A stretch of DNA of 64,000 nucleotides from Sphingobacteriales bacterium (GTDB taxonomy: Bacteria > Bacteroidota > Bacteroidia > Chitinophagales > Chitinophagaceae). A program made the position numbers and the translations under genes. The notes beneath the pieces were generated by a model. It had not been told where the DNA came from. It saw only the letters and a program-made list of their open reading frames with translations, and did no database searches. This document shows, in pieces, positions 1-64,000 of the stretch (position 1 is the stretch's first letter; every line of letters starts with the position of its first letter). Location of the stretch: positions 434,001 through 498,000 of the forward strand of contig JACRLZ010000004.1 of NCBI GenBank assembly GCA_016235125.1, written 5' to 3'.

Positions 1-1
1 C

Positions 2-1783
2 ACCAATATAAAACCGCCGTTGCGATTACAATTCTCTCCCTATTTCTCAGTATATGCCAATCATTTTCCGACCAACCAGCCAGGTGTAAAAAATTGGACC
101 AGCCAGGTAAATGGGGGTATGGATGTAAAATACGGCATCAACCAGGCTTTTACACTGGATGCAACACTGATTCCTGATTTCGGCCAGGTGCAGAGTGATA
201 ACCGGGTGCTGAACCTGGGCCCTTTTGATATACAGTTTAATGAAAACCGCTCTTTCTTTACTGAAGGCACAGAATTATTTGGCAAAGGAGGTTTGTTTTA
301 TTCAAGAAGGATTGGTGTAGAGCCAGTTTATTACAACATCAATATGAACCCCGATGAAGCAATTATTAAAAATCAGTTGGAAGCAAAACTGATCAACGCT
401 TCTAAAATCTCAGGCCGCACACAAAAGGGACTCGGCATCGGGGTGCTGAATGCAGTGACAAAACCCCGCTATGCCACCGTTGAAAATGTAAATACAAAAG
501 AACAGCACAAAGAACAGATAGAACCGCTGACCAATTATAATATCCTGGTGTTTGACCAGACGATGAAACACAATTCCAGCGTCAGCCTTATCAACACCAA
601 TGTATGGCGAAGCGGAAGCGCTTATGATGCCAATGTAACGGCAGCCCTGTTTGATCTGAATGACAAAAAAAACATGTTTAACATTGGCGGAAAAGCAGCG
701 GTAAGCAATCAAATCGGATATGCCGGTAAAGGAAAAACAACCACCGGCTACAGCCAGCAAATCTACTTTGGAAAAACAAGCGGCCGTTTCAACTTCAATG
801 TATGGCAGGAGCTGACGGATACGAAATACACTCACCGTGACCTTGGTTATTTTACCAATAATAATTTTCTTGACCATGGTTTTTGGGTGGGGTACCGGTG
901 GACAGAGCCAAAGAGTTTCTATAACCGTATATTCCTGAATAGTAACTTTCGGCTCAGCCGGCTATTAAAACCAATAGGCAGTGTTGATCAGAAATACCAG
1001 GAATCCAACTGGAATATGAATACCAATATACAGGGTAAAAAACTCTGGTGGCTTGGCAGCTTTGTGAATTTCATATTCCGCAGCAATGACTTTTATGAAC
1101 CGAGAAAGGAGGGATGGTTTTTCCGTCGCGGCGCCAGTTTGGTTTTTGGCGGATGGTTTGAAAGCAACGATGCCAAAAAATATTCGTTCTCGTCAGAAAT
1201 ATTTACCCGTACCTTCTTTAATTTCTATAATGGCTTCAGCTACCAGGTGAGTCTTCGCCAGAATTTCAGGTTTAACAATAAGCTCACCCTGACACATAGG
1301 ATAAATACTAACCCGCTTTTCAATAATGTTGGCTATGTATATGTGCCCGGCAGCACTGATATCAATTTTGCCCGCCGCAAAAGAAATACCATTGAGAATG
1401 TACTGAGCGCCAAATACAGTTTCAACAATAAAATGGGCATCACCTTCCGGGCAAGGCATTATCTCAGCAATGTTAACAATAAGCAGTTTTATATTTTACA
1501 GACAGACGGCAGCCTGAAAGAAAACACGGTGTTCTATAACAACCGGAACCAGAATTTCAATCTGTTTAATATTGATATGGTTTATACATGGCAGTTCGCA
1601 CCGGGCAGCTTTATCAATATTGTATGGAAGGACGCAGCAGAAAATTTCACTAACCTGGTTGAAAGGAGTTACTTTAAAAATTTTGGTAATACAATAGAAT
1701 CAGATCAGAATAATAATATTTCGCTCAAGGTTATTTATTTTCTGGATTACCTCCAGTTGAAGAACAAGAAAAAGAAAAGTTAG
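2..1783 (+). CDS. DUF5916 family protein, 5'-truncated by window edge
   Basis: The frame is open from base 2, so the gene begins upstream; the visible part is the last 593 residues. The TTG at 20 lies inside coding sequence and is not a credible start. The segment with DFGQVQSDNRVLNL followed by FNENRSFFTEG, about 60-85 residues into the visible part, is the hallmark of DUF5916 proteins, which in Bacteroidota usually carry an N-terminal CBM9-like domain (missing here) followed by a long beta-rich C-terminal part. The rest is rich in aromatic and Asn residues in alternating beta-strand patterns, consistent with an outer-membrane barrel. Function is unknown; a role in surface binding or transport is inference. 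It is followed by a bidirectional terminator. Confidence 0.85.
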   Translation, partial: TNIKPPLRLQFSPYFSVYANHFPTNQPGVKNWTSQVNGGMDVKYGINQAFTLDATLIPDFGQVQSDNRVLNLGPFDIQFNENRSFFTEGTELFGKGGLFYSRRIGVEPVYYNINMNPDEAIIKNQLEAKLINASKISGRTQKGLGIGVLNAVTKPRYATVENVNTKEQHKEQIEPLTNYNILVFDQTMKHNSSVSLINTNVWRSGSAYDANVTAALFDLNDKKNMFNIGGKAAVSNQIGYAGKGKTTTGYSQQIYFGKTSGRFNFNVWQELTDTKYTHRDLGYFTNNNFLDHGFWVGYRWTEPKSFYNRIFLNSNFRLSRLLKPIGSVDQKYQESNWNMNTNIQGKKLWWLGSFVNFIFRSNDFYEPRKEGWFFRRGASLVFGGWFESNDAKKYSFSSEIFTRTFFNFYNGFSYQVSLRQNFRFNNKLTLTHRINTNPLFNNVGYVYVPGSTDINFARRKRNTIENVLSAKYSFNNKMGITFRARHYLSNVNNKQFYILQTDGSLKENTVFYNNRNQNFNLFNIDMVYTWQFAPGSFINIVWKDAAENFTNLVERSYFKNFGNTIESDQNNNISLKVIYFLDYLQLKNKKKKS

Positions 1784-1806
1784 TTTTCTTGACTTTAAGA
1801 ATCAAT

Positions 1807-1829
1807 ATGCCCGCTGATATAGCGGGCAT
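1807..1829. terminator. Bidirectional hairpin between convergent genes
   Basis: ATGCCCGCT (1807-1815) pairs perfectly with AGCGGGCAT (1821-1829) around a 5-nt loop. It sits in the 49-bp gap between the DUF5916 gene and the convergent acyltransferase gene. Short T-rich stretches flank it, but there is no long U-tract, so strength is uncertain. Confidence 0.7.
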
Positions 1830-1832
1830 TCT

Positions 1833-2711
1833 TCATTCAATGATTTCACCGTATTCCGGTTTGTATTCATGCTTCCATCGCCGGTGGCTCCAGAGGTAAT
1901 TAGATGGCTGGCTACGGATGGATGTTTCGACATATTTCGCAAAAATTTTTACCATCTCTCCTTCGTTCAGTTTAGCGGCATGGCCTGTGATGAATTTTGT
2001 ATCTAAATGGTAATGCCCTCTCTTTGTTTTATAAAAATGTCCGAAAACAACAGATGCATTATGCGTCCTTGCTCCCTTTTCGGCTCCTTTAACAAAAGCA
2101 GTCGGTCTGTTAAAAAAATTTACCCAATATGCATTAAGCGGCGTAGCCGGACTTTGATCTGCAGCAGACGCAAGGATGTGCTGCCGGTAAATCCAGGGCA
2201 AGTAGGCATCTTTAAAGCCGGTCGCAGGTATTAATACTGTTCCATACCTTGCCCTTATATTATACATTATTTTATCAAATGGCTTGCTGGCAACTGGCAA
2301 ATAGATTCCAAGAAAAGGGAGTTTTACATTTCTATCCAGTCCCCAGTTTACATACTCCCAGTTCATATTGTGCATACCAAGTATATGTATGGGTTTGCCT
2401 GTTTTATATGCTTCCTCTAACCCATCAAGATTACAGGTAAACCTTTTTTCAACGTCTTTGATATTCCAGTGAAGAAATTTTATCGTTTCAATAAATGTGT
2501 CAACAAGGTTATGATAAAAATTTTTTGCAATCCGCTTTCTCTCTTTCTCAGTTTTCGCAGGAAAAGCAATAAGTAAATTGGCCATCACTACTTTCCGGCG
2601 GTATTTGAGCACATAGAACATCAGCCCATAGGTAAAATCGGAAAGAAGATATAATACAGGTAATGGGAAAAAGGAAAGGAATCTCAGCAACCCATAAAGA
2701 ATATAATACAT
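1833..2711 (-). CDS. LpxL/HtrB-like lipid A acyltransferase
   Basis: 292 residues. An N-terminal hydrophobic segment (about residues 1-35) would anchor it in the inner membrane. The catalytic HX4(D/E) motif is visible as HNMNWE near residue 113, and the C-terminal NYLWSHRRWKHE block is typical of the LpxL/LpxM lysophospholipid acyltransferase family (PF03279). The family transfers an acyl chain from acyl-ACP to a lipid A precursor on the cytoplasmic face. It is the last gene of a minus-strand operon, 18 nt after nadB, and the only lipid A acyltransferase in view. The exact acyl position and chain cannot be read from the sequence; some homologues acylate other lipids. Confidence 0.9.
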   Translation of the reverse strand: MYYILYGLLRFLSFFPLPVLYLLSDFTYGLMFYVLKYRRKVVMANLLIAFPAKTEKERKRIAKNFYHNLVDTFIETIKFLHWNIKDVEKRFTCNLDGLEEAYKTGKPIHILGMHNMNWEYVNWGLDRNVKLPFLGIYLPVASKPFDKIMYNIRARYGTVLIPATGFKDAYLPWIYRQHILASAADQSPATPLNAYWVNFFNRPTAFVKGAEKGARTHNASVVFGHFYKTKRGHYHLDTKFITGHAAKLNEGEMVKIFAKYVETSIRSQPSNYLWSHRRWKHEYKPEYGEIIE

Positions 2712-2729
2712 AGCCTACAAAGATAGACA

Positions 2730-4331
2730 CTACAAAACGATGTTCTGAGTAAGATCACTTTTGCCCGGATAATCCGTGTTATAATGCAATCCGCGGCTTT
2801 CTTTGCGGAAGCTGGCGCCTTTAACGATCAGATAGCCAACTGTAATCATATTTCTCAATTCAAGCAACTGTGGCGAAAGGGAAGAACTTTCATATAATTG
2901 TTCCGTTTCTTCCCACAACAGATCAAGACGGCGCATGGCTCTTTGCAAACGGACATCATTACGAACAATGCCAACATAATCACTCATCAGCAGCTGAAGT
3001 TCCTTCAGGCTTTGTGTAATCAGGATCATTTCCTTCGGTTCGGTAGTGCCTTGGGCATTCCAATCGGGTACCCCAACCCCAATTGAGACTGTTGAAAATT
3101 TTTCAATACTCTCAAGGTAGCAGCGATGTGCAAATACCATTGCCTCCAGTAAAGAGTTCGACGCAAGCCTATTTGCGCCATGCAAACCGGTGGATGCACA
3201 TTCACCAGCAGCATATAAATTTTTTATACTGCTCCTGCCCCATTCATCGGTTTTAATTCCCCCGCAACTGTAATGTGCTGCCGGAGAAACAGGAATCATG
3301 TTTTTAGTAATATCGGTTCCAATTGACAAACATTTTTCATAAATATTCGGAAAGTGTTCAATGAATTTTTCTTTTTTAAAGTGCCGGCAATCCAGCCACA
3401 CATGTTCTGAACCTGTTTTCTTCATTTCACTATCTATTGCCCTCGCCACTATATCCCTTGGCGCCAGGTCCTTTCTTGTATCATATTTTTCCATGAAAGC
3501 TTCACCATTCATGTTTCGAAGAATACCTCCATCGCCACGAACAGCTTCGGTTATCAGAAATGCCTGTCCTCTTACACCGGGCTCATATAAAGCAGTTGGA
3601 TGAAACTGGATGAACTCCATGTTCTCAATTCGTCCCTTTGCCCGGTAAACCATCGCCACTCCATCGCCGGTTGCAATGGATGGATTGGTGGTGGTACGAT
3701 ACACCTGCCCGTTTCCACCAGTGGCCAGTAAAGTAATTTTTGATAAAATTTTTTCGATTTTGTTTGTCTGCAGATTTAGCACATATACACCATAACATTC
3801 CACATCAGGTGTCGATTTGGTAATAAGATATCCAAGATGGTGCTGTGTGATAATATCTACGACAAAACAATGTTTGATGAACTCAATATTCTTCTGTTTC
3901 GAAACTGTTTCCAGCAAAGCTCTTTCCATTTCTTTGCCCGTAACATCTTTGTGGTGAAGAATACGGAATTCTGAATGTCCGCCTTCTTTTCCTCTTTTAT
4001 AATCACCATCTGTTTCTTTATCAAACTTTGCGCCCCATTCAATAATTTCCTTAACTCTCTCAGGTCCTTCTTTTACCACAATCTCAACCACTTTTTCATT
4101 GCACAAGCCATCGCCTGCAATCAAAGTGTCTTCAATGTGCTTTTCAAAACTGTCCTTCTCCAGGTCATTTACCACAGCAATTCCACCCTGGGCATATTTG
4201 GTATTGGTTTCATCAGCGGCAGCTTTTGTCATCACCAGCACTTTCTTATCAGGAAACCGCTGAGCAATCTTCAATGCATAGGTTAATCCTGCAATGCCTG
4301 AACCGATAACTAAGAAATCTGTTTGTTGCAT
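2730..4331 (-). CDS. nadB: L-aspartate oxidase
   Basis: 533 residues, normal for NadB. It oxidises L-aspartate to iminoaspartate using FAD, the first step of de novo NAD synthesis. Visible are the N-terminal dinucleotide-binding GSGIAGL (about residues 8-14), the active-site block FIQFHPTAL, the RGDGG and RDIVARAI segments of the succinate dehydrogenase/fumarate reductase flavoprotein fold, and the ANRLASNSLLE FAD-binding segment near residue 385. The C-terminal helical domain is complete. It lies in a minus-strand operon: 8 nt after the yhhN-like gene and 18 nt before the acyltransferase. nadA and nadC are not in the window. Confidence 0.97.
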   Translation of the reverse strand: MQQTDFLVIGSGIAGLTYALKIAQRFPDKKVLVMTKAAADETNTKYAQGGIAVVNDLEKDSFEKHIEDTLIAGDGLCNEKVVEIVVKEGPERVKEIIEWGAKFDKETDGDYKRGKEGGHSEFRILHHKDVTGKEMERALLETVSKQKNIEFIKHCFVVDIITQHHLGYLITKSTPDVECYGVYVLNLQTNKIEKILSKITLLATGGNGQVYRTTTNPSIATGDGVAMVYRAKGRIENMEFIQFHPTALYEPGVRGQAFLITEAVRGDGGILRNMNGEAFMEKYDTRKDLAPRDIVARAIDSEMKKTGSEHVWLDCRHFKKEKFIEHFPNIYEKCLSIGTDITKNMIPVSPAAHYSCGGIKTDEWGRSSIKNLYAAGECASTGLHGANRLASNSLLEAMVFAHRCYLESIEKFSTVSIGVGVPDWNAQGTTEPKEMILITQSLKELQLLMSDYVGIVRNDVRLQRAMRRLDLLWEETEQLYESSSLSPQLLELRNMITVGYLIVKGASFRKESRGLHYNTDYPGKSDLTQNIVL

Positions 4332-4339
4332 ATGCTGAA

Positions 4340-5017
4340 TTAGTTGTTACGAATATACTTAACAGCTCCCCGAACAATAAGCAGTTGTGCCAGCGCATAA
4401 GTGGTTATAATGATAACGCCGGCCCATTCAAATGGCCTGTAAAATTTGTTGATGGCCAGAACTGAATCAGAGATAACAAAAAGCAAAGCTCCTATCATCA
4501 TCAATCTGCCAGCTTCTTTGCTTTTTATAAACAACATATGCATCGCCAGCATGAACATAAAACTGATGACGATACCATAAACCCGCACCGGCCATTTGAG
4601 GTCTCCGAGATAAGGAGATAAAAGAGCTATCAATGCACCATAATAAACAACTATTATGACCATCACCCAGGGATTTGCTTTTACATTTTCTTTTATACGA
4701 ACATGGTGGAAAAAAACAATGTAGAAAATATGAGCAATAAGGAAAGAAGCTAATCCAAGCATGAAAAATATTTTATCCTTTGGTTCAAACATGAGCAATA
4801 TATCCCCCGCCCATGAAAAAAACAAAGCTGCAATTATCCAGTTCTTCAAATTTGTCGTGATTCTATTTACTGAAGTAAGAAAAAAGATCATCAGCAATGG
4901 CATCAGCAACGGCTTGCTGAAATATTGAAGCATGGTTTGATCAGGTAATTGAACAACCCCTCCTGTGTAAACAGAAAGGGCTGCGATAAAGATCAATATC
5001 CAAATATTTTTATTCAT
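4340..5017 (-). CDS. YhhN family membrane protein (lysoplasmalogenase-like)
   Basis: 225 residues, almost entirely hydrophobic, with about eight predicted membrane segments. The pattern matches the YhhN/TMEM86 family (PF07947). Characterised animal members hydrolyse the vinyl-ether bond of lysoplasmalogens; the bacterial substrate is mostly unproven. Conserved acidic residues in membrane segments (for example WAGDILLMF near residue 70 and FVISDSVLAINKF near 185) match the family's likely metal or catalytic sites. It sits between ispG (8 nt) and nadB (8 nt), so the genes are almost certainly co-transcribed. The lipid-enzyme neighbours are compatible with a membrane-lipid role but do not prove it. 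Confidence 0.85.
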   Translation of the reverse strand: MNKNIWILIFIAALSVYTGGVVQLPDQTMLQYFSKPLLMPLLMIFFLTSVNRITTNLKNWIIAALFFSWAGDILLMFEPKDKIFFMLGLASFLIAHIFYIVFFHHVRIKENVKANPWVMVIIVVYYGALIALLSPYLGDLKWPVRVYGIVISFMFMLAMHMLFIKSKEAGRLMMIGALLFVISDSVLAINKFYRPFEWAGVIIITTYALAQLLIVRGAVKYIRNN

Positions 5018-5025
5018 ATGGTGTT

Positions 5026-7098
5026 TTATGCTTCAATCCAGGCATCGCTTTCTTTGATCAAATTAATAAGTTCTTCCACGGCAATCTCACTGTTCACATT
5101 TCGCTTAACTATTTCTTTGCCTTTATATAAAGTAATTTTTCCCGGCCCGCTACCCACATAACCAAAATCGGCATCGGCCATTTCGCCGGGGCCATTTACA
5201 ATGCAGCCCATGATGGCGATCTTCAATCCTTTCAGATGATTGGTGACAGCCCTGATCTTTGCAGTGGTTTCCTGTAAATCAAATAATGTTCTTCCGCAAC
5301 TAGGGCAACTGATATATTCTGTTTTGGAGATCCTTGTCCTTGTCGCCTGCAGAATACTGAAAGCAGTATTATTGGTAAACTGGTAAATATCTTTTACGGG
5401 TAAATAAGTTCTCCCTTTGGCTTTACTATTTTCCATCGAAGCTTTTCCTGAATAGCCAAGACAAATACCATCGCCCATTCCATCCAAAAACAAAGCGCCG
5501 GTTTCAGTGGCAAAATGAATCAGGTGTTCATCCGGAGTCTGCCAGTTACTATCCGTGATCAGCACAACCGGATTATTGATATTCCTGTTCATCAGTTCTA
5601 CAAACATTCGGCGAACAGATTGCATCGCATTTTTCCTGGTTGAGCTCAGGCAAAGAACAATTGTCGGGTCATTTGCAATGTCATCTAAGTAAGTGTAATC
5701 ATTCACTGCAGTTTCATCGCTATAACAATCAATCATTACAAAATTGAGTGATTCACTTTTGTACTCACATTCAACAAAGCCCTTATCAGAAAATATCGGA
5801 AAGTATTTGATTTTGTCCTCTGCATTTTGCCATGCCGCAGGATAAACAATCACTTTTAATGTTCCCGGCAAAGCAAAATCAAGTAACTGATTCCCTGTAA
5901 AAACATAATCGGCTGCAGCATCGCTTATGTTCCATTTATCAGTCGCTTCATCGTAAGTATAACCAATGCTTTGGAAATGTTTTTGAGTAATTTTTTCTAT
6001 TTTACTTAGATCAGCAATTGCCACAGGCACATGTTTTCCTCCAATATTATTAACTGCAAATGTTTCTCTTCGTTTATATTCGAATGGAGAATAGGGCAGC
6101 CTGTTGATTGCCGGAATCTCCCGGCTGTCTTTTACAACTGTATGGGTATAATGCTCATTTACTAATTCTTTTCCGTCAATAATGAAATGTTCTCGTTTAA
6201 TAAGCAAGGTTTCATTTGCCTTGTATCTATTAAAGATGTCTTTGCACACCGGTATCTCAAACTCAGGATCTTCGGTCAAAGAAACTCTTATCGTGTCACC
6301 AATCCCATCTTCCAGCAATGCTCCGATACCAATCGCTGATTTTATTCTTCCATCTTCGCCATCGCCGGCTTCAGTGACGCCGAGATGCAGAGGATAACAT
6401 TCGCCAAACTCATCAAACATCGTTTTCACCAGCAAGCGGTATGCCTGCACCATCACCAGCGGATTGCTGCTTTTCATGCTCAGCACTATATTGTGATAAA
6501 CCTCTGCTCTTGCAATACGCAAAAATTCCATTGCGCTTTCTACCATACCCATCGGCGTGTCCCCATAACGGCTCATGATGCGGTCGCTCAGAGAACCATG
6601 ATTGGTACCGATGCGCATCGCCGTTCCATATTCTTTGCAAATTTTCACCAATGGTGTAAAGCGTTCTCTTATCCTGTCAATTTCCTCTGCATATTCTGCA
6701 TCTGTGTATTCAATCTGTTCAAATTTTTTCTTATCCACATAGTTGCCGGGATTCACTCTTACTTTTTCAACGATCCTTGCAGCAATTTCTGCTGCATTCG
6801 GGGTAAAATGAATATCGGCTACCAATGGAGTGTGGTATCCTCTTTTTTTTAATTCATTTTTTATGTTCAGCAAATTTTCCGCCTCTTTTTTTGAGGGGGC
6901 AGTGATGCGAATTAGTTCAGAGCCGGCTTGAATGCAACGGATACTTTGCTCAACCGTCGCAATAGTATCCATCGTATCAGTAGTGGTCATTGTCTGTATC
7001 CTGATGGGATGGTAGTTGCCCAGTAGCAGGTCTCCGATCTTAACCTCTCTTGTTTTAAGCCGCTTGTATTCTGTTAATGATTCGCAATAGAATTGCAT
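5026..7098 (-). CDS. ispG: 4-hydroxy-3-methylbut-2-enyl diphosphate synthase, long form
   Basis: 690 residues, the long three-domain form found in Bacteroidota, chlamydiae and plants rather than the roughly 370-residue E. coli form. It converts MEcPP to HMBPP in the MEP isoprenoid pathway. An N-terminal TIM barrel (about 1-280, with RIQTMTTTDTMDT and VADIHF) is followed by the large insert domain and a C-terminal iron-sulfur domain. The 4Fe-4S ligands are visible as CPSC (C598, C601) and GCIVNGPGE (C632, E639). It is the first gene of the ispG-yhhN-nadB-lpxL-like operon. Its upstream region holds an intergenic repeat element (7105-7200), so the promoter must lie in or beyond that element. Confidence 0.97.
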   Translation of the reverse strand: MQFYCESLTEYKRLKTREVKIGDLLLGNYHPIRIQTMTTTDTMDTIATVEQSIRCIQAGSELIRITAPSKKEAENLLNIKNELKKRGYHTPLVADIHFTPNAAEIAARIVEKVRVNPGNYVDKKKFEQIEYTDAEYAEEIDRIRERFTPLVKICKEYGTAMRIGTNHGSLSDRIMSRYGDTPMGMVESAMEFLRIARAEVYHNIVLSMKSSNPLVMVQAYRLLVKTMFDEFGECYPLHLGVTEAGDGEDGRIKSAIGIGALLEDGIGDTIRVSLTEDPEFEIPVCKDIFNRYKANETLLIKREHFIIDGKELVNEHYTHTVVKDSREIPAINRLPYSPFEYKRRETFAVNNIGGKHVPVAIADLSKIEKITQKHFQSIGYTYDEATDKWNISDAAADYVFTGNQLLDFALPGTLKVIVYPAAWQNAEDKIKYFPIFSDKGFVECEYKSESLNFVMIDCYSDETAVNDYTYLDDIANDPTIVLCLSSTRKNAMQSVRRMFVELMNRNINNPVVLITDSNWQTPDEHLIHFATETGALFLDGMGDGICLGYSGKASMENSKAKGRTYLPVKDIYQFTNNTAFSILQATRTRISKTEYISCPSCGRTLFDLQETTAKIRAVTNHLKGLKIAIMGCIVNGPGEMADADFGYVGSGPGKITLYKGKEIVKRNVNSEIAVEELINLIKESDAWIEA

Positions 7099-7104
7099 GA
7101 GTTA

Positions 7105-7200
7105 ATGGGATAATTTGGCAATGTGCCAATTTGCTAATGAATAACCCAAAGTTAGGTAAAGTACTTCTGCCATTCAGCCATTAGCACATCAGCAAATCAG
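7105..7200. repeat. Intergenic inverted-repeat element upstream of ispG
   Basis: Left side: AATTTGGCAATGTGCC then AATTTGCTAATG. Right side (7179-7200): CATTAGCACATCAGCAAATC, which reads as GATTTGCTGATGTGCTAATG on the other strand. The same word set (TTTGCTAA, GTGCTGATGTGCTAA) recurs in inverted orientation at 22061-22171, so this is one copy of a dispersed element. It fills nearly the whole ispG-batC intergenic region. Confidence 0.6.
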
Positions 7201-7216
7201 TTTATCATCACATTTT

Positions 7217-7822
7217 CTACCAATCTTTGGAATGAGAGGTGCCTGTTTTCTCTTTTTCATTCTGCATTCTCTGTTGAATTTCTTTTTCTTTCTGGGCCAG
7301 TAACTGAAGTCGCTGATTGGCTTCTTTGGAATTCATGGATTGCTGCTGTTGCTGCTTTTTCTTTTTTGTATCGTCCTGTTTGGGTTTAGATGGGTTCTTT
7401 TTTTTCAGTTCCAGCAAAGCCTTCTGCAGATTCTCTCTTGCTTCTTTATCATCCGGGTTTTGCCTCAATGCATTTTTATACGATTCAATGCTTTCTTCCG
7501 GTTTTTTCTGGCTGCTCAGCGTCACTCCTTTGTTGTAATATGCTTTGCTTTTTAACTCAGGCTTCACTGCTTCACCGGCTGCGTCACCAAATTGCTGTAT
7601 GGCTTCTTCCGGTTTGTTCTGCTTATACAATGCGTTACCTAAATTAAATTTTGCAGCAGAAGCCGATGGTTCAACAGTTATGGTTTTTTTGTATTCCGAT
7701 TCAGCCTTATCAAATTCTTTTTTCTTGTAATATTCGTTCCCTTTCTGAATAAGTTTATCTGCCTGCTGTGAAAAAGCCGGCAAGCAGACAGAAAATAAGA
7801 ATATCGTTAAAAGAGTCCTCAT
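7217..7822 (-). CDS. batC: TPR protein, BatC-like
   Basis: 201 residues. A signal peptide (about 1-18, ending FSQQA) is followed by three or four tetratricopeptide repeats between about 20 and 130, with typical signatures such as AKFNLGNALYKQNKPEEA and KAYYNKGVTLSSQKKPEES. The tail is a Lys/Gln-rich coiled coil with a QQQQQ run. A vWA gene followed directly by a TPR gene is the batB-batC arrangement of the Bat (Bacteroides aerotolerance) operon, named for B. fragilis genes; the biochemical role is unresolved. The start codon overlaps the stop of the vWA gene by one base (TAATG), so translation is probably coupled. Confidence 0.8.
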   Translation of the reverse strand: MRTLLTIFLFSVCLPAFSQQADKLIQKGNEYYKKKEFDKAESEYKKTITVEPSASAAKFNLGNALYKQNKPEEAIQQFGDAAGEAVKPELKSKAYYNKGVTLSSQKKPEESIESYKNALRQNPDDKEARENLQKALLELKKKNPSKPKQDDTKKKKQQQQQSMNSKEANQRLQLLAQKEKEIQQRMQNEKEKTGTSHSKDW

Positions 7823-8841
7823 TACATCATCTTTTTTGCCTGCCTCGCCGGCAGGCAGGTTTCAGGAATAACAATTTCTGCCAACAACAAAACAAACATA
7901 AGTGCTGCAAACCAGATAAAATAATTCCGGAAATTCATCATCGAAACATCGCCAAAGGCCTTGCGGTCTATCTGGGATAATTGTTTTTTTATTATTGCAA
8001 CAGCCTCATCGCTGCTTTGCAGGTACACATAAATCCCATTCGTGGCTTTTGCAATTTTTTTCAGTTTGCCATCATCCAATTTTGAAATTACGGTGTTGCC
8101 TGCCTCGTCTTTTTTAATTGTTCCCGTAGTCGGGTCAATAATAGCCGAGCCTTCTGCCGAGCCGACACCCACCGTATTAATCATTACTCCTCTTTCAGAC
8201 AATTTTTTTGCAGTTGATACGATATTATCATCATGCGCCTCGCCATCCGAAATAAGAACCACTGATTTGAATTTTTTATCGGCGCTGTTAAAGGCTTTTG
8301 CACTCATCTCCAGCGCATCGCTGATAGCAGTTCCCTGCCGGGGTACCATACCCGGCCCGGCAGATGAAACATAGAGTTTTGCAGCGCTATGATCAATTGT
8401 AAGTGGCATTTGCAAATAGGCTTTGCCTGCAAATGCCACTAGGGCAATCCTGTCATCAGGCATTTCATTCATCAGCTTATTGATAAATTGTTTTGCCCTT
8501 TCTAACCTGTTTGGTGAAAGATCGGTTGACAGCATGCTTTTACTTACATCCAAAGCAATGACCAGGTCAATCCCTTTCCGGTTTTCTTTTCCGGAAGTGG
8601 CAGGCATGCGGGGATTCATGGCAGCGATGATACCGATTGCGAATGCTGCTGAAAGAATAATATTTTTAGAAGTGAAAAGCCGGCGGGAATAATTACTGAT
8701 CAGAAGTTTTACCAGTTTCGGATCCCCAATCTTTTTCGTTGTTTTTTTCTTCCATCGCACATATAAAATAAACAAACCAACGATCAGCAACAGGCCGGTA
8801 AACAGCCAGGTCATTTCTTTATATTGAAATTGCCAGTTCAT
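7822..8841 (-). CDS. batB: vWA domain membrane protein, BatB-like
   Basis: 339 residues from the ATG at 8841; a TTG at 8862 would add seven residues and is less likely. Two N-terminal membrane segments (about residues 10-30 and 48-68) precede a von Willebrand A domain with a complete MIDAS: DVSKS, the Thr in RQGTAISDAL and the Asp in ISDGEAHDD. A third membrane segment (YFIWFAALMFVLLLAEI) lies near the C-terminus, as in BatA/BatB. The last 11 or so residues are encoded by a GC-rich palindromic repeat (7837-7857), giving an odd LPARQA tail. It lies 33 nt after the beta-lactamase gene and overlaps batC by one base. moxR, batA and batD are not nearby. Confidence 0.85.
   Translation of the reverse strand: MNWQFQYKEMTWLFTGLLLIVGLFILYVRWKKKTTKKIGDPKLVKLLISNYSRRLFTSKNIILSAAFAIGIIAAMNPRMPATSGKENRKGIDLVIALDVSKSMLSTDLSPNRLERAKQFINKLMNEMPDDRIALVAFAGKAYLQMPLTIDHSAAKLYVSSAGPGMVPRQGTAISDALEMSAKAFNSADKKFKSVVLISDGEAHDDNIVSTAKKLSERGVMINTVGVGSAEGSAIIDPTTGTIKKDEAGNTVISKLDDGKLKKIAKATNGIYVYLQSSDEAVAIIKKQLSQIDRKAFGDVSMMNFRNYFIWFAALMFVLLLAEIVIPETCLPARQAKKMM
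7837..7857. repeat. GC-rich palindrome inside the 3' end of batB
   Basis: TGCCTGCC (7837-7844) pairs perfectly with GGCAGGCA (7850-7857) around a 5-nt loop. It is within the coding sequence, 15 bp before the batB stop, and encodes CLPARQA in the minus-strand frame. A related hairpin with GCCTGCCCG arms occurs at 58650-58701. Confidence 0.75.
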
Positions 8842-8874
8842 TATCAGATTTGATGACGGCAAAAATTGTGCTGC

Positions 8875-9699
8875 CTACATTTTTCCCTCAAAAAAACCAA
8901 GTTGCTTTAATATATCTGTCAGCATTTTCAGCCTTACCGTTTTCATATCGAAATTTCTGTCAGGCGATTCAATATTCAGCACAAAAAAATATGGATGCTG
9001 GTTTTCTTCTACCCATCCAGCTATCCACCCAATGGCATTTCCATTTTCCCGAAAACCCCAGCCGGTTTTATAACCCAGCCTGTAGTTGGTATTATTCTCA
9101 AACAGCATGGCCCTCTTCACCACCTCCTGGTAGCTTTTAAAAAAAGGCAATTGGTCAAAGTATAATTGCTTCACAAGTCCCAGCTGCTGATCAGGAGTTA
9201 TTTTGATGGAATTATCCAGCCAGAAGCTATCAATGGCTGAGTTGATGATAACTTTATCCTTCGCATCTTTTTTTCCATAACCCAGACTGTCGAGCCATAG
9301 CTGCATAGTGTCTTTGCCAATTCTTTTTGCCACTTCCTGGTAATACGGCACTGCGGAAACACGGAAAGCTTCATACATCGTAAGATCTTTATTCCATTCC
9401 TCCCTTGCTCTTTTAATACCATCCCATTTTATTATCATACTGTCACTGCTGATCTTGCCGGTTTGCAAACCGATCAACGAGTTGACGATTTTAAATGTGG
9501 AAGCGGGCAGGTAACTGCTGTCACGGTAGCGGGAAAGATTGTACACAGTGAATTTACCGGTGCCGTTATCCATCAACGCAAAGCAGCCATCGGTTTTGTT
9601 TTCGTCAAAGTATTTTCTCAGGCTGTTATCTTTCTTTACATTATTGGGAGAACAGGAAGCAAGTATCAGCAATAAGCCACAGGCGACTAATAATCTCAT
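8875..9699 (-). CDS. Class D (OXA-type) beta-lactamase, predicted lipoprotein
   Basis: 274 residues, normal for class D. All defining motifs are present: STFK at 67-70 (nucleophile Ser67, carbamylated Lys70), SAV at 115-117, a YGK variant of the usual YGN at 141-143, FWL at 159-161 and KTGWG at 211-215. The WxxG block (WIAGW) follows. The N-terminus ends in LILASCS, a lipobox, so the enzyme is probably tethered to a membrane and faces the periplasm. It hydrolyses beta-lactams through a serine acyl-enzyme; whether it reaches carbapenems cannot be told from the sequence. It lies 33 nt upstream of batB on the same strand, with no mobile element nearby, which suggests a resident chromosomal enzyme. 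Confidence 0.95.
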   Translation of the reverse strand: MRLLVACGLLLILASCSPNNVKKDNSLRKYFDENKTDGCFALMDNGTGKFTVYNLSRYRDSSYLPASTFKIVNSLIGLQTGKISSDSMIIKWDGIKRAREEWNKDLTMYEAFRVSAVPYYQEVAKRIGKDTMQLWLDSLGYGKKDAKDKVIINSAIDSFWLDNSIKITPDQQLGLVKQLYFDQLPFFKSYQEVVKRAMLFENNTNYRLGYKTGWGFRENGNAIGWIAGWVEENQHPYFFVLNIESPDRNFDMKTVRLKMLTDILKQLGFFEGKM

Positions 9700-9730
9700 T
9701 TCGGTATTTCTTTTCGCAAAAATAAGTCTG

Positions 9731-10255
9731 TCACTTCACTTTGGTTAAAATGGCTTTTTGATAGCTCCCGACCATATAGCTGTCAACCGAAGGGCTTTCT
9801 TCGGTTCCATTTCCTGTTGTGGAAACGGGTTTTGCAGAAATACTATAAAACTCAACAACCAGCCTGCCATTTTCTATCCAATAACTATTAATAATGGTAG
9901 CGTTCTGAACTGTAAATGCACCGGAAAATTTATTAGCTACCCAATATTGATCAAGCATAATACCGTTTAGCTCATCAATCACCCAATGAGTACCGGAGGT
10001 ATCTTTCCTGATTAGTTTATAAGGCCGGTTATCTTCAGAAGCGGAGCCGTAAACCATTTGCCATGTCCATGTATTGGCGCTGTCGGCTTTATGAATATGC
10101 AGTTCCATGTTTACCTTTCTTGCTGTATCATTGCCGGTTCTGTACCATTGCAGCTCTCCTTTCCAGTCGCCTTCCCAGCTTTCGGGAAATAAATTTTTTT
10201 GAGCATTACATAACAGGGATGTAATGAAGGCAGGAAGCAGAAAAAAAATCCTCAT
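9731..10255 (-). CDS. Uncharacterised secreted protein
   Basis: 174 residues with a clear signal peptide (about 1-18, ending LLCNA). The mature part begins with FPESWEGDWKGELQWY and continues in alternating beta-strand patterns (MELHIH, WVIDELNG, LVVEFYSISA), suggesting a small beta-barrel or lipocalin-like fold in the periplasm. I recognise no family or catalytic motif. It lies 31 nt upstream of the beta-lactamase on the same strand, so the two may share a transcript. Confidence 0.75.
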   Translation of the reverse strand: MRIFFLLPAFITSLLCNAQKNLFPESWEGDWKGELQWYRTGNDTARKVNMELHIHKADSANTWTWQMVYGSASEDNRPYKLIRKDTSGTHWVIDELNGIMLDQYWVANKFSGAFTVQNATIINSYWIENGRLVVEFYSISAKPVSTTGNGTEESPSVDSYMVGSYQKAILTKVK

Positions 10256-10272
10256 ACAGTTTGATTTATCCG

Positions 10273-10308
10273 AAAAAAAAATCCCGTCCCGGTTTATCGG
10301 GGCGGGAT
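10273..10308 (-). terminator. Rho-independent terminator of the small lipoprotein gene
   Basis: ATCCCGTCCC (10281-10290) pairs with GGGGCGGGAT (10299-10308) with one G-T pair. Read on the minus strand the hairpin is followed by a run of nine T (10281-10273), a textbook intrinsic terminator for the gene ending at 10332. Confidence 0.85.
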
Positions 10309-10331
10309 GAACAATTTAACGGCAGTTATAA

Positions 10332-10460
10332 TTACATATAAAATCCACCGGGTTGTTTGTAATGTTTTACTCCACGGCAATCCTTTTTAGTGGCAGCGCA
10401 GGAACTGAAAACGAAAGCCACCACAGCCAAAACCGATAAATAAAGAAAAATCTTTTTCAT
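10332..10460 (-). CDS. Small lipoprotein, 42 residues
   Basis: A short gene: ATG at 10460, TAA at 10332-10334, 42 residues. The product starts MKKIFLYLSVLAVVAFVFSS followed by a Cys, a strong signal peptide plus lipobox (SSC at 19-21), leaving a mature peptide of about 22 residues ending GGFYM. The gene has its own strong terminator immediately downstream (10273-10308), which supports expression. The minus-strand leader is A/T-rich, as usual in Bacteroidota. The mature part has a second Cys (DCRG), a common pattern in tiny Bacteroidota lipoproteins. Function is unknown. Confidence 0.75.
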   Translation of the reverse strand: MKKIFLYLSVLAVVAFVFSSCAATKKDCRGVKHYKQPGGFYM

Positions 10461-10693
10461 ACTTTTTTTAATAAAAGTTGGGTCAACAAATCAGTTAAGG
10501 AAATTTCAAGGGAATTGGTGGGTAGAGTTTCAGATCATCTCAGAGTAATAACGAAAATAGTGCCAGCAAATTGTTTTTCATAATTTTTCAAAGTTTTTTT
10601 CTTTCTTTTTAAGAATTTGCCCTTAAAAAAACAGGTATCGTAAAAACCCGAATTGCTGTATTTTTATGAAATAACTTCTAAAATCATTATAAC

Positions 10694-11275
10694 ATGAACC
10701 GATTTCTGCTTTTACTGGCCTCCATAATCATTCTGGCTTCCTGCAACGACAATAAACCGAAAGAAAAGGATGAAGCGGTCACCAAGCCTGTAAACAATGC
10801 TGACCAGATGAAAAATGCTGTGCAGGATATGGAAAAACAAAAAGAAGAACTGAGCAAGCTTACCCCCATACCCCCTGATCAGCTAAAAACCATGGCCCCG
10901 GAAACATTATTGGGCGCCGCCCGAACCAACCTGGATGCAAATGATGCCATGGGCGCCACATTGATCACGGCTGATTATGAATTGAACGACAGCTCAAGCG
11001 CCACACTTACTATTTACGATTGTGCCGGGCCCGGCGGCGCCGGTATTTACAGCATGCAATACCTCGGCCTGCTGAACATAAAAGAAGATAATGAAGAAGA
11101 ATATACCAAATCCGTTGAGTTTAACGGAACCACTGCATTTGAACATTGTGATAAGACAACCAATGATTGTGCATTTACCTTTTTTGCAGGCGGCCGTTAT
11201 CTTGTAACCATTGAAGCGGCCAATGTGAGTATGGATGCTTTGAAGCAGGCTGCGGCAGGGCTGAACATTAAATAA
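10694..11275 (+). CDS. Uncharacterised lipoprotein
   Basis: 193 residues. Signal peptide with lipobox LASC (Cys17), then a Lys/Glu-rich linker (about 20-60), then a globular alpha/beta part with the strands SATLTIYDCAG and RYLVTIEAANVS. Two Cys residues near 140-150 (EHCDKTTNDC) could form a disulfide. It stands alone on the plus strand; its stop codon directly abuts the stop of the convergent kbl gene with no terminator between. I recognise no family. Confidence 0.85.
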   Translation: MNRFLLLLASIIILASCNDNKPKEKDEAVTKPVNNADQMKNAVQDMEKQKEELSKLTPIPPDQLKTMAPETLLGAARTNLDANDAMGATLITADYELNDSSSATLTIYDCAGPGGAGIYSMQYLGLLNIKEDNEEEYTKSVEFNGTTAFEHCDKTTNDCAFTFFAGGRYLVTIEAANVSMDALKQAAAGLNIK

Positions 11276-12463
11276 CTACTTCAGCACACCCAATTCTTTC
11301 CCCACATTGGTAAAAGCAGCAATGGCTTTGTCCAAATGTTTTTGTTCATGAGCAGCGCTGAGTTGTACCCTTATCCTTGCTTGTCCTTTGGCAACAACCG
11401 GAAAAAAGAAACCAATCACATAAATACCTTCTTCTAAAAGTTTAGCCGCCATATTCTGTGCCAGCACAGCATCATACAGCATGATAGGAACAATAGGATG
11501 GTCGCCGGGCTTGATGTCAAAACCAGCTTCGGTCATTTTGCTTCGGAAATATTTTGTATTGTATTCCAGTTTATCTCTCAGTTCAGTTGTTTCCGTAAGC
11601 ATATCGAGTACCGCAATGGAGGCGCCGACAATGGAGGGAGCCAATGTGTTGCTGAATAAATAAGGCCTTGACTTCTGGCGAAGCATATCAATAATTTCTT
11701 TCCGGCCCGATGTAAATCCTCCGCTTGCACCGCCTAAGGCTTTGCCCAACGTGCCGGTGATGATGTCAATTTTTCCCATTACACCACGATACTCATGAGT
11801 ACCTCTTCCTGTCTTTCCCAAAAAACCGGATGAATGACATTCATCAATCATTACAATGGCATCCTGTTTATCAGCCAACTCACAGATCTTATCCAACTGT
11901 GCAATGGTGCCATCCATACTGAAAGAGCCATCGGAAACGATGATGCGGCTGCGGCAACCAGCTGCTTCTTTCAGTTTTGTTTCCAGGTCATGCATATTGT
12001 TATGCTCATAACGGAAACGCTGTGCCTTGCACAGGCGAACACCATCAATGATGGAAGCATGATTCAGTGCATCGGAAATGATGGCATCTTCTTCATTGAA
12101 CAATGGCTCAAACACCCCCCCGTTTGCATCAAAAGCCGCAGCATATAAGATAGTGTCTTCTGTTCCCAGGAATGTTGAAATTTTTTCTTCCAGCTCTTTA
12201 TGAATATCCTGTGTACCGCAAATGAAACGTACACTGCTCATGCCATAGCCTCTTTTATCAATAGCCTTATGTGCTGCCTCAATTACTTTCGGATGTGAAG
12301 AAAGTCCGAGATAATTATTGGCGCAGAAATTCAGCACCGTTTTCCCGCCAACAATTATTTCCGGTCCTTGCTGGCTTTCAATAATACGTTCAGTTTTATA
12401 GAGACCTGAGGTTTTTATTTCCTCTACTTCTTTTGAAATCCGGCGTACAAAATTTTCATTCAT
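11276..12463 (-). CDS. kbl: Glycine C-acetyltransferase (2-amino-3-ketobutyrate CoA ligase)
   Basis: 395 residues from the ATG at 12463; a TTG extension to 12511 would run through a leader hairpin and is rejected. A PLP-dependent alpha-oxoamine synthase: it cleaves 2-amino-3-oxobutyrate with CoA to glycine and acetyl-CoA in threonine breakdown. Visible are NYLGLSSHP, DALNHASIIDG, the DECHSSGFLGKTGRG block and the PLP-lysine region ITGTLGKALGGASGG. 7-keto-8-aminopelargonate synthase (BioF) is the close alternative, but the opening VEEIKTSGLYKTER and the overall pattern fit Kbl better. Threonine dehydrogenase is not adjacent. Confidence 0.92.
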   Translation of the reverse strand: MNENFVRRISKEVEEIKTSGLYKTERIIESQQGPEIIVGGKTVLNFCANNYLGLSSHPKVIEAAHKAIDKRGYGMSSVRFICGTQDIHKELEEKISTFLGTEDTILYAAAFDANGGVFEPLFNEEDAIISDALNHASIIDGVRLCKAQRFRYEHNNMHDLETKLKEAAGCRSRIIVSDGSFSMDGTIAQLDKICELADKQDAIVMIDECHSSGFLGKTGRGTHEYRGVMGKIDIITGTLGKALGGASGGFTSGRKEIIDMLRQKSRPYLFSNTLAPSIVGASIAVLDMLTETTELRDKLEYNTKYFRSKMTEAGFDIKPGDHPIVPIMLYDAVLAQNMAAKLLEEGIYVIGFFFPVVAKGQARIRVQLSAAHEQKHLDKAIAAFTNVGKELGVLK

Positions 12464-12485
12464 AAGAATGCTTTGGGCAAATATA

Positions 12486-12509
12486 GGGAGGCATAATTTA
12501 TTGCCTCCC
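12486..12509. promoter_or_regulatory. Perfect 8-bp inverted repeat in the kbl leader
   Basis: GGGAGGCA (12486-12493) and TGCCTCCC (12502-12509) flank an 8-nt AT loop, 22 bp upstream of the kbl ATG. With no U-tract it is not an evident terminator; it could be an operator or an RNA leader hairpin. Role is inference. Confidence 0.45.
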
Positions 12510-12575
12510 AAAGCCGTTTACTCAACGATTAGTGTATTTCACGAAATAATAAGAAACTTGTAACATTTCCATCGC

Positions 12576-12583
12576 TACTTTCG
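12576..12583 (+). promoter_or_regulatory. Possible Bacteroidota -7 box
   Basis: TACTTTCG is one base from the TAnnTTTG consensus, with a CTTG word 15 nt upstream and the ATG of the small gene at 12606 just downstream. Spacing to the -33-like word is shorter than usual, so this is tentative. Confidence 0.35.
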
Positions 12584-12605
12584 TCCCATCGCAAAACCGG
12601 CTGAT

Positions 12606-12833
12606 ATGAAGAACAAAAACCTCCTGTTGTCATTCCTCCCCATTTTTTTATTAGTTGGAACTATTATCGCCCTTGGTTCCGTTTCAGGCCCTCAGGTAAA
12701 AAAGGAAAACAACTCTACCTGCTGCAGCCAGAAAGACATTGAATGCCCGACCAGGAAACAAAACCCCGGCGGGGATATGCTGCTTGATAATCTTTCCCGC
12801 CAGTTTATGTCCCTACCGGTCTTTCACCATTGA
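12606..12833 (+). CDS. Small secreted or membrane protein, function unknown
   Basis: 75 residues. Residues 5-25 (LLLSFLPIFLLVGTIIALGS) form a signal anchor or signal peptide. The remainder is polar and contains CCSQKDIEC, three Cys within about nine residues, which suggests a disulfide or metal site. An A-rich leader and a near-consensus -7 box precede the gene. No family recognised; expression is likely but not proven. Confidence 0.55.
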   Translation: MKNKNLLLSFLPIFLLVGTIIALGSVSGPQVKKENNSTCCSQKDIECPTRKQNPGGDMLLDNLSRQFMSLPVFHH

Positions 12834-12926
12834 TTTTCAGCGTAAAAGATTCAGAAATATTTTTTGCAAACTGTAACCTAAACTGCCTTTTATCCGTATT
12901 ATATTCGGCATAAGGCGCTGCTAAAG

Positions 12927-12934
12927 TAACTTTG
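12927..12934 (+). promoter_or_regulatory. Bacteroidota -7 box (TAnnTTTG) upstream of the ECF sigma gene
   Basis: TAACTTTG matches the TAnnTTTG -7 consensus exactly. It lies 95 bp upstream of the sigma factor start at 13029. A clear -33 TTTG at the usual distance is not visible, so the call is moderate. Confidence 0.45.
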
Positions 12935-13028
12935 CCCTCACCGTATATCGGCTGTTAACCTGTGCCGCACCGGCTTAGTGAAAAAACCAAAACAGGAAAA
13001 ACAGCCGAAACAAAATCACTAATGCGGC

Positions 13029-13514
13029 ATGACTGAACGGGAATATAACGAATGTGTGACCACTTACGCAGATAATGTGTACCGCTTCATCCTGAAAAAT
13101 CTTCGTCACGAGGAAGATGCAAGGGATGTGGTGCAGACGGCGTTTGAAAAAATGTGGCGTAACAGGGAAGATGTGGATGCCACAAAAAGCAAGTCATACC
13201 TGTTTACTGTTGCCTATCACCAGATGATCGATCATATCCGGAAAGTGAAAAGGATACAATTAAGAGAAGAATTTAATGACGAAGTAAGGGTGCAGAACAG
13301 ACCGGTAAACAATCTGAAAAAAGTACTGGAAGGAGCATTGGAAAGATTAAGTGAAACACAACGTTCATTGGTGCTGCTGAAAGACTATGAAGGATACAGT
13401 TATGAAGAGATAGGACAAATAACAGGACTGAATGAAAGCCAGGTAAAGGTTTACCTGCACCGTGCAAGATTGCAGCTGAAGCAATACCTGGTAAAAATGG
13501 AAAATGTAATTTAA
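13029..13514 (+). CDS. ECF sigma-70 family RNA polymerase sigma factor
   Basis: 161 residues, typical for a minimal ECF factor. Region 2 spans about residues 8-75 (HEEDARDVVQTAFEKMWRN, then SYLFTVAYHQMIDHIRK) and region 4 about 105-155, with the helix-turn-helix GYSYEEIGQITGLNESQVKV. It should direct RNA polymerase to a small regulon when released from its anti-sigma factor. It is followed by a membrane anti-sigma-like protein (13588) and a barrel protein (14776), probably one transcription unit. The 73-bp gap to the next gene is filled by an inverted repeat (13521-13587). Confidence 0.95.
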   Translation: MTEREYNECVTTYADNVYRFILKNLRHEEDARDVVQTAFEKMWRNREDVDATKSKSYLFTVAYHQMIDHIRKVKRIQLREEFNDEVRVQNRPVNNLKKVLEGALERLSETQRSLVLLKDYEGYSYEEIGQITGLNESQVKVYLHRARLQLKQYLVKMENVI

Positions 13515-13520
13515 AAAATG

Positions 13521-13587
13521 AGATCTGAAGTCTGAAGTCCGAACACAAGGCTATCCTTCTGACATCCGACCTCAGACCTCTGACATC
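13521..13587. repeat. Imperfect inverted repeat between sigma and anti-sigma-like genes
   Basis: The left arm carries CTGAAGTCTGAAGTCCGAA. The right arm carries TCTGACATCCGACCTCAGACC, whose complement reads GGTCTGAGGTCGGATGTCAGA. The two arms are imperfect complements built from GTCTGA/GTCGGA words. It is a spacer repeat of the kind common between genes in this group. Confidence 0.5.
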
Positions 13588-14727
13588 ATGAATATAAACC
13601 GCCATAATTACGAAGAGTATTTTATCCTGTACATGGATAATGAGCTCGGCAGCGAAGATCGCCGCATGGTGGAGGCTTTTGTGCAGCAACACCCCGACCT
13701 GAAAGAAGAACTTGATATTTTACTGCAATACAAACTCAGCCCCGATACATCGGTTGTTTTTCCAGACAAAGAAGAGTTGATGAAGGTAAACGGCGATACC
13801 CCTGTAACTCTTTCCAATTACGAAGAATGGTTGCTGCTCTATGTTGATGATGAGCTTACCCCCGGTCAAAAAGAAACTGTTGAAAAATTTATCTCCGCCA
13901 ATCCTGTTGTAAAAGAGGAACTCGGCCTGCTGATGAAAACAAAACTGCACCCGGAAGAAATCGTTTTTACCGGTAAAGCATCATTATACAGAACAGAAGA
14001 AAAAGTAAGGCCCCTGCCTGTGCGTTGGTGGCGTTTGGCCGCTGCTGCCGTATTGATACTTGCGTTGGGCATCACTGGTTTGCTTATATTCAATAAAAAA
14101 CCTGCAACAGAAAATAATGGCGTTGCCAAATCTTCCGGTGGAAATAATAACAACAATGCCCCGGTTATAAATACTATTCCGAAAAATGAAAGCAATGATG
14201 CAATTATCCCGCAGCAACAGAATACAACGGATAAAGGATCTGTTGTCAACAATACAGTAAAGCAATCTTTCGACCTCTCTGTAAAACAGGATAACAAAAA
14301 TGTTGCTGTAAAAAACAATACAACTCCTGTGAATGATAAGCTTCCGGCTAATTTGCTTGTTCCCATAAAGAAGCAGGATGAAGTAGTAGCAGATAATAAT
14401 AATAAACCATCCAATAACTTACCTCAACCCTTATACAATCCGAATGTCGTAAAAACTGATGCAGCTTCCGAAGTTGTTGCAGATGCCAATATCCCTAAAG
14501 AAATAGCCAACCCGACGAAAGAAACATCTGCACAGGATCCTGTAACAAATGTCATCCATGCATCGTACAACAATAACAATGGCGAACAACTGGAAGAAGG
14601 CGGTAAAAACAAAAAGAACCGCGGCATCTTCCGGAAACTTGCCAGGACTTTTGAAAAAAGGACCAATATGAGCGCCACTGACGGAGACCGGTTGCTGGTA
14701 GGCGGATTATCAATCAAACTCAAATAA
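13588..14727 (+). CDS. Membrane anti-sigma-like protein with duplicated N-terminal domain
   Basis: 379 residues. Two related units lie in the cytoplasmic N-terminus: NYEEYFILYMDNELGSEDR (about residues 6-24) and NYEEWLLLYVDDELTPGQK (about 75-93), each followed by a VE.F....P..KEEL...L segment. They resemble anti-sigma N-terminal domains without zinc ligands. One membrane segment (WWRLAAAAVLILALGITGLL, about 149-168) leads to a long Asn/Lys-rich, low-complexity periplasmic part and a basic C-terminus (KKNRGIFRKLARTFEKR). Position directly after an ECF sigma gene supports a regulatory role. Inference: the tandem domain binds the sigma factor. Confidence 0.75.
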   Translation: MNINRHNYEEYFILYMDNELGSEDRRMVEAFVQQHPDLKEELDILLQYKLSPDTSVVFPDKEELMKVNGDTPVTLSNYEEWLLLYVDDELTPGQKETVEKFISANPVVKEELGLLMKTKLHPEEIVFTGKASLYRTEEKVRPLPVRWWRLAAAAVLILALGITGLLIFNKKPATENNGVAKSSGGNNNNNAPVINTIPKNESNDAIIPQQQNTTDKGSVVNNTVKQSFDLSVKQDNKNVAVKNNTTPVNDKLPANLLVPIKKQDEVVADNNNKPSNNLPQPLYNPNVVKTDAASEVVADANIPKEIANPTKETSAQDPVTNVIHASYNNNNGEQLEEGGKNKKNRGIFRKLARTFEKRTNMSATDGDRLLVGGLSIKLK

Positions 14728-14747
14728 TCCTTCGACAACCTCAGGAT
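14727..14747. repeat. Short REP-like palindrome
   Basis: ATCCT (14727-14731) and AGGAT (14743-14747) flank TCGACAACCTC, giving an ATCCTTCGACAACCTCAGG word. From general familiarity, very similar CTTCGACAAGCTCAGGAT words are scattered through Chitinophagaceae genomes. It starts on the last base of the preceding stop codon. Confidence 0.5.
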
Positions 14748-14775
14748 CACAACTAAAAAACTTTTAAAAAAAAAG

Positions 14776-15636
14776 ATGATGAAGAAAATCTTTACCCTGT
14801 GCATGGCCTTATGCACACTAATGAGCAGTTTCGGACAAACAGACACGACAGGCAGGCAGGCCCCCGCTGATGATACCATCCGCATAGGCGGAATGATCAT
14901 CATCCGCAAAGCTGGCAGCAAAGACGAAATAAAAAATGAGAACGAGTATAAAATGCTGAAACGCAATAGCGACAAACCATCCAATCTGAGCACCAACTGG
15001 TGGATCATTGACCTGGGTTTTTCCAATTTTAAAGATGAAACAGCATATAACAGCGCCGCTGCACAGGCTTATGCGCCCGGCAGCAACAGTACCTGGTTCG
15101 ACCTGAAAGACGGTAAGTCAAGAAATGTAAATCTTTGGTTCTTCATGCAAAAACTGAACATCGCTAAACATTATTTAAACCTGAAATATGGTTTAGGGCT
15201 TGAGCTGAATAATTATTATTATAAACAGCCCATTCGTTATACTGCTAATCCTCCTGCTGTAGTAGACCCCGCCCGGGTATCGCTTGACAATACAGTTGGC
15301 CGTTCATATAAAAAAAACAAGCTGTCAGCAGATTATCTCACTGTTCCCATCCTGTTGAATGTTAACTTTACACCCAACAGGCATGAAGGTTTTGGATTCA
15401 GCGCTGGCATTAGCGCCGGTTACCTGTACAGTGCCCGCAACAAGACCATCACTTCAGACGAAGGAAAGAAAAAAGCAAAGGATGATTTTGAACTGGAACG
15501 GTGGAAGCTGTCTTATGTTGCCGAACTTTCATTAGGCCCTGTTCGTTTTTATGGTTCTTATGCATTGAAGAATATGTACAGCCGCGGCTTAAATATGACA
15601 CCTTATACTTTTGGCTTCCGTTTTAGCAAGTGGTAA
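14776..15636 (+). CDS. Outer-membrane beta-barrel protein (PorT-like)
   Basis: 286 residues. Start at the first of two adjacent ATG codons (14776 or 14779). Signal peptide about 1-21 (MMKKIFTLCMALCTLMSSFG). A polar linker leads to a C-terminal half of regular amphipathic beta strands (HYLNLKYGLGLELNNYYY, FGFSAGISAGYLYSARNK, VRFYGSYALKNMYSRG) ending in GFRFSKW, typical of small 8-10 strand outer-membrane barrels (PorT / beta-barrel family). It is the third gene after an ECF sigma and an anti-sigma-like gene and may be the target or outer-membrane component of that circuit. A terminator follows at 15682. Confidence 0.85.
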   Translation: MMKKIFTLCMALCTLMSSFGQTDTTGRQAPADDTIRIGGMIIIRKAGSKDEIKNENEYKMLKRNSDKPSNLSTNWWIIDLGFSNFKDETAYNSAAAQAYAPGSNSTWFDLKDGKSRNVNLWFFMQKLNIAKHYLNLKYGLGLELNNYYYKQPIRYTANPPAVVDPARVSLDNTVGRSYKKNKLSADYLTVPILLNVNFTPNRHEGFGFSAGISAGYLYSARNKTITSDEGKKKAKDDFELERWKLSYVAELSLGPVRFYGSYALKNMYSRGLNMTPYTFGFRFSKW

Positions 15637-15681
15637 GCCCGGCCTTATCAACTCGTTTTCTCATGTGGTCTTTTTGATCGC

Positions 15682-15718
15682 ATGCCGCCGGCGGTTTTTA
15701 CCGCTGGCATTTTGTTTT
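15682..15718 (+). terminator. Intrinsic terminator after the barrel gene
   Basis: CCGGCGGT (15688-15695) pairs with ACCGCTGG (15700-15707) around TTTT, extended by ATG/CAT with a small bulge and followed by TTTGTTTTCT. It ends the sigma / anti-sigma / barrel unit. Confidence 0.65.
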
Positions 15719-15870
15719 CTAAACATACAGTTAAAACCTTTCCACAACTCAAAATAAATTTTCGTGGCATTACGTTTGAAAAATGACGGTTGTTATTATT
15801 AGCCATGAAATAAATGCTGCTCCCACCTTGTGCAGGGTTACCTCTGGCCTTACCGAAAACACTAAATGAC

Positions 15871-16431
15871 ATGAAAAACCTTGTTATGCTTACTTCCGTT
15901 TTATTGGGTGGCAGTTTGCTGGCTTCAGACGTTCACTTTTTCTCCCGGAACAAAACAATCAAGCAAATGCGATGGACAGGCGGTCCTGTTGGAAATGTGT
16001 CCATCATCATCGACAAATCAGACTATGAACTGAATGTGTATGATGATGAAGGCTGGTATGCCACTTACCCGGTAGTGTTTGGCAACAACAGTCTTGCTGA
16101 TAAAAAAATGCAGGGAGATAAAAATACTCCGGAAGGAGCATTCCGTATCACTGCAAAACGGGTGCATGAAAAATGGTGCCGCTTTCTGAGTCTCGATTAT
16201 CCAAATAAAGAGAGCTACGAAAAATTCAATCAGCGAAAGAAAAAAGGTGAAATTCCGGCTAATGCAGGTATCGGCGGGGGCATCGGCATCCATGGCACAT
16301 GGCCCCATGAAGATTTTATGATTGACCGTTATAAAAACTGGACACTGGGCTGTATCTCTATGAAGAACGACGATGTAATGGAGCTGTATTCTTATGTTGT
16401 GCCCGGTACCAGGGTTACCATAAGGCTTTAA
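15871..16431 (+). CDS. L,D-transpeptidase (YkuD domain)
   Basis: 186 residues from ATG 15871; an upstream in-frame ATG at 15814 would put 19 residues before a good signal peptide and is rejected. Signal peptide about 1-18. The YkuD domain covers nearly the whole mature protein: the strand SIIIDKSDYELNVYDDEGWY at its start, the block GDKNTPEGAF, and the catalytic motif GIGIHGTWPHED followed by WTLGCISMKNDDVMEL, with Cys as nucleophile. The family forms 3-3 peptidoglycan cross-links or attaches proteins to the wall, in the periplasm. Its last four bases overlap the convergent hydrolase gene. Confidence 0.93.
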   Translation: MKNLVMLTSVLLGGSLLASDVHFFSRNKTIKQMRWTGGPVGNVSIIIDKSDYELNVYDDEGWYATYPVVFGNNSLADKKMQGDKNTPEGAFRITAKRVHEKWCRFLSLDYPNKESYEKFNQRKKKGEIPANAGIGGGIGIHGTWPHEDFMIDRYKNWTLGCISMKNDDVMELYSYVVPGTRVTIRL

Positions 16432-17423
16432 TTAAACCTGCTATTCTCAGTAAGGAATCTTTCCACTTCCATTCTCCATTTAGCCGGATCATTCAAAGAC
16501 AATGATTCATGCCCTGCATGATCATAGATCACTAATTTCTTTTTTTCAGAAGCAATGTTTTTATATATATCGTTTGTTTCACTTTTCAAAACATAGGAAT
16601 CATTTGCCCCCCATTGCATCAGTACCGGGCAGTTTACTTTTTTTACATATTCAGCCGTTTGATGCCGGAAACCTTTTATACCTCTTTCAATTCCTATCCA
16701 AAAAGTAACAAAAAAAGAAAATGGCTTTTCAATAAACTGCTGAAAGCCCATTGCCCTGAAACGGGCCCTGAGATGCGATTGCATTGAGGCAAACGGCATT
16801 TCAAGAAAAACCCCTGATGGTTTTAAATCATAATCAGCAATAGTTTTTGAGACCACCACGGCCCCCATAGAGCTGCCATAAAGAAAAATATTTTTTTCTC
16901 CCTTTCCCATGATATAGTTATAAGCCAGCTTTACTTCCTCTGATTCTTTTATTCCAATCGTTGTGGTGCTGCCCGTACTGTTGCCATGTGCCCTGAAATC
17001 AACCAGCATTACATTATACCGCTGGAAAAGAAATTCAGAGGCTTCTGCGAGTAACATTGCTTTATTGGCCATTATGCCATGAAAAAGAATAACAGTTCCT
17101 TTTGCCGATGAGTCTGGTCTTGCATACCAGGTATTAATCTCAATCCCGCTATTGGTTCTTAAAATAACAGTATCATATTTGAAAGCCGGTGATGCCGTTA
17201 GAAAATATTTGACCTGTCTTGGCCCGCTGAAAATTCTCCATGTCCTTACAAAAATATTTTTGTTTGAAGGGATGTTTTGCAACGAAGGATCGTCATAAAC
17301 ATGGGTGAACTTATAAGCATACAATGCGGCGCTGATATTAAACAAAATGAATTGTACAAGAAGTGCCCATAACACCCAACGAACAAAGGGGGGAATCTTT
17401 TTTCCAGGTTTTTGCTTCTCCAT
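16428..17423 (-). CDS. Membrane-anchored alpha/beta hydrolase
   Basis: 331 residues from the ATG at 17423; the only longer start is a TTG at 17456. One N-terminal membrane anchor (about 13-35, RWVLWALLVQFILFNISAAL) then an alpha/beta hydrolase fold facing the periplasm. Visible are the oxyanion HG (ILFHGIMANK), the nucleophile elbow YGSSMGA, the acid region MQWGANDSYV and the catalytic His in YDHAGHESL. The overall pattern fits the serine aminopeptidase/BAAT-like hydrolases (PF12146-type). The substrate is unknown. Convergent with the L,D-transpeptidase and overlapping it by 4 bp. Confidence 0.88.
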   Translation of the reverse strand: MEKQKPGKKIPPFVRWVLWALLVQFILFNISAALYAYKFTHVYDDPSLQNIPSNKNIFVRTWRIFSGPRQVKYFLTASPAFKYDTVILRTNSGIEINTWYARPDSSAKGTVILFHGIMANKAMLLAEASEFLFQRYNVMLVDFRAHGNSTGSTTTIGIKESEEVKLAYNYIMGKGEKNIFLYGSSMGAVVVSKTIADYDLKPSGVFLEMPFASMQSHLRARFRAMGFQQFIEKPFSFFVTFWIGIERGIKGFRHQTAEYVKKVNCPVLMQWGANDSYVLKSETNDIYKNIASEKKKLVIYDHAGHESLSLNDPAKWRMEVERFLTENSRFN

Positions 17424-17499
17424 CAGGTGATCCGGGTAAAGTATTGAATGCGTCAAAAATAGTTTTTACAAACCAGAAAAATATAAAAGGGAGATAACT

Positions 17500-19446
17500 T
17501 TAAAGTCTTCTGTTTTTTATTTCTTCCACTACAGCGGGATCAAGCAATGTTGTGGTGTCTCCCAGGTTTGAAATTTCACCTTCTGCAATCTTTCGTAAGA
17601 TCCTTCTCATAATCTTTCCGCTTCTTGTTTTGGGCAGACCGGAAACAAACTGGATTTTATCCGGCTTTGCAATTGCTCCGATTATTCTTGTAACAGTTTG
17701 CAGAATATCCTGTCTTCTCAGTTCTTCATCACCATGATGGCCGTTGTAAATTACATAGGCATAAATTCCCTGCCCTTTAATATCATGCGGATAACCTACC
17801 ACCGCACTCTCCACTACTCCTGCATGCATATTAATGGCATTTTCCACTTCTGCCGTTCCAATGCGGTGGCCGCTTACATTCAGTACATCATCCACCCTTC
17901 CTGTTATACGATAATTTCCATTCTCATCTTTTAATGCACCATCACCTGTGAAATATAAATTTTCATAAGTGGCAAAATAATTTTTCCTGCACCTTTCATG
18001 ATCACCCCAGGTAGTGCGCAGGATACCCGGCCAAGGTGCTTTGATACACAAGTTACCAGAGGTTATTAAAGCCCCTCCTTCGGAGGGGTTTGGGAAAGAT
18101 TCGTTACCATTTTCATCTACAATTAAAGGCTGCACTCCCGGCATAGGCAGTGTTGCCCAACTCGGTATTGCAGGTGTAACTCCAGCAAGGTTTGAAATAA
18201 GTGCTCCCCCCGTCTCTGTTTGCCACCATGTATCTACAACCGGGCATTTTTTCTTTCCTACATTCTCATTATACCAGTGCCATGCTTCTTCATTGATAGG
18301 TTCGCCGACAGTACCGAGTACTTTTAATGATGATAAATCTTTTCCTTTCAATGGCTCTAATCCAAATCCCATCAGACTTCTGATTGCAGTAGGCGCAGTA
18401 TAGATAATATTCACTTTATGCCTGTCAACAATATCCCAAAAACGGCCTGCATCAGGATAAGTTGGAATACCTTCAAACATTACGGAAGTAGCACCGGCGC
18501 ATAACGGGCCATATACAATATAGCTGTGTCCCGTTACCCATCCAATATCTGCCGTGCAGAAGTGTATATCTCCGGGTTTATACTGAAACACATTTACAAA
18601 AGTGTAAGTGGTCCACAGCATATAACCTGCACAGGTATGTACCACTCCTTTTGGTTTGCCTGTGGATCCGGATGTATAAAGAATGAACAAAGGGTCCTCT
18701 GCATCCATTTCTTCAGCCGGAAAAGAAACCACTCCATTTTTTTCCACCTGGTCTTCTGCAATATCCATTTCATCCTCCCACCATAGGTCCCTGCCCTTTA
18801 TCATGGAAACAGGAGTTCTTGTTCTCGTATATACAATTACTCTCTTCACCGTTTTATTTCCAACCAGCGCATCATCAATTACAGACTTTAGCGGAATGTC
18901 TTTGCCGCCACGATAGGCTCCATCACAGGTAATGATGTATTCTGCCTGTGCATCATCCAGCCTGTCGGCAATACTTTGTGCTGAAAATCCTCCGAAGATG
19001 ACTGAATGTATGGCTCCAATTCTTGCACAACCCAATATCGCATAAACCAGTTCGGGTACCATGCCCATATAAATACAAACCCGGTCACCTTTTTTCACTC
19101 CATTATTCTTCAGCATCTGTGCCACCTGACAAACTCTTTTGTGAAGACGGTTATAGGTAACCACTCTTACCCTGTCTTCAGGATTATTAGGCTCCCAGAC
19201 AAAAGCAGGTTTTTCACCCATCGCTGGCAGGTGCCTGTCAATGCAGTTTTCTGTTATGTTCAGCTTTGCTCCTTCGAACCATTTTATTTTGGGTTCTTTA
19301 AAATTCCATTCAAGTATTTTATCCCATTTCCTTCTCCACAGAAAATTTTCAGCCACCGATGACCAGAATGCTTCCGGCTCCTCCACACTTTTCTTATAAT
19401 CCCTATGATATTGTTCCAATGAAGTTATCTGAAAAGGATATAACAT
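17500..19446 (-). CDS. acs: Acetyl-CoA synthetase (acetate-CoA ligase)
   Basis: 648 residues, full length for Acs. It activates acetate to acetyl-CoA through an acetyl-AMP intermediate. The adenylate-forming core is complete: the P-loop YTSGSTGKPKGVVH, the WWQTETGG block, and the hinge/ADV region YFTGDGALKDENGNYRITGR. The acetylation-regulated C-terminal lysine lies in PKTRSGKIMRRILRK. It stands alone on the minus strand, divergent from the transporter at 19615, with which it shares a 170-bp upstream region. A functional link to that carboxylate-type transporter and the following carbonic anhydrase is plausible but unproven. Confidence 0.97.
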   Translation of the reverse strand: MLYPFQITSLEQYHRDYKKSVEEPEAFWSSVAENFLWRRKWDKILEWNFKEPKIKWFEGAKLNITENCIDRHLPAMGEKPAFVWEPNNPEDRVRVVTYNRLHKRVCQVAQMLKNNGVKKGDRVCIYMGMVPELVYAILGCARIGAIHSVIFGGFSAQSIADRLDDAQAEYIITCDGAYRGGKDIPLKSVIDDALVGNKTVKRVIVYTRTRTPVSMIKGRDLWWEDEMDIAEDQVEKNGVVSFPAEEMDAEDPLFILYTSGSTGKPKGVVHTCAGYMLWTTYTFVNVFQYKPGDIHFCTADIGWVTGHSYIVYGPLCAGATSVMFEGIPTYPDAGRFWDIVDRHKVNIIYTAPTAIRSLMGFGLEPLKGKDLSSLKVLGTVGEPINEEAWHWYNENVGKKKCPVVDTWWQTETGGALISNLAGVTPAIPSWATLPMPGVQPLIVDENGNESFPNPSEGGALITSGNLCIKAPWPGILRTTWGDHERCRKNYFATYENLYFTGDGALKDENGNYRITGRVDDVLNVSGHRIGTAEVENAINMHAGVVESAVVGYPHDIKGQGIYAYVIYNGHHGDEELRRQDILQTVTRIIGAIAKPDKIQFVSGLPKTRSGKIMRRILRKIAEGEISNLGDTTTLLDPAVVEEIKNRRL

Positions 19447-19614
19447 GGCAAATCTTTTTATGCCTTAAATGTACTACTTCGCCCAAATTTTTTTACCCCT
19501 GTTTTGAAAAGAAGAAGAATTGATGGCTCCGTGCTATGTAGTACAAAGTACGAATACAAAAAATTTCGGCGGTCTGAATCATTTCTGTATTTTAACCCGT
19601 CAAACAAAATCAGC

Positions 19615-21138
19615 ATGGCTTCATTCGGCATCCGGAAAATTATTGCAGCTTCTTCTGTGGGTACCATGATCGAGTGGTACGATTTCTACATTTTCGGAAT
19701 GCTGGCCAAAACCATCAGCACCCAGTTTTTCCCGGAAGGAAACCCAACCGCTGCCTTGCTCAGCACATTAGCTGTTTTTGCTGCGGGTTTTATTGTAAGG
19801 CCTTTCGGCGCACTGGTGTTTGGCAGGTTAGGCGATATGATCGGAAGAAAATATACTTTCCTGCTCACCCTTGTTATCATGGGTGCTTCCACTTTTTTAA
19901 TTGGCTGTGTGCCCAATTATAAAACCATCGGCATTGCTGCTCCCATTCTCGTTTTAATATTAAGACTGATGCAGGGACTTGCTCTTGGCGGCGAATACGG
20001 CGGCGCTGCCACTTATGTGGCCGAACATGCTCCTGTTGGTAAAAGAGGTTTATACACCAGTTGGATACAAACCACAGCCACTCTTGGTTTGTTTATTGCT
20101 TTGGGAGTTATCATGCTGGTAAAACTGAATATGCCTGATGCACAATTCAATGCTGAATGGGGCGGCTGGAGGTATCCTTTCTGGATTTCCATTTTACTGG
20201 TTGGCATTTCTATTTATATCAGGCTAAAGATGAAAGAGTCGCCGCTATATGCCGAATTGAAAGCTGCGGGAAAGACTTCCGTGAATCCGATCAAAGAAAG
20301 TTTCAGTCATAAAGCTAATTTTAAAATGGTGCTGCTGGCATTGTTTGGCGCCGTGATGGGGCAGGGAGTGATCTGGTACACCGGGCAATTTTATGCACAG
20401 AATTTTTTAGAAACAAAATGCAATATTGAATTTGAACAAAGCCGGACCATTATGCTCTGGGCGATTGTTTTTGCCACACCTTTTTTTATTTTCTGGGGAT
20501 GGCTAAGTGATAAGATTGGGAGAAAATGGATCATGATGGCAGGGTTGTTATTGGGGATTCTCACATATAGACCCATATTTAATACCTTCCTCAAAGACAG
20601 TTCCATTGAAAAGCTTGCAGTAAAAGAAGAAAAGCTATTATCACAAAAATTTATTTTCAGCAATAATAATTATGATTCAATCAATACAACCGAAACGAAA
20701 ATAGTATATGAAAATGGGTTAAGTACAAAACAAACAAAAATTGATACCTGTGTACGATCGATATACATGTACAAATTTATCCCACCGAAAACTAAAATTA
20801 CTTACTCAGAAAAACATCTTCCTGCTGTAATCTATTGGCAATTTGTATTGCTTGTCTTTTGTCTTATCCTGTTTGTCACCATGGCCTACGGCCCTGTTGC
20901 TGCATTTTTAGTGGAGTTGTTCCCAACAAAAATTCGATACACAAGCATGAGTTTGCCTTATCATATCGGCAATGGTGTATTTGGCGGGTTGGTTCCTTTT
21001 ATAGGTTTGCTGCTCACAACAACTTATCCAGAAGACCCGTTGGTAGGTTTGTGGTATCCTATCGGTGTGGCAGGTTTATGTTTTGTGATAGGCGCCTTGT
21101 ATTTGAAAAATAAGATTGATAGAAATATTAATGACTAG
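19615..21138 (+). CDS. MFS transporter, metabolite:H+ symporter (MHS) family
   Basis: 507 residues from ATG 19615; an in-frame ATG at 19504 would add 37 polar residues and is rejected. The start GTMIEWYDFYIFG and the loop motif RPFGALVFGRLGDMIGRKYTF are diagnostic of the MHS group (ProP, KgtP, ShiA), which move carboxylates or osmolytes with protons across the inner membrane. About 12 membrane segments. An extra hydrophilic loop of about 85 residues (about residues 320-405) interrupts the C-terminal half, an insertion not found in E. coli homologues. The substrate cannot be assigned. It is followed after 3 nt by a small membrane protein gene. Confidence 0.92.
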   Translation: MASFGIRKIIAASSVGTMIEWYDFYIFGMLAKTISTQFFPEGNPTAALLSTLAVFAAGFIVRPFGALVFGRLGDMIGRKYTFLLTLVIMGASTFLIGCVPNYKTIGIAAPILVLILRLMQGLALGGEYGGAATYVAEHAPVGKRGLYTSWIQTTATLGLFIALGVIMLVKLNMPDAQFNAEWGGWRYPFWISILLVGISIYIRLKMKESPLYAELKAAGKTSVNPIKESFSHKANFKMVLLALFGAVMGQGVIWYTGQFYAQNFLETKCNIEFEQSRTIMLWAIVFATPFFIFWGWLSDKIGRKWIMMAGLLLGILTYRPIFNTFLKDSSIEKLAVKEEKLLSQKFIFSNNNYDSINTTETKIVYENGLSTKQTKIDTCVRSIYMYKFIPPKTKITYSEKHLPAVIYWQFVLLVFCLILFVTMAYGPVAAFLVELFPTKIRYTSMSLPYHIGNGVFGGLVPFIGLLLTTTYPEDPLVGLWYPIGVAGLCFVIGALYLKNKIDRNIND

Positions 21139-21141
21139 CCA

Positions 21142-21396
21142 ATGAAAAAATTCAATGCTTTTAAAAGATATTTCGGTCTGCTGTTTTTATTCATCGCCCC
21201 GTTTGTAATTTATGAACTCATCACCGGAGCGATTGATAATATTGATACAGCCGGGAAAAAAGATATCAATAATCCCATTATCTGGATTGTCATTATCACC
21301 ATCTTCATTCCAATCGCCATCGGGCTGGTGATATTCGGCTGGTATGCTTTCAGAGGAGAGTACGATCACTTGCCACAAAAGTCAAAAGAGTTGTAA
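21142..21396 (+). CDS. Small two-TM membrane protein partner of the MHS transporter
   Basis: 84 residues with two membrane segments (about 10-28 and 48-70) and a conserved-looking tail FGWYAFRGEYDHLPQKS. Small proteins of this shape sit directly after MHS transporters in Bacteroidota; I believe they are grouped as DUF6814, but could not confirm it. The 3-nt spacing to the transporter stop implies translational coupling. Likely an accessory subunit or stabiliser of the transporter (inference). Confidence 0.75.
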   Translation: MKKFNAFKRYFGLLFLFIAPFVIYELITGAIDNIDTAGKKDINNPIIWIVIITIFIPIAIGLVIFGWYAFRGEYDHLPQKSKEL

Positions 21397-21423
21397 CCTT
21401 GCAGCAACAAACAGCAAAAGCCA

Positions 21424-22059
21424 ATGCATTCCTACGACCAATTAATACAGGCCAATAAAGACTGGGCTTCGGGAAAAGTTGCATCAGATCCTTCTTTTTT
21501 TCACCGTCTTTCCCGCCTGCAAACTCCGGAATTTCTTTGGATAGGTTGTAGCGACAGCCGGGTGCCTGCCGACCAGATCACCGGTACCCAGCCGGGTGAA
21601 ATTTTTGTTCACCGCAATGTGGCCAACTTAGTAGTGAATACAGATGTAAACCTGCTCAGTGTTTTGGATTATGCAGTAACCCATCTGAAAGTAAAACATG
21701 TCATCGTATGCGGGCATTATGGATGCGGCGGTATTAAAGCTGCCATGTCGCATGAAGATTTCAAACTGGCCTTAAATATGTGGCTTCGCAATGTCAAGGA
21801 TGTATATCGCTTTCACAGAGAAGAACTGGATGCTATAAAAAACGAAGATGAAAAAACAGACAGGCTGGTGGAGCTGAATGTAAAAGAACAGTTGATGAAC
21901 CTTGCCAAAACATCTGTTGTGCAAAGGGCATGGAACAATGAAAAACGCCCCGACCTGCACGGTTGGGTTTATGGCCTTACAAACGGATTGATAAAACCGG
22001 TGTTTGATATAAAAGCAGGAACAAAGATCGATCCCTTGTATGAATATGATGACCTTTAA
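21424..22059 (+). CDS. can: Beta-class carbonic anhydrase
   Basis: 211 residues. It interconverts CO2 and bicarbonate in the cytoplasm. The zinc ligands are clear: Cys42 in GCSDSR, His98 and Cys101 in CGHYGCGG, with the Asp44-Arg46 dyad. The remaining sequence aligns with the family over its full length, with the helical NLAKTSVVQRAWNNE and GWVYGLTNG segments. It lies 27 nt after the small membrane protein and is probably in the transporter operon. It is followed by an inverted-repeat element (22061-22171). Confidence 0.96.
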   Translation: MHSYDQLIQANKDWASGKVASDPSFFHRLSRLQTPEFLWIGCSDSRVPADQITGTQPGEIFVHRNVANLVVNTDVNLLSVLDYAVTHLKVKHVIVCGHYGCGGIKAAMSHEDFKLALNMWLRNVKDVYRFHREELDAIKNEDEKTDRLVELNVKEQLMNLAKTSVVQRAWNNEKRPDLHGWVYGLTNGLIKPVFDIKAGTKIDPLYEYDDL

Positions 22060-22060
22060 G

Positions 22061-22171
22061 TAATGTGCTGATGTGCTAATAAGGTAATTTGCTAAATTAT
22101 TTCCGGCATTTCATATAACGCTGCAGAGAGAAGTATATCAGCAGAAGCTGCATTAACACATCAGCACATTA
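22061..22171. repeat. Inverted-repeat element, second copy type
   Basis: TAATGTGCTGATGTGCTAAT (22061-22080) is complementary at 19 of 20 positions to ATTAACACATCAGCACATTA (22152-22171). The inner sequence also carries TAATTTGCTAAATTA. The same words occur at 7105-7200. The arms could form a long hairpin between the carbonic anhydrase and gldA genes and may act as a terminator or RNA-processing site. Confidence 0.75.
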
Positions 22172-22193
22172 TCAAATTAACTAATTTGCACTC

Positions 22194-23108
22194 ATGTCCA
22201 TTGAAGTAAAAAACCTGCTGAAAGAATACGGTGAACAAAAAGCCGTGAATAATATTTCTTTTAAAGTGGATAAGGGTGAAATCGTTGGCTTTCTTGGGCC
22301 CAATGGAGCAGGCAAATCCACTACCATGAAGATCATCACCGGCTATTTATCGCAAACATCCGGCGAAGCTTATGTATGCGGCATCAATGTTACTGAAGAA
22401 CCCCTTGAAACAAAAAAGAAAGTTGGTTATCTCGCAGAGTTGAATGCCTTGTATTATGATATGTATGTAAGGGAATACCTGGGATTTGTTGCAGAAGTGC
22501 ATAAAATTGAAAATGGAAAATCTAAAATTGAAAATATCATAGAAACAGTCGGTTTAAAACCTGAAGCCAGAAAAAAGATCGGGCAGCTTTCCAAAGGGTA
22601 TAAACAAAGAGTGGGCCTGGCTGCAGCCTTACTGCATGACCCCGAAGTATTAATTCTTGATGAGCCTACTTCGGGACTTGACCCGAACCAGATCGTTGAA
22701 ATAAGAGAAGTGATAAAACAGCAGGGCAAAAACAAAACAGTTTTGTTTTCGTCCCATATTCTTCAGGAAGTGGAAGCGATGTGTGATAGGGTGATCATTA
22801 TTAATAAAGGCGAAATTGTGGCGGATGACAAGTTAAGTACCCTGCAAAACACAGGGAAAGAACAACAATCAGTAAGGGTAGCGTTTAAAGAAGATGTAGA
22901 AATTGATATGCTCAACAGTTTAAGTGGTGCAACAGGTATTAAAAATATTCAACACTCAATGTTCAATGTTCAATGTTCAAATGCAGAGCTGGTAAAAAAA
23001 CAAATTCTTCAACTGGCTATTGATAAAAACCTGAACATTGTTTCTCTGCAAAGTGATACCAACAGCCTGGAAGATATTTTCAGAAACCTGACGGCAAGCA
23101 AAGAATAG
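22194..23108 (+). CDS. gldA: ABC transporter ATP-binding protein, GldA-like
   Basis: 304 residues. A complete ABC ATPase: Walker A GPNGAGKST (about 34-42), Q-loop, signature LSKGYKQRVGLA (about 131-142), Walker B VLILDEPTSGLD and the H-loop SSHIL. The N-terminus and the C-terminal regulatory extension fit GldA, the ATPase of the GldAFG gliding-associated transporter. gldF and gldG are not adjacent, so GldA is a good guess rather than proven; other one-component export ATPases are alternatives. Two stretches of the gene are built from intergenic-type repeats (about 22503-22535 and 22948-22985). Its stop abuts the stop of the convergent T9SS gene. Confidence 0.8.
   Translation: MSIEVKNLLKEYGEQKAVNNISFKVDKGEIVGFLGPNGAGKSTTMKIITGYLSQTSGEAYVCGINVTEEPLETKKKVGYLAELNALYYDMYVREYLGFVAEVHKIENGKSKIENIIETVGLKPEARKKIGQLSKGYKQRVGLAAALLHDPEVLILDEPTSGLDPNQIVEIREVIKQQGKNKTVLFSSHILQEVEAMCDRVIIINKGEIVADDKLSTLQNTGKEQQSVRVAFKEDVEIDMLNSLSGATGIKNIQHSMFNVQCSNAELVKKQILQLAIDKNLNIVSLQSDTNSLEDIFRNLTASKE
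22503..22535 (+). repeat. Direct repeat inside the gldA-like gene
   Basis: AAAATTGAAAAT occurs twice (22503-22514 and 22524-22535), separated by GGAAAATCT, and encodes KIENGKSKIEN. Such A-rich iterated words are typical of intergenic DNA in this group; here they are in frame within the ATPase, just before the ABC signature region. Confidence 0.6.
22948..22985 (+). repeat. CAATGTT tandem repeat inside the gldA-like gene
   Basis: Three perfect tandem CAATGTT heptamers (22957-22977), preceded by TTCAACACT and followed by CAAATG. The stretch encodes QHSMFNVQCSN in the C-terminal extension of the ATPase. Confidence 0.7.
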
Positions 23109-26036
23109 TTACCGGATCAGGGTAATGGTTCCCTTTTCCTGCTGAAGTTTATTGGATGCATCGTAAAATTCAAGAACCCACACATACACATTGGCGTTTT
23201 GCATCTCGCCATTATACCGGCCATCCCATCCCTGTCCATAAGTGGTACTGTAGAATATCCTGTTGCCCCAGCGATTGAATATGGAAAAACTCTTTAATCC
23301 TTTCATACCAACCAGGTAGGGCTTCACCACATCATTCAATCCATCACCATTAGGAGTAAAGGCCGTTGGTAAATAAAAACCTGGTTTTTTCAATACAAGC
23401 ATGTTCAGCGTATCAATAGTTGCACAAGTATGGATATCGGTGATACGAATCAGGTACATTACGTCATTTACTGCTGTAAACTGAGTATATCTTGTATCAT
23501 ACCGGCTTAATTGCCGCATGGGTGACCAACTGAAAATATTGCCAATGCTGTCTCTTGCATGAATAAATGCGGTAGATCCTTCCGGAACGGTAATATCTTT
23601 GTAACGCATACCCGATTTTGAAACATTACATTGTACTGGTTTTACAATAGAATCAGGAAAATTTTCACAGCCAAGTGCAGTAAGTTTCAAGACCACATTT
23701 GTAAGGCCAGATGTGGAGAAAATAACTGGTGGCGGGTCTTTCAGGTTTGATCCCGGACCTCCATTATTAAAGTTCCAGCTATAATCTACCTGAGGCGATC
23801 CATTTTCAATACTCTGATTGTAAAACAGTGACGGTCGGTTAACACAAATTGAGTCCCATGTAAAGTTTGCTTTACCATTTGGCAGCACATGCACAGTTGT
23901 TATTCCGGTACTGTCCGCACATCCAAATGAACTGCTGGTGATCAGTTTAACGGTATAACTGCCAACAGATAAAAATGTTTTTATTGCATCTGTGACAGTT
24001 TGTGTAGTGCCGTCGCTGAATTTCCATAAATAACTCAGCGAAGAACCATCGCTTATGGCTGAGTTATTGGTAAAAGTAAAACTATGATTTGTGATACAAC
24101 CGGTATCGCTGCTGGCAGTAAAGGCCGGAACAGGCATTGCATGAACACCGAATACAATGGTTCGGGAAGAATCCGTGCAACCGAACTGCTGTATTTGCGC
24201 CCAGTAATTTCCGCTGGTTACCGGTTGATAATTAATTCCGGTTGCTCCCGGAACCGGGTTAGCTCCATTGTACCATTGCACAGCTGTTACTGCAGGATTT
24301 ACAGATAATGTTCCGGCAGCCGGATCGCCAACACAATAATCATTTTTTCCGTTTAATTGCATGGCAGTATCTACAACCCGGCCGGTAATATATGTGGTAT
24401 CATAACTGTTGCATCCTGTAGCGGCATCAACCGTATAAACAATAAATTCAACCGGAATTGTGCCAGATACAAATGCCATTGGATCAGCAATAGCTGCATT
24501 GCTTACCTGCGCTGCAGGTGTCCATGAATAAGTATAAGCCGGGTTAGGCGGACCGCCTATTTGTATTGACTGGTTGGCGCAGATGCTGGCATCAGGCCCG
24601 GCAATAGATACCGGTATTGGATTAATAGTAAAGGTTGTAGTGCGGGTAGAATCCGTACAACCATTCTGCTGCACCTGTGCCCAATAACTTCCGGTTACTG
24701 TAGGCTGATAGCTCATAGCCGTGGCGCCTGGTATGGGGTTAGTTCCGTTATACCATTGCACAGCAGTCACAGTGCCGGTTACTGTAAGTGTACCTGCAGC
24801 GGGGTTGCCAACACAATAAGTATTTAGTCCGGCCTGAGCAAGAGAGGTATCCACCGTTTTCCCGGTAATATAAGCCGTATCATATGAATCGCATCCCGAC
24901 AAGGGATCGGTGGTATGAACAATAAATTGAGTTGTTGTTGCCCCGGTAACCCATGCCATTGGATTGGCAATGCTGGCATTGCTTACCTGGGCTACAGGTG
25001 TCCATGAATAATTCCACGCCGGATTGGGGGGTGCCCCAATTTGAATCATCTGATTAGCACAAATAGTAGCATCCGGTCCGGCATCTGAAACGGGCCTGGG
25101 TGAAATAGTTATTATAGCAAATAAAGTATCTCTGCATCCAAAACCAGGATATGGATCAACAATCACAGGGAAAATTGACCCAACTGCAGGAACAGGGCTT
25201 ATTGTCAATGTTTGTGTATTGGATAGGATAGTGGTAAATGTCGGATCTGAATACCATTCATACGATTGAAATCCGAATGGAGCTGTAAGGTTAGCGCTGG
25301 TTTCTCCCCCACAAAGAGTTGCACCGGCAATTACACCATTGCATACCGGGCTCACATCCATATAGGCATAACCAAAATGCCCTCCCCTTGTACAATCAGC
25401 TGTTGTAAACTCTAATGTTAAAGTTTGGCCTATATATGCGCTTAAATTGATACTGATGGGAGTCCAGTCCTTATACCAAACATTAGGTGAAATTGGCGAA
25501 GGCAGAAACCCTGGAATATTTGCGGTAGCAATGAAGTCAAAATTGACACAAGGCAAAGGGGTATTAGTAGCAGCATCCATAATTCTCGCCTGAAAACGGG
25601 GTCGTTCTGCGTTTGTATGTCCGGTTACCGGATCCTGCAGTACAATAGCATAATGAAATAATATGGAGAATGTAGTTGCAGTGGCAGGTATCGTAAAAGT
25701 ATAGGAAATACTTTCCGACTGTGCTCCAGTGGCCGCATTGCCCAACTTTACACTATACCCGCTTCCATTCGGGCATAGCTCAGGAAAATTTCCATAGAAG
25801 TCAACCCCTGCAGTTGCAGCGGCAATAATGGTATGTCTTCCCGGTTGAGGAGGTACAACTGGCAACGGATAGGTTACGGGTACTGTTGCAGTACCTGCCC
25901 CACAAACCCAATTGGTGAAATTACCCATTTCAAAATCGATGTTGGGCGGACAGGTAACTGGCTGCGCCATGCTTTTTATGACGGAGTTTGTCGTAAAAAA
26001 AAGAAGAAGCAAAAAACAAAACAGCCAGCGCCTCAT
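23109..26036 (-). CDS. Large T9SS cargo protein with PKD and gliding-type C-terminal domain
   Basis: 975 residues. Signal peptide about 1-25. Residues about 28-235 form a beta-sandwich-like N-terminal domain (IDFEMGNFTNWVCG opening). Two Ig-like repeat units follow, each starting with (V/I)(S/A)DAGPDATICANQ- or IAGPDASICANQ-type sequence and ending CxSYDTxYITG, with a WYNGTNPIPGATA-type segment after each. A PKD domain lies at about 635-720 (SLSYLWKFSDG). The C-terminus is a CHU_C/type B T9SS sorting domain (PTAFTPNGDGLND, then FNRWGNRIFYS, then WDGRYNG). It is predicted to be exported through the outer membrane by T9SS and held at the surface or released. Function is probably adhesion or matrix (inference). 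Confidence 0.93.
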   Translation of the reverse strand: MRRWLFCFLLLLFFTTNSVIKSMAQPVTCPPNIDFEMGNFTNWVCGAGTATVPVTYPLPVVPPQPGRHTIIAAATAGVDFYGNFPELCPNGSGYSVKLGNAATGAQSESISYTFTIPATATTFSILFHYAIVLQDPVTGHTNAERPRFQARIMDAATNTPLPCVNFDFIATANIPGFLPSPISPNVWYKDWTPISINLSAYIGQTLTLEFTTADCTRGGHFGYAYMDVSPVCNGVIAGATLCGGETSANLTAPFGFQSYEWYSDPTFTTILSNTQTLTISPVPAVGSIFPVIVDPYPGFGCRDTLFAIITISPRPVSDAGPDATICANQMIQIGAPPNPAWNYSWTPVAQVSNASIANPMAWVTGATTTQFIVHTTDPLSGCDSYDTAYITGKTVDTSLAQAGLNTYCVGNPAAGTLTVTGTVTAVQWYNGTNPIPGATAMSYQPTVTGSYWAQVQQNGCTDSTRTTTFTINPIPVSIAGPDASICANQSIQIGGPPNPAYTYSWTPAAQVSNAAIADPMAFVSGTIPVEFIVYTVDAATGCNSYDTTYITGRVVDTAMQLNGKNDYCVGDPAAGTLSVNPAVTAVQWYNGANPVPGATGINYQPVTSGNYWAQIQQFGCTDSSRTIVFGVHAMPVPAFTASSDTGCITNHSFTFTNNSAISDGSSLSYLWKFSDGTTQTVTDAIKTFLSVGSYTVKLITSSSFGCADSTGITTVHVLPNGKANFTWDSICVNRPSLFYNQSIENGSPQVDYSWNFNNGGPGSNLKDPPPVIFSTSGLTNVVLKLTALGCENFPDSIVKPVQCNVSKSGMRYKDITVPEGSTAFIHARDSIGNIFSWSPMRQLSRYDTRYTQFTAVNDVMYLIRITDIHTCATIDTLNMLVLKKPGFYLPTAFTPNGDGLNDVVKPYLVGMKGLKSFSIFNRWGNRIFYSTTYGQGWDGRYNGEMQNANVYVWVLEFYDASNKLQQEKGTITLIR

Positions 26037-26200
26037 AGTCGTTGGTAAATTGTTCCCAAACTTATTTAAAAAAAGGTATTTATTAGAATAAAATTTCAGA
26101 AAAATCTGGAGTCCTGTACAACTGCTCAGCCTGAGAGAATTAGATTCCTTCTGTCATTTGCTAAAACATTGTTTTTTTGCAAAAAAATAAAAGATAAGAT

Positions 26201-26242
26201 ATGAGTTATATCACAGAAATTTTTGCACGCCAGATCCCCTAA
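26201..26242 (+). pseudogene. Duplicated 5' end of enolase (12 codons, then stop)
   Basis: The first 36 bases encode [12 protein letters not shown], identical in protein to the start of eno at 26889. The two copies differ at four bases (codons 4, 9, 10 and 12), all silent. After codon 12 the sequence diverges and reaches a stop (CCC TAA). It lies just upstream of the DUF433/DUF5615 pair, which therefore sits between two copies of the enolase start. The sequence upstream of this copy, including a T-rich tract, may be the original eno promoter region. Confidence 0.85.
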
Positions 26243-26288
26243 AAAGAAGTAACAAAAGAATAAAATGTATTTTTATAAAAATTTTATT

Positions 26289-26512
26289 ATGCAATGGCAG
26301 CTATATATCGAAAGAAACCCTGAAATATTGGGTGGAAAACCGGTAATAAAGGGCACCCGTATCAGCGTAGAGCTTATAATGAGAAAATTGGGAGGAGGTT
26401 ATACCCCTGACGATATACTGAAAGCCTACCCGCATATTACCCGTGAGCAGGTTGCGGCAGCCTGCGAGTATGCTGCAGATGTAATTTCAAACGAAGAAGC
26501 CGTAGAATCAAA

Positions 26513-26516
<4 letters not shown>
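26289..26516 (+). CDS. DUF433 protein, predicted antitoxin
   Basis: 75 residues from ATG 26289, which gives the normal family start (MQWQLYIERNPEILGGKPVI); the ATG at 26265 adds eight residues. DUF433 (PF04255) proteins are small helix-turn-helix proteins often encoded directly before DUF5615 genes; the pair has been predicted as a toxin-antitoxin system. The block GGKPVIKGTRISVELI and the HTH-like YTPDDILKAYPHITREQVAAA are diagnostic. Its stop overlaps the next start by four bases (ATGA). It probably binds DNA and neutralises its partner (inference from family). Confidence 0.92.
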
Positions 26517-28178
<1,662 letters not shown>

Positions 28179-28203
28179 TTCATGGTTTATAGCAGTTCAA
28201 ACC

Positions 28204-28542
28204 ATGAACCCAAAAATGCCAATCACTATGAACAGAGTCTTGACCCATCTACCCTCGTGGCTAAAAAATAAATACCTTATTTCTTTTGCAGCTTTTTGCG
28301 TTATTATTCTTTTTTTGGATAAAAATGACCTGTTTACCCAGCTCAACCGCCGACGGGAACTAAGAGAACTGCAACAAAAGAAAAAATATTATACCAAAGA
28401 AATCAAGGAGTTACACCGTGAAGCCAATGAATTGGCAAACAACCCTGCTACAATTGAAAAGACAGCCAGGGAAATGTTTTTTATGAAAAGGGATAATGAA
28501 GAGTTGTTTTTAATACCGGAAAATTACGAAGCCCCTCAATAA
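28204..28542 (+). CDS. Septum formation initiator family protein (DivIC/FtsB-like)
   Basis: 112 residues from ATG 28204; the ATG at 28228 is equally possible, while an ATG-less start at 28168 overlapping eno is unlikely. One membrane segment (KYLISFAAFCVIILFLD) near the N-terminus, then a coiled coil (RRRELRELQQKKKYYTKEIK, extending to about residue 80) and the conserved ATIEKTAREMFFMKRDNEE block of DivIC/FtsB proteins (PF04977), which help assemble the division septum. It follows eno by 25 nt, an arrangement I believe is common in Bacteroidota. Confidence 0.88.
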   Translation: MNPKMPITMNRVLTHLPSWLKNKYLISFAAFCVIILFLDKNDLFTQLNRRRELRELQQKKKYYTKEIKELHREANELANNPATIEKTAREMFFMKRDNEELFLIPENYEAPQ

Positions 28543-28650
28543 TTAGGTTTTTGAGCACAATAAGCCATCCCTGTCCCCGTTAATACTCTGGACGTTCACA
28601 TTTATCTATCATTAGGACATCATTATTACACACATTTAACTGGTTTGCCA

Positions 28651-28884
28651 ATGACCAACTTTACTCCTGAGGATCTTATACTGTATTTGTACAAAGAAGC
28701 CTCTGCCGAACAGACAGCAGCAATTGAAAAGGCTTTACAAAATGACTGGACGCTTCGTGAAAAATTGAAAGTTCTCAAAGCTTCCATGCAAAGGCTCGAC
28801 AAAATTGTTGTTTCACCCCGCACTGAAGTTGTATTGAATGTATTGAACCATGCACGGGAGCAGGCCGCAGAAGAAGTACAATAG
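28651..28884 (+). CDS. Small protein resembling an anti-sigma N-terminal domain
   Basis: 77 residues from the ATG at 28651 (a TTG lies two codons upstream). The start FTPEDLILYLYKEASAEQTA with its helical continuation resembles the sigma-binding N-terminal domain of Bacteroidota anti-sigma factors, but there is no membrane segment and no sigma gene nearby. It is closely followed by a strong terminator. A free-standing regulator is possible; function is unknown. Confidence 0.7.
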   Translation: MTNFTPEDLILYLYKEASAEQTAAIEKALQNDWTLREKLKVLKASMQRLDKIVVSPRTEVVLNVLNHAREQAAEEVQ

Positions 28885-28903
28885 CATCTCTGTTAAAAGC
28901 ATT

Positions 28904-28940
28904 AAGTCCTTTTCACTCTGGTGAAGGGGACTTTTTATTT
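28904..28940 (+). terminator. Intrinsic terminator after the small anti-sigma-like gene
   Basis: AAGTCCTTTTCAC (28904-28916) pairs with GTGAAGGGGACTT through two G-T pairs around a 4-nt loop and is followed by a T-run. Confidence 0.8.
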
Positions 28941-28987
28941 ATCGACCCTTCTTCCCACTTGCCACTCCCCATTCCCTATCTTGCAAC

Positions 28988-29629
28988 ATGACCCGTAAAG
29001 AACGATACGTTTTTGTTATTGACTATTTCGAAAAAAATATGCCGGTAGCAGAAACGGAACTGGAGTTTGAAGATCCTTATGAATTGCTGGTTGCAACTAT
29101 TCTTTCTGCCCAGTGCACCGATAAGAGAGTGAACATGACCACTCCGGCGATCTTTAAAAAATATCCTGATGCAAAAGCATTAAGTAAAGCAACTTTCGAT
29201 GAACTGTTTCCTTTGATCAAAAGCATTTCTTATCCCAACAATAAAACCAAACATCTTATTGCTATGGCTCAAAAAGTGGTCAGTGAATTTGCCGGCAGGA
29301 TCCCGATGACGGTGAATGAACTGATACAATTACCCGGTGTGGGAAGAAAAACCGCCAATGTTGTTACTTCCGTAATTGACCGGCAGCCAAACATGGCGGT
29401 AGATACCCATGTATTCAGGGTAAGCAAAAGGATTGGCCTGGTTGCTCAAACAGCTAAAACTCCTTTTGAAGTAGAAAAAGCATTAGTAAAGAATATCCCC
29501 GTTGAATTAATTCATAAAGCGCATCATTGGCTGATATTGCATGGGCGGTATATATGCCTGGCAAGAAAACCAAAGTGTGAAGAATGCGGCTTAAAAAAAG
29601 GCTGTAAATATTTTCCACATTTACAATAA
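28988..29629 (+). CDS. nth: Endonuclease III
   Basis: 213 residues. A DNA glycosylase/AP lyase that removes oxidised pyrimidines in base excision repair. The helix-hairpin-helix LPGVGRKTANVV carries the catalytic Lys, followed by the catalytic Asp in VDTHVFRV. The 4Fe-4S loop is complete: C-x6-C-x2-C-x5-C in CLARKPKCEECGLKKGCKYF. Flanked by a terminator upstream and a barrel gene downstream; probably its own transcription unit. Confidence 0.97.
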   Translation: MTRKERYVFVIDYFEKNMPVAETELEFEDPYELLVATILSAQCTDKRVNMTTPAIFKKYPDAKALSKATFDELFPLIKSISYPNNKTKHLIAMAQKVVSEFAGRIPMTVNELIQLPGVGRKTANVVTSVIDRQPNMAVDTHVFRVSKRIGLVAQTAKTPFEVEKALVKNIPVELIHKAHHWLILHGRYICLARKPKCEECGLKKGCKYFPHLQ

Positions 29630-29742
29630 TTTAAACTTTGCCAGTCCGGCATATTCTATATTTTTAATTTTCGTTCTCTTCCACCCACAGATAATCCAGC
29701 CCCTTTGTAAAAACATTTTATACTTGTAAAACTTTGCTGGAG

Positions 29743-30666
29743 ATGAAAAAATTACCGCTATTAGTGTTATTATGTGCCGGGATTATCAATCTGCCCCTTA
29801 AAGCCCAGTATTACTATTACGACAACAAGTATTATGAAGCAGATATGGTAATGGAGTTTGGCATCACCGGGGGAATAATGAATTCCTTTACAGATCTGGG
29901 TGGCAAAAAAGGAAAAGGAAGGAGTTTTATAAAAGACCTTCGCTGGAAACCTGCGAGAGCCGCATATGGAGGCTATGTGATGACCACCTATAAAAATGCG
30001 TTGGGTATAAGACTGGAACTAACCATCGGAAAAGTGGTGGGATACGATAGTATTTTAAAAAACGTGGCTTCATCCACCGGTGGCAGATACGAAAGAAATC
30101 TGAGTTTCGAAAGCAAGATCAGTGAATTTCATTTGGGTGCAGAGTTGTATCCCATGAATTTAAGATATCATGACCCTGATGAAGAGCCTTCCCGCCTTTC
30201 TCCTTATGGTACTGTGGGTGTTGGCTATTTTTCTTTTGATCCTCAGGCCAGGCTGAATGGCCAGTGGTATGCACTACAGCCATTGCATACAGAAGGCCAG
30301 GGATTCAAGGAATACAAAGGCCGGAAACCATATAAACTTCACCAACTCAATTATACTTTGGGTATGGGATTGAAATTTGAGTTAAGCCCGATGCTGAATT
30401 TACGAATGGAATTATTGCATCGCATTCTCACCACCGACTATCTGGATGATGTAAGCACAACCTATATTGACCCGACTCTTTTTTCCACCTATCTTACTCC
30501 CAGCCAGGCAGCTGTGGCAGAAAAGCTTTATAATCGTAAAGGAGAACTGAACCCAAATGATGATACAGCTGTTGGCGACCAACGGGGCGACCCAAAGGAT
30601 AAGGATGCCTATTTCACCATCATGATAAAATTCGGGGTAATGTTTGGGCGGCCGCCCAGAAAATAA
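29743..30666 (+). CDS. Outer-membrane beta-barrel protein, THC0290-like
   Basis: 307 residues from ATG 29743 (preceded by GGAG); a TTG at 29734 is less likely. Signal peptide about 1-20, then QYYYYDNKYYEADMVMEFG, and repeated aromatic-rich amphipathic strands (GAELYPMNLRY, LSPYGTVGVGYFSFD, LNLRMELLHRILTTDYLDDV). The latter segment is typical of small outer-membrane barrel proteins of Bacteroidota. It ends in FGVMFGRPPRK. Function unknown. No close operon partner. Confidence 0.78.
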   Translation: MKKLPLLVLLCAGIINLPLKAQYYYYDNKYYEADMVMEFGITGGIMNSFTDLGGKKGKGRSFIKDLRWKPARAAYGGYVMTTYKNALGIRLELTIGKVVGYDSILKNVASSTGGRYERNLSFESKISEFHLGAELYPMNLRYHDPDEEPSRLSPYGTVGVGYFSFDPQARLNGQWYALQPLHTEGQGFKEYKGRKPYKLHQLNYTLGMGLKFELSPMLNLRMELLHRILTTDYLDDVSTTYIDPTLFSTYLTPSQAAVAEKLYNRKGELNPNDDTAVGDQRGDPKDKDAYFTIMIKFGVMFGRPPRK

Positions 30667-30718
30667 CGGTATAGCAGAAAATTGTTTTTTAGCACTAAAA
30701 AGGACGATTCATATTTAT

Positions 30719-30726
30719 TAGCTTTG
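30719..30726 (+). promoter_or_regulatory. Bacteroidota -7 box upstream of the GAF-like gene
   Basis: TAGCTTTG matches TAnnTTTG exactly, 44 bp before the ATG at 30771. No convincing -33 TTTG at the expected spacing, so moderate support. Confidence 0.45.
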
Positions 30727-30770
30727 TTACAGGATTTGCAAGCATCTGCAACCGATAAACAGATATTGAA

Positions 30771-33161
30771 ATGCAGGACGGCGCTATACATTTTAATGAA
30801 TCATTATTTAACAGCCGGCTTTCGTTTGGCCCATTGGTAACAGCCCTGAAAAAAAATATTTCAGTGGGAAATCCCGGCATGCAAAAATTGTATGGCCAAG
30901 TGGTAAAACAATTTGAGTCGCACCCGGAATTACTTCAACCTGTAACAGACCTCAGCATTCTGCAACCGCATGCTGAATTGATACAGGAATTATTGTCAGC
31001 CGTATTTCCGCCTACTACTGCTAATTTTATGTATGGCGTTTCATTGCCTTTCAAATATCAAACGGTATATGCCTCCCCTCTTTTTCAAAAATTGCTATTA
31101 AAGCCCGGTACTACTGAAATAAATATCCCCGGAAATGAAGTAGGCGAAGATCTTAATAATGAAAAACTGCATTTTGCTTATAGTCTTTTACTAAAAAAAT
31201 ATCTTGGATACAGCAGTTCCGAAACCTCCCGGTCGGTTTATCCTTTTCAGCACGGCGAAAGCGGACTTACCCGTTACATGGAATTACGCCTTGACGGACG
31301 ATTTATTGATGTGAACCCGGTAAGCGAAATGCCTGAAATACCACAAAGTCTGCTCGATCACCGGACAAGCAGCCTAATGACCCTTGCTCAATTGATGGAA
31401 AAGATTCCGCTTGATAAATTTGTATTTGATGGGGTAACCGTGATACGGGTAAACGATGTAACAGAACAGGAAGTTGTACAAAAAATCAAAAACCGCCTTC
31501 TTGATATCAATGCTTTTTCTGATGCAGCTATTTATTCAGAGCTGGAAGGCTTTATACAGAGCCTGATAGGCATAAAGGATCTTACCATTGGCATTACTCC
31601 CTTTTATAAAATCAACGGGCATTACGTTTATTCAGATCTTCATAATACCAATAGTATTTTATTTCGTCATCTGCAATCTATCAGCGATAAAGACGAAATA
31701 AGCGATTACTGTAAGGTTCTTTTCAGAGATAATAATCAGCCATTGATCTTTGAAACACTTGATCAGGCCTCTGTAGGCAATATTCAATGTCTTCAGTATT
31801 ATTTTATGGAAGGCGCCCGCAGCATTATATTATGCCCTTTAAAATATCATGACGGGCTTATCGGAATTCTTGAGATCATTTCCCAAAACCCCGGTCAGCT
31901 TAAACCGGCGCACATAAGCAAAATAGAAACCGCTATTCCTCTTTTCACCCTGGGCATGGAGAAAAGTCTTGAAAGACTTATTGTGCAGGTGGATACCGTG
32001 ATCAAGAAAAAATTTACTTCCGTACAACCTGCGGTGGAATGGCGTTTTACAGAAGCAGCTCTTAATTATATTGTCAACAAGCAGGCAAATGAAAATGCCC
32101 GGGTTGAAAAAATCTGTTTTACAGATGTATATCCCTTGTATGGAGCAATTGATATCCGCAATTCATCAACCGAGAGATCCCGTTCAATTCAGCTGGATAT
32201 TATTGAACAGCTGGAACTGGCGCTGAAAGTGATAAAAAAAGCCCAGGCGGATATGCCTTTTGCTTTATTGCAGGAAATTGAGTTTAAGATTAACAAATAC
32301 ATTGCTGCCGCATCCGATATTTTACAATCAGAGGAAGAATTGAGTATTCATGACTTTATGCAGGGGCAGGTGGCCTCTATTTTTAATCACCTTCACAGCA
32401 CACAGTCAACAGTAAGAAATGACATAGAGCATTATTTTGCTGCATTGGATCCGCAGTTGGGTATGTTGTATCATCACCGGAAGGAATATGAACAAAGTAT
32501 TTCCAAAATCAATGATGTGCTGGCACATTTTATAGACAAGGAACAGGCGGCTGCGCAAAAAGTATATCCCCATTATTTTGAACGGTTCATGACAGATGGC
32601 CTGGAGTTTAATATTCATATGGGACAGTCCATTACTCCCCGCAAAAAATTTGATGAGATTTATCTGCGGAATATGAAAATGTGGCAGCTAACCGTACTTA
32701 CAAAAGCAGCCAGAATAACACATAAGTTAGAGGATGAGCTGGCTCATCCGCTTCGGACCACCCAACTTATTTTAGCTCATAACCAGCCTCTGTCCATCCG
32801 CTTCCGTACTGAGGAAAGAAAGTTTGATGTTGACGGGGCATATAATACCCGTTACGAGATAGTAAAGAAAAGGATTGATAAGGTCCATATCAGAGAAACC
32901 AATGAAAGGCTGACACAGCCGGGGAAAATTGCCATCGTGTATTCGCAAAGTAAGGATGCTGCCGAATACACTGAATATATTGAGTTCCTGCAAAATCAGA
33001 ATCTCCTGAAACCAGGCATTGAACGGCATGACCTTGAAGAGTTACAGGGAGTTTCAGGCTTAAAAGCTTTAAGAGTGGATGTTAATTTTGATGATCTACT
33101 TAAAACATCTCCCAAAGTGGAGTTATCAAATACTACTTCACAACAATTGCTGGGAAAATAA
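30771..33161 (+). CDS. Large cytoplasmic GAF-like domain protein, function unknown
   Basis: 796 residues, no signal peptide or membrane segment. The order seems to be: an N-terminal helical region with YGVSLPFKYQTVYASPLFQK (about 85-105), a central GAF-like fold (about 255-400, with GARSIILCPLKYHDGLIGIL), then a long helical C-terminal part. Proteins of this length and pattern are widespread in Bacteroidota and are annotated as GAF-domain proteins; none that I know has a defined role. The segment YGAIDIRNSSTERSRSIQLD (about 463-482) is a conserved hallmark. A sensor or scaffold role is only a guess. A strong bidirectional terminator follows. Confidence 0.8.
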   Translation: MQDGAIHFNESLFNSRLSFGPLVTALKKNISVGNPGMQKLYGQVVKQFESHPELLQPVTDLSILQPHAELIQELLSAVFPPTTANFMYGVSLPFKYQTVYASPLFQKLLLKPGTTEINIPGNEVGEDLNNEKLHFAYSLLLKKYLGYSSSETSRSVYPFQHGESGLTRYMELRLDGRFIDVNPVSEMPEIPQSLLDHRTSSLMTLAQLMEKIPLDKFVFDGVTVIRVNDVTEQEVVQKIKNRLLDINAFSDAAIYSELEGFIQSLIGIKDLTIGITPFYKINGHYVYSDLHNTNSILFRHLQSISDKDEISDYCKVLFRDNNQPLIFETLDQASVGNIQCLQYYFMEGARSIILCPLKYHDGLIGILEIISQNPGQLKPAHISKIETAIPLFTLGMEKSLERLIVQVDTVIKKKFTSVQPAVEWRFTEAALNYIVNKQANENARVEKICFTDVYPLYGAIDIRNSSTERSRSIQLDIIEQLELALKVIKKAQADMPFALLQEIEFKINKYIAAASDILQSEEELSIHDFMQGQVASIFNHLHSTQSTVRNDIEHYFAALDPQLGMLYHHRKEYEQSISKINDVLAHFIDKEQAAAQKVYPHYFERFMTDGLEFNIHMGQSITPRKKFDEIYLRNMKMWQLTVLTKAARITHKLEDELAHPLRTTQLILAHNQPLSIRFRTEERKFDVDGAYNTRYEIVKKRIDKVHIRETNERLTQPGKIAIVYSQSKDAAEYTEYIEFLQNQNLLKPGIERHDLEELQGVSGLKALRVDVNFDDLLKTSPKVELSNTTSQQLLGK

Positions 33162-33185
33162 TTCAGCATAATTGACGATTCATAA

Positions 33186-33220
33186 AAAAAGGCTGATAAG
33201 GTGTTCTTATCAGCCTTTTT
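33186..33220. terminator. Strong bidirectional terminator
   Basis: AAAAAGGCTGATAAG (33186-33200) pairs perfectly with CTTATCAGCCTTTTT (33206-33220) around GTGTT. It serves the convergent genes ending at 33161 and 33237. Confidence 0.95.
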
Positions 33221-33236
33221 CAATTAAGTCTTTGTC

Positions 33237-36200
33237 TTATTGAATAATCCTTACGTTATAGGATATCAGCGGTGGATTGACAGCTGCTCCGGAATTATTT
33301 TCAAATCTCACTTCAATTGTATCGGCAGCACTTACTCTTGCCCAGGCTATAATAACTCCATTTGGCGGCGCTGAGGAAGGTGAGATTGATACAACACTTC
33401 CCACAGTAGCTCCGGTGAAAGCAACACTCATTGTGGTTCCCGAATTTATTGCAATATTAGGCGGATTAATATTGACAGAACCGCTCAGTATGCCCTTCCA
33501 GCCACTTCCATTATAGCTTTCCAGTGTCCCCCCATTATCAGTATTATACCTGACCATTCCTGTTACAGGAGTAGTAGGTCTTTGAGCCGACGTACCGGTT
33601 GGAACAACCATAGCACTGGTTGAATTTACATCCAGTACAGCTCTTGGAGTAATAGATGCTCCATCGGTTATTAAAACAGAATCACCCAACCTGTTCAATC
33701 CTTTATTGGAATAAAAGGCGAAATTCTTCCTGGCTGCAGCACCGGTTACATTGCTGAGATAAATACCATATATACTTCCATCAACATTATTGGCAAGTCC
33801 TGAAAAACTTCCAAACCAGCCATATATATTTCCCGTAACCCTTCCGGCTGTGGCGCCGGTTCTTGAAATAACAGTTCTGACACCAATCATATCACCCGTA
33901 TTGTTACCGTTACCATTTTGAATGCGTACCACATTTTGAATACCGGTTATGGAACCCGATTTTCCATTACCACTGTTGCGGGCAGTATTCAATATGCCAA
34001 TCACCGCCTGCACCGAATCATTCCCCGCATGAATAATGGTGTTGGCAATACCGGATAACTGGTCAGCTTTCTGAAAAGCCTTGGGGTTCATAACAGTTGT
34101 GGTTGTAAGATTATTGTAAAGTGTGCCGTTTGAAGCATTATCTACTTCATAAACCATATTGACGTTGGCGCCATCGGCCAATGTACTGTCGGTTCTTTTA
34201 GAAGCCGTGGATTTAAAAGTGTATTTACCATTAAATGCATCAACAGGAAAATCGGAACCAAGGCTATTGGTATTGGTATACCTGTCGCTGAATACAAACT
34301 TTTTTGTAGTGTTGTTATAAAATATAGTATCGGTTGCAGGCAATCCTCTTACTAAGTTTACCCTGCTGGTACCTGCATCATATTTCCATTCTGCTGTATC
34401 AGCGCTTAAAGCCAACCAAACAGTGCCATTATAATATTCCATATTTGCGCCGTCATTATTATGACGCAGCATAGCGGTAACCGGTGCAGATGGACGTTGT
34501 GCTGTTGTGCCCGCCGGTGTAATCATTGCGCTGGTTGAATTTACATCCAGCACGGCACGGGGTGAAGTAAAGAATCCATCCGTTATCAATGTGGAATCGC
34601 CATAGCGATTGTGACCTTTGTTTGAATAAAACGCATAGTTCTTTTTAGGAGAGGCTACGTTAATATTGTTCAGAAAAACACCATACGCATTTCCGTTGAT
34701 AAAACTGCTTCCGGTACTGTCGGCAAACCCAACCAAGCTTCCCTGATAGCCATATACACTTCCATTTACTCTTCCCCCGGCCCCTGATGCCATACTGATA
34801 GTGTTTCTGTAGCCGATCACTGTACCGATATTATTCCTGGCGCTGTCGGTAATAAGCATATTATTCTGAATGCCCGAAAAAAGACCGGTATATCCACGGC
34901 CATCCACAAAAGCATTGCTCACTACAGAAGTGATAGCATTGAGTGAATCAGCTCCTGTGTGATTAACCTGAAGGTTAAGTGTTCTGATAGTAGAAGGTTT
35001 TTGGGTAGCCGTAGGCAATAATTGAGTAGAGACCCTGATGCCGTTATAAAATGCAAGATTGGGATTGGCAATTGCAAAAGGATCATCGTCTATTTCATAA
35101 AGGAAGTTGGCCATAGTGAGGCTTGGAAAGCTAAGAGAGACCGAGTCATTATACAATTTTGAAGCGGTTGCTTTAAAGAAATATTTTCCGGGAAACTGGT
35201 CATCAATAGCGGCAGGCGTTCCAAATGTTCTGCTGTCAGCAAATACAAACTTGCGTTTTGTAATATTATAATAAAATGAATCGGCCTGTGGCAATCCTCT
35301 CACAAGATTGACCCTGTTGGTCCCCGTATCATATTTCCATTCAGCGCTGTCACTGCTGAAGGCCTTCCATGCAAGGCCGTCATAGAATTCCATGTTACTT
35401 CCCGTGCTGTTATAGCGAAGCATTGCCGTTACCGGGGAGGCGGGTCTTTGTGCTGCGGTACCTGCCGGTGTTATCATGGCGCTGGTTGAATTTACATCCA
35501 GTATGGCCCGGGGACTGACGGATCCATTATCAGTGATCAGAGTAGAATCGCCGAACCGATTATGTCCTGTATTGGTGTAAACAGCATAATTATTTTTGGG
35601 TATGGCGCCGGTTACAGGACCAAGATAAATACCATATGCTTTGCCATCAATTTTACCGGTATAGTTACTGATAAAACTCCTGTAGCCATACACATCGCCG
35701 GTAACTCTGCCTGTAGCAGTTGAAATACGGCTGATATTATTGTTAATACCTGTGATCTGTCCGACATTATTAGTTGATACGTTGCCGATGCGTACACTAT
35801 TGGAAATTCCTGTAAGTACATCTGCCTGACCATTGCCATTTACCGAAGCACTGTTGGTAAACCCTGATACATTGCTGGCCGTATTCTGCCCGGCATGAAT
35901 TACATTGGTCTGCAAAGCCGAAATGAAATCAAGGGCATCATTATTCTTCGGATTATTAACCGCTACAATTTGTGCCCCGTTAAAGAATGTATTCAGGCCC
36001 GAGCTATCCACTTCAAAAAAAACATTCAGCGTAGTAGGATTAAGGTTAGCCGTGTCGGTAAACCGGGAGGCTGTAGCCTTGAAATAATACTTCCCCGGAA
36101 AATTTGTTACAGGGAAATCCTGGCCAAGACTATTACTGTATTCTGTCCGGTCTGAAAAAACAAACTTCCTGCTGTCGATATTATAAAATACGGAATCGTT

Positions 36201-36587
36201 TTTAGGATAGCCCCTTACCAGGAAAACTCTTGAAGTAGTGGTATCAAACTCCCATTCGCATGAATCGCCACCGAGCCGGTTGATGGTTTGTTGGAGTAAT
36301 GGCATCCATTGTTTTTTTTCAACGCTGTAGATGAATATTGCTTTTTCATCGGTGTTATAAATCACAAGGGCATCCGCAGGATTTTTTATCCCAAGCATTT
36401 GCTGCTGGTTCATTCTTGGCATCAGGAATCCTTTGTCCTGGCTTTGTAATTCAAGTACGGAAGACGGATGGGGATTATCCTTGCCGGTTCCTCCAATTTT
36501 TACCTGTGCCATTATTGAACTGCTTATTAAAAAGCAGCATACAGACAGCAACAGTTTAGTTTCGGCTAATGGTTTCATATATGTCAT
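33237..36587 (-). CDS. Large secreted protein with three tandem ~310-residue modules
   Basis: 1116 residues from the ATG at 36587 (or 1113 from 36578). An open frame continues to 36725, but that extension crosses the terminator of the upstream gene, so it is rejected. Signal peptide ends near SSSIMAQ. The N-terminal part (GKDNPHPSSVLELQSQDKGF) resembles the start of Bacteroidota surface or tail-fibre-like proteins. Three modules follow, each with a boundary motif LDVNSTSAM(I/V)xPxGTxAQRP at plus-strand positions near 33612, 34529 and 35479 (917 and 950 bp apart), then a (M)xxYxGxxW unit, EWKYDxGTxRVNLVRGLP and a glycine/serine-rich beta-solenoid-like tract. The role is probably surface fibre or adhesin (inference); no enzyme motif is seen. 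Confidence 0.85.
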   Translation of the reverse strand: MTYMKPLAETKLLLSVCCFLISSSIMAQVKIGGTGKDNPHPSSVLELQSQDKGFLMPRMNQQQMLGIKNPADALVIYNTDEKAIFIYSVEKKQWMPLLQQTINRLGGDSCEWEFDTTTSRVFLVRGYPKNDSVFYNIDSRKFVFSDRTEYSNSLGQDFPVTNFPGKYYFKATASRFTDTANLNPTTLNVFFEVDSSGLNTFFNGAQIVAVNNPKNNDALDFISALQTNVIHAGQNTASNVSGFTNSASVNGNGQADVLTGISNSVRIGNVSTNNVGQITGINNNISRISTATGRVTGDVYGYRSFISNYTGKIDGKAYGIYLGPVTGAIPKNNYAVYTNTGHNRFGDSTLITDNGSVSPRAILDVNSTSAMITPAGTAAQRPASPVTAMLRYNSTGSNMEFYDGLAWKAFSSDSAEWKYDTGTNRVNLVRGLPQADSFYYNITKRKFVFADSRTFGTPAAIDDQFPGKYFFKATASKLYNDSVSLSFPSLTMANFLYEIDDDPFAIANPNLAFYNGIRVSTQLLPTATQKPSTIRTLNLQVNHTGADSLNAITSVVSNAFVDGRGYTGLFSGIQNNMLITDSARNNIGTVIGYRNTISMASGAGGRVNGSVYGYQGSLVGFADSTGSSFINGNAYGVFLNNINVASPKKNYAFYSNKGHNRYGDSTLITDGFFTSPRAVLDVNSTSAMITPAGTTAQRPSAPVTAMLRHNNDGANMEYYNGTVWLALSADTAEWKYDAGTSRVNLVRGLPATDTIFYNNTTKKFVFSDRYTNTNSLGSDFPVDAFNGKYTFKSTASKRTDSTLADGANVNMVYEVDNASNGTLYNNLTTTTVMNPKAFQKADQLSGIANTIIHAGNDSVQAVIGILNTARNSGNGKSGSITGIQNVVRIQNGNGNNTGDMIGVRTVISRTGATAGRVTGNIYGWFGSFSGLANNVDGSIYGIYLSNVTGAAARKNFAFYSNKGLNRLGDSVLITDGASITPRAVLDVNSTSAMVVPTGTSAQRPTTPVTGMVRYNTDNGGTLESYNGSGWKGILSGSVNINPPNIAINSGTTMSVAFTGATVGSVVSISPSSAPPNGVIIAWARVSAADTIEVRFENNSGAAVNPPLISYNVRIIQ

Positions 36588-36665
36588 TTTTAATCCGGGC
36601 AAGTTAGGATTTATATTAAACGACACAATACCACTTTCAGGGGGTTTTTTAAAGTTTCCGGCATA

Positions 36666-36695
36666 AAAAAGCCGGTTATCTCTAACCGGCTTTTT
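36666..36695 (-). terminator. Strong terminator for the outer-membrane gene at 36713
   Basis: AAAAAGCCGGTTA (36666-36678) pairs perfectly with TAACCGGCTTTTT (36683-36695) around TCTC. On the minus strand it lies 17 bp after the stop at 36713 and has a T-run on its 3' side. It also shows that the following gene must start downstream of here. Confidence 0.92.
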
Positions 36696-36712
36696 ATTAA
36701 ATAAATTCAAAA

Positions 36713-39283
36713 TCAGAATTTCCACCCAAATCCAAACATAGGGATATTATCTTCAGATGACATGGCATAGGACAGGGTGAATGTGATGCGACGCAAAGGC
36801 GCAAACCAGAAACCACCTCCATAGCCTGTCGCCATTTTGCTTACGGCATCATTCTTTACCCACACTCTTCCTACATCTACAAAAGCAAACATGCCAAAAG
36901 AGGCTGGGAAAAGATAGGTTTTAAGATTAGCTAATTTTAAACGGAGTTCCGTCTGGTTAAAAAATTTGGAGTTTCCCGCCCAGCGATTCTTGCGATAGCC
37001 TCTCAGGCAATCATCGCTGCCAAGATATTGTGCCTGGAAAAATTCAAATGGCTGACTCTGGCTTCCGCTACCGGAAGTAACACCCCCCCCGATACGATTG
37101 GCCCATACCAGCCAGTCCTTCACCAGACTCAGATAGAAAGCAAAATCAGCATTTAGCTGCGTTACACTTTTATAACTGTTATTACCAATGCCTGAATGAT
37201 AAGAAAAGTTTGTATTCCACGTTATCCCTTTACCCGGCACAGCTTTATTATCACGGGTATCTACCATCAGGCTCAGTTTAGCGCCAAAATATGACTGTCG
37301 CTTATCAAAAATACCCGTATTTAATCCATTAGGCGTTGTCACTTCCACATTTCTTATTTTATTGAATTTGTCGGTGGAATCATAATGATAAAATTGATAA
37401 GAGGGACCAATGGCAAGCATCACTTTCTCGGAAAAACGGTGTCTCAACTGAAGGGTTATATCGCCTAAATCGTAACGGATACGGTAAAATTTGAATTTGC
37501 CTGGTTTTGTTTTGTCATATATTTTGTCCATTCCGTATCCGAAAAAATTGGTGGTGGCATTAGGGCCTCTGTAAGATATGTCGGTAATGATATCTGTCTT
37601 TTTTCCAAAAACTGAGATGAACTCATTATTGTATTGCAGGTTAACTGCGCTGGTGGAGAACGCATACAATCCTTTGAACTGATTAAAGGTTTTGTATGGC
37701 GATTTACGAAAACCATGACGTATATACTTGAATGTAGGCCCAAAGAAAATACCATCATCAGGATTAAATCCCACATTTACAAAAATTGACTGATAAGGAT
37801 ATTTGTAATAAATCCGTTCAAATTTATTTACGGTACTGTCGTTCGAGATTTTGTTTTTGAATCCCCCGGTTACGGTATTGTTTCCATCCGACTTATCGTA
37901 AATAATTGTGCCGGGTTGCACCTTGGCAGTATTTTTAAAAGCGTCTGTTCCGCCACCCCCGATCAACCTTATTTTAAGCTTGTCGTTGGTGCCATTCACC
38001 GTAAATTCATCATCTCCATCAAATCCATAAATACGGATTTCTTTGGTGTAAAAAGGATCAAACTTCCTTTCATACATTTTCGTGGATTGATTCCCTTCTT
38101 TCGTTATTTTATAAACTTCTACCAGCACTGAACCATCATCGTTACGGGTTATATGATACAGTTCTTTTTTGTCGCTGCCGGTAATGCTTACTATTTCGGC
38201 AAGGAAATGATAATACTCCATTACATCTGCTACGATATAATTACGACGGTCTTTTAGTGTTTGAATGATTTTTGCGGCAGAAATATCCCTTATCTCTTTT
38301 GGTTGCACAGCCAATGCATCTTCAATCACTTTGTCTGTCATTTTCGCAAGAAATGATTCAACTTCTTTTTTCCATTCTTCTTCCCCGAGCTGATTCAGGA
38401 AAAAACGATCGAGGTTTCGGGCAGCAAAATTGAAGCGTTCAATGCTTTTTGCTTTCGGTTTAAATCCTTCCAGCTGTGGCACAAGAGCCCTGCCTTTTAC
38501 AAATCCCGGTAATAATCCCTGGTTGATATAAAAAGCCTGGTCACGGTCTTTTGCAATAGGATAAAAGGTTTTTCCTTTTCCGTTATCCCATGCTCCCCAG
38601 ATCCACTGGTCTTCGTGCCGGTCAAGATCCATGACAAACATATCGAGTATTCTTACCCGCAACATTGCTAACTGGTCTACATCATTATCATTATCCTTCT
38701 CCAATTTTTCTGCAACTTCATCAGTATCCCATCCCTTTTTGACAGAATCAGGTAATCTTTCTTCATACAATACCATCAGGTTAGCAAAATCTTTTTGGTA
38801 TTCCCCCAGTTTTGGATCATCGGGCACCATTACCAGTCTCGGATGACCATGCGGAACACCTGCCGCTTCGGAAAGAACTGCCATTGACAAAGCTGCATAA
38901 GGGTAAGATGCCGATACCCCGTCTGATACCAGGTCTGCGGCCGCTTCACTCTGCAGATCCCCGGGTAAAGTTTTACTGGTTATGAATTTGGCAATGGAAC
39001 GGAATGTATATTGTCTTCCGTTGGGGTCTTCAAGCCTCAATGATTTGGTTTGTTTTCCCCCGCCTCTTTTTACAGGGGTCAATCCGCCATGCTCAGCCGA
39101 AAGATTTATTACAGGCACCCGGATAGGCGTATTCCATTCCTTTCGGTAATTAGCCCCCATCCAAAATGCCCGGCTACCACTGGTATTAAAATTACCTCCT
39201 GCAGCAGTGGCTGAATCAGATTGAGCAGCGACAGGAATTAACGCAATAAAAAAACTAATAATAAATAAACTAAGCAGTTTCAT
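36713..39283 (-). CDS. BamA/TamA-like outer-membrane protein with kinase-like N-terminal region
   Basis: 856 residues. Signal peptide about 1-20. Residues 40-330 share clear similarity with residues about 408-700 of the protein encoded at 39585: WMGANYRKEW, GGGKQTKSLRL, then DLDRHEDQW (about 219) and PIAKDRDQAF (about 240). Residues about 470-856 form a surface-antigen-type barrel ending in FGFGWKF with the terminal Phe expected for BAM substrates. The DRH...DRDQAF pattern looks like the catalytic and metal-binding motifs of HipA/FAM20-type atypical kinases, but this is inference. The gene is divergent from its paralogue with 301 bp between them. Confidence 0.8.
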   Translation of the reverse strand: MKLLSLFIISFFIALIPVAAQSDSATAAGGNFNTSGSRAFWMGANYRKEWNTPIRVPVINLSAEHGGLTPVKRGGGKQTKSLRLEDPNGRQYTFRSIAKFITSKTLPGDLQSEAAADLVSDGVSASYPYAALSMAVLSEAAGVPHGHPRLVMVPDDPKLGEYQKDFANLMVLYEERLPDSVKKGWDTDEVAEKLEKDNDNDVDQLAMLRVRILDMFVMDLDRHEDQWIWGAWDNGKGKTFYPIAKDRDQAFYINQGLLPGFVKGRALVPQLEGFKPKAKSIERFNFAARNLDRFFLNQLGEEEWKKEVESFLAKMTDKVIEDALAVQPKEIRDISAAKIIQTLKDRRNYIVADVMEYYHFLAEIVSITGSDKKELYHITRNDDGSVLVEVYKITKEGNQSTKMYERKFDPFYTKEIRIYGFDGDDEFTVNGTNDKLKIRLIGGGGTDAFKNTAKVQPGTIIYDKSDGNNTVTGGFKNKISNDSTVNKFERIYYKYPYQSIFVNVGFNPDDGIFFGPTFKYIRHGFRKSPYKTFNQFKGLYAFSTSAVNLQYNNEFISVFGKKTDIITDISYRGPNATTNFFGYGMDKIYDKTKPGKFKFYRIRYDLGDITLQLRHRFSEKVMLAIGPSYQFYHYDSTDKFNKIRNVEVTTPNGLNTGIFDKRQSYFGAKLSLMVDTRDNKAVPGKGITWNTNFSYHSGIGNNSYKSVTQLNADFAFYLSLVKDWLVWANRIGGGVTSGSGSQSQPFEFFQAQYLGSDDCLRGYRKNRWAGNSKFFNQTELRLKLANLKTYLFPASFGMFAFVDVGRVWVKNDAVSKMATGYGGGFWFAPLRRITFTLSYAMSSEDNIPMFGFGWKF

Positions 39284-39584
39284 GGTCGCAGGTTTAATTT
39301 ATAAGTAATAGTGTGTTGAGTTGGAAAAGATACGGTTTTCTAAAAATATGGAAAATAAAATAAGTCGGTTTTTTTTAAACAGAAAATCCGCTAAATCCTG
39401 TATACCATTATATGTAAATACATAATTTTTTATATTGTCAGCCGGTAGCTGAGAAGTTTTGTGTAAATTGGCGACCCTCTTCAGCCCAGTGCCGGAGATA
39501 GCCGTGCCAAATGTTTCTGCGGTTTGACGGCATTTGTGTCAATATGTAAATAATTATGATCTAATCAAACTGAAGTAATTCCGG
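39284..39584. other. Divergent intergenic region
   Basis: This 301-bp gap between the two related outer-membrane genes must hold both promoters. The left half is very AT-rich and includes the palindromic word TATGTAAATACATA (about 39412). A GC-richer part (39477-39535) carries a CCAAATG/CATTTG inverted repeat. I see no gene and no clean promoter pair. Confidence 0.4.
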
Positions 39585-42500
39585 GTGTACCTTAATAAAA
39601 ATATTGTTCTGTCTGCCTTGTTTCTTTTTATAAGCTGGCAGGCTTATGCTCAAACGGATTCAATTGCCAGACGTATTGTTCTTATTGGTGATGCCGGGCA
39701 GTTAACGGATGGCCGGCACCCTGTAGTGAATGCTGTAAAAAATCTGATACCGCTTGATAATAAAACGACTGTGCTTTTTTTAGGAGACAATGTTTATAGA
39801 AATGGGCTTCCCGACAGTACATCATCAACCTATTCTAAATACAGGGCCATACTTGATTCACAACTTTCAGTGGCTGATAATACTCCTGCCAGGGTAGTGA
39901 TGATTCCCGGAAACCATGACTGGGAAAATGGCAGCAGAAGCGGATATGATGCGATCGTACGGCAACAACTATATGTTTCTCTGGTATTGAATAAGCCAAA
40001 TGTAAAATACAGGCCTGAAGATGGATGCCCCGGACCAGACACAATTCAGGTAGGCAATGATGTCCTTATAATACTATTTGACAGTCAGTGGTGGTTACAT
40101 CCTTACGATAAACCGGAAATAGAATCGGATTGCAAATGCAAAACACCTGACGAACTGGCCACGCAAATCGGGGACATTGTTGCCAAGAATTCAAAAAAAC
40201 TCATCATTATTGCCTGTCATCATCCATTTAAAAGCTATGGCCCGCATGGCGGATATTACACATTGAAACAGCATCTTTTTCCTTTTACAGACCTTAAAAA
40301 GAGTTTATATATTCCCCTGCCCGTTTTAGGCTCCATTTATCCTCTTGCCCGAAGCGTATTCGGTTCGCCGCAGGATCTGAAGTATCCTGCTTACACCAAT
40401 ATGATCGAACAAATCGGGGCTGTTGTTAAAGGGATTACTTCTAATGTAATTTTTGTTGCCGGCCATGAGCATAATCTGGAACACATTTACGAAGATGGCT
40501 ATAATTATATTGTGAGCGGAGGGGGATGCAAAATCAACCAGGTATCAAAAAAAAAGAATGTTCCTTTCACTTCAGCTTCCATAGGTTTCTCAGTAATGGA
40601 AATCTCGAAAAATAAAAATGTGACAATTGACTTTTATACTGTGTTGGATACCGTAAGAAAAGTTCATTCAGCCACTTTGTTGAATTATACTCCGGTGAGA
40701 CTCACAGATACTATAACTGCTGAAGTAATGGCAGCAGCCAATTTACCCGATTCAGTCAGTAAAGCCGCCAGTAAAATATTTCCGCAGACACATGGCCTGA
40801 AGAAATTTTTTATGGGTCAAAACTACAGGAGAGAATGGTCAACGCCGGTAAAAATAAAAACCTTTGATATTGATAAAGAAAAAGGCGGATTCAGAGTAGA
40901 AGGAGTTGGCGGAGGTAACCAGACAAGATCATTGCAGCTAATAGATAGCAAAGGAAAGGATTGGTCATTGCGGCAGGTAGAAAAACTGGGAATATCGCTA
41001 CCCGATCCTTTTAAAAATTATATGGCTGCGGATATGGCAAAACAGCTTACATCTGCCTCGCATCCCTATGGTGCATTGATCATTCCGGGGCTGGCCCGGC
41101 CTCTCAATCTTGTTGTTCCCGCACCTGAACTGTTTGTTGTGGAGGATGATGGCAGATTGCAGGGTTATCGTAATCAGTTTGCCGGTAAAGTTTGTATGCT
41201 GGAAGACCGGTTCACCAGGTATAAAGGAAAAGAGACCCGGAGCACCAGCAAAATGTTTAAAGAAATGACCGATGATAATGATCATCGCCCGGATCAGCCC
41301 ACCGTTTTAACAGCACGGCTTCTTGATATGTTTACCGGTGATTTTGACCGTCATCTTGATCAATGGAGATGGTATAAAATAGACACAGGCAAAGGCGAAG
41401 TGTATTATCCTATTGCCCGTGACCGGGATCAGGCTTTCTTTTATTCAGACGGCAAGCTGATGAAGTGGATGATTGGCAGAATGATCCCTTTTTTAAAAGG
41501 TTTCCGGCATGATATTAACGATGTGGACTGGCTGGGATATGCTGCTAAAGATTTCGACCGTGTTTTTCTGACTGATCTTGACGCAAACGAATGGAAAAAT
41601 GCAATAGATGATTTTAAAGAAAAACTGACTGACAGCGTCATCAGGTCTGCTGTAAAAAATTTACCCGCTGAAATTTTTGCTATAAGCGGCGAGGAAATTA
41701 TTCAGAAACTGGTCAGCCGAAGAAACATTCTTTCTGATAAAGCCATGACCTATTACGAGTTCATTTCAAAAAAAGTGAATGTGGTTGGCAGTAATCAGCA
41801 GGAGTATTTCAAAATAAGTAATTACGGCGATGGTTTACAGGTAAGAGTGTACGAAAGGGGAAGAGGCAATGATACCAGTTTTATTATGTATGACCGTGTA
41901 TTCAACCCCTCTGTCACAAAGGAAATAAGATTATATGGTCTTGGCGATAACGATTATTTTGATATTGAAGAGAACGCCAAATCCAGGATAAAATTCCGCA
42001 TCATTGGGGGAAACGGTACAGATACATTCAATATCCGGGGCCAGGTTGAAAATCTCTTATATGACAGAAAAGCGGATAAGGATACTATACTTAATAAGAG
42101 CAAGAGCAAAAAAAGGTTTACCACCAATCCGCATACCAGTTCCAGGAGCCTGTTGAGCTATAATTATAATACCAGTCGTTTCCCTCAACTGACATTGGGT
42201 TATAATGCAGATGATGAAACCCTGATCGGGATCGGTGCTTCAAAGAGAACTTTTGGATTCAGGAACCTCCCTTATGCAACAGACCAACGATTTTCATTTT
42301 TGTATTCCTCACGGGGAGCCTACCATTTTAATTACAAAGGTGAATTCAATCATATAACCCGTAATGCAGATTTGCTGATTCAGAGCCGGCTTGCCCAGCC
42401 TTCTTTAAGAAATTTTTTCGGGCTGGGTAATAATACAACGGCTGATAAGAAAAACATGGATTATTACCGGATTCACTCCAATGAATTCGAGATAGAGGCT

Positions 42501-43229
42501 TTGATACGCCATCGGTATTTTGAACGTCTTCATGTATCCATTGGCCCGTATTACTATCAGTATAAAAGCAGTTATGCTGAGAACAGAACAAACATTCTTT
42601 CCAACTTCCGGCAAATGGGGATGGATTCAGCTGATATTTTCAGCAATAAAAGCAATTTGGGAATTAAAGCCATCTGTACGTTTGACAACCGTAACAATGA
42701 GGTATTTCCCACAAGGGGCATTTTCTGGAATAATGAATTGGTATCACTGGCAGGACTAAACAAAAACAGCGATGCTTATACAAGATTCACCAGTGATATG
42801 ACCATCTATGCCAGCCTGAAAGACCCTGCTAAAATAGTCGGAGTATTGCGGTTTGGCGGAGGCAGGATTTTTGGAAATAAATATGATTACTTCCAGGCAC
42901 TTGACCTCGGCGCAAATAATTATTTACATGGCTTCAGAAAAAACAGGTTTTCCGGCTCGTCCAATATGTATGCAAGCCTTGAACTCAGGATCAAATTATT
43001 CGACGTTAATTCATTTATCTTTTCAGGCCCGTTGGGATTGACCGCTTTTTATGATGCAGGAAGAGTATGGCTCCGCCACCAGGATTATAACAAATGGCAT
43101 TCATCTTTTGGCGGAGGATTGTATTTTGTTCCATTCAACCGGTTTGTGATCTCTTTTGCCGCCGGCTTCTCAGAGCAGGAAAGAGTTTTTAATGCTACAA
43201 TCGGTTCCAGATTCAATCTTACTTTTTAA
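39585..43229 (+). CDS. Calcineurin-like phosphatase fused to kinase-like region and BamA-like barrel
   Basis: 1214 residues, GTG start (39585) just after an in-frame stop; signal peptide about 1-22. Residues about 28-300 form a metallophosphoesterase of the acid-phosphatase type: GDAG (Asp36), GDN (68-69), GNHD (109-112), ACHHP and GHEHN. Residues about 408-700 match the N-terminal region of the 36713 protein, with GGGNQTRSLQL, GDFDRHLDQW (about 585) and PIARDRDQAF (about 610). The rest, from about 840, is a surface-antigen barrel ending RFNLTF. The enzyme parts would face the periplasm. The phosphatase and barrel assignments are solid; the kinase-like reading of the middle is inference. It is followed after 24 bp by a PAP2 phosphatase gene. 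Confidence 0.85.
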   Translation: MYLNKNIVLSALFLFISWQAYAQTDSIARRIVLIGDAGQLTDGRHPVVNAVKNLIPLDNKTTVLFLGDNVYRNGLPDSTSSTYSKYRAILDSQLSVADNTPARVVMIPGNHDWENGSRSGYDAIVRQQLYVSLVLNKPNVKYRPEDGCPGPDTIQVGNDVLIILFDSQWWLHPYDKPEIESDCKCKTPDELATQIGDIVAKNSKKLIIIACHHPFKSYGPHGGYYTLKQHLFPFTDLKKSLYIPLPVLGSIYPLARSVFGSPQDLKYPAYTNMIEQIGAVVKGITSNVIFVAGHEHNLEHIYEDGYNYIVSGGGCKINQVSKKKNVPFTSASIGFSVMEISKNKNVTIDFYTVLDTVRKVHSATLLNYTPVRLTDTITAEVMAAANLPDSVSKAASKIFPQTHGLKKFFMGQNYRREWSTPVKIKTFDIDKEKGGFRVEGVGGGNQTRSLQLIDSKGKDWSLRQVEKLGISLPDPFKNYMAADMAKQLTSASHPYGALIIPGLARPLNLVVPAPELFVVEDDGRLQGYRNQFAGKVCMLEDRFTRYKGKETRSTSKMFKEMTDDNDHRPDQPTVLTARLLDMFTGDFDRHLDQWRWYKIDTGKGEVYYPIARDRDQAFFYSDGKLMKWMIGRMIPFLKGFRHDINDVDWLGYAAKDFDRVFLTDLDANEWKNAIDDFKEKLTDSVIRSAVKNLPAEIFAISGEEIIQKLVSRRNILSDKAMTYYEFISKKVNVVGSNQQEYFKISNYGDGLQVRVYERGRGNDTSFIMYDRVFNPSVTKEIRLYGLGDNDYFDIEENAKSRIKFRIIGGNGTDTFNIRGQVENLLYDRKADKDTILNKSKSKKRFTTNPHTSSRSLLSYNYNTSRFPQLTLGYNADDETLIGIGASKRTFGFRNLPYATDQRFSFLYSSRGAYHFNYKGEFNHITRNADLLIQSRLAQPSLRNFFGLGNNTTADKKNMDYYRIHSNEFEIEALIRHRYFERLHVSIGPYYYQYKSSYAENRTNILSNFRQMGMDSADIFSNKSNLGIKAICTFDNRNNEVFPTRGIFWNNELVSLAGLNKNSDAYTRFTSDMTIYASLKDPAKIVGVLRFGGGRIFGNKYDYFQALDLGANNYLHGFRKNRFSGSSNMYASLELRIKLFDVNSFIFSGPLGLTAFYDAGRVWLRHQDYNKWHSSFGGGLYFVPFNRFVISFAAGFSEQERVFNATIGSRFNLTF

Positions 43230-43253
43230 TCCGGCCTTACAAATATGTTTTAA

Positions 43254-43901
43254 ATGAACCCGGGTAAACCCTCTTTTATTACCGGCAAAACAATTACCAC
43301 TCAGATTGTAGTGGCATCTGTTATTCTGTTTGCCAATTTATTGATGGTGTTTGTTTTCAAAAATAAATGGTTAGACGAGACAGTATTTAATTCTCTATCT
43401 CCACATACCACAGCTGCCCGAACTCATTTATTCCGTGACATCAGTTTTTTTGGCAACCACAGGTTTTTAGTGCCTGCTAATCTTCTCCTGATTGCCTATT
43501 TCATTATTACGAAAAATAAATGCTGGGCTATCAGGGTTGGCGGAGTGGCACTAAGCAGCCTGGGGTTAATGTCACTTTTAAAAAACCTGATACAAAGAGA
43601 CCGCCCGGTGATGCCGTTGGTGGATGGAATTACCAACTATGGTTTTCCCAGCGGACATGCATTAATGAGTGTTGCCTTCTTCGGGCTTTTGATTATGTGG
43701 ACTGCTGAAATAATAAAGAATAAAGCCCAAAGGAACCTGATCATCTGCTTCTATATCTTCCTGGTAGTTGTCATTGGTTTCACCCGGATCTATCTCAGGG
43801 TTCATTACACAACAGATGTGATTGCCGGCTGGTGTACAGGTGTTATCTGGTTGGGAATTTCAGTTTTGCTGATCGAAAAATTAATACCGGCGAAGCGATA
43901 A
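43254..43901 (+). CDS. PAP2-family membrane phosphatase
   Basis: 215 residues with about five or six membrane segments. The three-part PAP2 signature is complete: K-x6-RP (KNLIQRDRP), PSGH (FPSGHALMS) and R-x5-H-x3-D (RIYLRVHYTTD). The catalytic site faces the periplasm. Family members remove phosphate from undecaprenyl diphosphate, phosphatidate or lipid A; the substrate here is unknown. It follows the phosphatase-barrel gene by 24 bp and is probably co-transcribed, placing two phosphatases together. Confidence 0.95.
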   Translation: MNPGKPSFITGKTITTQIVVASVILFANLLMVFVFKNKWLDETVFNSLSPHTTAARTHLFRDISFFGNHRFLVPANLLLIAYFIITKNKCWAIRVGGVALSSLGLMSLLKNLIQRDRPVMPLVDGITNYGFPSGHALMSVAFFGLLIMWTAEIIKNKAQRNLIICFYIFLVVVIGFTRIYLRVHYTTDVIAGWCTGVIWLGISVLLIEKLIPAKR

Positions 43902-43905
43902 AGTT

Positions 43906-45555
43906 TTATTTCTTCTTAAAACTGAATCTTAAGATTGTAGCTATCCCTTCGCCCCCTTCGTTTGAAATAAATAAATCGCCATTCGGCGCAAATGTCATTC
44001 CTTCAGGCTGGTTATACATTACCGGATCAAGCCGGAAGACCTGTTCCGGTTTGCCGGTATTTTTATCTGCCACTACCAGCAGTTTGCCGACCGATGCCAC
44101 TATGTACAGTTTACCATTTACAGGATTAATTCCGGCGGTTGATGGTTTGAAATCCGCTTTATCATCGCCCAGCATTTTCTGTATTTCTTTTATATCGATG
44201 GTGTATGCCGGAGCCGGGTTAAAAGTATGAGTGGTAAGGTCAAACTGGTAGGCCACTCTTATGTCCGTCTTTTTTTCATGAGCACACTCCTTGCAAAGCA
44301 TGATAAGGGACTTCCTGTCTTTATCCAGGTATAAAGTTTCAAATTCATTTTTCTCACCCGGCAAAACAAACTCCTTTGTATTGAATGAACTGTCTTTTGT
44401 ATCAACCTGCACTATGCTGCCTGTGGCAACCAGCATATAAATAGCTGTATCGGTATAAACAATGTCTTCATAATCTCCCTTGCCCCCGAATTTTTCTTTA
44501 TCAACTTTATCATTTTTGTTTTTGAAATCAATGGTAAATATGTCGCCCTTCTCATCATTTTCTGTTAATATCAGGTCTCTTTCCGGGATATAAGCCATGC
44601 CTGATATTTCATGCAGGTGTTTCCCTAAATCCATTTTTTCATCGGGTGAAGTAAAATTATAAGGAAGCGCCCCGCTATTGGTTGAACCTCCCTTCGCAGA
44701 ATCAAACGGGAATTGCAAAACAGTGCCTTTGGAAGTTATTCCTTCATTTGAGATCAGCATGGTCCCATCTTTACGGAAAGTAATTCCCTCGGGTTGAGGA
44801 AAAAGTTTTTTGCCCAATTCATATACCGCTTCCACTTTGCCATTAAGGTCCGCTACTACCAATTGACTGCTGGCAGATGAAAGAATAAAAAGCTTATGAA
44901 GTACCGGGTGAACGGCGGCGGCTGAAGGTTGCAGTTTGGATGCCTTGAAAGGAGAAAGTTTAGCCACTTCCGTTGCATCAATGGTAAAGACAGGTTTGTT
45001 GTCAAATCCGGTTAAATCCGGATAATAGGCAAAAGCGCTGACTGTATTTTTATCGTCAGCTGCACAATTCTTACACATCATGATCAACGCTTTGCGGTCA
45101 GGATCGTAATACAATGTTTCAAAATCATTGCTGCCGGAAAGGTTTATTTTTTCAGACTTTACAGAATATCCTATCCCTGATGTATCTTTTAACAGCTGTG
45201 TGATACGTCCATCGCTGCGTAAAATAAAAGGCACTCCGTTTATCACAGCTACATCTTCATAATCACCTGCTCCGCCAAAACTGTAGGGAGCGGTTAATAT
45301 TGCTTTTTTGTCTTCTGTAAGAAAATATAGTTTTCCGAACTCATCATTAACTGCCAGATAATAGTCGTTCTTGCCATCCCAGGTAATACCCGATATTTCC
45401 CTGATTTGTAAATCCAGCTTAAACTCTTCCTTTTTTGAAAAATTATAATGGGCCGGCGACTTTATGAGCCGGGTTTTGGGACGGCATGCTGCAAATAAAA
45501 GAAAGGGTAGCAGAGCAATCAATAAAAACCTATACAGGAGATTTAAAAAACGCAT
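43906..45555 (-). CDS. Duplicated SdiA-regulated-type beta-propeller lipoprotein
   Basis: 549 residues with an N-terminal signal and lipobox (FAAC, Cys24). Two homologous halves of about 250 residues follow. Each starts with EISG(I/M), has GDYED(V/I), a FETLY(Y/L)D.DRK(A/S)LIM(M/L)CK.C block and ends QPEG(I/M)TF...(D/G)xxLISNEG. The pattern matches the SdiA-regulated family (PF06977), which forms a beta-propeller of unknown function. Each half carries CKNC or CKEC, possibly a metal or disulfide site. It is convergent with PAP2 (4-bp gap) and divergent from the HD gene (43-bp gap). Confidence 0.85.
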   Translation of the reverse strand: MRFLNLLYRFLLIALLPFLLFAACRPKTRLIKSPAHYNFSKKEEFKLDLQIREISGITWDGKNDYYLAVNDEFGKLYFLTEDKKAILTAPYSFGGAGDYEDVAVINGVPFILRSDGRITQLLKDTSGIGYSVKSEKINLSGSNDFETLYYDPDRKALIMMCKNCAADDKNTVSAFAYYPDLTGFDNKPVFTIDATEVAKLSPFKASKLQPSAAAVHPVLHKLFILSSASSQLVVADLNGKVEAVYELGKKLFPQPEGITFRKDGTMLISNEGITSKGTVLQFPFDSAKGGSTNSGALPYNFTSPDEKMDLGKHLHEISGMAYIPERDLILTENDEKGDIFTIDFKNKNDKVDKEKFGGKGDYEDIVYTDTAIYMLVATGSIVQVDTKDSSFNTKEFVLPGEKNEFETLYLDKDRKSLIMLCKECAHEKKTDIRVAYQFDLTTHTFNPAPAYTIDIKEIQKMLGDDKADFKPSTAGINPVNGKLYIVASVGKLLVVADKNTGKPEQVFRLDPVMYNQPEGMTFAPNGDLFISNEGGEGIATILRFSFKKK

Positions 45556-45598
45556 TCTTCTTATTTTGTCTAAATTTATTAAAAGTTATCTTTATAGC

Positions 45599-46903
45599 AT
45601 GACTGAAACCCAATTATCGCTGATTCAGCAGGCCAGAACAGTAGTAACGGATATGCTTTCTCATAAACTGAGTAAAGATATTAAGTTTCATACTTTGCAA
45701 CATACACAGGAAGTGGTGGCAGCCTGCGAAACAATGGCGAACTATCATCAACTCGCAGGTGACGACCGTTTTGCCTTACTGCTGGCAGCCTGGTTTCATG
45801 ATACAGGCTACACTGGTGGCACAGCAAAAGACCATGAAAGCCTGAGTATAAAACTGGCTGAAGATTTCATGCAAGCCCATTCCGTTGCCGATGATATAAA
45901 AGGCAAAGTGACCGGCTGCATCAATGCTACCCGAATGCCACAAGGCCCTGAAACTCTTATTGAAAAAATAATCTGCGATGCCGACCTGTTTCACCTGGGT
46001 ACTGATGCTTTTGATGAAAAAAATAAATTATTACGGCAGGAACTGAATGAATTTGGCGATAACGATGTATCTAAAAAAGACTGGCGAAAAATAAATATCC
46101 GTTTCCTGGAAAGGCATCAGTACTTTACTGCCTATGCTAAAGAAAAACTTCAACCGGAAAAAGAAAAGCACCTGGCTGAATTAATGGAAAAAGAAGAAAA
46201 AAAGCATGAAACCATGAAACCCGAAAAAAAATCTGCCCGACCTGGTCATTCAGGCGGGGAAAAGGAAAAAGACAAGGACAAAAAAAAGGAGAAGGAAAAA
46301 GATCCTGTTGCCCTTGCTGAAGCTGCTGAAGCCAAATTAAAAAGAGAAAAAGAGAAAGAGGCTGACAGAAGTATCGCTACAGTTTTCCGTATCATGGCGC
46401 AAAACCATTCTGCCCTTAGCCAGATGGCGGACTCTAAAGCCAATATACTTATTTCTGTTAACTCTATCATTCTATCGTTGCTGATAGGCAGCCTGATCGA
46501 CAAGTTGCAGACCAATACATCTCTGCAGATACCGATGGGTGTTATTTCCATTGTGTGTGTCACCTCCATCATTTTCGGCATACTGGCCACAAGACCCAAT
46601 GTTTCTCATGGCACTTTTACAAGAGACGACATCGCACAGAAAAGAGCTAACCTGCTTTTCTTCGGAAATTTTCATGGCATGAGTTTGCAGGACTATAATT
46701 GGGGAATGACTGAAATGCTGAGCGACAAAGAGTACATGAACAACAGCATGATAAAGGATAACTATTTTCTTGGAGTGGTACTGGCCAAAAAATACAGATA
46801 CCTCCGCATTGCTTATAATATTTTCATGTATGGGCTGATACTGACTTTGATCGCTTTTGCTGTTTCTTTCCTGATGCCACAGGCTACCGAAGTTTATAAT
46901 TAA
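45599..46903 (+). CDS. HD-domain protein fused to DUF5706 (Pycsar-effector-like)
   Basis: 434 residues from ATG 45599; the longer frame from 45464 overlaps the divergent gene and is rejected. Residues about 1-200 form an HD phosphohydrolase domain: His35, the His67-Asp68 doublet in WFHDTGY and CDAD (Asp127). A charged Lys/Glu linker (about 200-290) follows. The C-terminal part is DUF5706 (PF18967), the membrane effector module of Pycsar antiphage systems: FRIMAQNHSALSQMADSKAN then paired membrane segments (about 315-335, 342-362 and 405-425) with GTFTRDDIAQKRANLLFFGN between. No cyclase gene is nearby. The HD domain may degrade a nucleotide signal that the membrane part senses (inference). 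Confidence 0.88.
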   Translation: MTETQLSLIQQARTVVTDMLSHKLSKDIKFHTLQHTQEVVAACETMANYHQLAGDDRFALLLAAWFHDTGYTGGTAKDHESLSIKLAEDFMQAHSVADDIKGKVTGCINATRMPQGPETLIEKIICDADLFHLGTDAFDEKNKLLRQELNEFGDNDVSKKDWRKINIRFLERHQYFTAYAKEKLQPEKEKHLAELMEKEEKKHETMKPEKKSARPGHSGGEKEKDKDKKKEKEKDPVALAEAAEAKLKREKEKEADRSIATVFRIMAQNHSALSQMADSKANILISVNSIILSLLIGSLIDKLQTNTSLQIPMGVISIVCVTSIIFGILATRPNVSHGTFTRDDIAQKRANLLFFGNFHGMSLQDYNWGMTEMLSDKEYMNNSMIKDNYFLGVVLAKKYRYLRIAYNIFMYGLILTLIAFAVSFLMPQATEVYN

Positions 46904-46944
46904 TACCCGTCAATCAAAAATTCCCTTATAAAACAACAACACTT

Positions 46945-47619
46945 ATGAAGCAACTATCAGGCATTTTATTGCTTGCTCTTTTATTAGCATGCAACAATTC
47001 AAAGAATGACAAGTCCGCAACTGAAAACCCAACACAGTCCGATCAGAACAGAACGACAGCTGAAAACAGTAATCCACCTCCTGCTTCCTATTCATCCGGT
47101 AACAATTTCACCATATCGATAGGAGGAAATGAAACCGGGTATAATGGAAGCATACTTGTTGATAAGGATGAAAAGAAACTGCAGGCCGGAGCCCCTTACC
47201 GGGGTATGATAACCACCAGCAGCGGTCCCGATAACAGCGGGATGATACTTCGTTTTGTATTTGATACAAAACCGGGATCGTATCCTGTAACAGGCATGAG
47301 CTATAACCGTGGCACCGGTGATGCTGCAGAACAGTATGGTGGCTTACTGGGCGGAGCCGAAAAAATTTATGATACCAAAGTAACCCTTACCGAGTGTAAA
47401 GACATGGGTGAAAACGGAACGGGTGGTCATAAATGGAGTATCAGCGGCACAGTGGAAAGTCTTACAATACCCGCCATGGGATTAATGCTTATGGATGAGT
47501 CCAAAAAGCATCCCAGGGAAATAAAACTGGATAAGATCAGTTTTACCGGGCTTGGTTTTGACGACAACTGGGAAGAGATGATGGAAAAGGCAATGGATAT
47601 GATGAAGAAGAAAGAATGA
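46945..47619 (+). CDS. Uncharacterised lipoprotein
   Basis: 224 residues. Signal peptide with lipobox LLAC (Cys16), a low-complexity linker (about 20-55), then a beta-rich domain with FTISIGGNETGYNGSILV and a conserved-looking WSISGTVESLTIPAM strand pair. It ends in a Met/Lys-rich helix (MEKAMDMMKKKE). It follows the HD-DUF5706 gene by 41 bp and may be co-transcribed; a terminator lies after it at 47645. I recognise no family. Confidence 0.8.
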   Translation: MKQLSGILLLALLLACNNSKNDKSATENPTQSDQNRTTAENSNPPPASYSSGNNFTISIGGNETGYNGSILVDKDEKKLQAGAPYRGMITTSSGPDNSGMILRFVFDTKPGSYPVTGMSYNRGTGDAAEQYGGLLGGAEKIYDTKVTLTECKDMGENGTGGHKWSISGTVESLTIPAMGLMLMDESKKHPREIKLDKISFTGLGFDDNWEEMMEKAMDMMKKKE

Positions 47620-47644
47620 TAAAATAATTATTTAATTTTATTTG

Positions 47645-47671
47645 AAGGAGCCTTGTGCTCCTTTTATTTTG
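47645..47671 (+). terminator. Intrinsic terminator
   Basis: AAGGAGC (47645-47651) pairs with GCTCCTT (47657-47663) around CTTGT and is followed by TTATTTT. Confidence 0.75.
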
Positions 47672-47702
47672 CCCGTTAATAAGATTAATTGTAATTTTTG
47701 CA

Positions 47703-50700
47703 ATGAACCCCAAAATATTTTTTATGCGGTTTATATTTCTGTTTGTATGGCTGTTGTCCTCAGCTTTATTGCCGGCCCAGTCAAAATTCACACATACTAC
47801 CGGTTCAAAAAACATCAGCGGCAATTCCACTTATCTTTCTGCAGAAGGGCTGAATGGCAATCCCGGTGCCATCATTATTGTGGAAGCTGATTATGAAAAC
47901 AGAAAAATGAACCCGCATCCTGTTGGCGTCTGGTACACCGGCAGCCAGTGGGCTGTCTTCAACCAGGATATGGCAATTATGCCGGAAGGGATTTCTTTCA
48001 GCATTACATGGAATAATCCGGATGCCAATTCATTTTATCAGAAATTTTCAAAAGCTAATCAGCAATATGGAAGAATGTTCATTGAAAGTCCATCATTGAA
48101 TAACAATCCCTCGGCTACCTTTTATGTATCACAGGTCTGGAATCCCGTGGGCATTGGTGGTGTGTACAATAACTCTGATATAACGGTTGAATATGATAAA
48201 CAGCTTGGCAAATGGGCAGTGGTGAATCTTAATGGAGGAGGGCTGACGGATGGTTCTGCTTATAACATTATAATTGTACCGGAGGGCATGGCGAAAAATG
48301 ACCCCGGTTTTAATAAACCGGTTACCTACGAAGTAAAAGAAGAAAAAAAATATGATGTTTCCAATATTCCAAAAAATTATCCCGTAAATCCAATCAATGA
48401 TGGAAAAGAAATAAAAAATGCCGGGGTAGTTCCAAAGCAGGAAAACCCGGTAATGAATGTGCCGGTTGATATAGCAGTAAATCCCGGCCAGCTTGCAGAT
48501 GCTGCTTTTGGAAACAATTTTGGTTTTGAATTTCAATTGTTCAACTGGACAGCTACTGGCGCCGCCTTCAGTAACCAACCTGTGGAAGGAAACACGGTAA
48601 AGAGTGAAAGAGTTTTGACTTCAATGGCATATAACAATGGAGGTATTGGCGGTGATTACTGGAAAAACATAGATTACCCTATCGGTTTTAAAGAAACTCA
48701 CTGGATCGGCACTTATGAAAACGGGAATGGCGATACGCCTACCGGCACACTTACTTCAGGACAATTTCTCATTAATAAAAGATACCTCCATTTTTTATTG
48801 GGCGGCGGCAAAGACATCAACCGGCTGTATGTGGAGTTGCAGATTAAAAAATCAGATTACCAGGCTGTGTGGGGCGAAAGCAGAAGAGGATTTTATGGCG
48901 ATACCGATGATGGATTTACAAGAGCAATAAGAATTACCTCTTCTCTTAATTCCGAAGAATTGTTCCGTTATTATTTTGATCTTGGCTCAGTACTGAATAA
49001 CCAGTATGTCAATAAAACTGCCCGGATCGTTATTGTTGATAATGCCACCGGCCGGTGGGGGCATATCAATGTAGATGATTTTACACAGGCAGATAACCTG
49101 AATGATCTTATTCCACTGATGCGGGATGGTTTTAACTTATATGCCGATAAAGACAAACCGGTATGGGGATTCTTTGACAGCCATGCACACCCTGCTGCCG
49201 ATGAAGCATTTGGAAAAAAATATTATGTGGGTAGCAGCCGGGCTCCGCTGAGTTCTGCATGGGGTAATGATGTTTGTACCCGGGCACATACATTTGGGCT
49301 TACGCTTGATGGTTTCACCAATGTTTTTGATCCGCATAAATTTTTTGATGGCGGTTGGCCTGATATGTGGGGCTATCCGAGATTCAATGGAAAAATGCAT
49401 CAGAAATACCATGTGGATTTGATTAAAAGAGCCTGGCAGGGTGGTTTAAAAATTTTCTGCGCATTAGGTATAAATAATATGTACCTCGCTACAAGAGCAT
49501 TGGGTCACGGAACGAACGGAGAAGCGATAGATGATGAGTCAGTATTATTGCGCCAAACGAATGTGATGAAAGAAATGGCAAGAACCAACAACAGTTGGAT
49601 GGAGATAGCCTATACACCTGCAGATGCAAGGCGAATAATCCTGGAAGGAAAACTATGTGTAATACTCGGATTGGAATCCGATGTGTTTGGAAATTTTAAA
49701 TCACCTGACTGTAACTGGGTTGACAGATCTGAAGATCTTCCCCTGGTTTCTATAACTGAAGCTGATGCCAATGCCAAACTGGAGCAAAAGTTGAACCGGT
49801 ATTATGATCTTGGTTTAAGACAGGTACTTCCACTTCATTACCTTAGTAAGCCATTTGGCGGTACGGCTGTATTTAATGGAAACACCTTTTTACCACAAAT
49901 GGAATTTTATACCAACGTAAGGGTAAAAGGCGGGGTGCCCGACCGTATCGGTTTCAGTTTGTATGAAGATTTTCCAACCATGCCTGCTTTTACCGGAAAT
50001 TTTGTGGGATATACCGGGTATGCCGCCAGGATACAGAAACAAGATGAAGGTGCAGAAATAAGTATGGTAAGCGCCGACGGGCTTACACCAGTCGGAACTA
50101 TTTTATTCCGAAAACTGATGAAGAAAGGTTTTATCGTTGACCAGGAACATGCCAGCTATCAAACCAAAAGAGAGATTTTCCGAATAGCCAATGAAAATGG
50201 CAATTACCCGGTGATGGCTTCGCATTGCGACCCCCAGGGGCTTGCATTTATCTGGACAAGGCAACCGGTGAGATATAATGGAAGTAATGATGATAAGCTA
50301 ACCAATTTCAGAACTACTACCATCCGCAATGTGGCTCATGAAATGGAGTTGAATGATGAAAGCTATAACGGCATTCAACAAACAGGGGGTACTATCGGTG
50401 TTTTTCTTTCAATGAACCATAAGCAAAAATATACCGGCGCATGGGGCGATATTCCCAATGATTGTTCCGGTTCCACCAAAACTTTTGCCCAGATGTATTT
50501 GTATTCCCTCGATAAAATGAACGGAAAAGGAGTGGGTCTGTCCAGTGATCTGCCAATGATTGATGCTATCTGTCCCCGCTTTGGTCCTTTTACAGCATGG
50601 GGGTCAACATCGGAAAATGAAGATGTATTAAAAGTTGGAAGAAGAACCCGTGAACGGTATGCGCAAACCAATGGTGTTCGTTATGATGTTCCCAGCCGCA

Positions 50701-51290
50701 GCTATCATCATTCGTTTTTTGAAGGCAGCGATAATCCCGGCTGGGAAGAAGATGCATATAAAGCACTGGCAGCATGGGATGCCGGAGTAAACCCTTTTAC
50801 CAATGAAAGTGCAATTGCCATCAGTGGTGAGCCGGGTCATGCAGACAGAGTGAGGAGTTATGCAAGGGGATTGTTTGCTGATAATTTAAACCAGTTGCGT
50901 ACCTGTTGTGGTGATACTCCTTTTGAAGAAGCGGCCATGTTTTTATTGAAAAATAATATTGCAGACATTTATAATTATCTCCCTGCCGGTTTCTGGAGAG
51001 ATCACTCAGAAGATGTTACAAGGGTCTATAACAACATCCGTCCAATATTTACGACATGGATAGCAAAAAACGGAAATAATGAACCGCTGCGGAGATATAT
51101 TACCGGCAACCGTTATTGGGATTTTAATATAGATGGGTTGGCTCATTATGGATTGTTGCCCGACCTGTTGCAGGACCTGAAAAACATTGGTCTTTCTCCT
51201 GTTCAATTATCGCCTTTATTTGGCAGCGCTGAAGATTATATCAGGATGTGGGAAAAGGCTGAAGCTGCAAAAGCAAATGTGAGAGAATGA
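47703..51290 (+). CDS. Secreted M19-like metal-dependent hydrolase with two DUF7452-type N-terminal units
   Basis: 1195 residues from ATG 47703 (47724 is a possible alternative). Signal peptide ends at LLPAQ. Two related beta units (about 25-105 and 110-200) share HP(V)GVWYTGSQWAVFNQDMA-type and WAVVNLNGGGL-type segments; this fits DUF7452, which I recall from memory. The large rest resembles membrane-dipeptidase/M19 members of the amidohydrolase superfamily: metal motif DSHAHP (about 495), a His in IVDQEHAS, ASHCDPQG and SSDLP, and the C-terminal HYGLLPDLLQDLKN block. The substrate is unknown. It is convergent with korA (7-bp gap) and probably periplasmic or surface-exposed. Confidence 0.8.
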   Translation: MNPKIFFMRFIFLFVWLLSSALLPAQSKFTHTTGSKNISGNSTYLSAEGLNGNPGAIIIVEADYENRKMNPHPVGVWYTGSQWAVFNQDMAIMPEGISFSITWNNPDANSFYQKFSKANQQYGRMFIESPSLNNNPSATFYVSQVWNPVGIGGVYNNSDITVEYDKQLGKWAVVNLNGGGLTDGSAYNIIIVPEGMAKNDPGFNKPVTYEVKEEKKYDVSNIPKNYPVNPINDGKEIKNAGVVPKQENPVMNVPVDIAVNPGQLADAAFGNNFGFEFQLFNWTATGAAFSNQPVEGNTVKSERVLTSMAYNNGGIGGDYWKNIDYPIGFKETHWIGTYENGNGDTPTGTLTSGQFLINKRYLHFLLGGGKDINRLYVELQIKKSDYQAVWGESRRGFYGDTDDGFTRAIRITSSLNSEELFRYYFDLGSVLNNQYVNKTARIVIVDNATGRWGHINVDDFTQADNLNDLIPLMRDGFNLYADKDKPVWGFFDSHAHPAADEAFGKKYYVGSSRAPLSSAWGNDVCTRAHTFGLTLDGFTNVFDPHKFFDGGWPDMWGYPRFNGKMHQKYHVDLIKRAWQGGLKIFCALGINNMYLATRALGHGTNGEAIDDESVLLRQTNVMKEMARTNNSWMEIAYTPADARRIILEGKLCVILGLESDVFGNFKSPDCNWVDRSEDLPLVSITEADANAKLEQKLNRYYDLGLRQVLPLHYLSKPFGGTAVFNGNTFLPQMEFYTNVRVKGGVPDRIGFSLYEDFPTMPAFTGNFVGYTGYAARIQKQDEGAEISMVSADGLTPVGTILFRKLMKKGFIVDQEHASYQTKREIFRIANENGNYPVMASHCDPQGLAFIWTRQPVRYNGSNDDKLTNFRTTTIRNVAHEMELNDESYNGIQQTGGTIGVFLSMNHKQKYTGAWGDIPNDCSGSTKTFAQMYLYSLDKMNGKGVGLSSDLPMIDAICPRFGPFTAWGSTSENEDVLKVGRRTRERYAQTNGVRYDVPSRSYHHSFFEGSDNPGWEEDAYKALAAWDAGVNPFTNESAIAISGEPGHADRVRSYARGLFADNLNQLRTCCGDTPFEEAAMFLLKNNIADIYNYLPAGFWRDHSEDVTRVYNNIRPIFTTWIAKNGNNEPLRRYITGNRYWDFNIDGLAHYGLLPDLLQDLKNIGLSPVQLSPLFGSAEDYIRMWEKAEAAKANVRE

Positions 51291-51297
51291 TGTTGAT

Positions 51298-53154
51298 TTA
51301 ATTCTTCCCCCCCAGCATCTCTTCCAGCTTCATCACCAGTTCTGTTTTGGTAATGGGCACTCCCATTATTTTGTTATAGCCTTTGGCATCCACAAAATAA
51401 ACATCACGGATGATACGAATAAGCTGACCATTGTTGATCTCAGGGACCAAAACAGTTTCAAAATTCTTCAGTATATCGCCAAGATTTTTTGGAAATGGTC
51501 TTATGTAACGAAGATGAGCATGGCTTACAGCATATCCTCTTCCCTGCATTTCGGCCACAGCAGATTTGATAGCGCCGTAAGTAGAGCCCCAGCCCAGCAC
51601 TAATATCTTTCCTTTCGCAGGGCCACTGTCTAATTTTTGCTCAGGAATATAATCAGCAATTTTATCAACCTTCGCCTGCCTTATCTTCACCATGTATTGA
51701 TGGTTTTCCGGATCATAACTCACATTACCGGTTCCTTCTTGCTTTTCAATTCCGCCAATCCGGTGTTCCAGTCCGGCAGCACCCGGAACGGCCCAGGGAC
51801 GAACTAATTTTTCATCTCTTTTATAGGGCATGAATTTCCCTTCCCCCTCATCCAATCCTTTTTTGAAACTTACTTTTATTTCAGGCAGATCTTTTGTTTG
51901 CGGAAACTTCCATGGCTCGGCGCCATTGGCAATATAGCCATCGCTTAAGAATATCACAGGCGTCATATGCTGCACAGAAATACGAACCGCTTCAAATACT
52001 GCATCAAAGCAATCAGCAGGTGTGCTGGCGGCAATCACCGGCATCGGGCATTCACCATTTCTGCCATAGTATGCCTGCATCAGGTCGCTTTGTTCCGTTT
52101 TGGTTGGCAATCCTGTTGAGGGGCCTCCCCGTTGAATATTTACAATCACCAATGGAATCTCCAGCATCACTGCCAATCCCATGGCTTCTCCTTTCAATGC
52201 AATGCCGGGGCCGCTGGATGTGGTTACTCCCAAAGCGCCGCCATACGAAGCCCCGATGGCTGAAGCAACTGCTGCAATTTCATCTTCTGCCTGGAAAGTT
52301 CTTACACCAAAATTCTTATACTTTGATAAATCATGAAGAATATCTGATGCCGGAGTGATGGGATAAGAACCAAGAAAAAGAGGCAGACCGCTTTTTTTCG
52401 ATGCTGCTATCAAACCGTAAGCCACCGCCTGGTTTCCCATAATGGAACGGTAAGTGCCGGGCTCCATTTTAGCTTTCTCCACTTTATAAGTGGTGGTGAA
52501 AGTTTCTGTGGTGTCGCCATAGTTATAACCGGCCTGCAAGGCTTTTATGTTGCTATTCAGTATCTCATCCTTTTTACCAAATTTCTCTTTCAGAAAATTA
52601 ACGGTGCTGTCCATGTCACGGTTGTACATCCAGTACAAAAAGCCGAGCACAAACATGTTCTTGGCCCTGTCTTTTTCTTTCATCCCCATTGTTATGTCTT
52701 TCAACGCCTCTCTTGTCATCTTGGTCACATCCATCTTTATTACCTCATAATTGTCAAGACTGCCATTCTCCAGTGGGTTCTCTCCTTCCGGGTAATTGGC
52801 CAGCCGGAGATTCTTTGCATCAAAGCCGTCGGTATTGACAATGATCTTACCGCCTTTCTTTAATGCAGTAAGATTCACTTTCAATGCAGCTGCATTCATG
52901 GCTACCAGCACATCACAGGCATCGCCGGGAGTAAAAATCCTGTCGCTTGAAAATCGTAACTGGTAACCGCTTACCCCGGGTAATGAACCCTGCGGCGCCC
53001 TGATCTCTGCCGGAAAATCCGGAAAAGTAGCCAGGTCTATCCCTAATAAAGCCGTATTGTTTGAGAACTGAGTTCCGGTTAATTGCATACCATCGCCGCT
53101 GTCGCCGGCAAACTTGATGACCACATCCTGAAGTACTTCCTGTTTTCTTGCCAT
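51298..53154 (-). CDS. korA: 2-oxoacid:ferredoxin oxidoreductase subunit alpha (fused gamma domain)
   Basis: 618 residues. The N-terminal 190 or so residues are the gamma-type domain (FAGDSGDGMQLTG, then EIRAPQGSLPGVSGYQLRF). Residues about 215-450 are the pyruvate/2-oxoglutarate:ferredoxin oxidoreductase domain I with QGNQAVAYGLIAAS-like and AEDEIAAVASAIGASYGGA; the transketolase-like domain II follows (GWGSTYGAIKSAVAEM). The KorA layout fits 2-oxoglutarate oxidation, but 2-oxoacid specificity is not readable. The TPP-binding beta subunit normally lies next to it and is absent here: the downstream neighbour is a convergent hydrolase and the upstream neighbour is divergent. It must be encoded elsewhere. 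Confidence 0.93.
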   Translation of the reverse strand: MARKQEVLQDVVIKFAGDSGDGMQLTGTQFSNNTALLGIDLATFPDFPAEIRAPQGSLPGVSGYQLRFSSDRIFTPGDACDVLVAMNAAALKVNLTALKKGGKIIVNTDGFDAKNLRLANYPEGENPLENGSLDNYEVIKMDVTKMTREALKDITMGMKEKDRAKNMFVLGFLYWMYNRDMDSTVNFLKEKFGKKDEILNSNIKALQAGYNYGDTTETFTTTYKVEKAKMEPGTYRSIMGNQAVAYGLIAASKKSGLPLFLGSYPITPASDILHDLSKYKNFGVRTFQAEDEIAAVASAIGASYGGALGVTTSSGPGIALKGEAMGLAVMLEIPLVIVNIQRGGPSTGLPTKTEQSDLMQAYYGRNGECPMPVIAASTPADCFDAVFEAVRISVQHMTPVIFLSDGYIANGAEPWKFPQTKDLPEIKVSFKKGLDEGEGKFMPYKRDEKLVRPWAVPGAAGLEHRIGGIEKQEGTGNVSYDPENHQYMVKIRQAKVDKIADYIPEQKLDSGPAKGKILVLGWGSTYGAIKSAVAEMQGRGYAVSHAHLRYIRPFPKNLGDILKNFETVLVPEINNGQLIRIIRDVYFVDAKGYNKIMGVPITKTELVMKLEEMLGGKN

Positions 53155-53287
53155 TCGTCTGATAATTGAGCTGCAAATTTACGGCAACTTAGCCTTGGTT
53201 GTTACATTGATTTTGGTCATTATTTCTTCATGAAAACGGGCTTTGATTGATGAACAATTTATAAATTGCCGTCTATAACTTTTTACT

Positions 53288-55228
53288 ATGAAAAAAATGC
53301 TGTGTCTGTTGCTCATTGCAGGACTTTTGGCTCCCCATCTTACTAATGCCCAAAATGAAGACGACATCTTCGAAGCTAATCGCCTGAAAAAAGTATTTCC
53401 GGATGACCGGGTGGCGGCCACCAGTGTGGAAGAGGAATACAATTTTGATAAAGGTAAAAGCGAGGATAAACTACCGGTCGTTACTGCTACCAAAAACACC
53501 GGCATTACTTTTCTCGCCCTGCGGGAAAGGGCGGGCATCCAGTATTTTGATTTCTACAATTCTTTCTGCAAGATCACCTCCTTTAAACAACTGGAAAAAG
53601 TAAAAGGATTTTTTGGCATGAAAAAGAATTATAATGTTGGTTTTGCCATTGACCGTTCGGCCAGCTCCAGCGATTATTTCTCAGACGACAGCAGGGTGAA
53701 ATATTTCAATATCGGTTTTACAGGGTATGGTGATGTTACAAGAGTGGAGACAGAAAAAAAATTCTTCGACAGCAAATATTTAAGCAACATCTATTTTCAT
53801 TCCTGGTTCCCGGCTAAGGAAAAAATTGTCCGCATTGTTATTCCTGACTGGCTGCAACTGGATATCAGGGAATTCAATTTCGACGGCTATAAAGTAGTAA
53901 AACAAAAGACCCAGGAAAAAAATTCCACTATCTATACATACAAGTTGCAGAACCTGCTGGCCATGAAATCGGAAAGAAGAGCCATGGGAGCAGCCTATAT
54001 GTGGCCACACCTTGTGCTGCTGGTAAAGTCATTTAACTATGATGGCAAAACAGAAAAAGGATTTGGCGATGTGGGTGACCTGTACAACTGGTATAAATAT
54101 CTCTATAAAAAATGTGTAAATAAACCTGATGAATTGAAAGCCAGGGTGACTGAATTAACGGCCGGCAAAGCAAATGATATTGACAAAGTAAAATCCATTT
54201 TTTACTGGGTGCAGGATAATATCCGTTACATAGCTTTTGAAGACGGGCTTGCAGGTTTTGTTCCCGCTACAGCGCAGGAGGTTTTTAAAACCAAGTATGG
54301 CGATTGCAAAGGGATGGCAAACCTGATGACGGAAATGCTGAAGCTTGCAGGGCTTGACGCTTATATGACATGGATCGGTACAAGGCATATTCCTTACGAT
54401 TACACCCTTCCTGCTCTTTGTGTAGACAATCATTGCATCAGCACCGTAGTTCTTGGTGGCAGGGAATATTATCTTGATGGTACGGAGAAATATATTCCTT
54501 TCGGCGACTATGCATGGCGCATCCAGGGCAAAGAAGTCCTGATCGGCAAAGGCGATAAATATGATGTAAAGAAAGTGCCGCTGCTGGATAAGGATAAAAA
54601 TAAAATTCTGACACAAACAACTTTTCAGCTGAACAATGATAAACTGAAAGGACATGTAAAAGTGACGCTGACAGGTGAGGAACGCACCGGCTTTCATCAA
54701 TTCTATCATGACCTGCCCAATGATGATAAGAAAAAGATGATACAGCGGTTTCTCGAATTCGGAAATCGCAATCTTGTTGTAGCTAATGTAAAAACCTCTG
54801 ACCTCAATAACCGGGAAATACCGGTAACCATTGAAGGTGATATTGACCTGAGCAATTATATCATTACAGAAGATAAAGAATTGTATGTGGGTATTGATTT
54901 CTTTCCCGAAGACCTGCGGGGAATAATTCCGGATAAAGACAGGCAGCAGGATTATGCATTGCATGCAGCCTATGTGTCGCAGGATGAGACTGAACTTATT
55001 TTACCTGCAGGCTATAAAATCGCTTCATTGCCCGCATCCATTGATGAAAAAGGAACTGACTATGAAATATCCGGCTCTTACTCACAAAAAGACAATAAAG
55101 TGATATTCAAGAAAACTTTATCCTTCAATACAGGCCGCATCCGTAAAGCTGATTTTGAGAACTGGAAAAATTTTACAAAAAAACTGAAAGATTTTAATAG
55201 CAACCTGATTTTAATAAAGAAACCCTGA
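53288..55228 (+). CDS. DUF3857 and transglutaminase-like protein
   Basis: 646 residues with a signal peptide (about 1-19). The long N-terminal beta-rich part is DUF3857-like, followed by a transglutaminase-like domain (about 285-400) with a full catalytic triad: Cys in KYGDCKGMANL, His in CVDNHCIS, Asp in YYLDGTEKY. Family members are thought to be periplasmic cross-linking or proteolytic enzymes of unknown substrate. It lies about 110 bp upstream of a related gene that lacks the Cys, an active/inactive pair. Start at 53288 is well supported by the signal peptide. Confidence 0.88.
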   Translation: MKKMLCLLLIAGLLAPHLTNAQNEDDIFEANRLKKVFPDDRVAATSVEEEYNFDKGKSEDKLPVVTATKNTGITFLALRERAGIQYFDFYNSFCKITSFKQLEKVKGFFGMKKNYNVGFAIDRSASSSDYFSDDSRVKYFNIGFTGYGDVTRVETEKKFFDSKYLSNIYFHSWFPAKEKIVRIVIPDWLQLDIREFNFDGYKVVKQKTQEKNSTIYTYKLQNLLAMKSERRAMGAAYMWPHLVLLVKSFNYDGKTEKGFGDVGDLYNWYKYLYKKCVNKPDELKARVTELTAGKANDIDKVKSIFYWVQDNIRYIAFEDGLAGFVPATAQEVFKTKYGDCKGMANLMTEMLKLAGLDAYMTWIGTRHIPYDYTLPALCVDNHCISTVVLGGREYYLDGTEKYIPFGDYAWRIQGKEVLIGKGDKYDVKKVPLLDKDKNKILTQTTFQLNNDKLKGHVKVTLTGEERTGFHQFYHDLPNDDKKKMIQRFLEFGNRNLVVANVKTSDLNNREIPVTIEGDIDLSNYIITEDKELYVGIDFFPEDLRGIIPDKDRQQDYALHAAYVSQDETELILPAGYKIASLPASIDEKGTDYEISGSYSQKDNKVIFKKTLSFNTGRIRKADFENWKNFTKKLKDFNSNLILIKKP

Positions 55229-55249
55229 TTACGAAATTGATTTTAAAAC

Positions 55250-55326
55250 CACATAGACACAATAGATACATAGTTACACATAGGATATGCTATGTGACCA
55301 TCTATGTGCCCTATGATCCTATGTGC
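55250..55326. repeat. CACATAG heptamer inverted-repeat spacer
   Basis: The CACATAG word (55250 and 55275) and its complement CTATGTG (about 55290, 55302 and 55319) alternate with variants such as GATACATAG and CCTATGATC. The two halves are imperfect complements. It fills the gap between the two DUF3857 genes and is a typical spacer repeat of this group. Confidence 0.65.
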
Positions 55327-55339
55327 TAAAACAATAACA

Positions 55340-57502
55340 ATGCAACTCTTCTATATGAAAACATTGTATTATCTCTTTTTAATTTTTTCTTTTTCCACAA
55401 AGGCATTTGCACAAGACGACGACACTTTTTCCGAAGCAAAACTCCAGAGCATTGCCAATAACATGAAACAGGTTTGGAATGACCCTGATCCTGATTTTTC
55501 CGTAAGCGCTGTGCCGGACAAATGGAAAGAAGAAAGCGGCGTCATCATTGCACAAAAAACAAGATTCTCTTTTGATAAGGATGCCAGCAAGCTGGCTGTG
55601 TACGAGATCACCCGCCGCCGTATTAAATTGATCGACCGGGATGCCGTGAATTCCTATTCTTCTGTTTACTTCCGCATCGGCTCATCCAATGACGGCGCCG
55701 GAATTAAGATTATCAAATCAAACGGAACCGTGCAGGATGTTTCACTGCGCAATGCCATTTATATTGAAGACAACCGGGAAGTGCCTTCCACATTTGCGCC
55801 GTATATCGGCAAGGCCGACACTTACCGGGATAAAAGTAAAAGCCGGGTAACATATTATAAGGTAGCCGTTCCCGATCTCGATCCCGGTGATATCATCGAC
55901 TATGGAACCATTTTCTATGATGATAACACTGTGAAGAAAATGAACTTCATTGAATTTGACCCTATTTATTATGTATGTACAAGGGAATATCCTTTGATTG
56001 CACAAAAATTTGAGATTGATACCGATGATAAATCGTTTGTGAATTCAAAGTCAACCATGGGCGCCCCTGAATTTAAAGAAACAACTAACAGCAATGCGGA
56101 CTATGCATGGGAAGACCGCAACAGGGATAAGGCCAGCGATACCCGCTGGGTAAACAGCCTGGTGGAGCTGCCGATGATAAAATTCCAGATCGTCTTTTCA
56201 AAACAAGAAAACCGTTCCGATCTTTTTATTGGTGATAAAGGCGAGCTGAAGCAAAACATAAGCCCGGAAGAGCTGGCAAAAAAAATGAACAACCTATACA
56301 ACCGGCTGGATGGTTCCATGTATTATACTTTGGCCAAAGGTTACCTGAAACAGATCAGCGCCACCGATATGCGGGATGAGGATTTTATTCAAAAAGCTTA
56401 CTACATTCTGCGGCATATGTCGTTTTACAGGGCAGGTGGTTTTTCCAGTGAGTTGTTTGCTTCCTGCCTTACCCAATGCCTTGACCTGAAAAAGATTCCT
56501 TATGACCTGATCGTTACCAGCCCTGCCAATGTGTGCAAACCGGAGAACATCATTTTCAGAACTGAGCCGGAATGGATGGTAAGGGTGAAGGGGAAATATA
56601 TCTTCAATGCCTCGATTGTTTCAAACCCTTATGATTTTAAAGAAGAGTTTCTGAATACACAGGCTTATATTATTTCGCTGGGAAAAAATCCAACGGCCAC
56701 CCCTGTCACTTTGCCCGGTACCATACCGGAAGAAAACATCACTACCAACAGCATTACGGCCACAATGGATACGGCCACCCGTAATATGAATATAGTGCTG
56801 CAAAGGGCTGTTATCGGGCTCAGCAAACAATTCTTTAATCAACAGGCTCTCAGCTACACCCCTGCGCTGGATGATGATCACCGCAGTTATGGCGGCGAAG
56901 ACGATGTAAGAGGTGGAATGAAAGGCGATGCCCTGGAAGCATATGAAACCCGGTTGAGAGAAAGAAAAAAAGAAGACAAGACCAACAAGCTGGAGTATAT
57001 GAAAAATGAACTGGAAGATGATTATGAAAGCCTGACGGCTTACACAGAATTTACGCTGAACACCGATGGTCGTACCTGGCGCAAGCAGGAGTTGAATTAT
57101 ACCAACAAATTTGAGTTGGGCGACATGGTGAAAGTGGCCGGCGATAATCTATTGGTATCCGTGCCGGGTTTGATCGGCGACCAGCTTTGGGTGTCGCAGG
57201 ATGAAAGAAAAAGAGAGGTGGATGCTTATATGAGTTTCCCAAGAAGCACAAGAAACATTATCAACTTTTCCATACCGGCAGGTTATAAAGCCGTAGGAGT
57301 ACAGAACCTGAACATGAATATTGATAATGAAGCCGGCACATTTGCCGTGCAGGCTTCGGTAGAGGGCAATACCTTGAACATACTGGTGAAAAAACTTTAT
57401 AAGCAAATGACGGTGAAAAAAGAGAACTGGCCTAAGCTGATGGAGATGCTGGATGCGGCGTTTAATTTTTCTCAGAAGAAGATCTTGCTGAAGAGGATGT
57501 AA
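55340..57502 (+). CDS. DUF3857 protein with degenerate transglutaminase-like domain
   Basis: 720 residues from ATG 55340 (the ATG at 55355 is also plausible); an ATG at 55304 lies within the spacer repeat and is rejected. Signal peptide ends at STKAFAQ. DUF3857-like N-terminal part; the region equivalent to the transglutaminase (about 345-450) has FSSELFASCLTQCLDL where the GDCK nucleophile would be, so the domain is probably inactive. Acidic, beta-rich throughout. A strong terminator follows. Probably works with the catalytically complete neighbour (inference). Confidence 0.85.
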   Translation: MQLFYMKTLYYLFLIFSFSTKAFAQDDDTFSEAKLQSIANNMKQVWNDPDPDFSVSAVPDKWKEESGVIIAQKTRFSFDKDASKLAVYEITRRRIKLIDRDAVNSYSSVYFRIGSSNDGAGIKIIKSNGTVQDVSLRNAIYIEDNREVPSTFAPYIGKADTYRDKSKSRVTYYKVAVPDLDPGDIIDYGTIFYDDNTVKKMNFIEFDPIYYVCTREYPLIAQKFEIDTDDKSFVNSKSTMGAPEFKETTNSNADYAWEDRNRDKASDTRWVNSLVELPMIKFQIVFSKQENRSDLFIGDKGELKQNISPEELAKKMNNLYNRLDGSMYYTLAKGYLKQISATDMRDEDFIQKAYYILRHMSFYRAGGFSSELFASCLTQCLDLKKIPYDLIVTSPANVCKPENIIFRTEPEWMVRVKGKYIFNASIVSNPYDFKEEFLNTQAYIISLGKNPTATPVTLPGTIPEENITTNSITATMDTATRNMNIVLQRAVIGLSKQFFNQQALSYTPALDDDHRSYGGEDDVRGGMKGDALEAYETRLRERKKEDKTNKLEYMKNELEDDYESLTAYTEFTLNTDGRTWRKQELNYTNKFELGDMVKVAGDNLLVSVPGLIGDQLWVSQDERKREVDAYMSFPRSTRNIINFSIPAGYKAVGVQNLNMNIDNEAGTFAVQASVEGNTLNILVKKLYKQMTVKKENWPKLMEMLDAAFNFSQKKILLKRM

Positions 57503-57525
57503 GAATAATATCAAAAGAAGCTTTG

Positions 57526-57559
57526 AAAAAAGAGTCCCCAACTGACGGGACTCTTTTTT
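57526..57559. terminator. Strong bidirectional terminator
   Basis: AAAAAAGAGTCCC (57526-57538) pairs perfectly with GGGACTCTTTTTT (57547-57559). It separates the convergent genes ending at 57502 and 57565. Confidence 0.95.
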
Positions 57560-57564
57560 ATTCT

Positions 57565-57972
57565 CTATTTAGTCTCACTGCTTCCAGGGATATTTTTCAA
57601 TACTTCGGTGAGTTTAGCCCTTTCTTTTGTTATCTTTTTTCCCCGGAAAAACAACCAAAGGTTAAAGAAAAGCATTATGCCGAGGTAAATGCTGAAGCCA
57701 CCTATTTTGGCGCTTAGAATTTCCAGCATACTCCGGCTGTCTAATAGTTCGGCAGTAATTTTCATGATCCAAAGAGCAAATCCCAGGTTAAGCAGGTAAA
57801 ACCCGGTTTTAAATAATGTGTTGGTGGAATAAGCGATATCCGTTTTTCCATGAAAGATATCCAGCATGAATACTTTACTGTTTTTAAACAATGTGTGTGC
57901 AACATACCAGGTAAGGGTTATTACAATGGGCAGGTAAATAAGATACGCAATAAAATTAAGGGAGGGTCTCAT
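57565..57972 (-). CDS. Small membrane protein, paralogue of the next gene
   Basis: 135 residues with about four membrane segments (about 8-28, 48-70, 92-115). A shared pattern with the 57977 protein, K(V)(F/Y)(M/I)L...G...(S)(T/I)N.L...G(F/Y)YLLNLG(F/Y)A, shows the two are paralogues from tandem duplication. The tail is basic and polar. No known family; probably an inner-membrane protein. It lies 4 bp after its paralogue in the same direction. Confidence 0.75.
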   Translation of the reverse strand: MRPSLNFIAYLIYLPIVITLTWYVAHTLFKNSKVFMLDIFHGKTDIAYSTNTLFKTGFYLLNLGFALWIMKITAELLDSRSMLEILSAKIGGFSIYLGIMLFFNLWLFFRGKKITKERAKLTEVLKNIPGSSETK

Positions 57973-57976
57973 ATAA

Positions 57977-58336
57977 TTAAGTTTTATGGTGATTGAAATA
58001 TTTCCTTTGTTTGCTCAACAGGTAGATGACTGTCATATTTATAAAATGAATCACTGCCAGTGTCAGCATGATCTTGCCGGTCATGGAGAACACAGTGACC
58101 AGCACTTCTTCTATAGTATGAACTGTTTTCCAGGTGCTGATCATGAGGGCAGCATAGCCAAGGTTTAAAAGATAATACCCGATCAGCAGCAGCCGGTTGA
58201 TAGAGCCGGACAGGTGTTCGTTTCCCTGCAGGAGTTGCAGGATATAAACCTTCCCGTTGCGGTAGAAAATGAGACCGACCTTAAAAGTGATAATGTAAGT
58301 GATGAGCAGGTAAAATATATAAGCGAGGATATTCAT
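57977..58336 (-). CDS. Small membrane protein, paralogue of the previous gene
   Basis: 119 residues, about three or four membrane segments (about 3-23, 48-68, 82-108). Carries the GYYLLNLGYAALM core shared with its neighbour. It lies 4 bp upstream of that gene and the two are surely co-transcribed. No function recognised. Confidence 0.75.
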   Translation of the reverse strand: MNILAYIFYLLITYIITFKVGLIFYRNGKVYILQLLQGNEHLSGSINRLLLIGYYLLNLGYAALMISTWKTVHTIEEVLVTVFSMTGKIMLTLAVIHFINMTVIYLLSKQRKYFNHHKT

Positions 58337-58480
58337 ACAAGAACTTATATAATGAACTAAGCCGGCTCAAAGATATAGATTGTTTTTGAATTTTCAATAT
58401 TTTCTGAAATTTATATTTTCAAACAAATCCTGACTCTTGATAGCACGAACCAGGGTTCAGCACTCATTTACTGCTTAGCG

Positions 58481-58743
58481 GCCTACCCCCTTCCGTCATA
58501 TATATTAGTGACCCCTCCCGGCAAACCACTGCCTTCTTCTTTGCGATGATATGTTCCGTATTCAACTATTCTTCCGGCCAGCCGGCTGACAACATAAAGT
58601 TTAATCGCTGAAAATTTTTACCCTACTGCATTTTGTGGCTTACGACCCCGCCTGCCCGCCCAGATGAACCGTTCGGACGGGAATGACTCAGTCGGGCAGG
58701 CTCCTCCGGTCAAAGAAAGGCGTACGGCTGTGGCATAGGGGAG
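58481..58743 (-). repeat. Dispersed repeat, copy A, with a 44-codon open frame on the minus strand
   Basis: Homologous to copy B (62485-62694). On the minus strand, 58617-58483 is an open frame of 44 codons directly after a TAA and ending TAG; it ends TNIYDGRG. It has no ATG, GTG or TTG near its beginning, so it may be a partial or degenerate gene or an RNA with a fortuitous frame. Upstream on the minus strand, copy A is also similar to B around GGCTTACG(A/T)CCCCGCCTGCC. Copy A holds an extra palindrome (58650-58701). See findings. Confidence 0.75.
58650..58701. repeat. Nested palindrome inserted in repeat copy A
   Basis: GCCTGCCCG (58650-58658) pairs perfectly with CGGGCAGGC (58693-58701). 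Within the loop, CCGT and ACGG flank TCGG (58669-58680). Copy B lacks this block at the same place. Confidence 0.75.
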
Positions 58744-58794
58744 TTATTAATACAACATCCTTAGCTATTCCACTTTTCCTGTTTCCTGATAGAT

Positions 58795-58821
58795 TAAAAA
58801 CCTGCAAAATGATTGCAGGTT
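58795..58821 (-). terminator. Intrinsic terminator for the RskA-like lipoprotein gene
   Basis: AACCTGCAA (58799-58807) pairs perfectly with TTGCAGGTT (58813-58821). On the minus strand the hairpin is followed by T5 (from AAAAA at 58796-58800). It lies 22 bp after the stop of the gene ending at 58844. Confidence 0.85.
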
Positions 58822-58843
58822 GTAGGTGATTTGATTTCACCAT

Positions 58844-59728
58844 TTAATTTCTTGTTACAACGCCTGTCGGGAAACTGGCTGCATTCAATGCCATACTGTA
58901 TGTAAAATGATCTACAGCAGTACCGGGGATATTTCCAACCAGTGGTTTCAGCAGAAAAGGAGCGGGACTGTTATCTGGGAATGGTTCTACAGAAATTACC
59001 GCAAGTCCCCCCGACAGATTCGTAGGAAAAATACTCCCCGAAGGTGCATTCATAATAAAATCTTCGCCGGGGAATGGGGGTGCCGCCAATGTTCCGGAAT
59101 AAGGCGCCGATGCATCTGCTCCCGTTACATTCGTGAATGTACCTGTGGTAACCGGTTTGCCAGCGATTAATGCCCAACCTTCATACCTCCAGCCTGTGGG
59201 TAATGCAGGAAGCGATAAACCCACGGTTGGAGAACCTGTCATCAGGCTTAAAAACCATACACCGCTTAATTCATCGGCCAGGGATGCAGTAGTGGGTGTT
59301 GCCAAAACATACTTGCCGATAGCTGTAGTAAAGGTTGTGTTAAGCGCTGCCGGATGCCCAATTGTTGCGTTAGCTGTGTTACCACTAAAATCTCCGGCCA
59401 GTAGTTTTTGCTCGCTTGGAGCTGGGTTAGCATCAGGAAAAGGCTCAACGGTTAATACAAAAGCCGTAGCATTATTTAATTGGTCTTTGTTTATTTCAAA
59501 TGTAGTTTGCGAGAGCTGGCCTGTGGCATTTACTGAAAAAGTTCCTGTAGAAACCGGGGTACCGCCTACCATGATCCAGCCTTCATATCGGGCATTGGCG
59601 CCCAAATCTTCAAGACCTGTGATACCTACTGTCAATGTTTCTGTTTTAACATCATTATTCTTTTTGCATGAAGTAAGGAACGGGACACTTAAGGCAGCAA
59701 CTGCGATTGATTTGATAAAAACATTCAT
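58844..59728 (-). CDS. Lipoprotein with two RskA-C-like domains
   Basis: 294 residues. Signal with lipobox (FLTSC, Cys21). Two related domains of about 120 residues follow. Each has YEGW(I/A)(M/L)(V/I)xGxPV(S/T)TGTF, then an Asp/Gly segment, and ends VEPFPD(A/N)(N/S)PAP. This resembles the C-terminal domain of RskA-type anti-sigma factors (PF10099), which is seen in the nearby anti-sigma protein at 60686. It has no sigma-binding N-terminus or membrane segment. It is divergent from the sigma/anti-sigma operon, about 415 bp away. It may compete with or sense the same ligand as the anti-sigma factor (inference). Confidence 0.8.
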   Translation of the reverse strand: MNVFIKSIAVAALSVPFLTSCKKNNDVKTETLTVGITGLEDLGANARYEGWIMVGGTPVSTGTFSVNATGQLSQTTFEINKDQLNNATAFVLTVEPFPDANPAPSEQKLLAGDFSGNTANATIGHPAALNTTFTTAIGKYVLATPTTASLADELSGVWFLSLMTGSPTVGLSLPALPTGWRYEGWALIAGKPVTTGTFTNVTGADASAPYSGTLAAPPFPGEDFIMNAPSGSIFPTNLSGGLAVISVEPFPDNSPAPFLLKPLVGNIPGTAVDHFTYSMALNAASFPTGVVTRN

Positions 59729-59821
59729 AGCAATAGTTTTTTAATTATTGTTTAAGACTGGTTTATATAAAAAGGGCAACGAAAGAATTTAAAGCTTTTC
59801 ATATGTATGGATTTTTTACTC

Positions 59822-59977
59822 CTATAAGTATCCTGCGGCTGAAAACATGCCAACAATCATAATAGAGGCAAATGCGCATACAGCCATTATCAGGAGCCTT
59901 GTTCTGAATATTTCATGGTTCATACGGTTTGTTTTGTGCCCTTTCCAAACGAAAAAGGGTGTTATCGGATTAGCCAT
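59822..59977 (-). CDS. Possible small membrane protein
   Basis: An open frame of 51 codons from ATG 59977 (or 33 residues from ATG 59923), with a single hydrophobic C-terminal segment (LLIMAVCAFASIMIVGMFSA). It lies in the 415-bp gap between the RskA-like lipoprotein and the sigma factor gene. There is no terminator or clear leader to prove expression. The rest of this gap (59729-59821 and 59978-60142) holds AT-rich sequence and presumably the divergent promoters, but I see no sharp consensus box. Confidence 0.35.
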   Translation of the reverse strand: MANPITPFFVWKGHKTNRMNHEIFRTRLLIMAVCAFASIMIVGMFSAAGYL

Positions 59978-60142
59978 TAAATCAGGAGTAATTCCTGATT
60001 GTTTTCCAGGGATACAGGATGCCGGCTGAAGGCCTTCCAAATCAGATACACAAAAAGGAACAGAAAGGTTTTTTTAAAAAAAATATTTTTTACTTCTTCC
60101 TGGGATTTATTTGTTTGATATTTACACACTGAAACAAATCTC

Positions 60143-60685
60143 TTGCAATCATCAGCCTATACGGAAAAAGAATTAGTGAATGCCCTGAAGCAGCACCGCA
60201 ATGAGGCCTACCGGCATTTGTATATGCAGTACCGTGGCGCCTTGTACAATATTATTTTACAGGTGATAGCGGATACCGAAACTGCTAACGATGTTTTGCA
60301 GGAAGTATTTGTAACCATCTGGAAAAACATTGACAAATATGATGAAAGCAAGGGACGCCTCTTTACCTGGATGCTCAAGCTTACCCGCAATATGGCTATC
60401 AATCAGACAAGGGTAAAAAATTTTAAAGTGCATAGCAAAAACGAAGACATTAATAATTACGTTTCTATTATCGAACAAAAAAACAGCGACCAAACACATG
60501 TTAACCATATCGGCCTCCGGCAACAGGTACATAAATTGCGGCCCGAATATAAAGATGTGCTTGAGCTGTCCTATTTCCAGGGGTTTAAGCAGGAAGAAAT
60601 TGCCGAGGTCCTTAAAATCCCATTGGGAACAGTAAAAACCCGGCTTCGAAATGCCATTGTCGAGTTAAGAAGAGAATTTGTATAA
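60143..60685 (+). CDS. ECF sigma-70 family RNA polymerase sigma factor
   Basis: 180 residues with a TTG start (60143); an in-frame stop lies at 60116 and no ATG occurs before region 2. Region 2 about 20-90 (ANDVLQEVFVTIWKNIDKYD and RLFTWMLKLTRNMAINQTR), region 4 about 120-175 with the helix-turn-helix KQEEIAEVLKIPLGTVKTRL. Fits the SigK/RskA-type ECF pairing in which the anti-sigma partner is immediately downstream. Its stop abuts the anti-sigma start, so translation is coupled. Confidence 0.94.
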   Translation: MQSSAYTEKELVNALKQHRNEAYRHLYMQYRGALYNIILQVIADTETANDVLQEVFVTIWKNIDKYDESKGRLFTWMLKLTRNMAINQTRVKNFKVHSKNEDINNYVSIIEQKNSDQTHVNHIGLRQQVHKLRPEYKDVLELSYFQGFKQEEIAEVLKIPLGTVKTRLRNAIVELRREFV

Positions 60686-61444
60686 ATGGATATTAAAAAC
60701 TACATATCATCCGGCATTATTGAACTGTATGTAATGGGCCTTTGTTCTCCTGAAGAGGAAAGGGAGTTTGAAATGTTGCGCCAGCAACACCCTGAACTGC
60801 ATGAGGCTATTCTTCGGTATGAATCAGATATGGAAAAGAACATGCTGCAAAAAGGTGTCTTTCCCGGAGCTGAGGTGGATGACAAAATTTTACAGCGACT
60901 TGAATCCCTGAATACACCTTTTGTGCCAATAAAAGCAGGTAAAGCATTAGTTAAAAAAATGTATTGGCTAAAACCTGTTGCTGCCGCAGTTCTGTTGCTG
61001 CTGGGAGTAAGTTTATTTTTTAATTACCAGTTATCTAAGAAGAATAAATTGCAGGCTGAAATGATAAAAGGCACAAAAAATATTTCTCTGCCACTTTCAG
61101 ACTATGCCGTTATCACTAATCCCTCTATTACACCGGTAGGTATGTACGGAGTGGGCTCACATGCCATCTGCCGCTGCACTATGTTCTGGGATAAAAAAAC
61201 AGGTAAAGCATACATCATGATCCACCATCTTCCAAAATCATCTTCTTCCAGAGATTACCAGCTTTGGGCCGAAGTAGATGGAAAACTGGTGAGTGTTGGT
61301 ATCATTAACGACGAGATAAGGGGCCGCTTTATTGAAGTGCCTGATGTACCTGCCGGAGCTGTTGCTTTTTCTGTTACCCTTGAAAAAACCGGTGGCAGCA
61401 TTACTCCTACTGTTGATGAAACATATCTTAAAGGCAGAATTTAA
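60686..61444 (+). CDS. RskA-type anti-sigma factor
   Basis: 252 residues, beginning directly after the sigma stop codon. N-terminal cytoplasmic sigma-binding part (about 1-95; YISSGIIELYVMGLCSPEEE), one membrane segment (about 98-118; VAAAVLLLLGVSLFFNY), then a periplasmic RskA C-terminal domain (PF10099; about 140-250) with RDYQLWAEVDGKLVSVGI and VAFSVTLEKTGGS. It would hold the sigma factor inactive until a periplasmic signal triggers its proteolysis. ICRCTMFWD in the periplasmic part carries two Cys that may be redox- or metal-sensitive (inference). Confidence 0.92.
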   Translation: MDIKNYISSGIIELYVMGLCSPEEEREFEMLRQQHPELHEAILRYESDMEKNMLQKGVFPGAEVDDKILQRLESLNTPFVPIKAGKALVKKMYWLKPVAAAVLLLLGVSLFFNYQLSKKNKLQAEMIKGTKNISLPLSDYAVITNPSITPVGMYGVGSHAICRCTMFWDKKTGKAYIMIHHLPKSSSSRDYQLWAEVDGKLVSVGIINDEIRGRFIEVPDVPAGAVAFSVTLEKTGGSITPTVDETYLKGRI

Positions 61445-61534
61445 GTTTCCTAAGCATCTCTTATCTTTTTAAATAAAGAAAGCTTACACAAAACCATTCG
61501 CATAGAAATGTTGTATATATGTTTAAACAACTGA

Positions 61535-62464
61535 ATGAAGGTAACCGGGATTATCTGTCCAGTCTTATTGTTGCTCCCTTTTCAAAAAATGTATGCACAG
61601 GGCTGTAGTGATGCAGGGGTATGCACAATTCATGCCGTAAGAAGTATAACTGGCAACAGCAGTATGGGCCCAAATAAAAAAAACGAAATAAGAACAGGGC
61701 CTGGTTATGCCCGTGGCGAACGGGGCGCTAATATTTACTCATGGCAGCTGGAATATACCAGGCAATTATCAGGCAAACTTTCTTTAACCGGTAAGCTGAA
61801 TTACGCATCAGTAAAAGGTGAACTGGCTCAAACCAGCGGTCTGGGCGATATTTTTCTGTCTGTTACGAACACATCAGGGTTAAGGAAAAAATGGCAAAAA
61901 TCAGTTGTTGCCGGGTTTAAGGTTCCATTGAACAATGCAGGCAAAAACAAAAACGGCATTCATCTTCCAATGCTTTATCAAACCAGTCTCGGCACCACAG
62001 ATCTTTTATTGGGTATTAATATTTCAAGGAAGTCTTTTGGCGCTTCCCTGGCTTACCAGCAGCCGCTGAATAGTGTCAATAAAAATAAATTTTTACAATC
62101 TGCATATCCTTTGGTGCCGGCAGTTGCATACTATCCATCCAGCAATGCCTTTTCCCGTAAAGCTGATATAGTGGCACAGCTTTCTTATAGCTTCAAAACA
62201 GGAAAGCATTTTTCCATGAGACCGGGTTTATTGGGAATCTACCATGCCGGTAATGACAGCTATCTTGATGAGAACAATATCAAAAAAACTATCATAAATT
62301 CAAAAGGCCTTACCTTGAATACAACTGTTTTTTTTCAATATGAAACTGGAGAAAGAAGCGGCTTGGTATTGTCCGCTGGCACACCTGTCATTTCCAGAAG
62401 CCAACGGCCTGATGGGCTTACCAGAAAAGTAGTGACAGCCTTTGAATATTATTTTCGTTTTTGA
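61535..62464 (+). CDS. Outer-membrane beta-barrel protein, transporter-like
   Basis: 309 residues. Signal peptide about 1-21 (ends MYAQ). The mature N-terminus has QGCSDAGVCT, a disulfide-like pair seen in related Bacteroidota barrel proteins. The rest is built of beta strands with GDIFLSVTNTSGL, KSVVAGFKVPLNNAG and a terminal AFEYYFRF, typical of outer-membrane barrels ending in Phe. It is 90 bp after the anti-sigma gene and likely in the same regulon. Copy B of the dispersed repeat starts 20 bp after its stop. Confidence 0.82.
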   Translation: MKVTGIICPVLLLLPFQKMYAQGCSDAGVCTIHAVRSITGNSSMGPNKKNEIRTGPGYARGERGANIYSWQLEYTRQLSGKLSLTGKLNYASVKGELAQTSGLGDIFLSVTNTSGLRKKWQKSVVAGFKVPLNNAGKNKNGIHLPMLYQTSLGTTDLLLGINISRKSFGASLAYQQPLNSVNKNKFLQSAYPLVPAVAYYPSSNAFSRKADIVAQLSYSFKTGKHFSMRPGLLGIYHAGNDSYLDENNIKKTIINSKGLTLNTTVFFQYETGERSGLVLSAGTPVISRSQRPDGLTRKVVTAFEYYFRF

Positions 62465-62484
62465 TAGCAAAAGTTTCAATTCAT

Positions 62485-62694
62485 GCCTACCCCCTTCCAT
62501 CAAATATATTAGTGATCCCTCCCAGCAAACCACCGCCTTCTTTCTTACGATGCCATATACCAAACTCCAGATATTCATCCGGCATGGAGCCTATAACAAA
62601 ATGATAAATTGCTGAAGATTTTTAGCCCCCCACATTTTGTGGCTTACGTCCCCGCCTGCCAAAAGAAGACCTCCGGCTGCGGCACATGGGGGTT
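62485..62694 (-). repeat. Dispersed repeat, copy B, with a 44-codon open frame on the minus strand
   Basis: Homologous to copy A. The minus-strand frame 62621-62487 has 44 codons after a TAA and ends TNIFDGRG then TAG; an internal ATG lies at codon 13. The sequences from 62485 to about 62540 and from about 62633 to 62660 are most similar to copy A. The 253 bp from 62695 to the peptidase start hold no gene that I can support. Confidence 0.75.
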
Positions 62695-62948
62695 GGCATG
62701 GCTTCTTTTCTTTTCGCCGCTGTTGCGTCTTGCGTGGCGACTGAGCAGCGCAGGCAAGAGACAAACAGCACGAACTGCAGGAAACTCTTATCTTAGTCTG
62801 TATAGCTATGGCCCCGATCATTACCGAATACCCGCAGTTTTTTTACAATCCCCGGCAATTATTAAATTAATTTTATGACCTTTACAACAGGCCTGGTTAG
62901 TTGCTTTTAGTTATTAGCCCTACTTTTAAAAATCTAAAACCAATTGCC

Positions 62949-64000
62949 ATGACCTTTTTCAAAAAATTCATGTTATGCCTGGTTGTTACAGGCATTTTTT
63001 ATTTTCCGTCTTCAGGCCAGTATAAACCGGCTGACCCGCTGCCGCTGGACCCCGATGTAAAAGTGGGAAAACTTTCAAACGGCCTTACCTATTATATCCG
63101 CAAAAATGTAAAGCCGGAAAAGAAAGTGGAATTGCGCCTTGCTGTTAATGCCGGGTCAGTACTTGAGAATGACAACCAGCAGGGGCTGGCGCATTTTATG
63201 GAGCACATGGGTTTTAACGGCTCTACCCATTTCCCCAAAAATGAACTGGTGGATTACCTGCAGAAATCCGGTGTAAAATTTGGCGCCGACCTGAACGCCT
63301 ACACCAGCTTTGATGAAACGGTTTATATACTGCCTATACCCACAGATGATTCAGTGGTAGTGGAAAAAGGCTTTACGGTTTTGGAGGACTGGGCTTTTAA
63401 TAACCTGTTTGACAAAAAAGAGATTGAAAAAGAAAGAGGCGTAGTGCTGGAGGAGTCAAGGCTGCGCAAAGGCTCTTTTGAAAGAATGAGCCAGAAATAT
63501 TTTCCGGTATTATTCAATGGTTCTAAATATGGCAACCGCCTGCCAATAGGGAAAGAGAATATCTTAAAGACCTTCAAGCCGGAAACATTAAAAAGTTTTT
63601 ATAAAAACTGGTACCGGCCCAACCTGATGGCGGTAATTGTAGTAGGAGATATGGACCCTGCAGAAGCAGAGAAAAAAATTATTGCTCATTTTTCCAAATT
63701 TAAAAACCCGGCTGCTGCCCCTGCCCGTCCTTCCATCATCCCCATCAAGGCCAGAACAAAGCCGGAAGCCATGGTGCTGACAGACGATGAGCAAACCAAT
63801 ACATTTGTACAGATTTACAATTTTGTAAAGCCTGCGGAAAAAATGAAAACATGGGGCGACTACCGGAAAAATATTCTTGAAGGCCTTGTCAGCAACCTTA
63901 TCAACCAGCGGCTTTCTGAACTTACACAAAAAGAAGATCCCCCTTTTCTTTTTGCCAATACCGGTTACACCCCTTTTTTACGGGGATATAGTTCCTTTAA
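62949..64000 (+). CDS. M16 family zinc peptidase, 3'-truncated by window edge
   Basis: ATG at 62949, open to the window end, giving 350 residues of an expected 900 or so. Signal peptide about 1-24 (ends FPSSGQ). The pitrilysin/M16 inverted zinc motif HFMEH (about 80-84) is preceded by LRLAVNAGSVLEND and followed by FNGSTHFPKNEL; the downstream zinc ligand Glu is expected in the EIEKERGVVLEESR block (about 158-171). It fits PqqL-like periplasmic insulinase-family peptidases of Bacteroidota. Degrades peptides in the periplasm; the substrate is unknown. Confidence 0.93.
   Translation, partial: MTFFKKFMLCLVVTGIFYFPSSGQYKPADPLPLDPDVKVGKLSNGLTYYIRKNVKPEKKVELRLAVNAGSVLENDNQQGLAHFMEHMGFNGSTHFPKNELVDYLQKSGVKFGADLNAYTSFDETVYILPIPTDDSVVVEKGFTVLEDWAFNNLFDKKEIEKERGVVLEESRLRKGSFERMSQKYFPVLFNGSKYGNRLPIGKENILKTFKPETLKSFYKNWYRPNLMAVIVVGDMDPAEAEKKIIAHFSKFKNPAAAPARPSIIPIKARTKPEAMVLTDDEQTNTFVQIYNFVKPAEKMKTWGDYRKNILEGLVSNLINQRLSELTQKEDPPFLFANTGYTPFLRGYSSF

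Follow-up and report, generated by a model that had tools for sequence, protein, structure and literature searches.

A single open reading frame in the window, the whole stretch of 64,000 nucleotides analysed here, encodes a protein in which a signal peptide, a metallophosphoesterase (MPE), a kinase-like domain and an Omp85 barrel follow each other. The reading frame (gene A, 39585..43229, plus strand) is intact, begins with a GTG start and has 1214 residues, the first 22 of which (39585..39650, plus strand; ...WQAYA/QTDS) were recognised by eye as a Sec signal peptide. With confidence somewhat above even, we explain the product as an exported protein anchored in the outer membrane that pairs a phosphoryl transferase with a phosphatase in the envelope. 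The purple-acid-phosphatase-like domain at the N-terminus would remove phosphate, and the middle domain would most likely move a phosphoryl (or nucleotidyl) group onto a periplasmic or envelope substrate. A beta linker would tie the middle domain to a 16-stranded Omp85 barrel without POTRA, which would serve as anchor. The two domains might be the writer and the eraser of one modification, or might form a phosphate shuttle in a pathway related to phosphate or polyphosphate. We infer that both domains would be catalytic, would lie on the periplasmic side and would share a substrate.

Full-length copies of the three-part protein were found in dozens of Bacteroidota genera, and the middle region is present in more than a third of the sampled Bacteroidota genomes. 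Since the single-frame architecture recurs in so many genera, the fusion is not an artefact of assembly or reading frame. This outer-membrane protein is common in Bacteroidota but uncharacterised.

Metallophosphoesterase and outer-membrane barrel

An earlier note on this DNA had proposed a metallophosphoesterase at the N-terminus and a BamA-type barrel at the C-terminus, and both assignments hold. The calcineurin-like (purple-acid-phosphatase-like) phosphoesterase covers approximately residues 30-350 (39672..40634, plus strand). Residues 30-228 matched PF00149 in a Pfam search (E 1e-8), and inspection located all five metal-ligand motifs of this family: G35-D36-A-G, G67-D68-N69, G109-N-H-D112, H212-H213 and G293-H-E-H296. 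The ligands D36, D68, N69, N110/H111, H212/H213, H294 and H296 are invariant or nearly so in the alignment of relatives, and weak PDB sequence matches of the domain were to purple acid phosphatase/TRAP. The virulence metallophosphoesterase of Riemerella anatipestifer, which is catalogued as a type IX secretion effector, was considered as a possible relative.

The barrel (42171..43226, plus strand) matched PF01103 (E 4e-15; 56.7 bits against a cut-off of 24) and the NCBIfam model NF047779. Its model has 16 strands and retrieved BamA/TamA barrels with Foldseek (E 6e-13); the strand number together with the Omp85 profile places it in the Omp85 superfamily. Between the kinase-like domain and the barrel lies a linker domain (residues 733-865; 41781..42179, plus strand) that is all-beta in both models, with no POTRA-like alternation of helices and strands in the secondary structure.

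This arrangement has to be compared with the type Vd autotransporters such as PlpD, in which an enzyme is likewise located N-terminal to an Omp85 barrel. The barrel of gene A might display the MPE together with the kinase-like part on the cell surface, and both would there act on outside substrates, for example in phosphate scavenging. The domain order is that of the patatin-Omp85 proteins, and genes for a phytase-like propeller and a PAP2 phosphatase adjoin gene A. However, type Vd proteins have a POTRA domain between passenger and barrel, and none was seen there in gene A in the models or the secondary structure; the enzyme of PlpD is a patatin lipase, and the cargo would here comprise approximately 850 residues. 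Heinz and Lithgow (PMC4104836) have raised this option for the Omp85 'Metallo' subfamily. We regard it as improbable, at about one chance in four. It concerns location and is compatible with the transferase and phosphatase pair that we prefer.

This subfamily was described by the same authors in 2014. As in gene A, PF00149 precedes an Omp85 barrel that lacks POTRA, and gene A therefore belongs to it. The survey labels PF00149 as a metalloprotease domain and, in the section consulted, does not mention the kinase-like domain in between. In the literature and the part of the kinase catalogues that we checked, the kinase-like domain had not been described before, and the literature yielded nothing relevant on the domain combination, on a periplasmic polyphosphate-dependent kinase or on an outer-membrane kinase. 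Thus, judged by these sources, the MPE-Omp85 fusion is already known, and the kinase-like domain is the part for which no earlier report was found.

A predicted kinase-like fold in the middle domain

The middle domain (approximately residues 405-732; 40797..41780, plus strand) received no name from single-protein Pfam, NCBIfam and PDB sequence searches. Its kinase-like nature comes from the model, the fold search and conservation. Structure prediction covered sequences of the window and of related loci. The AlphaFold2 model of residues 389-885 is confident (pLDDT 88.3, pTM 0.89), and the best 50 listed PDB fold matches of the middle domain are, judged by name, all kinase-fold proteins. They include CtkA (E 3e-6), Legionella HipT (7vkb, 3e-5), Rio2 (5e-5), PI4K-II (1e-3), CotH (4e-3) and FAM20C (4e-3). 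A kinase-like fold had been suggested in the earlier note, which named FAM20C, HipA, CotH and PI4K for comparison with a predicted structure, and the fold part of that suggestion is supported. The model thus predicts the bilobal kinase fold of the PKL superfamily, and the domain would represent a new family in it, nearest to the group of HipA/CtkA, CotH and FAM20. The similarity is remote (TM approximately 0.5 of target, rmsd 8 A, identity 12-15%), which we counted against our explanation.

Sequence comparisons point in the same direction at lower significance. When the family profile was compared with 177,635 PDB sequences, the best match was CtkA (E 0.058, or 0.015 with a wider alignment), aligned at the DRH loop. 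Among 111 family members, weak Pfam matches were confined to single proteins: one member matched Fam20C (PF06702, E 7e-4; gene A and the other members had no match), three CotH and two HipA_C. The best member reached 11.8 bits for PF07804, far under the cut-off of 30.5; for PF08757 the best member had E 0.029, below the Pfam threshold, and gene A had no match. A profile search of the gene's own genome revealed no PF07804 or PF08757 proteins. With hhalign, the motifs were in register with Bacteroidota HipA and CotH alignments, built from reading frames chosen by position, at non-significant E values (0.11 and 0.043). Because an MPE alignment used as control reached nearly the same score as HipA (20.5 versus 20.2), the hhalign scores were not counted as evidence; the lack of significant profile-profile scores was held against the preferred explanation.

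The best fold matches, CtkA of Helicobacter pylori and HipA/HipT (PF07804), share the two-lobed kinase fold with gene A, and their DRHxxN-W loop aligns with its DRHxxQ-W. They are cytoplasmic or secreted soluble kinases without barrel or phosphatase. FAM20C (PF06702; fold match 4kqa/4kqb), the Golgi casein kinase, acts in the secretory pathway and has a DRH-type loop, but it is eukaryotic and lumenal and lacks a barrel. In CotH (PF08757; fold match 5jd9), the D-x-D-x-(A/T)-F metal motif is in register with gene A, and the catalytic pair D228 and D251 is spaced by 23 residues (PMC7821199), compared with 25 in gene A. In contrast to gene A, no Omp85 fusion was seen in CotH, and the catalytic loop of the Bacteroidota CotH proteins examined is not DRH.

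Conservation of the candidate active site

The Gly-rich, Lys, DRH and DRDQAF segments are located where the earlier note had put them: GGGNQTR at residues 442-448, SLRQVEK ending with K467, GDFDRHLDQW at 585-594 and PIARDRDQAF at 609-618. The gap between the last two is 14 residues and not approximately 17 as had been proposed. In the predicted topology the Gly-rich loop (40908..40928; all positions here are on the plus strand) lies between strands 1 and 2. In R463-Q-V-E-K467 (40971..40985), at the end of strand 3, R463 lies within the strand and K467 just past it; both basic residues are candidates for the nucleotide-binding Lys, an ambiguity that was counted against our explanation. E540 (41202..41204) lies in the hinge strand. 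The catalytic-loop motif D586-F-D588-R-H-L-D-Q593-W594 (41340..41366), which aligns with DRHNGNW of CtkA, has its D588-R-H after helix E, and D613 follows just after strand 8 as part of D613-R-D615-Q-A-F (41421..41438), the putative DFG-equivalent metal site, in register with D-x-D-x-T-F of CotH. Placed by secondary structure, the Gly-rich, DRH and DRD motifs are thus predicted at kinase active-site positions, which agrees with the outcome that the earlier note had named as support and not with the one that it had named as refutation. The site would look complete, with a Gly-rich loop, a basic residue ending strand 3, a DRH loop with Gln for Asn and a DRD metal site.

The residues G443, K467, E540, R578, D581, D586, D588, R589, Q593, W594, D613, R614 and D615 are conserved in 93-100% of 111 diverse relatives, so the motifs are more than chance. 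G443 was kept in 106 of them, R463 in 103, K467 in 108, E540 in 110, D588 in 103 and D613 in 104; K467, D588, D613 and D615 occur together in 98, including 60 of the 62 that are fused to an MPE. D588 or D613 is missing in seven of the eight members without a Gly loop, versus six of the 103 with it (Fisher p 4e-7, inflated by genome kinship). Sequence comparison thus indicates that loop and aspartates were lost together in some paralogues, as expected of one active site. Chance coincidence of the motifs was rejected on this co-loss and the fold search.

A structural linker or periplasmic adaptor with coincidentally kinase-like motifs would fit the absence of a Pfam family and of a significant profile-profile match. 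Yet the best 50 listed fold matches are kinase-named, the motifs are in place and co-lost, and relatives of approximately 430 residues consist of this domain alone (their C-terminal boundary agrees with residue ~732). We consider this reading very improbable.

The main rival of our explanation is that the middle domain is a pseudokinase or sensor which binds nucleotide, phosphate or polyphosphate and gates or regulates the phosphatase, the barrel or both, leaving the MPE as sole enzyme. The periplasm is not known to contain ATP. The canonical metal-binding Asn of the catalytic loop is replaced by Gln in 105 of the 111 relatives, and several MPE-less paralogues without Gly loop, D588 or D613 have been retained. 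The three observations favour a pseudokinase and were counted against our explanation; since some paralogues persist after losing the site, the kinase-like fold is useful without catalysis. However, K467, D588, R589, H590, D613 and D615 are near-invariant in the MPE-fused members, beyond what a pure binding fold would require, and we judge the pseudokinase rather unlikely, if slightly less so than surface display.

If the transferase and phosphatase pair is correct, the chemistry need not be that of a protein kinase. The kinase fold is known to host AMPylation, glutamylation and lipid/glycan phosphorylation (KINtaro, PMC10870513, whose hidden Markov models describe 72 kinase-like families, 32 of them absent from Pfam); pseudokinases and AMPylases are among its members. 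The lipid kinase PI4K-II and CotH are among the fold matches, and lipid or glycan could be the substrate of an enzyme placed in the outer membrane, but no acceptor is favoured by the sequence. Such a transferase is a narrower form of our explanation, not its opposite, and we hold it as a tentative possibility, at roughly one chance in three.

Gene neighbourhood and a possible phosphoryl donor

Gene A has a divergent neighbour, gene B (36713..39283, minus strand; 856 residues), which encodes a signal peptide, the same kinase-like domain and an Omp85 barrel without the MPE and is 35% identical to gene A. The motifs GGGKQT, DLDRHEDQW and PIAKDRDQAF of its kinase-like domain (38183..39220, minus strand) are intact. 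On the other side, 25 bases downstream of gene A, a PAP2-family phosphatase gene (43254..43901, plus strand) probably shares its operon and also lies beside it in near relatives. It is followed by two further conserved neighbours, a gene for an SdiA-regulated/phytase-like beta-propeller (43906..45555, minus strand) and one for a protein with HD domain and PycTM (Pycsar-effector-like; 45464..46903, plus strand), the latter being the commonest conserved neighbour.

In other genomes the family is associated with polyphosphate kinase (PPK1) genes, which is new here: of 87 family genes, 24 have a PPK1 gene no more than 15 kb away, where 0.9 were expected, with a synteny p value inflated by genome kinship. 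A kinase-like domain working outside the cytoplasm might draw on polyphosphate made by the PPK1 with which it is associated, or on some other donor than ATP, with the MPE reversing the mark. We think this unlikely, at about half the chance of surface display. PPK1 is not near gene A in its own genome, which was also counted against our preferred explanation.

Implications

The repeated pairing with PPK1 is a direct clue to the donor or the pathway. Candidate residues can be named for both sites, D36/H294 for the phosphatase and K467/D588/D613 for the kinase-like site. The Omp85 'Metallo' architecture, known since 2014, becomes a testable hypothesis of writer and eraser. If true, it would add to the bacterial kinase-like world a new family that is missing from Pfam and has a near-complete active site, and phosphoryl transfer would take place in a compartment where it is unexpected. 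Our analysis suggests that the addition and the removal of phosphate, or of a similar group, could both occur on one envelope protein.

Architecture and distribution of the family

The gene at 39585-43229 on the forward strand (gene A) is an intact open reading frame that begins with GTG and encodes 1,214 residues. Its N-terminus matches the calcineurin-like metallophosphoesterase (MPE) family PF00149 (residues 30-228, E 1e-8) and its C-terminus the Omp85 family PF01103 (residues 945-1210, E 4e-15), confirming the frame and the two end domains described in the earlier note; the Pfam search found no family between these regions. Proteins that join an MPE to an Omp85 barrel form the 'Metallo' class in the Omp85 survey by Heinz and Lithgow, which names PF00149 a metalloprotease domain in its section 10 (PMC4104836); contrary to this label, PF00149 is a metallophosphoesterase. 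The sequence likeness of the MPE to purple acid phosphatase/TRAP is weak, and its metal-binding residues vary little or not at all among relatives.

The full-length model (pLDDT 84.9, pTM 0.79) contains a barrel of 16 strands that matches those of BamA and TamA (best E 6e-13), preceded by a linker that is modelled as all-beta and in which the secondary structure of the model revealed no POTRA domain. The domains preceding the barrel would lie on the periplasmic side; the main rival to this placement is display on the surface in the manner of PlpD.

The three-part architecture is real and widespread. MPE, kinase-like middle region and barrel are found in a single frame of about 1190-1400 residues in dozens of Bacteroidota genera, and the 80 loci retained from GTDB contigs for comparison cover Chitinophagaceae, Cyclobacteriaceae, Pontibacter, Rufibacter, Hymenobacter and others. 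A sample of 296 genomes of the phylum showed the middle region in 110. It also occurs joined to a barrel without MPE (about 860 residues), as in the adjoining gene B (36713-39283, reverse strand), alone in proteins about 500-590 residues long, some of which have an N-terminus resembling that of a lipoprotein, and in a shortest layout of 430 residues with a hydrophobic segment at the N-terminus. Since this shortest form and the kinase-like domain stop at about the same point, we place the domain boundary near residue 733 of gene A.

Genes A and B are divergent paralogues sharing the kinase-like domain and the barrel, and the pair is kept across the genus and close relatives. In the 430-residue stand-alone frames (related loci L145-L149) a single hydrophobic segment lies at the N-terminus, and a C-F-x-C motif at the C-terminus is conserved (CFECG, CFDCN, CFECH, CFECD). 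Two or three adjacent, partly divergent stand-alone genes were observed in L142 (4436-7775) and L143 (4129-9148), some with Ser at the D588 position.

Predicted fold of the middle region

The AlphaFold2 model of the middle region, built from an alignment of 82 members (A1), has a mean pLDDT of 88.3 and a pTM of 0.89. Foldseek matched it in the PDB to H. pylori CtkA (E 3e-6, probability 1.00), the Legionella kinase 7vkb, named HipT (PMC9758233; 3e-5), Rio2 (5e-5), PI4K-II alpha (1e-3), CotH (4e-3) and FAM20C (4e-3). The TM-scores are modest (about 0.5 of target, rmsd about 8 Å), as for a remote relative with differently placed lobes. All of the 50 matches listed are, judged by description, kinase-fold proteins, including mycobacterial and COQ8 entries, which also belong to this fold. 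The model supports the kinase-like fold suggested in the earlier note, and the middle of gene A is predicted to be kinase-like, with the fold-level features of the superfamily.

In the predicted topology, the Gly-rich loop (442-448) lies between beta1 (residues 436-441) and beta2 (449-453), beta3 (459-464) contains R463 and is followed by K467, and the hinge strand contains E540. Helix E (571-584) precedes the catalytic loop D586-F-D588-R-H, and after beta7 (594-600) and beta8 (605-611) D613-R-D615 takes the place of the DFG Asp. These positions fit a kinase fold, with D588 in the catalytic loop and D613 at the DFG position. Each motif quoted in the earlier note is present, and the gap separating the DRH-bearing stretch from the DRD-bearing one is 14 residues instead of about 17. 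D588 and D613 are 25 residues apart, compared with 23 for D228 and D251 of B. subtilis CotH, two positions at which mutation inactivates the enzyme (PMC7821199).

The sequence evidence points weakly in the same direction as the fold search. CtkA was the best PDB sequence match of the family profile, at the DRH loop (E 0.058, and 0.015 when widened to 111 diverse members). Pfam searches with the 111 members gave Fam20C in one (7e-4), CotH in three (best 0.029) and HipA_C in two (0.19), only traces given 111 queries. Direct comparison of profiles with HipA and CotH gave no significant score, the values being barely above control, and formal Pfam membership failed for PF07804, PF08757 and PF06702. 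No earlier report of the domain was found in the searchable literature, a search that most subscription papers lie outside. The domain appears new relative to that literature and Pfam, a comparison that does not extend to the 32 families absent from Pfam in KINtaro (PMC10870513).

Conservation of the putative active site

Among the 111 members, K467 is retained in 108, E540 in 110, D586 and R589 in 109 each, D613 in 104, and D588 and D615 in 103 each; the usual metal-binding Asn position is Gln in 105. D588 or D613 is missing in seven of the eight members without the Gly-rich loop versus 6 of the 103 with it (Fisher p 4e-7, relatedness of members ignored), a joint loss that one shared active site predicts.

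The main rival to catalysis is that the domain is a ligand-sensing pseudokinase. Judged by their motifs, pseudo-forms exist, mostly among the MPE-less barrel proteins; K467, D588, D613 and D615 are all retained in 60 of 62 MPE-fused members, and we infer catalysis for the gene A protein. The kinase-barrel paralogues in L154, L155, L158 (3452-6112), L159 and L160 have lost the active-site motifs in otherwise intact frames and are pseudokinase-like.

Gene neighbourhood

A PAP2 phosphatase gene lies 25 bases downstream of gene A, followed by an SdiA-regulated/phytase-like propeller gene and a gene (45464-46903, forward strand) joining an HD domain to a PycTM (Pycsar-effector-like) membrane part. 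HD-PycTM homologues adjoin the three-part gene in 69 of the 80 loci. These come from more than a single order, an argument for a function related to the envelope or to phosphate and not to phage defence alone. Other neighbours were PPK1 (46 loci), DUF6268 (42), SixA-like histidine phosphatase (32), SdiA/phytase-like (31) and nucleotidyl cyclase (18). In L048 (10949-14106), L052 (10918-14054) and L054 (10919-14066), PPK1 and then a nucleotidyl cyclase (Guanylate_cyc) gene share a cluster with the kinase-barrel gene. On the other side of gene B, whose end it overlaps by 13 bases with its start, a 1162-residue frame (33237-36725, reverse strand) with three internal repeats (PRAILDVNSTSAMI...) gave no match in the Pfam search and looks like a secreted repeat protein.

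Since the counts from the 80 loci include many close relatives, 70 diverse genomes were used for a broader test. Here, 24 of 87 family genes had a PPK1 gene within 15 kb, often the second copy of the genome, with 0.9 expected given the number of PPK1 genes and a genome of 4.2 Mb. Both PPK1 copies of the source genome are on contigs other than that of gene A; the link is therefore a trend of the family that this locus does not share. The trend is suggestive because an extracytoplasmic kinase-like domain would need a non-ATP donor or an unusual ATP supply, and we conjecture, solely from the gene neighbours, that polyphosphate might be this donor.

Most likely, the kinase-like domain would transfer a phosphoryl or related group onto an envelope substrate and the MPE would hydrolyse phosphate esters, possibly on a common substrate, while the barrel would tether both to the outer membrane.
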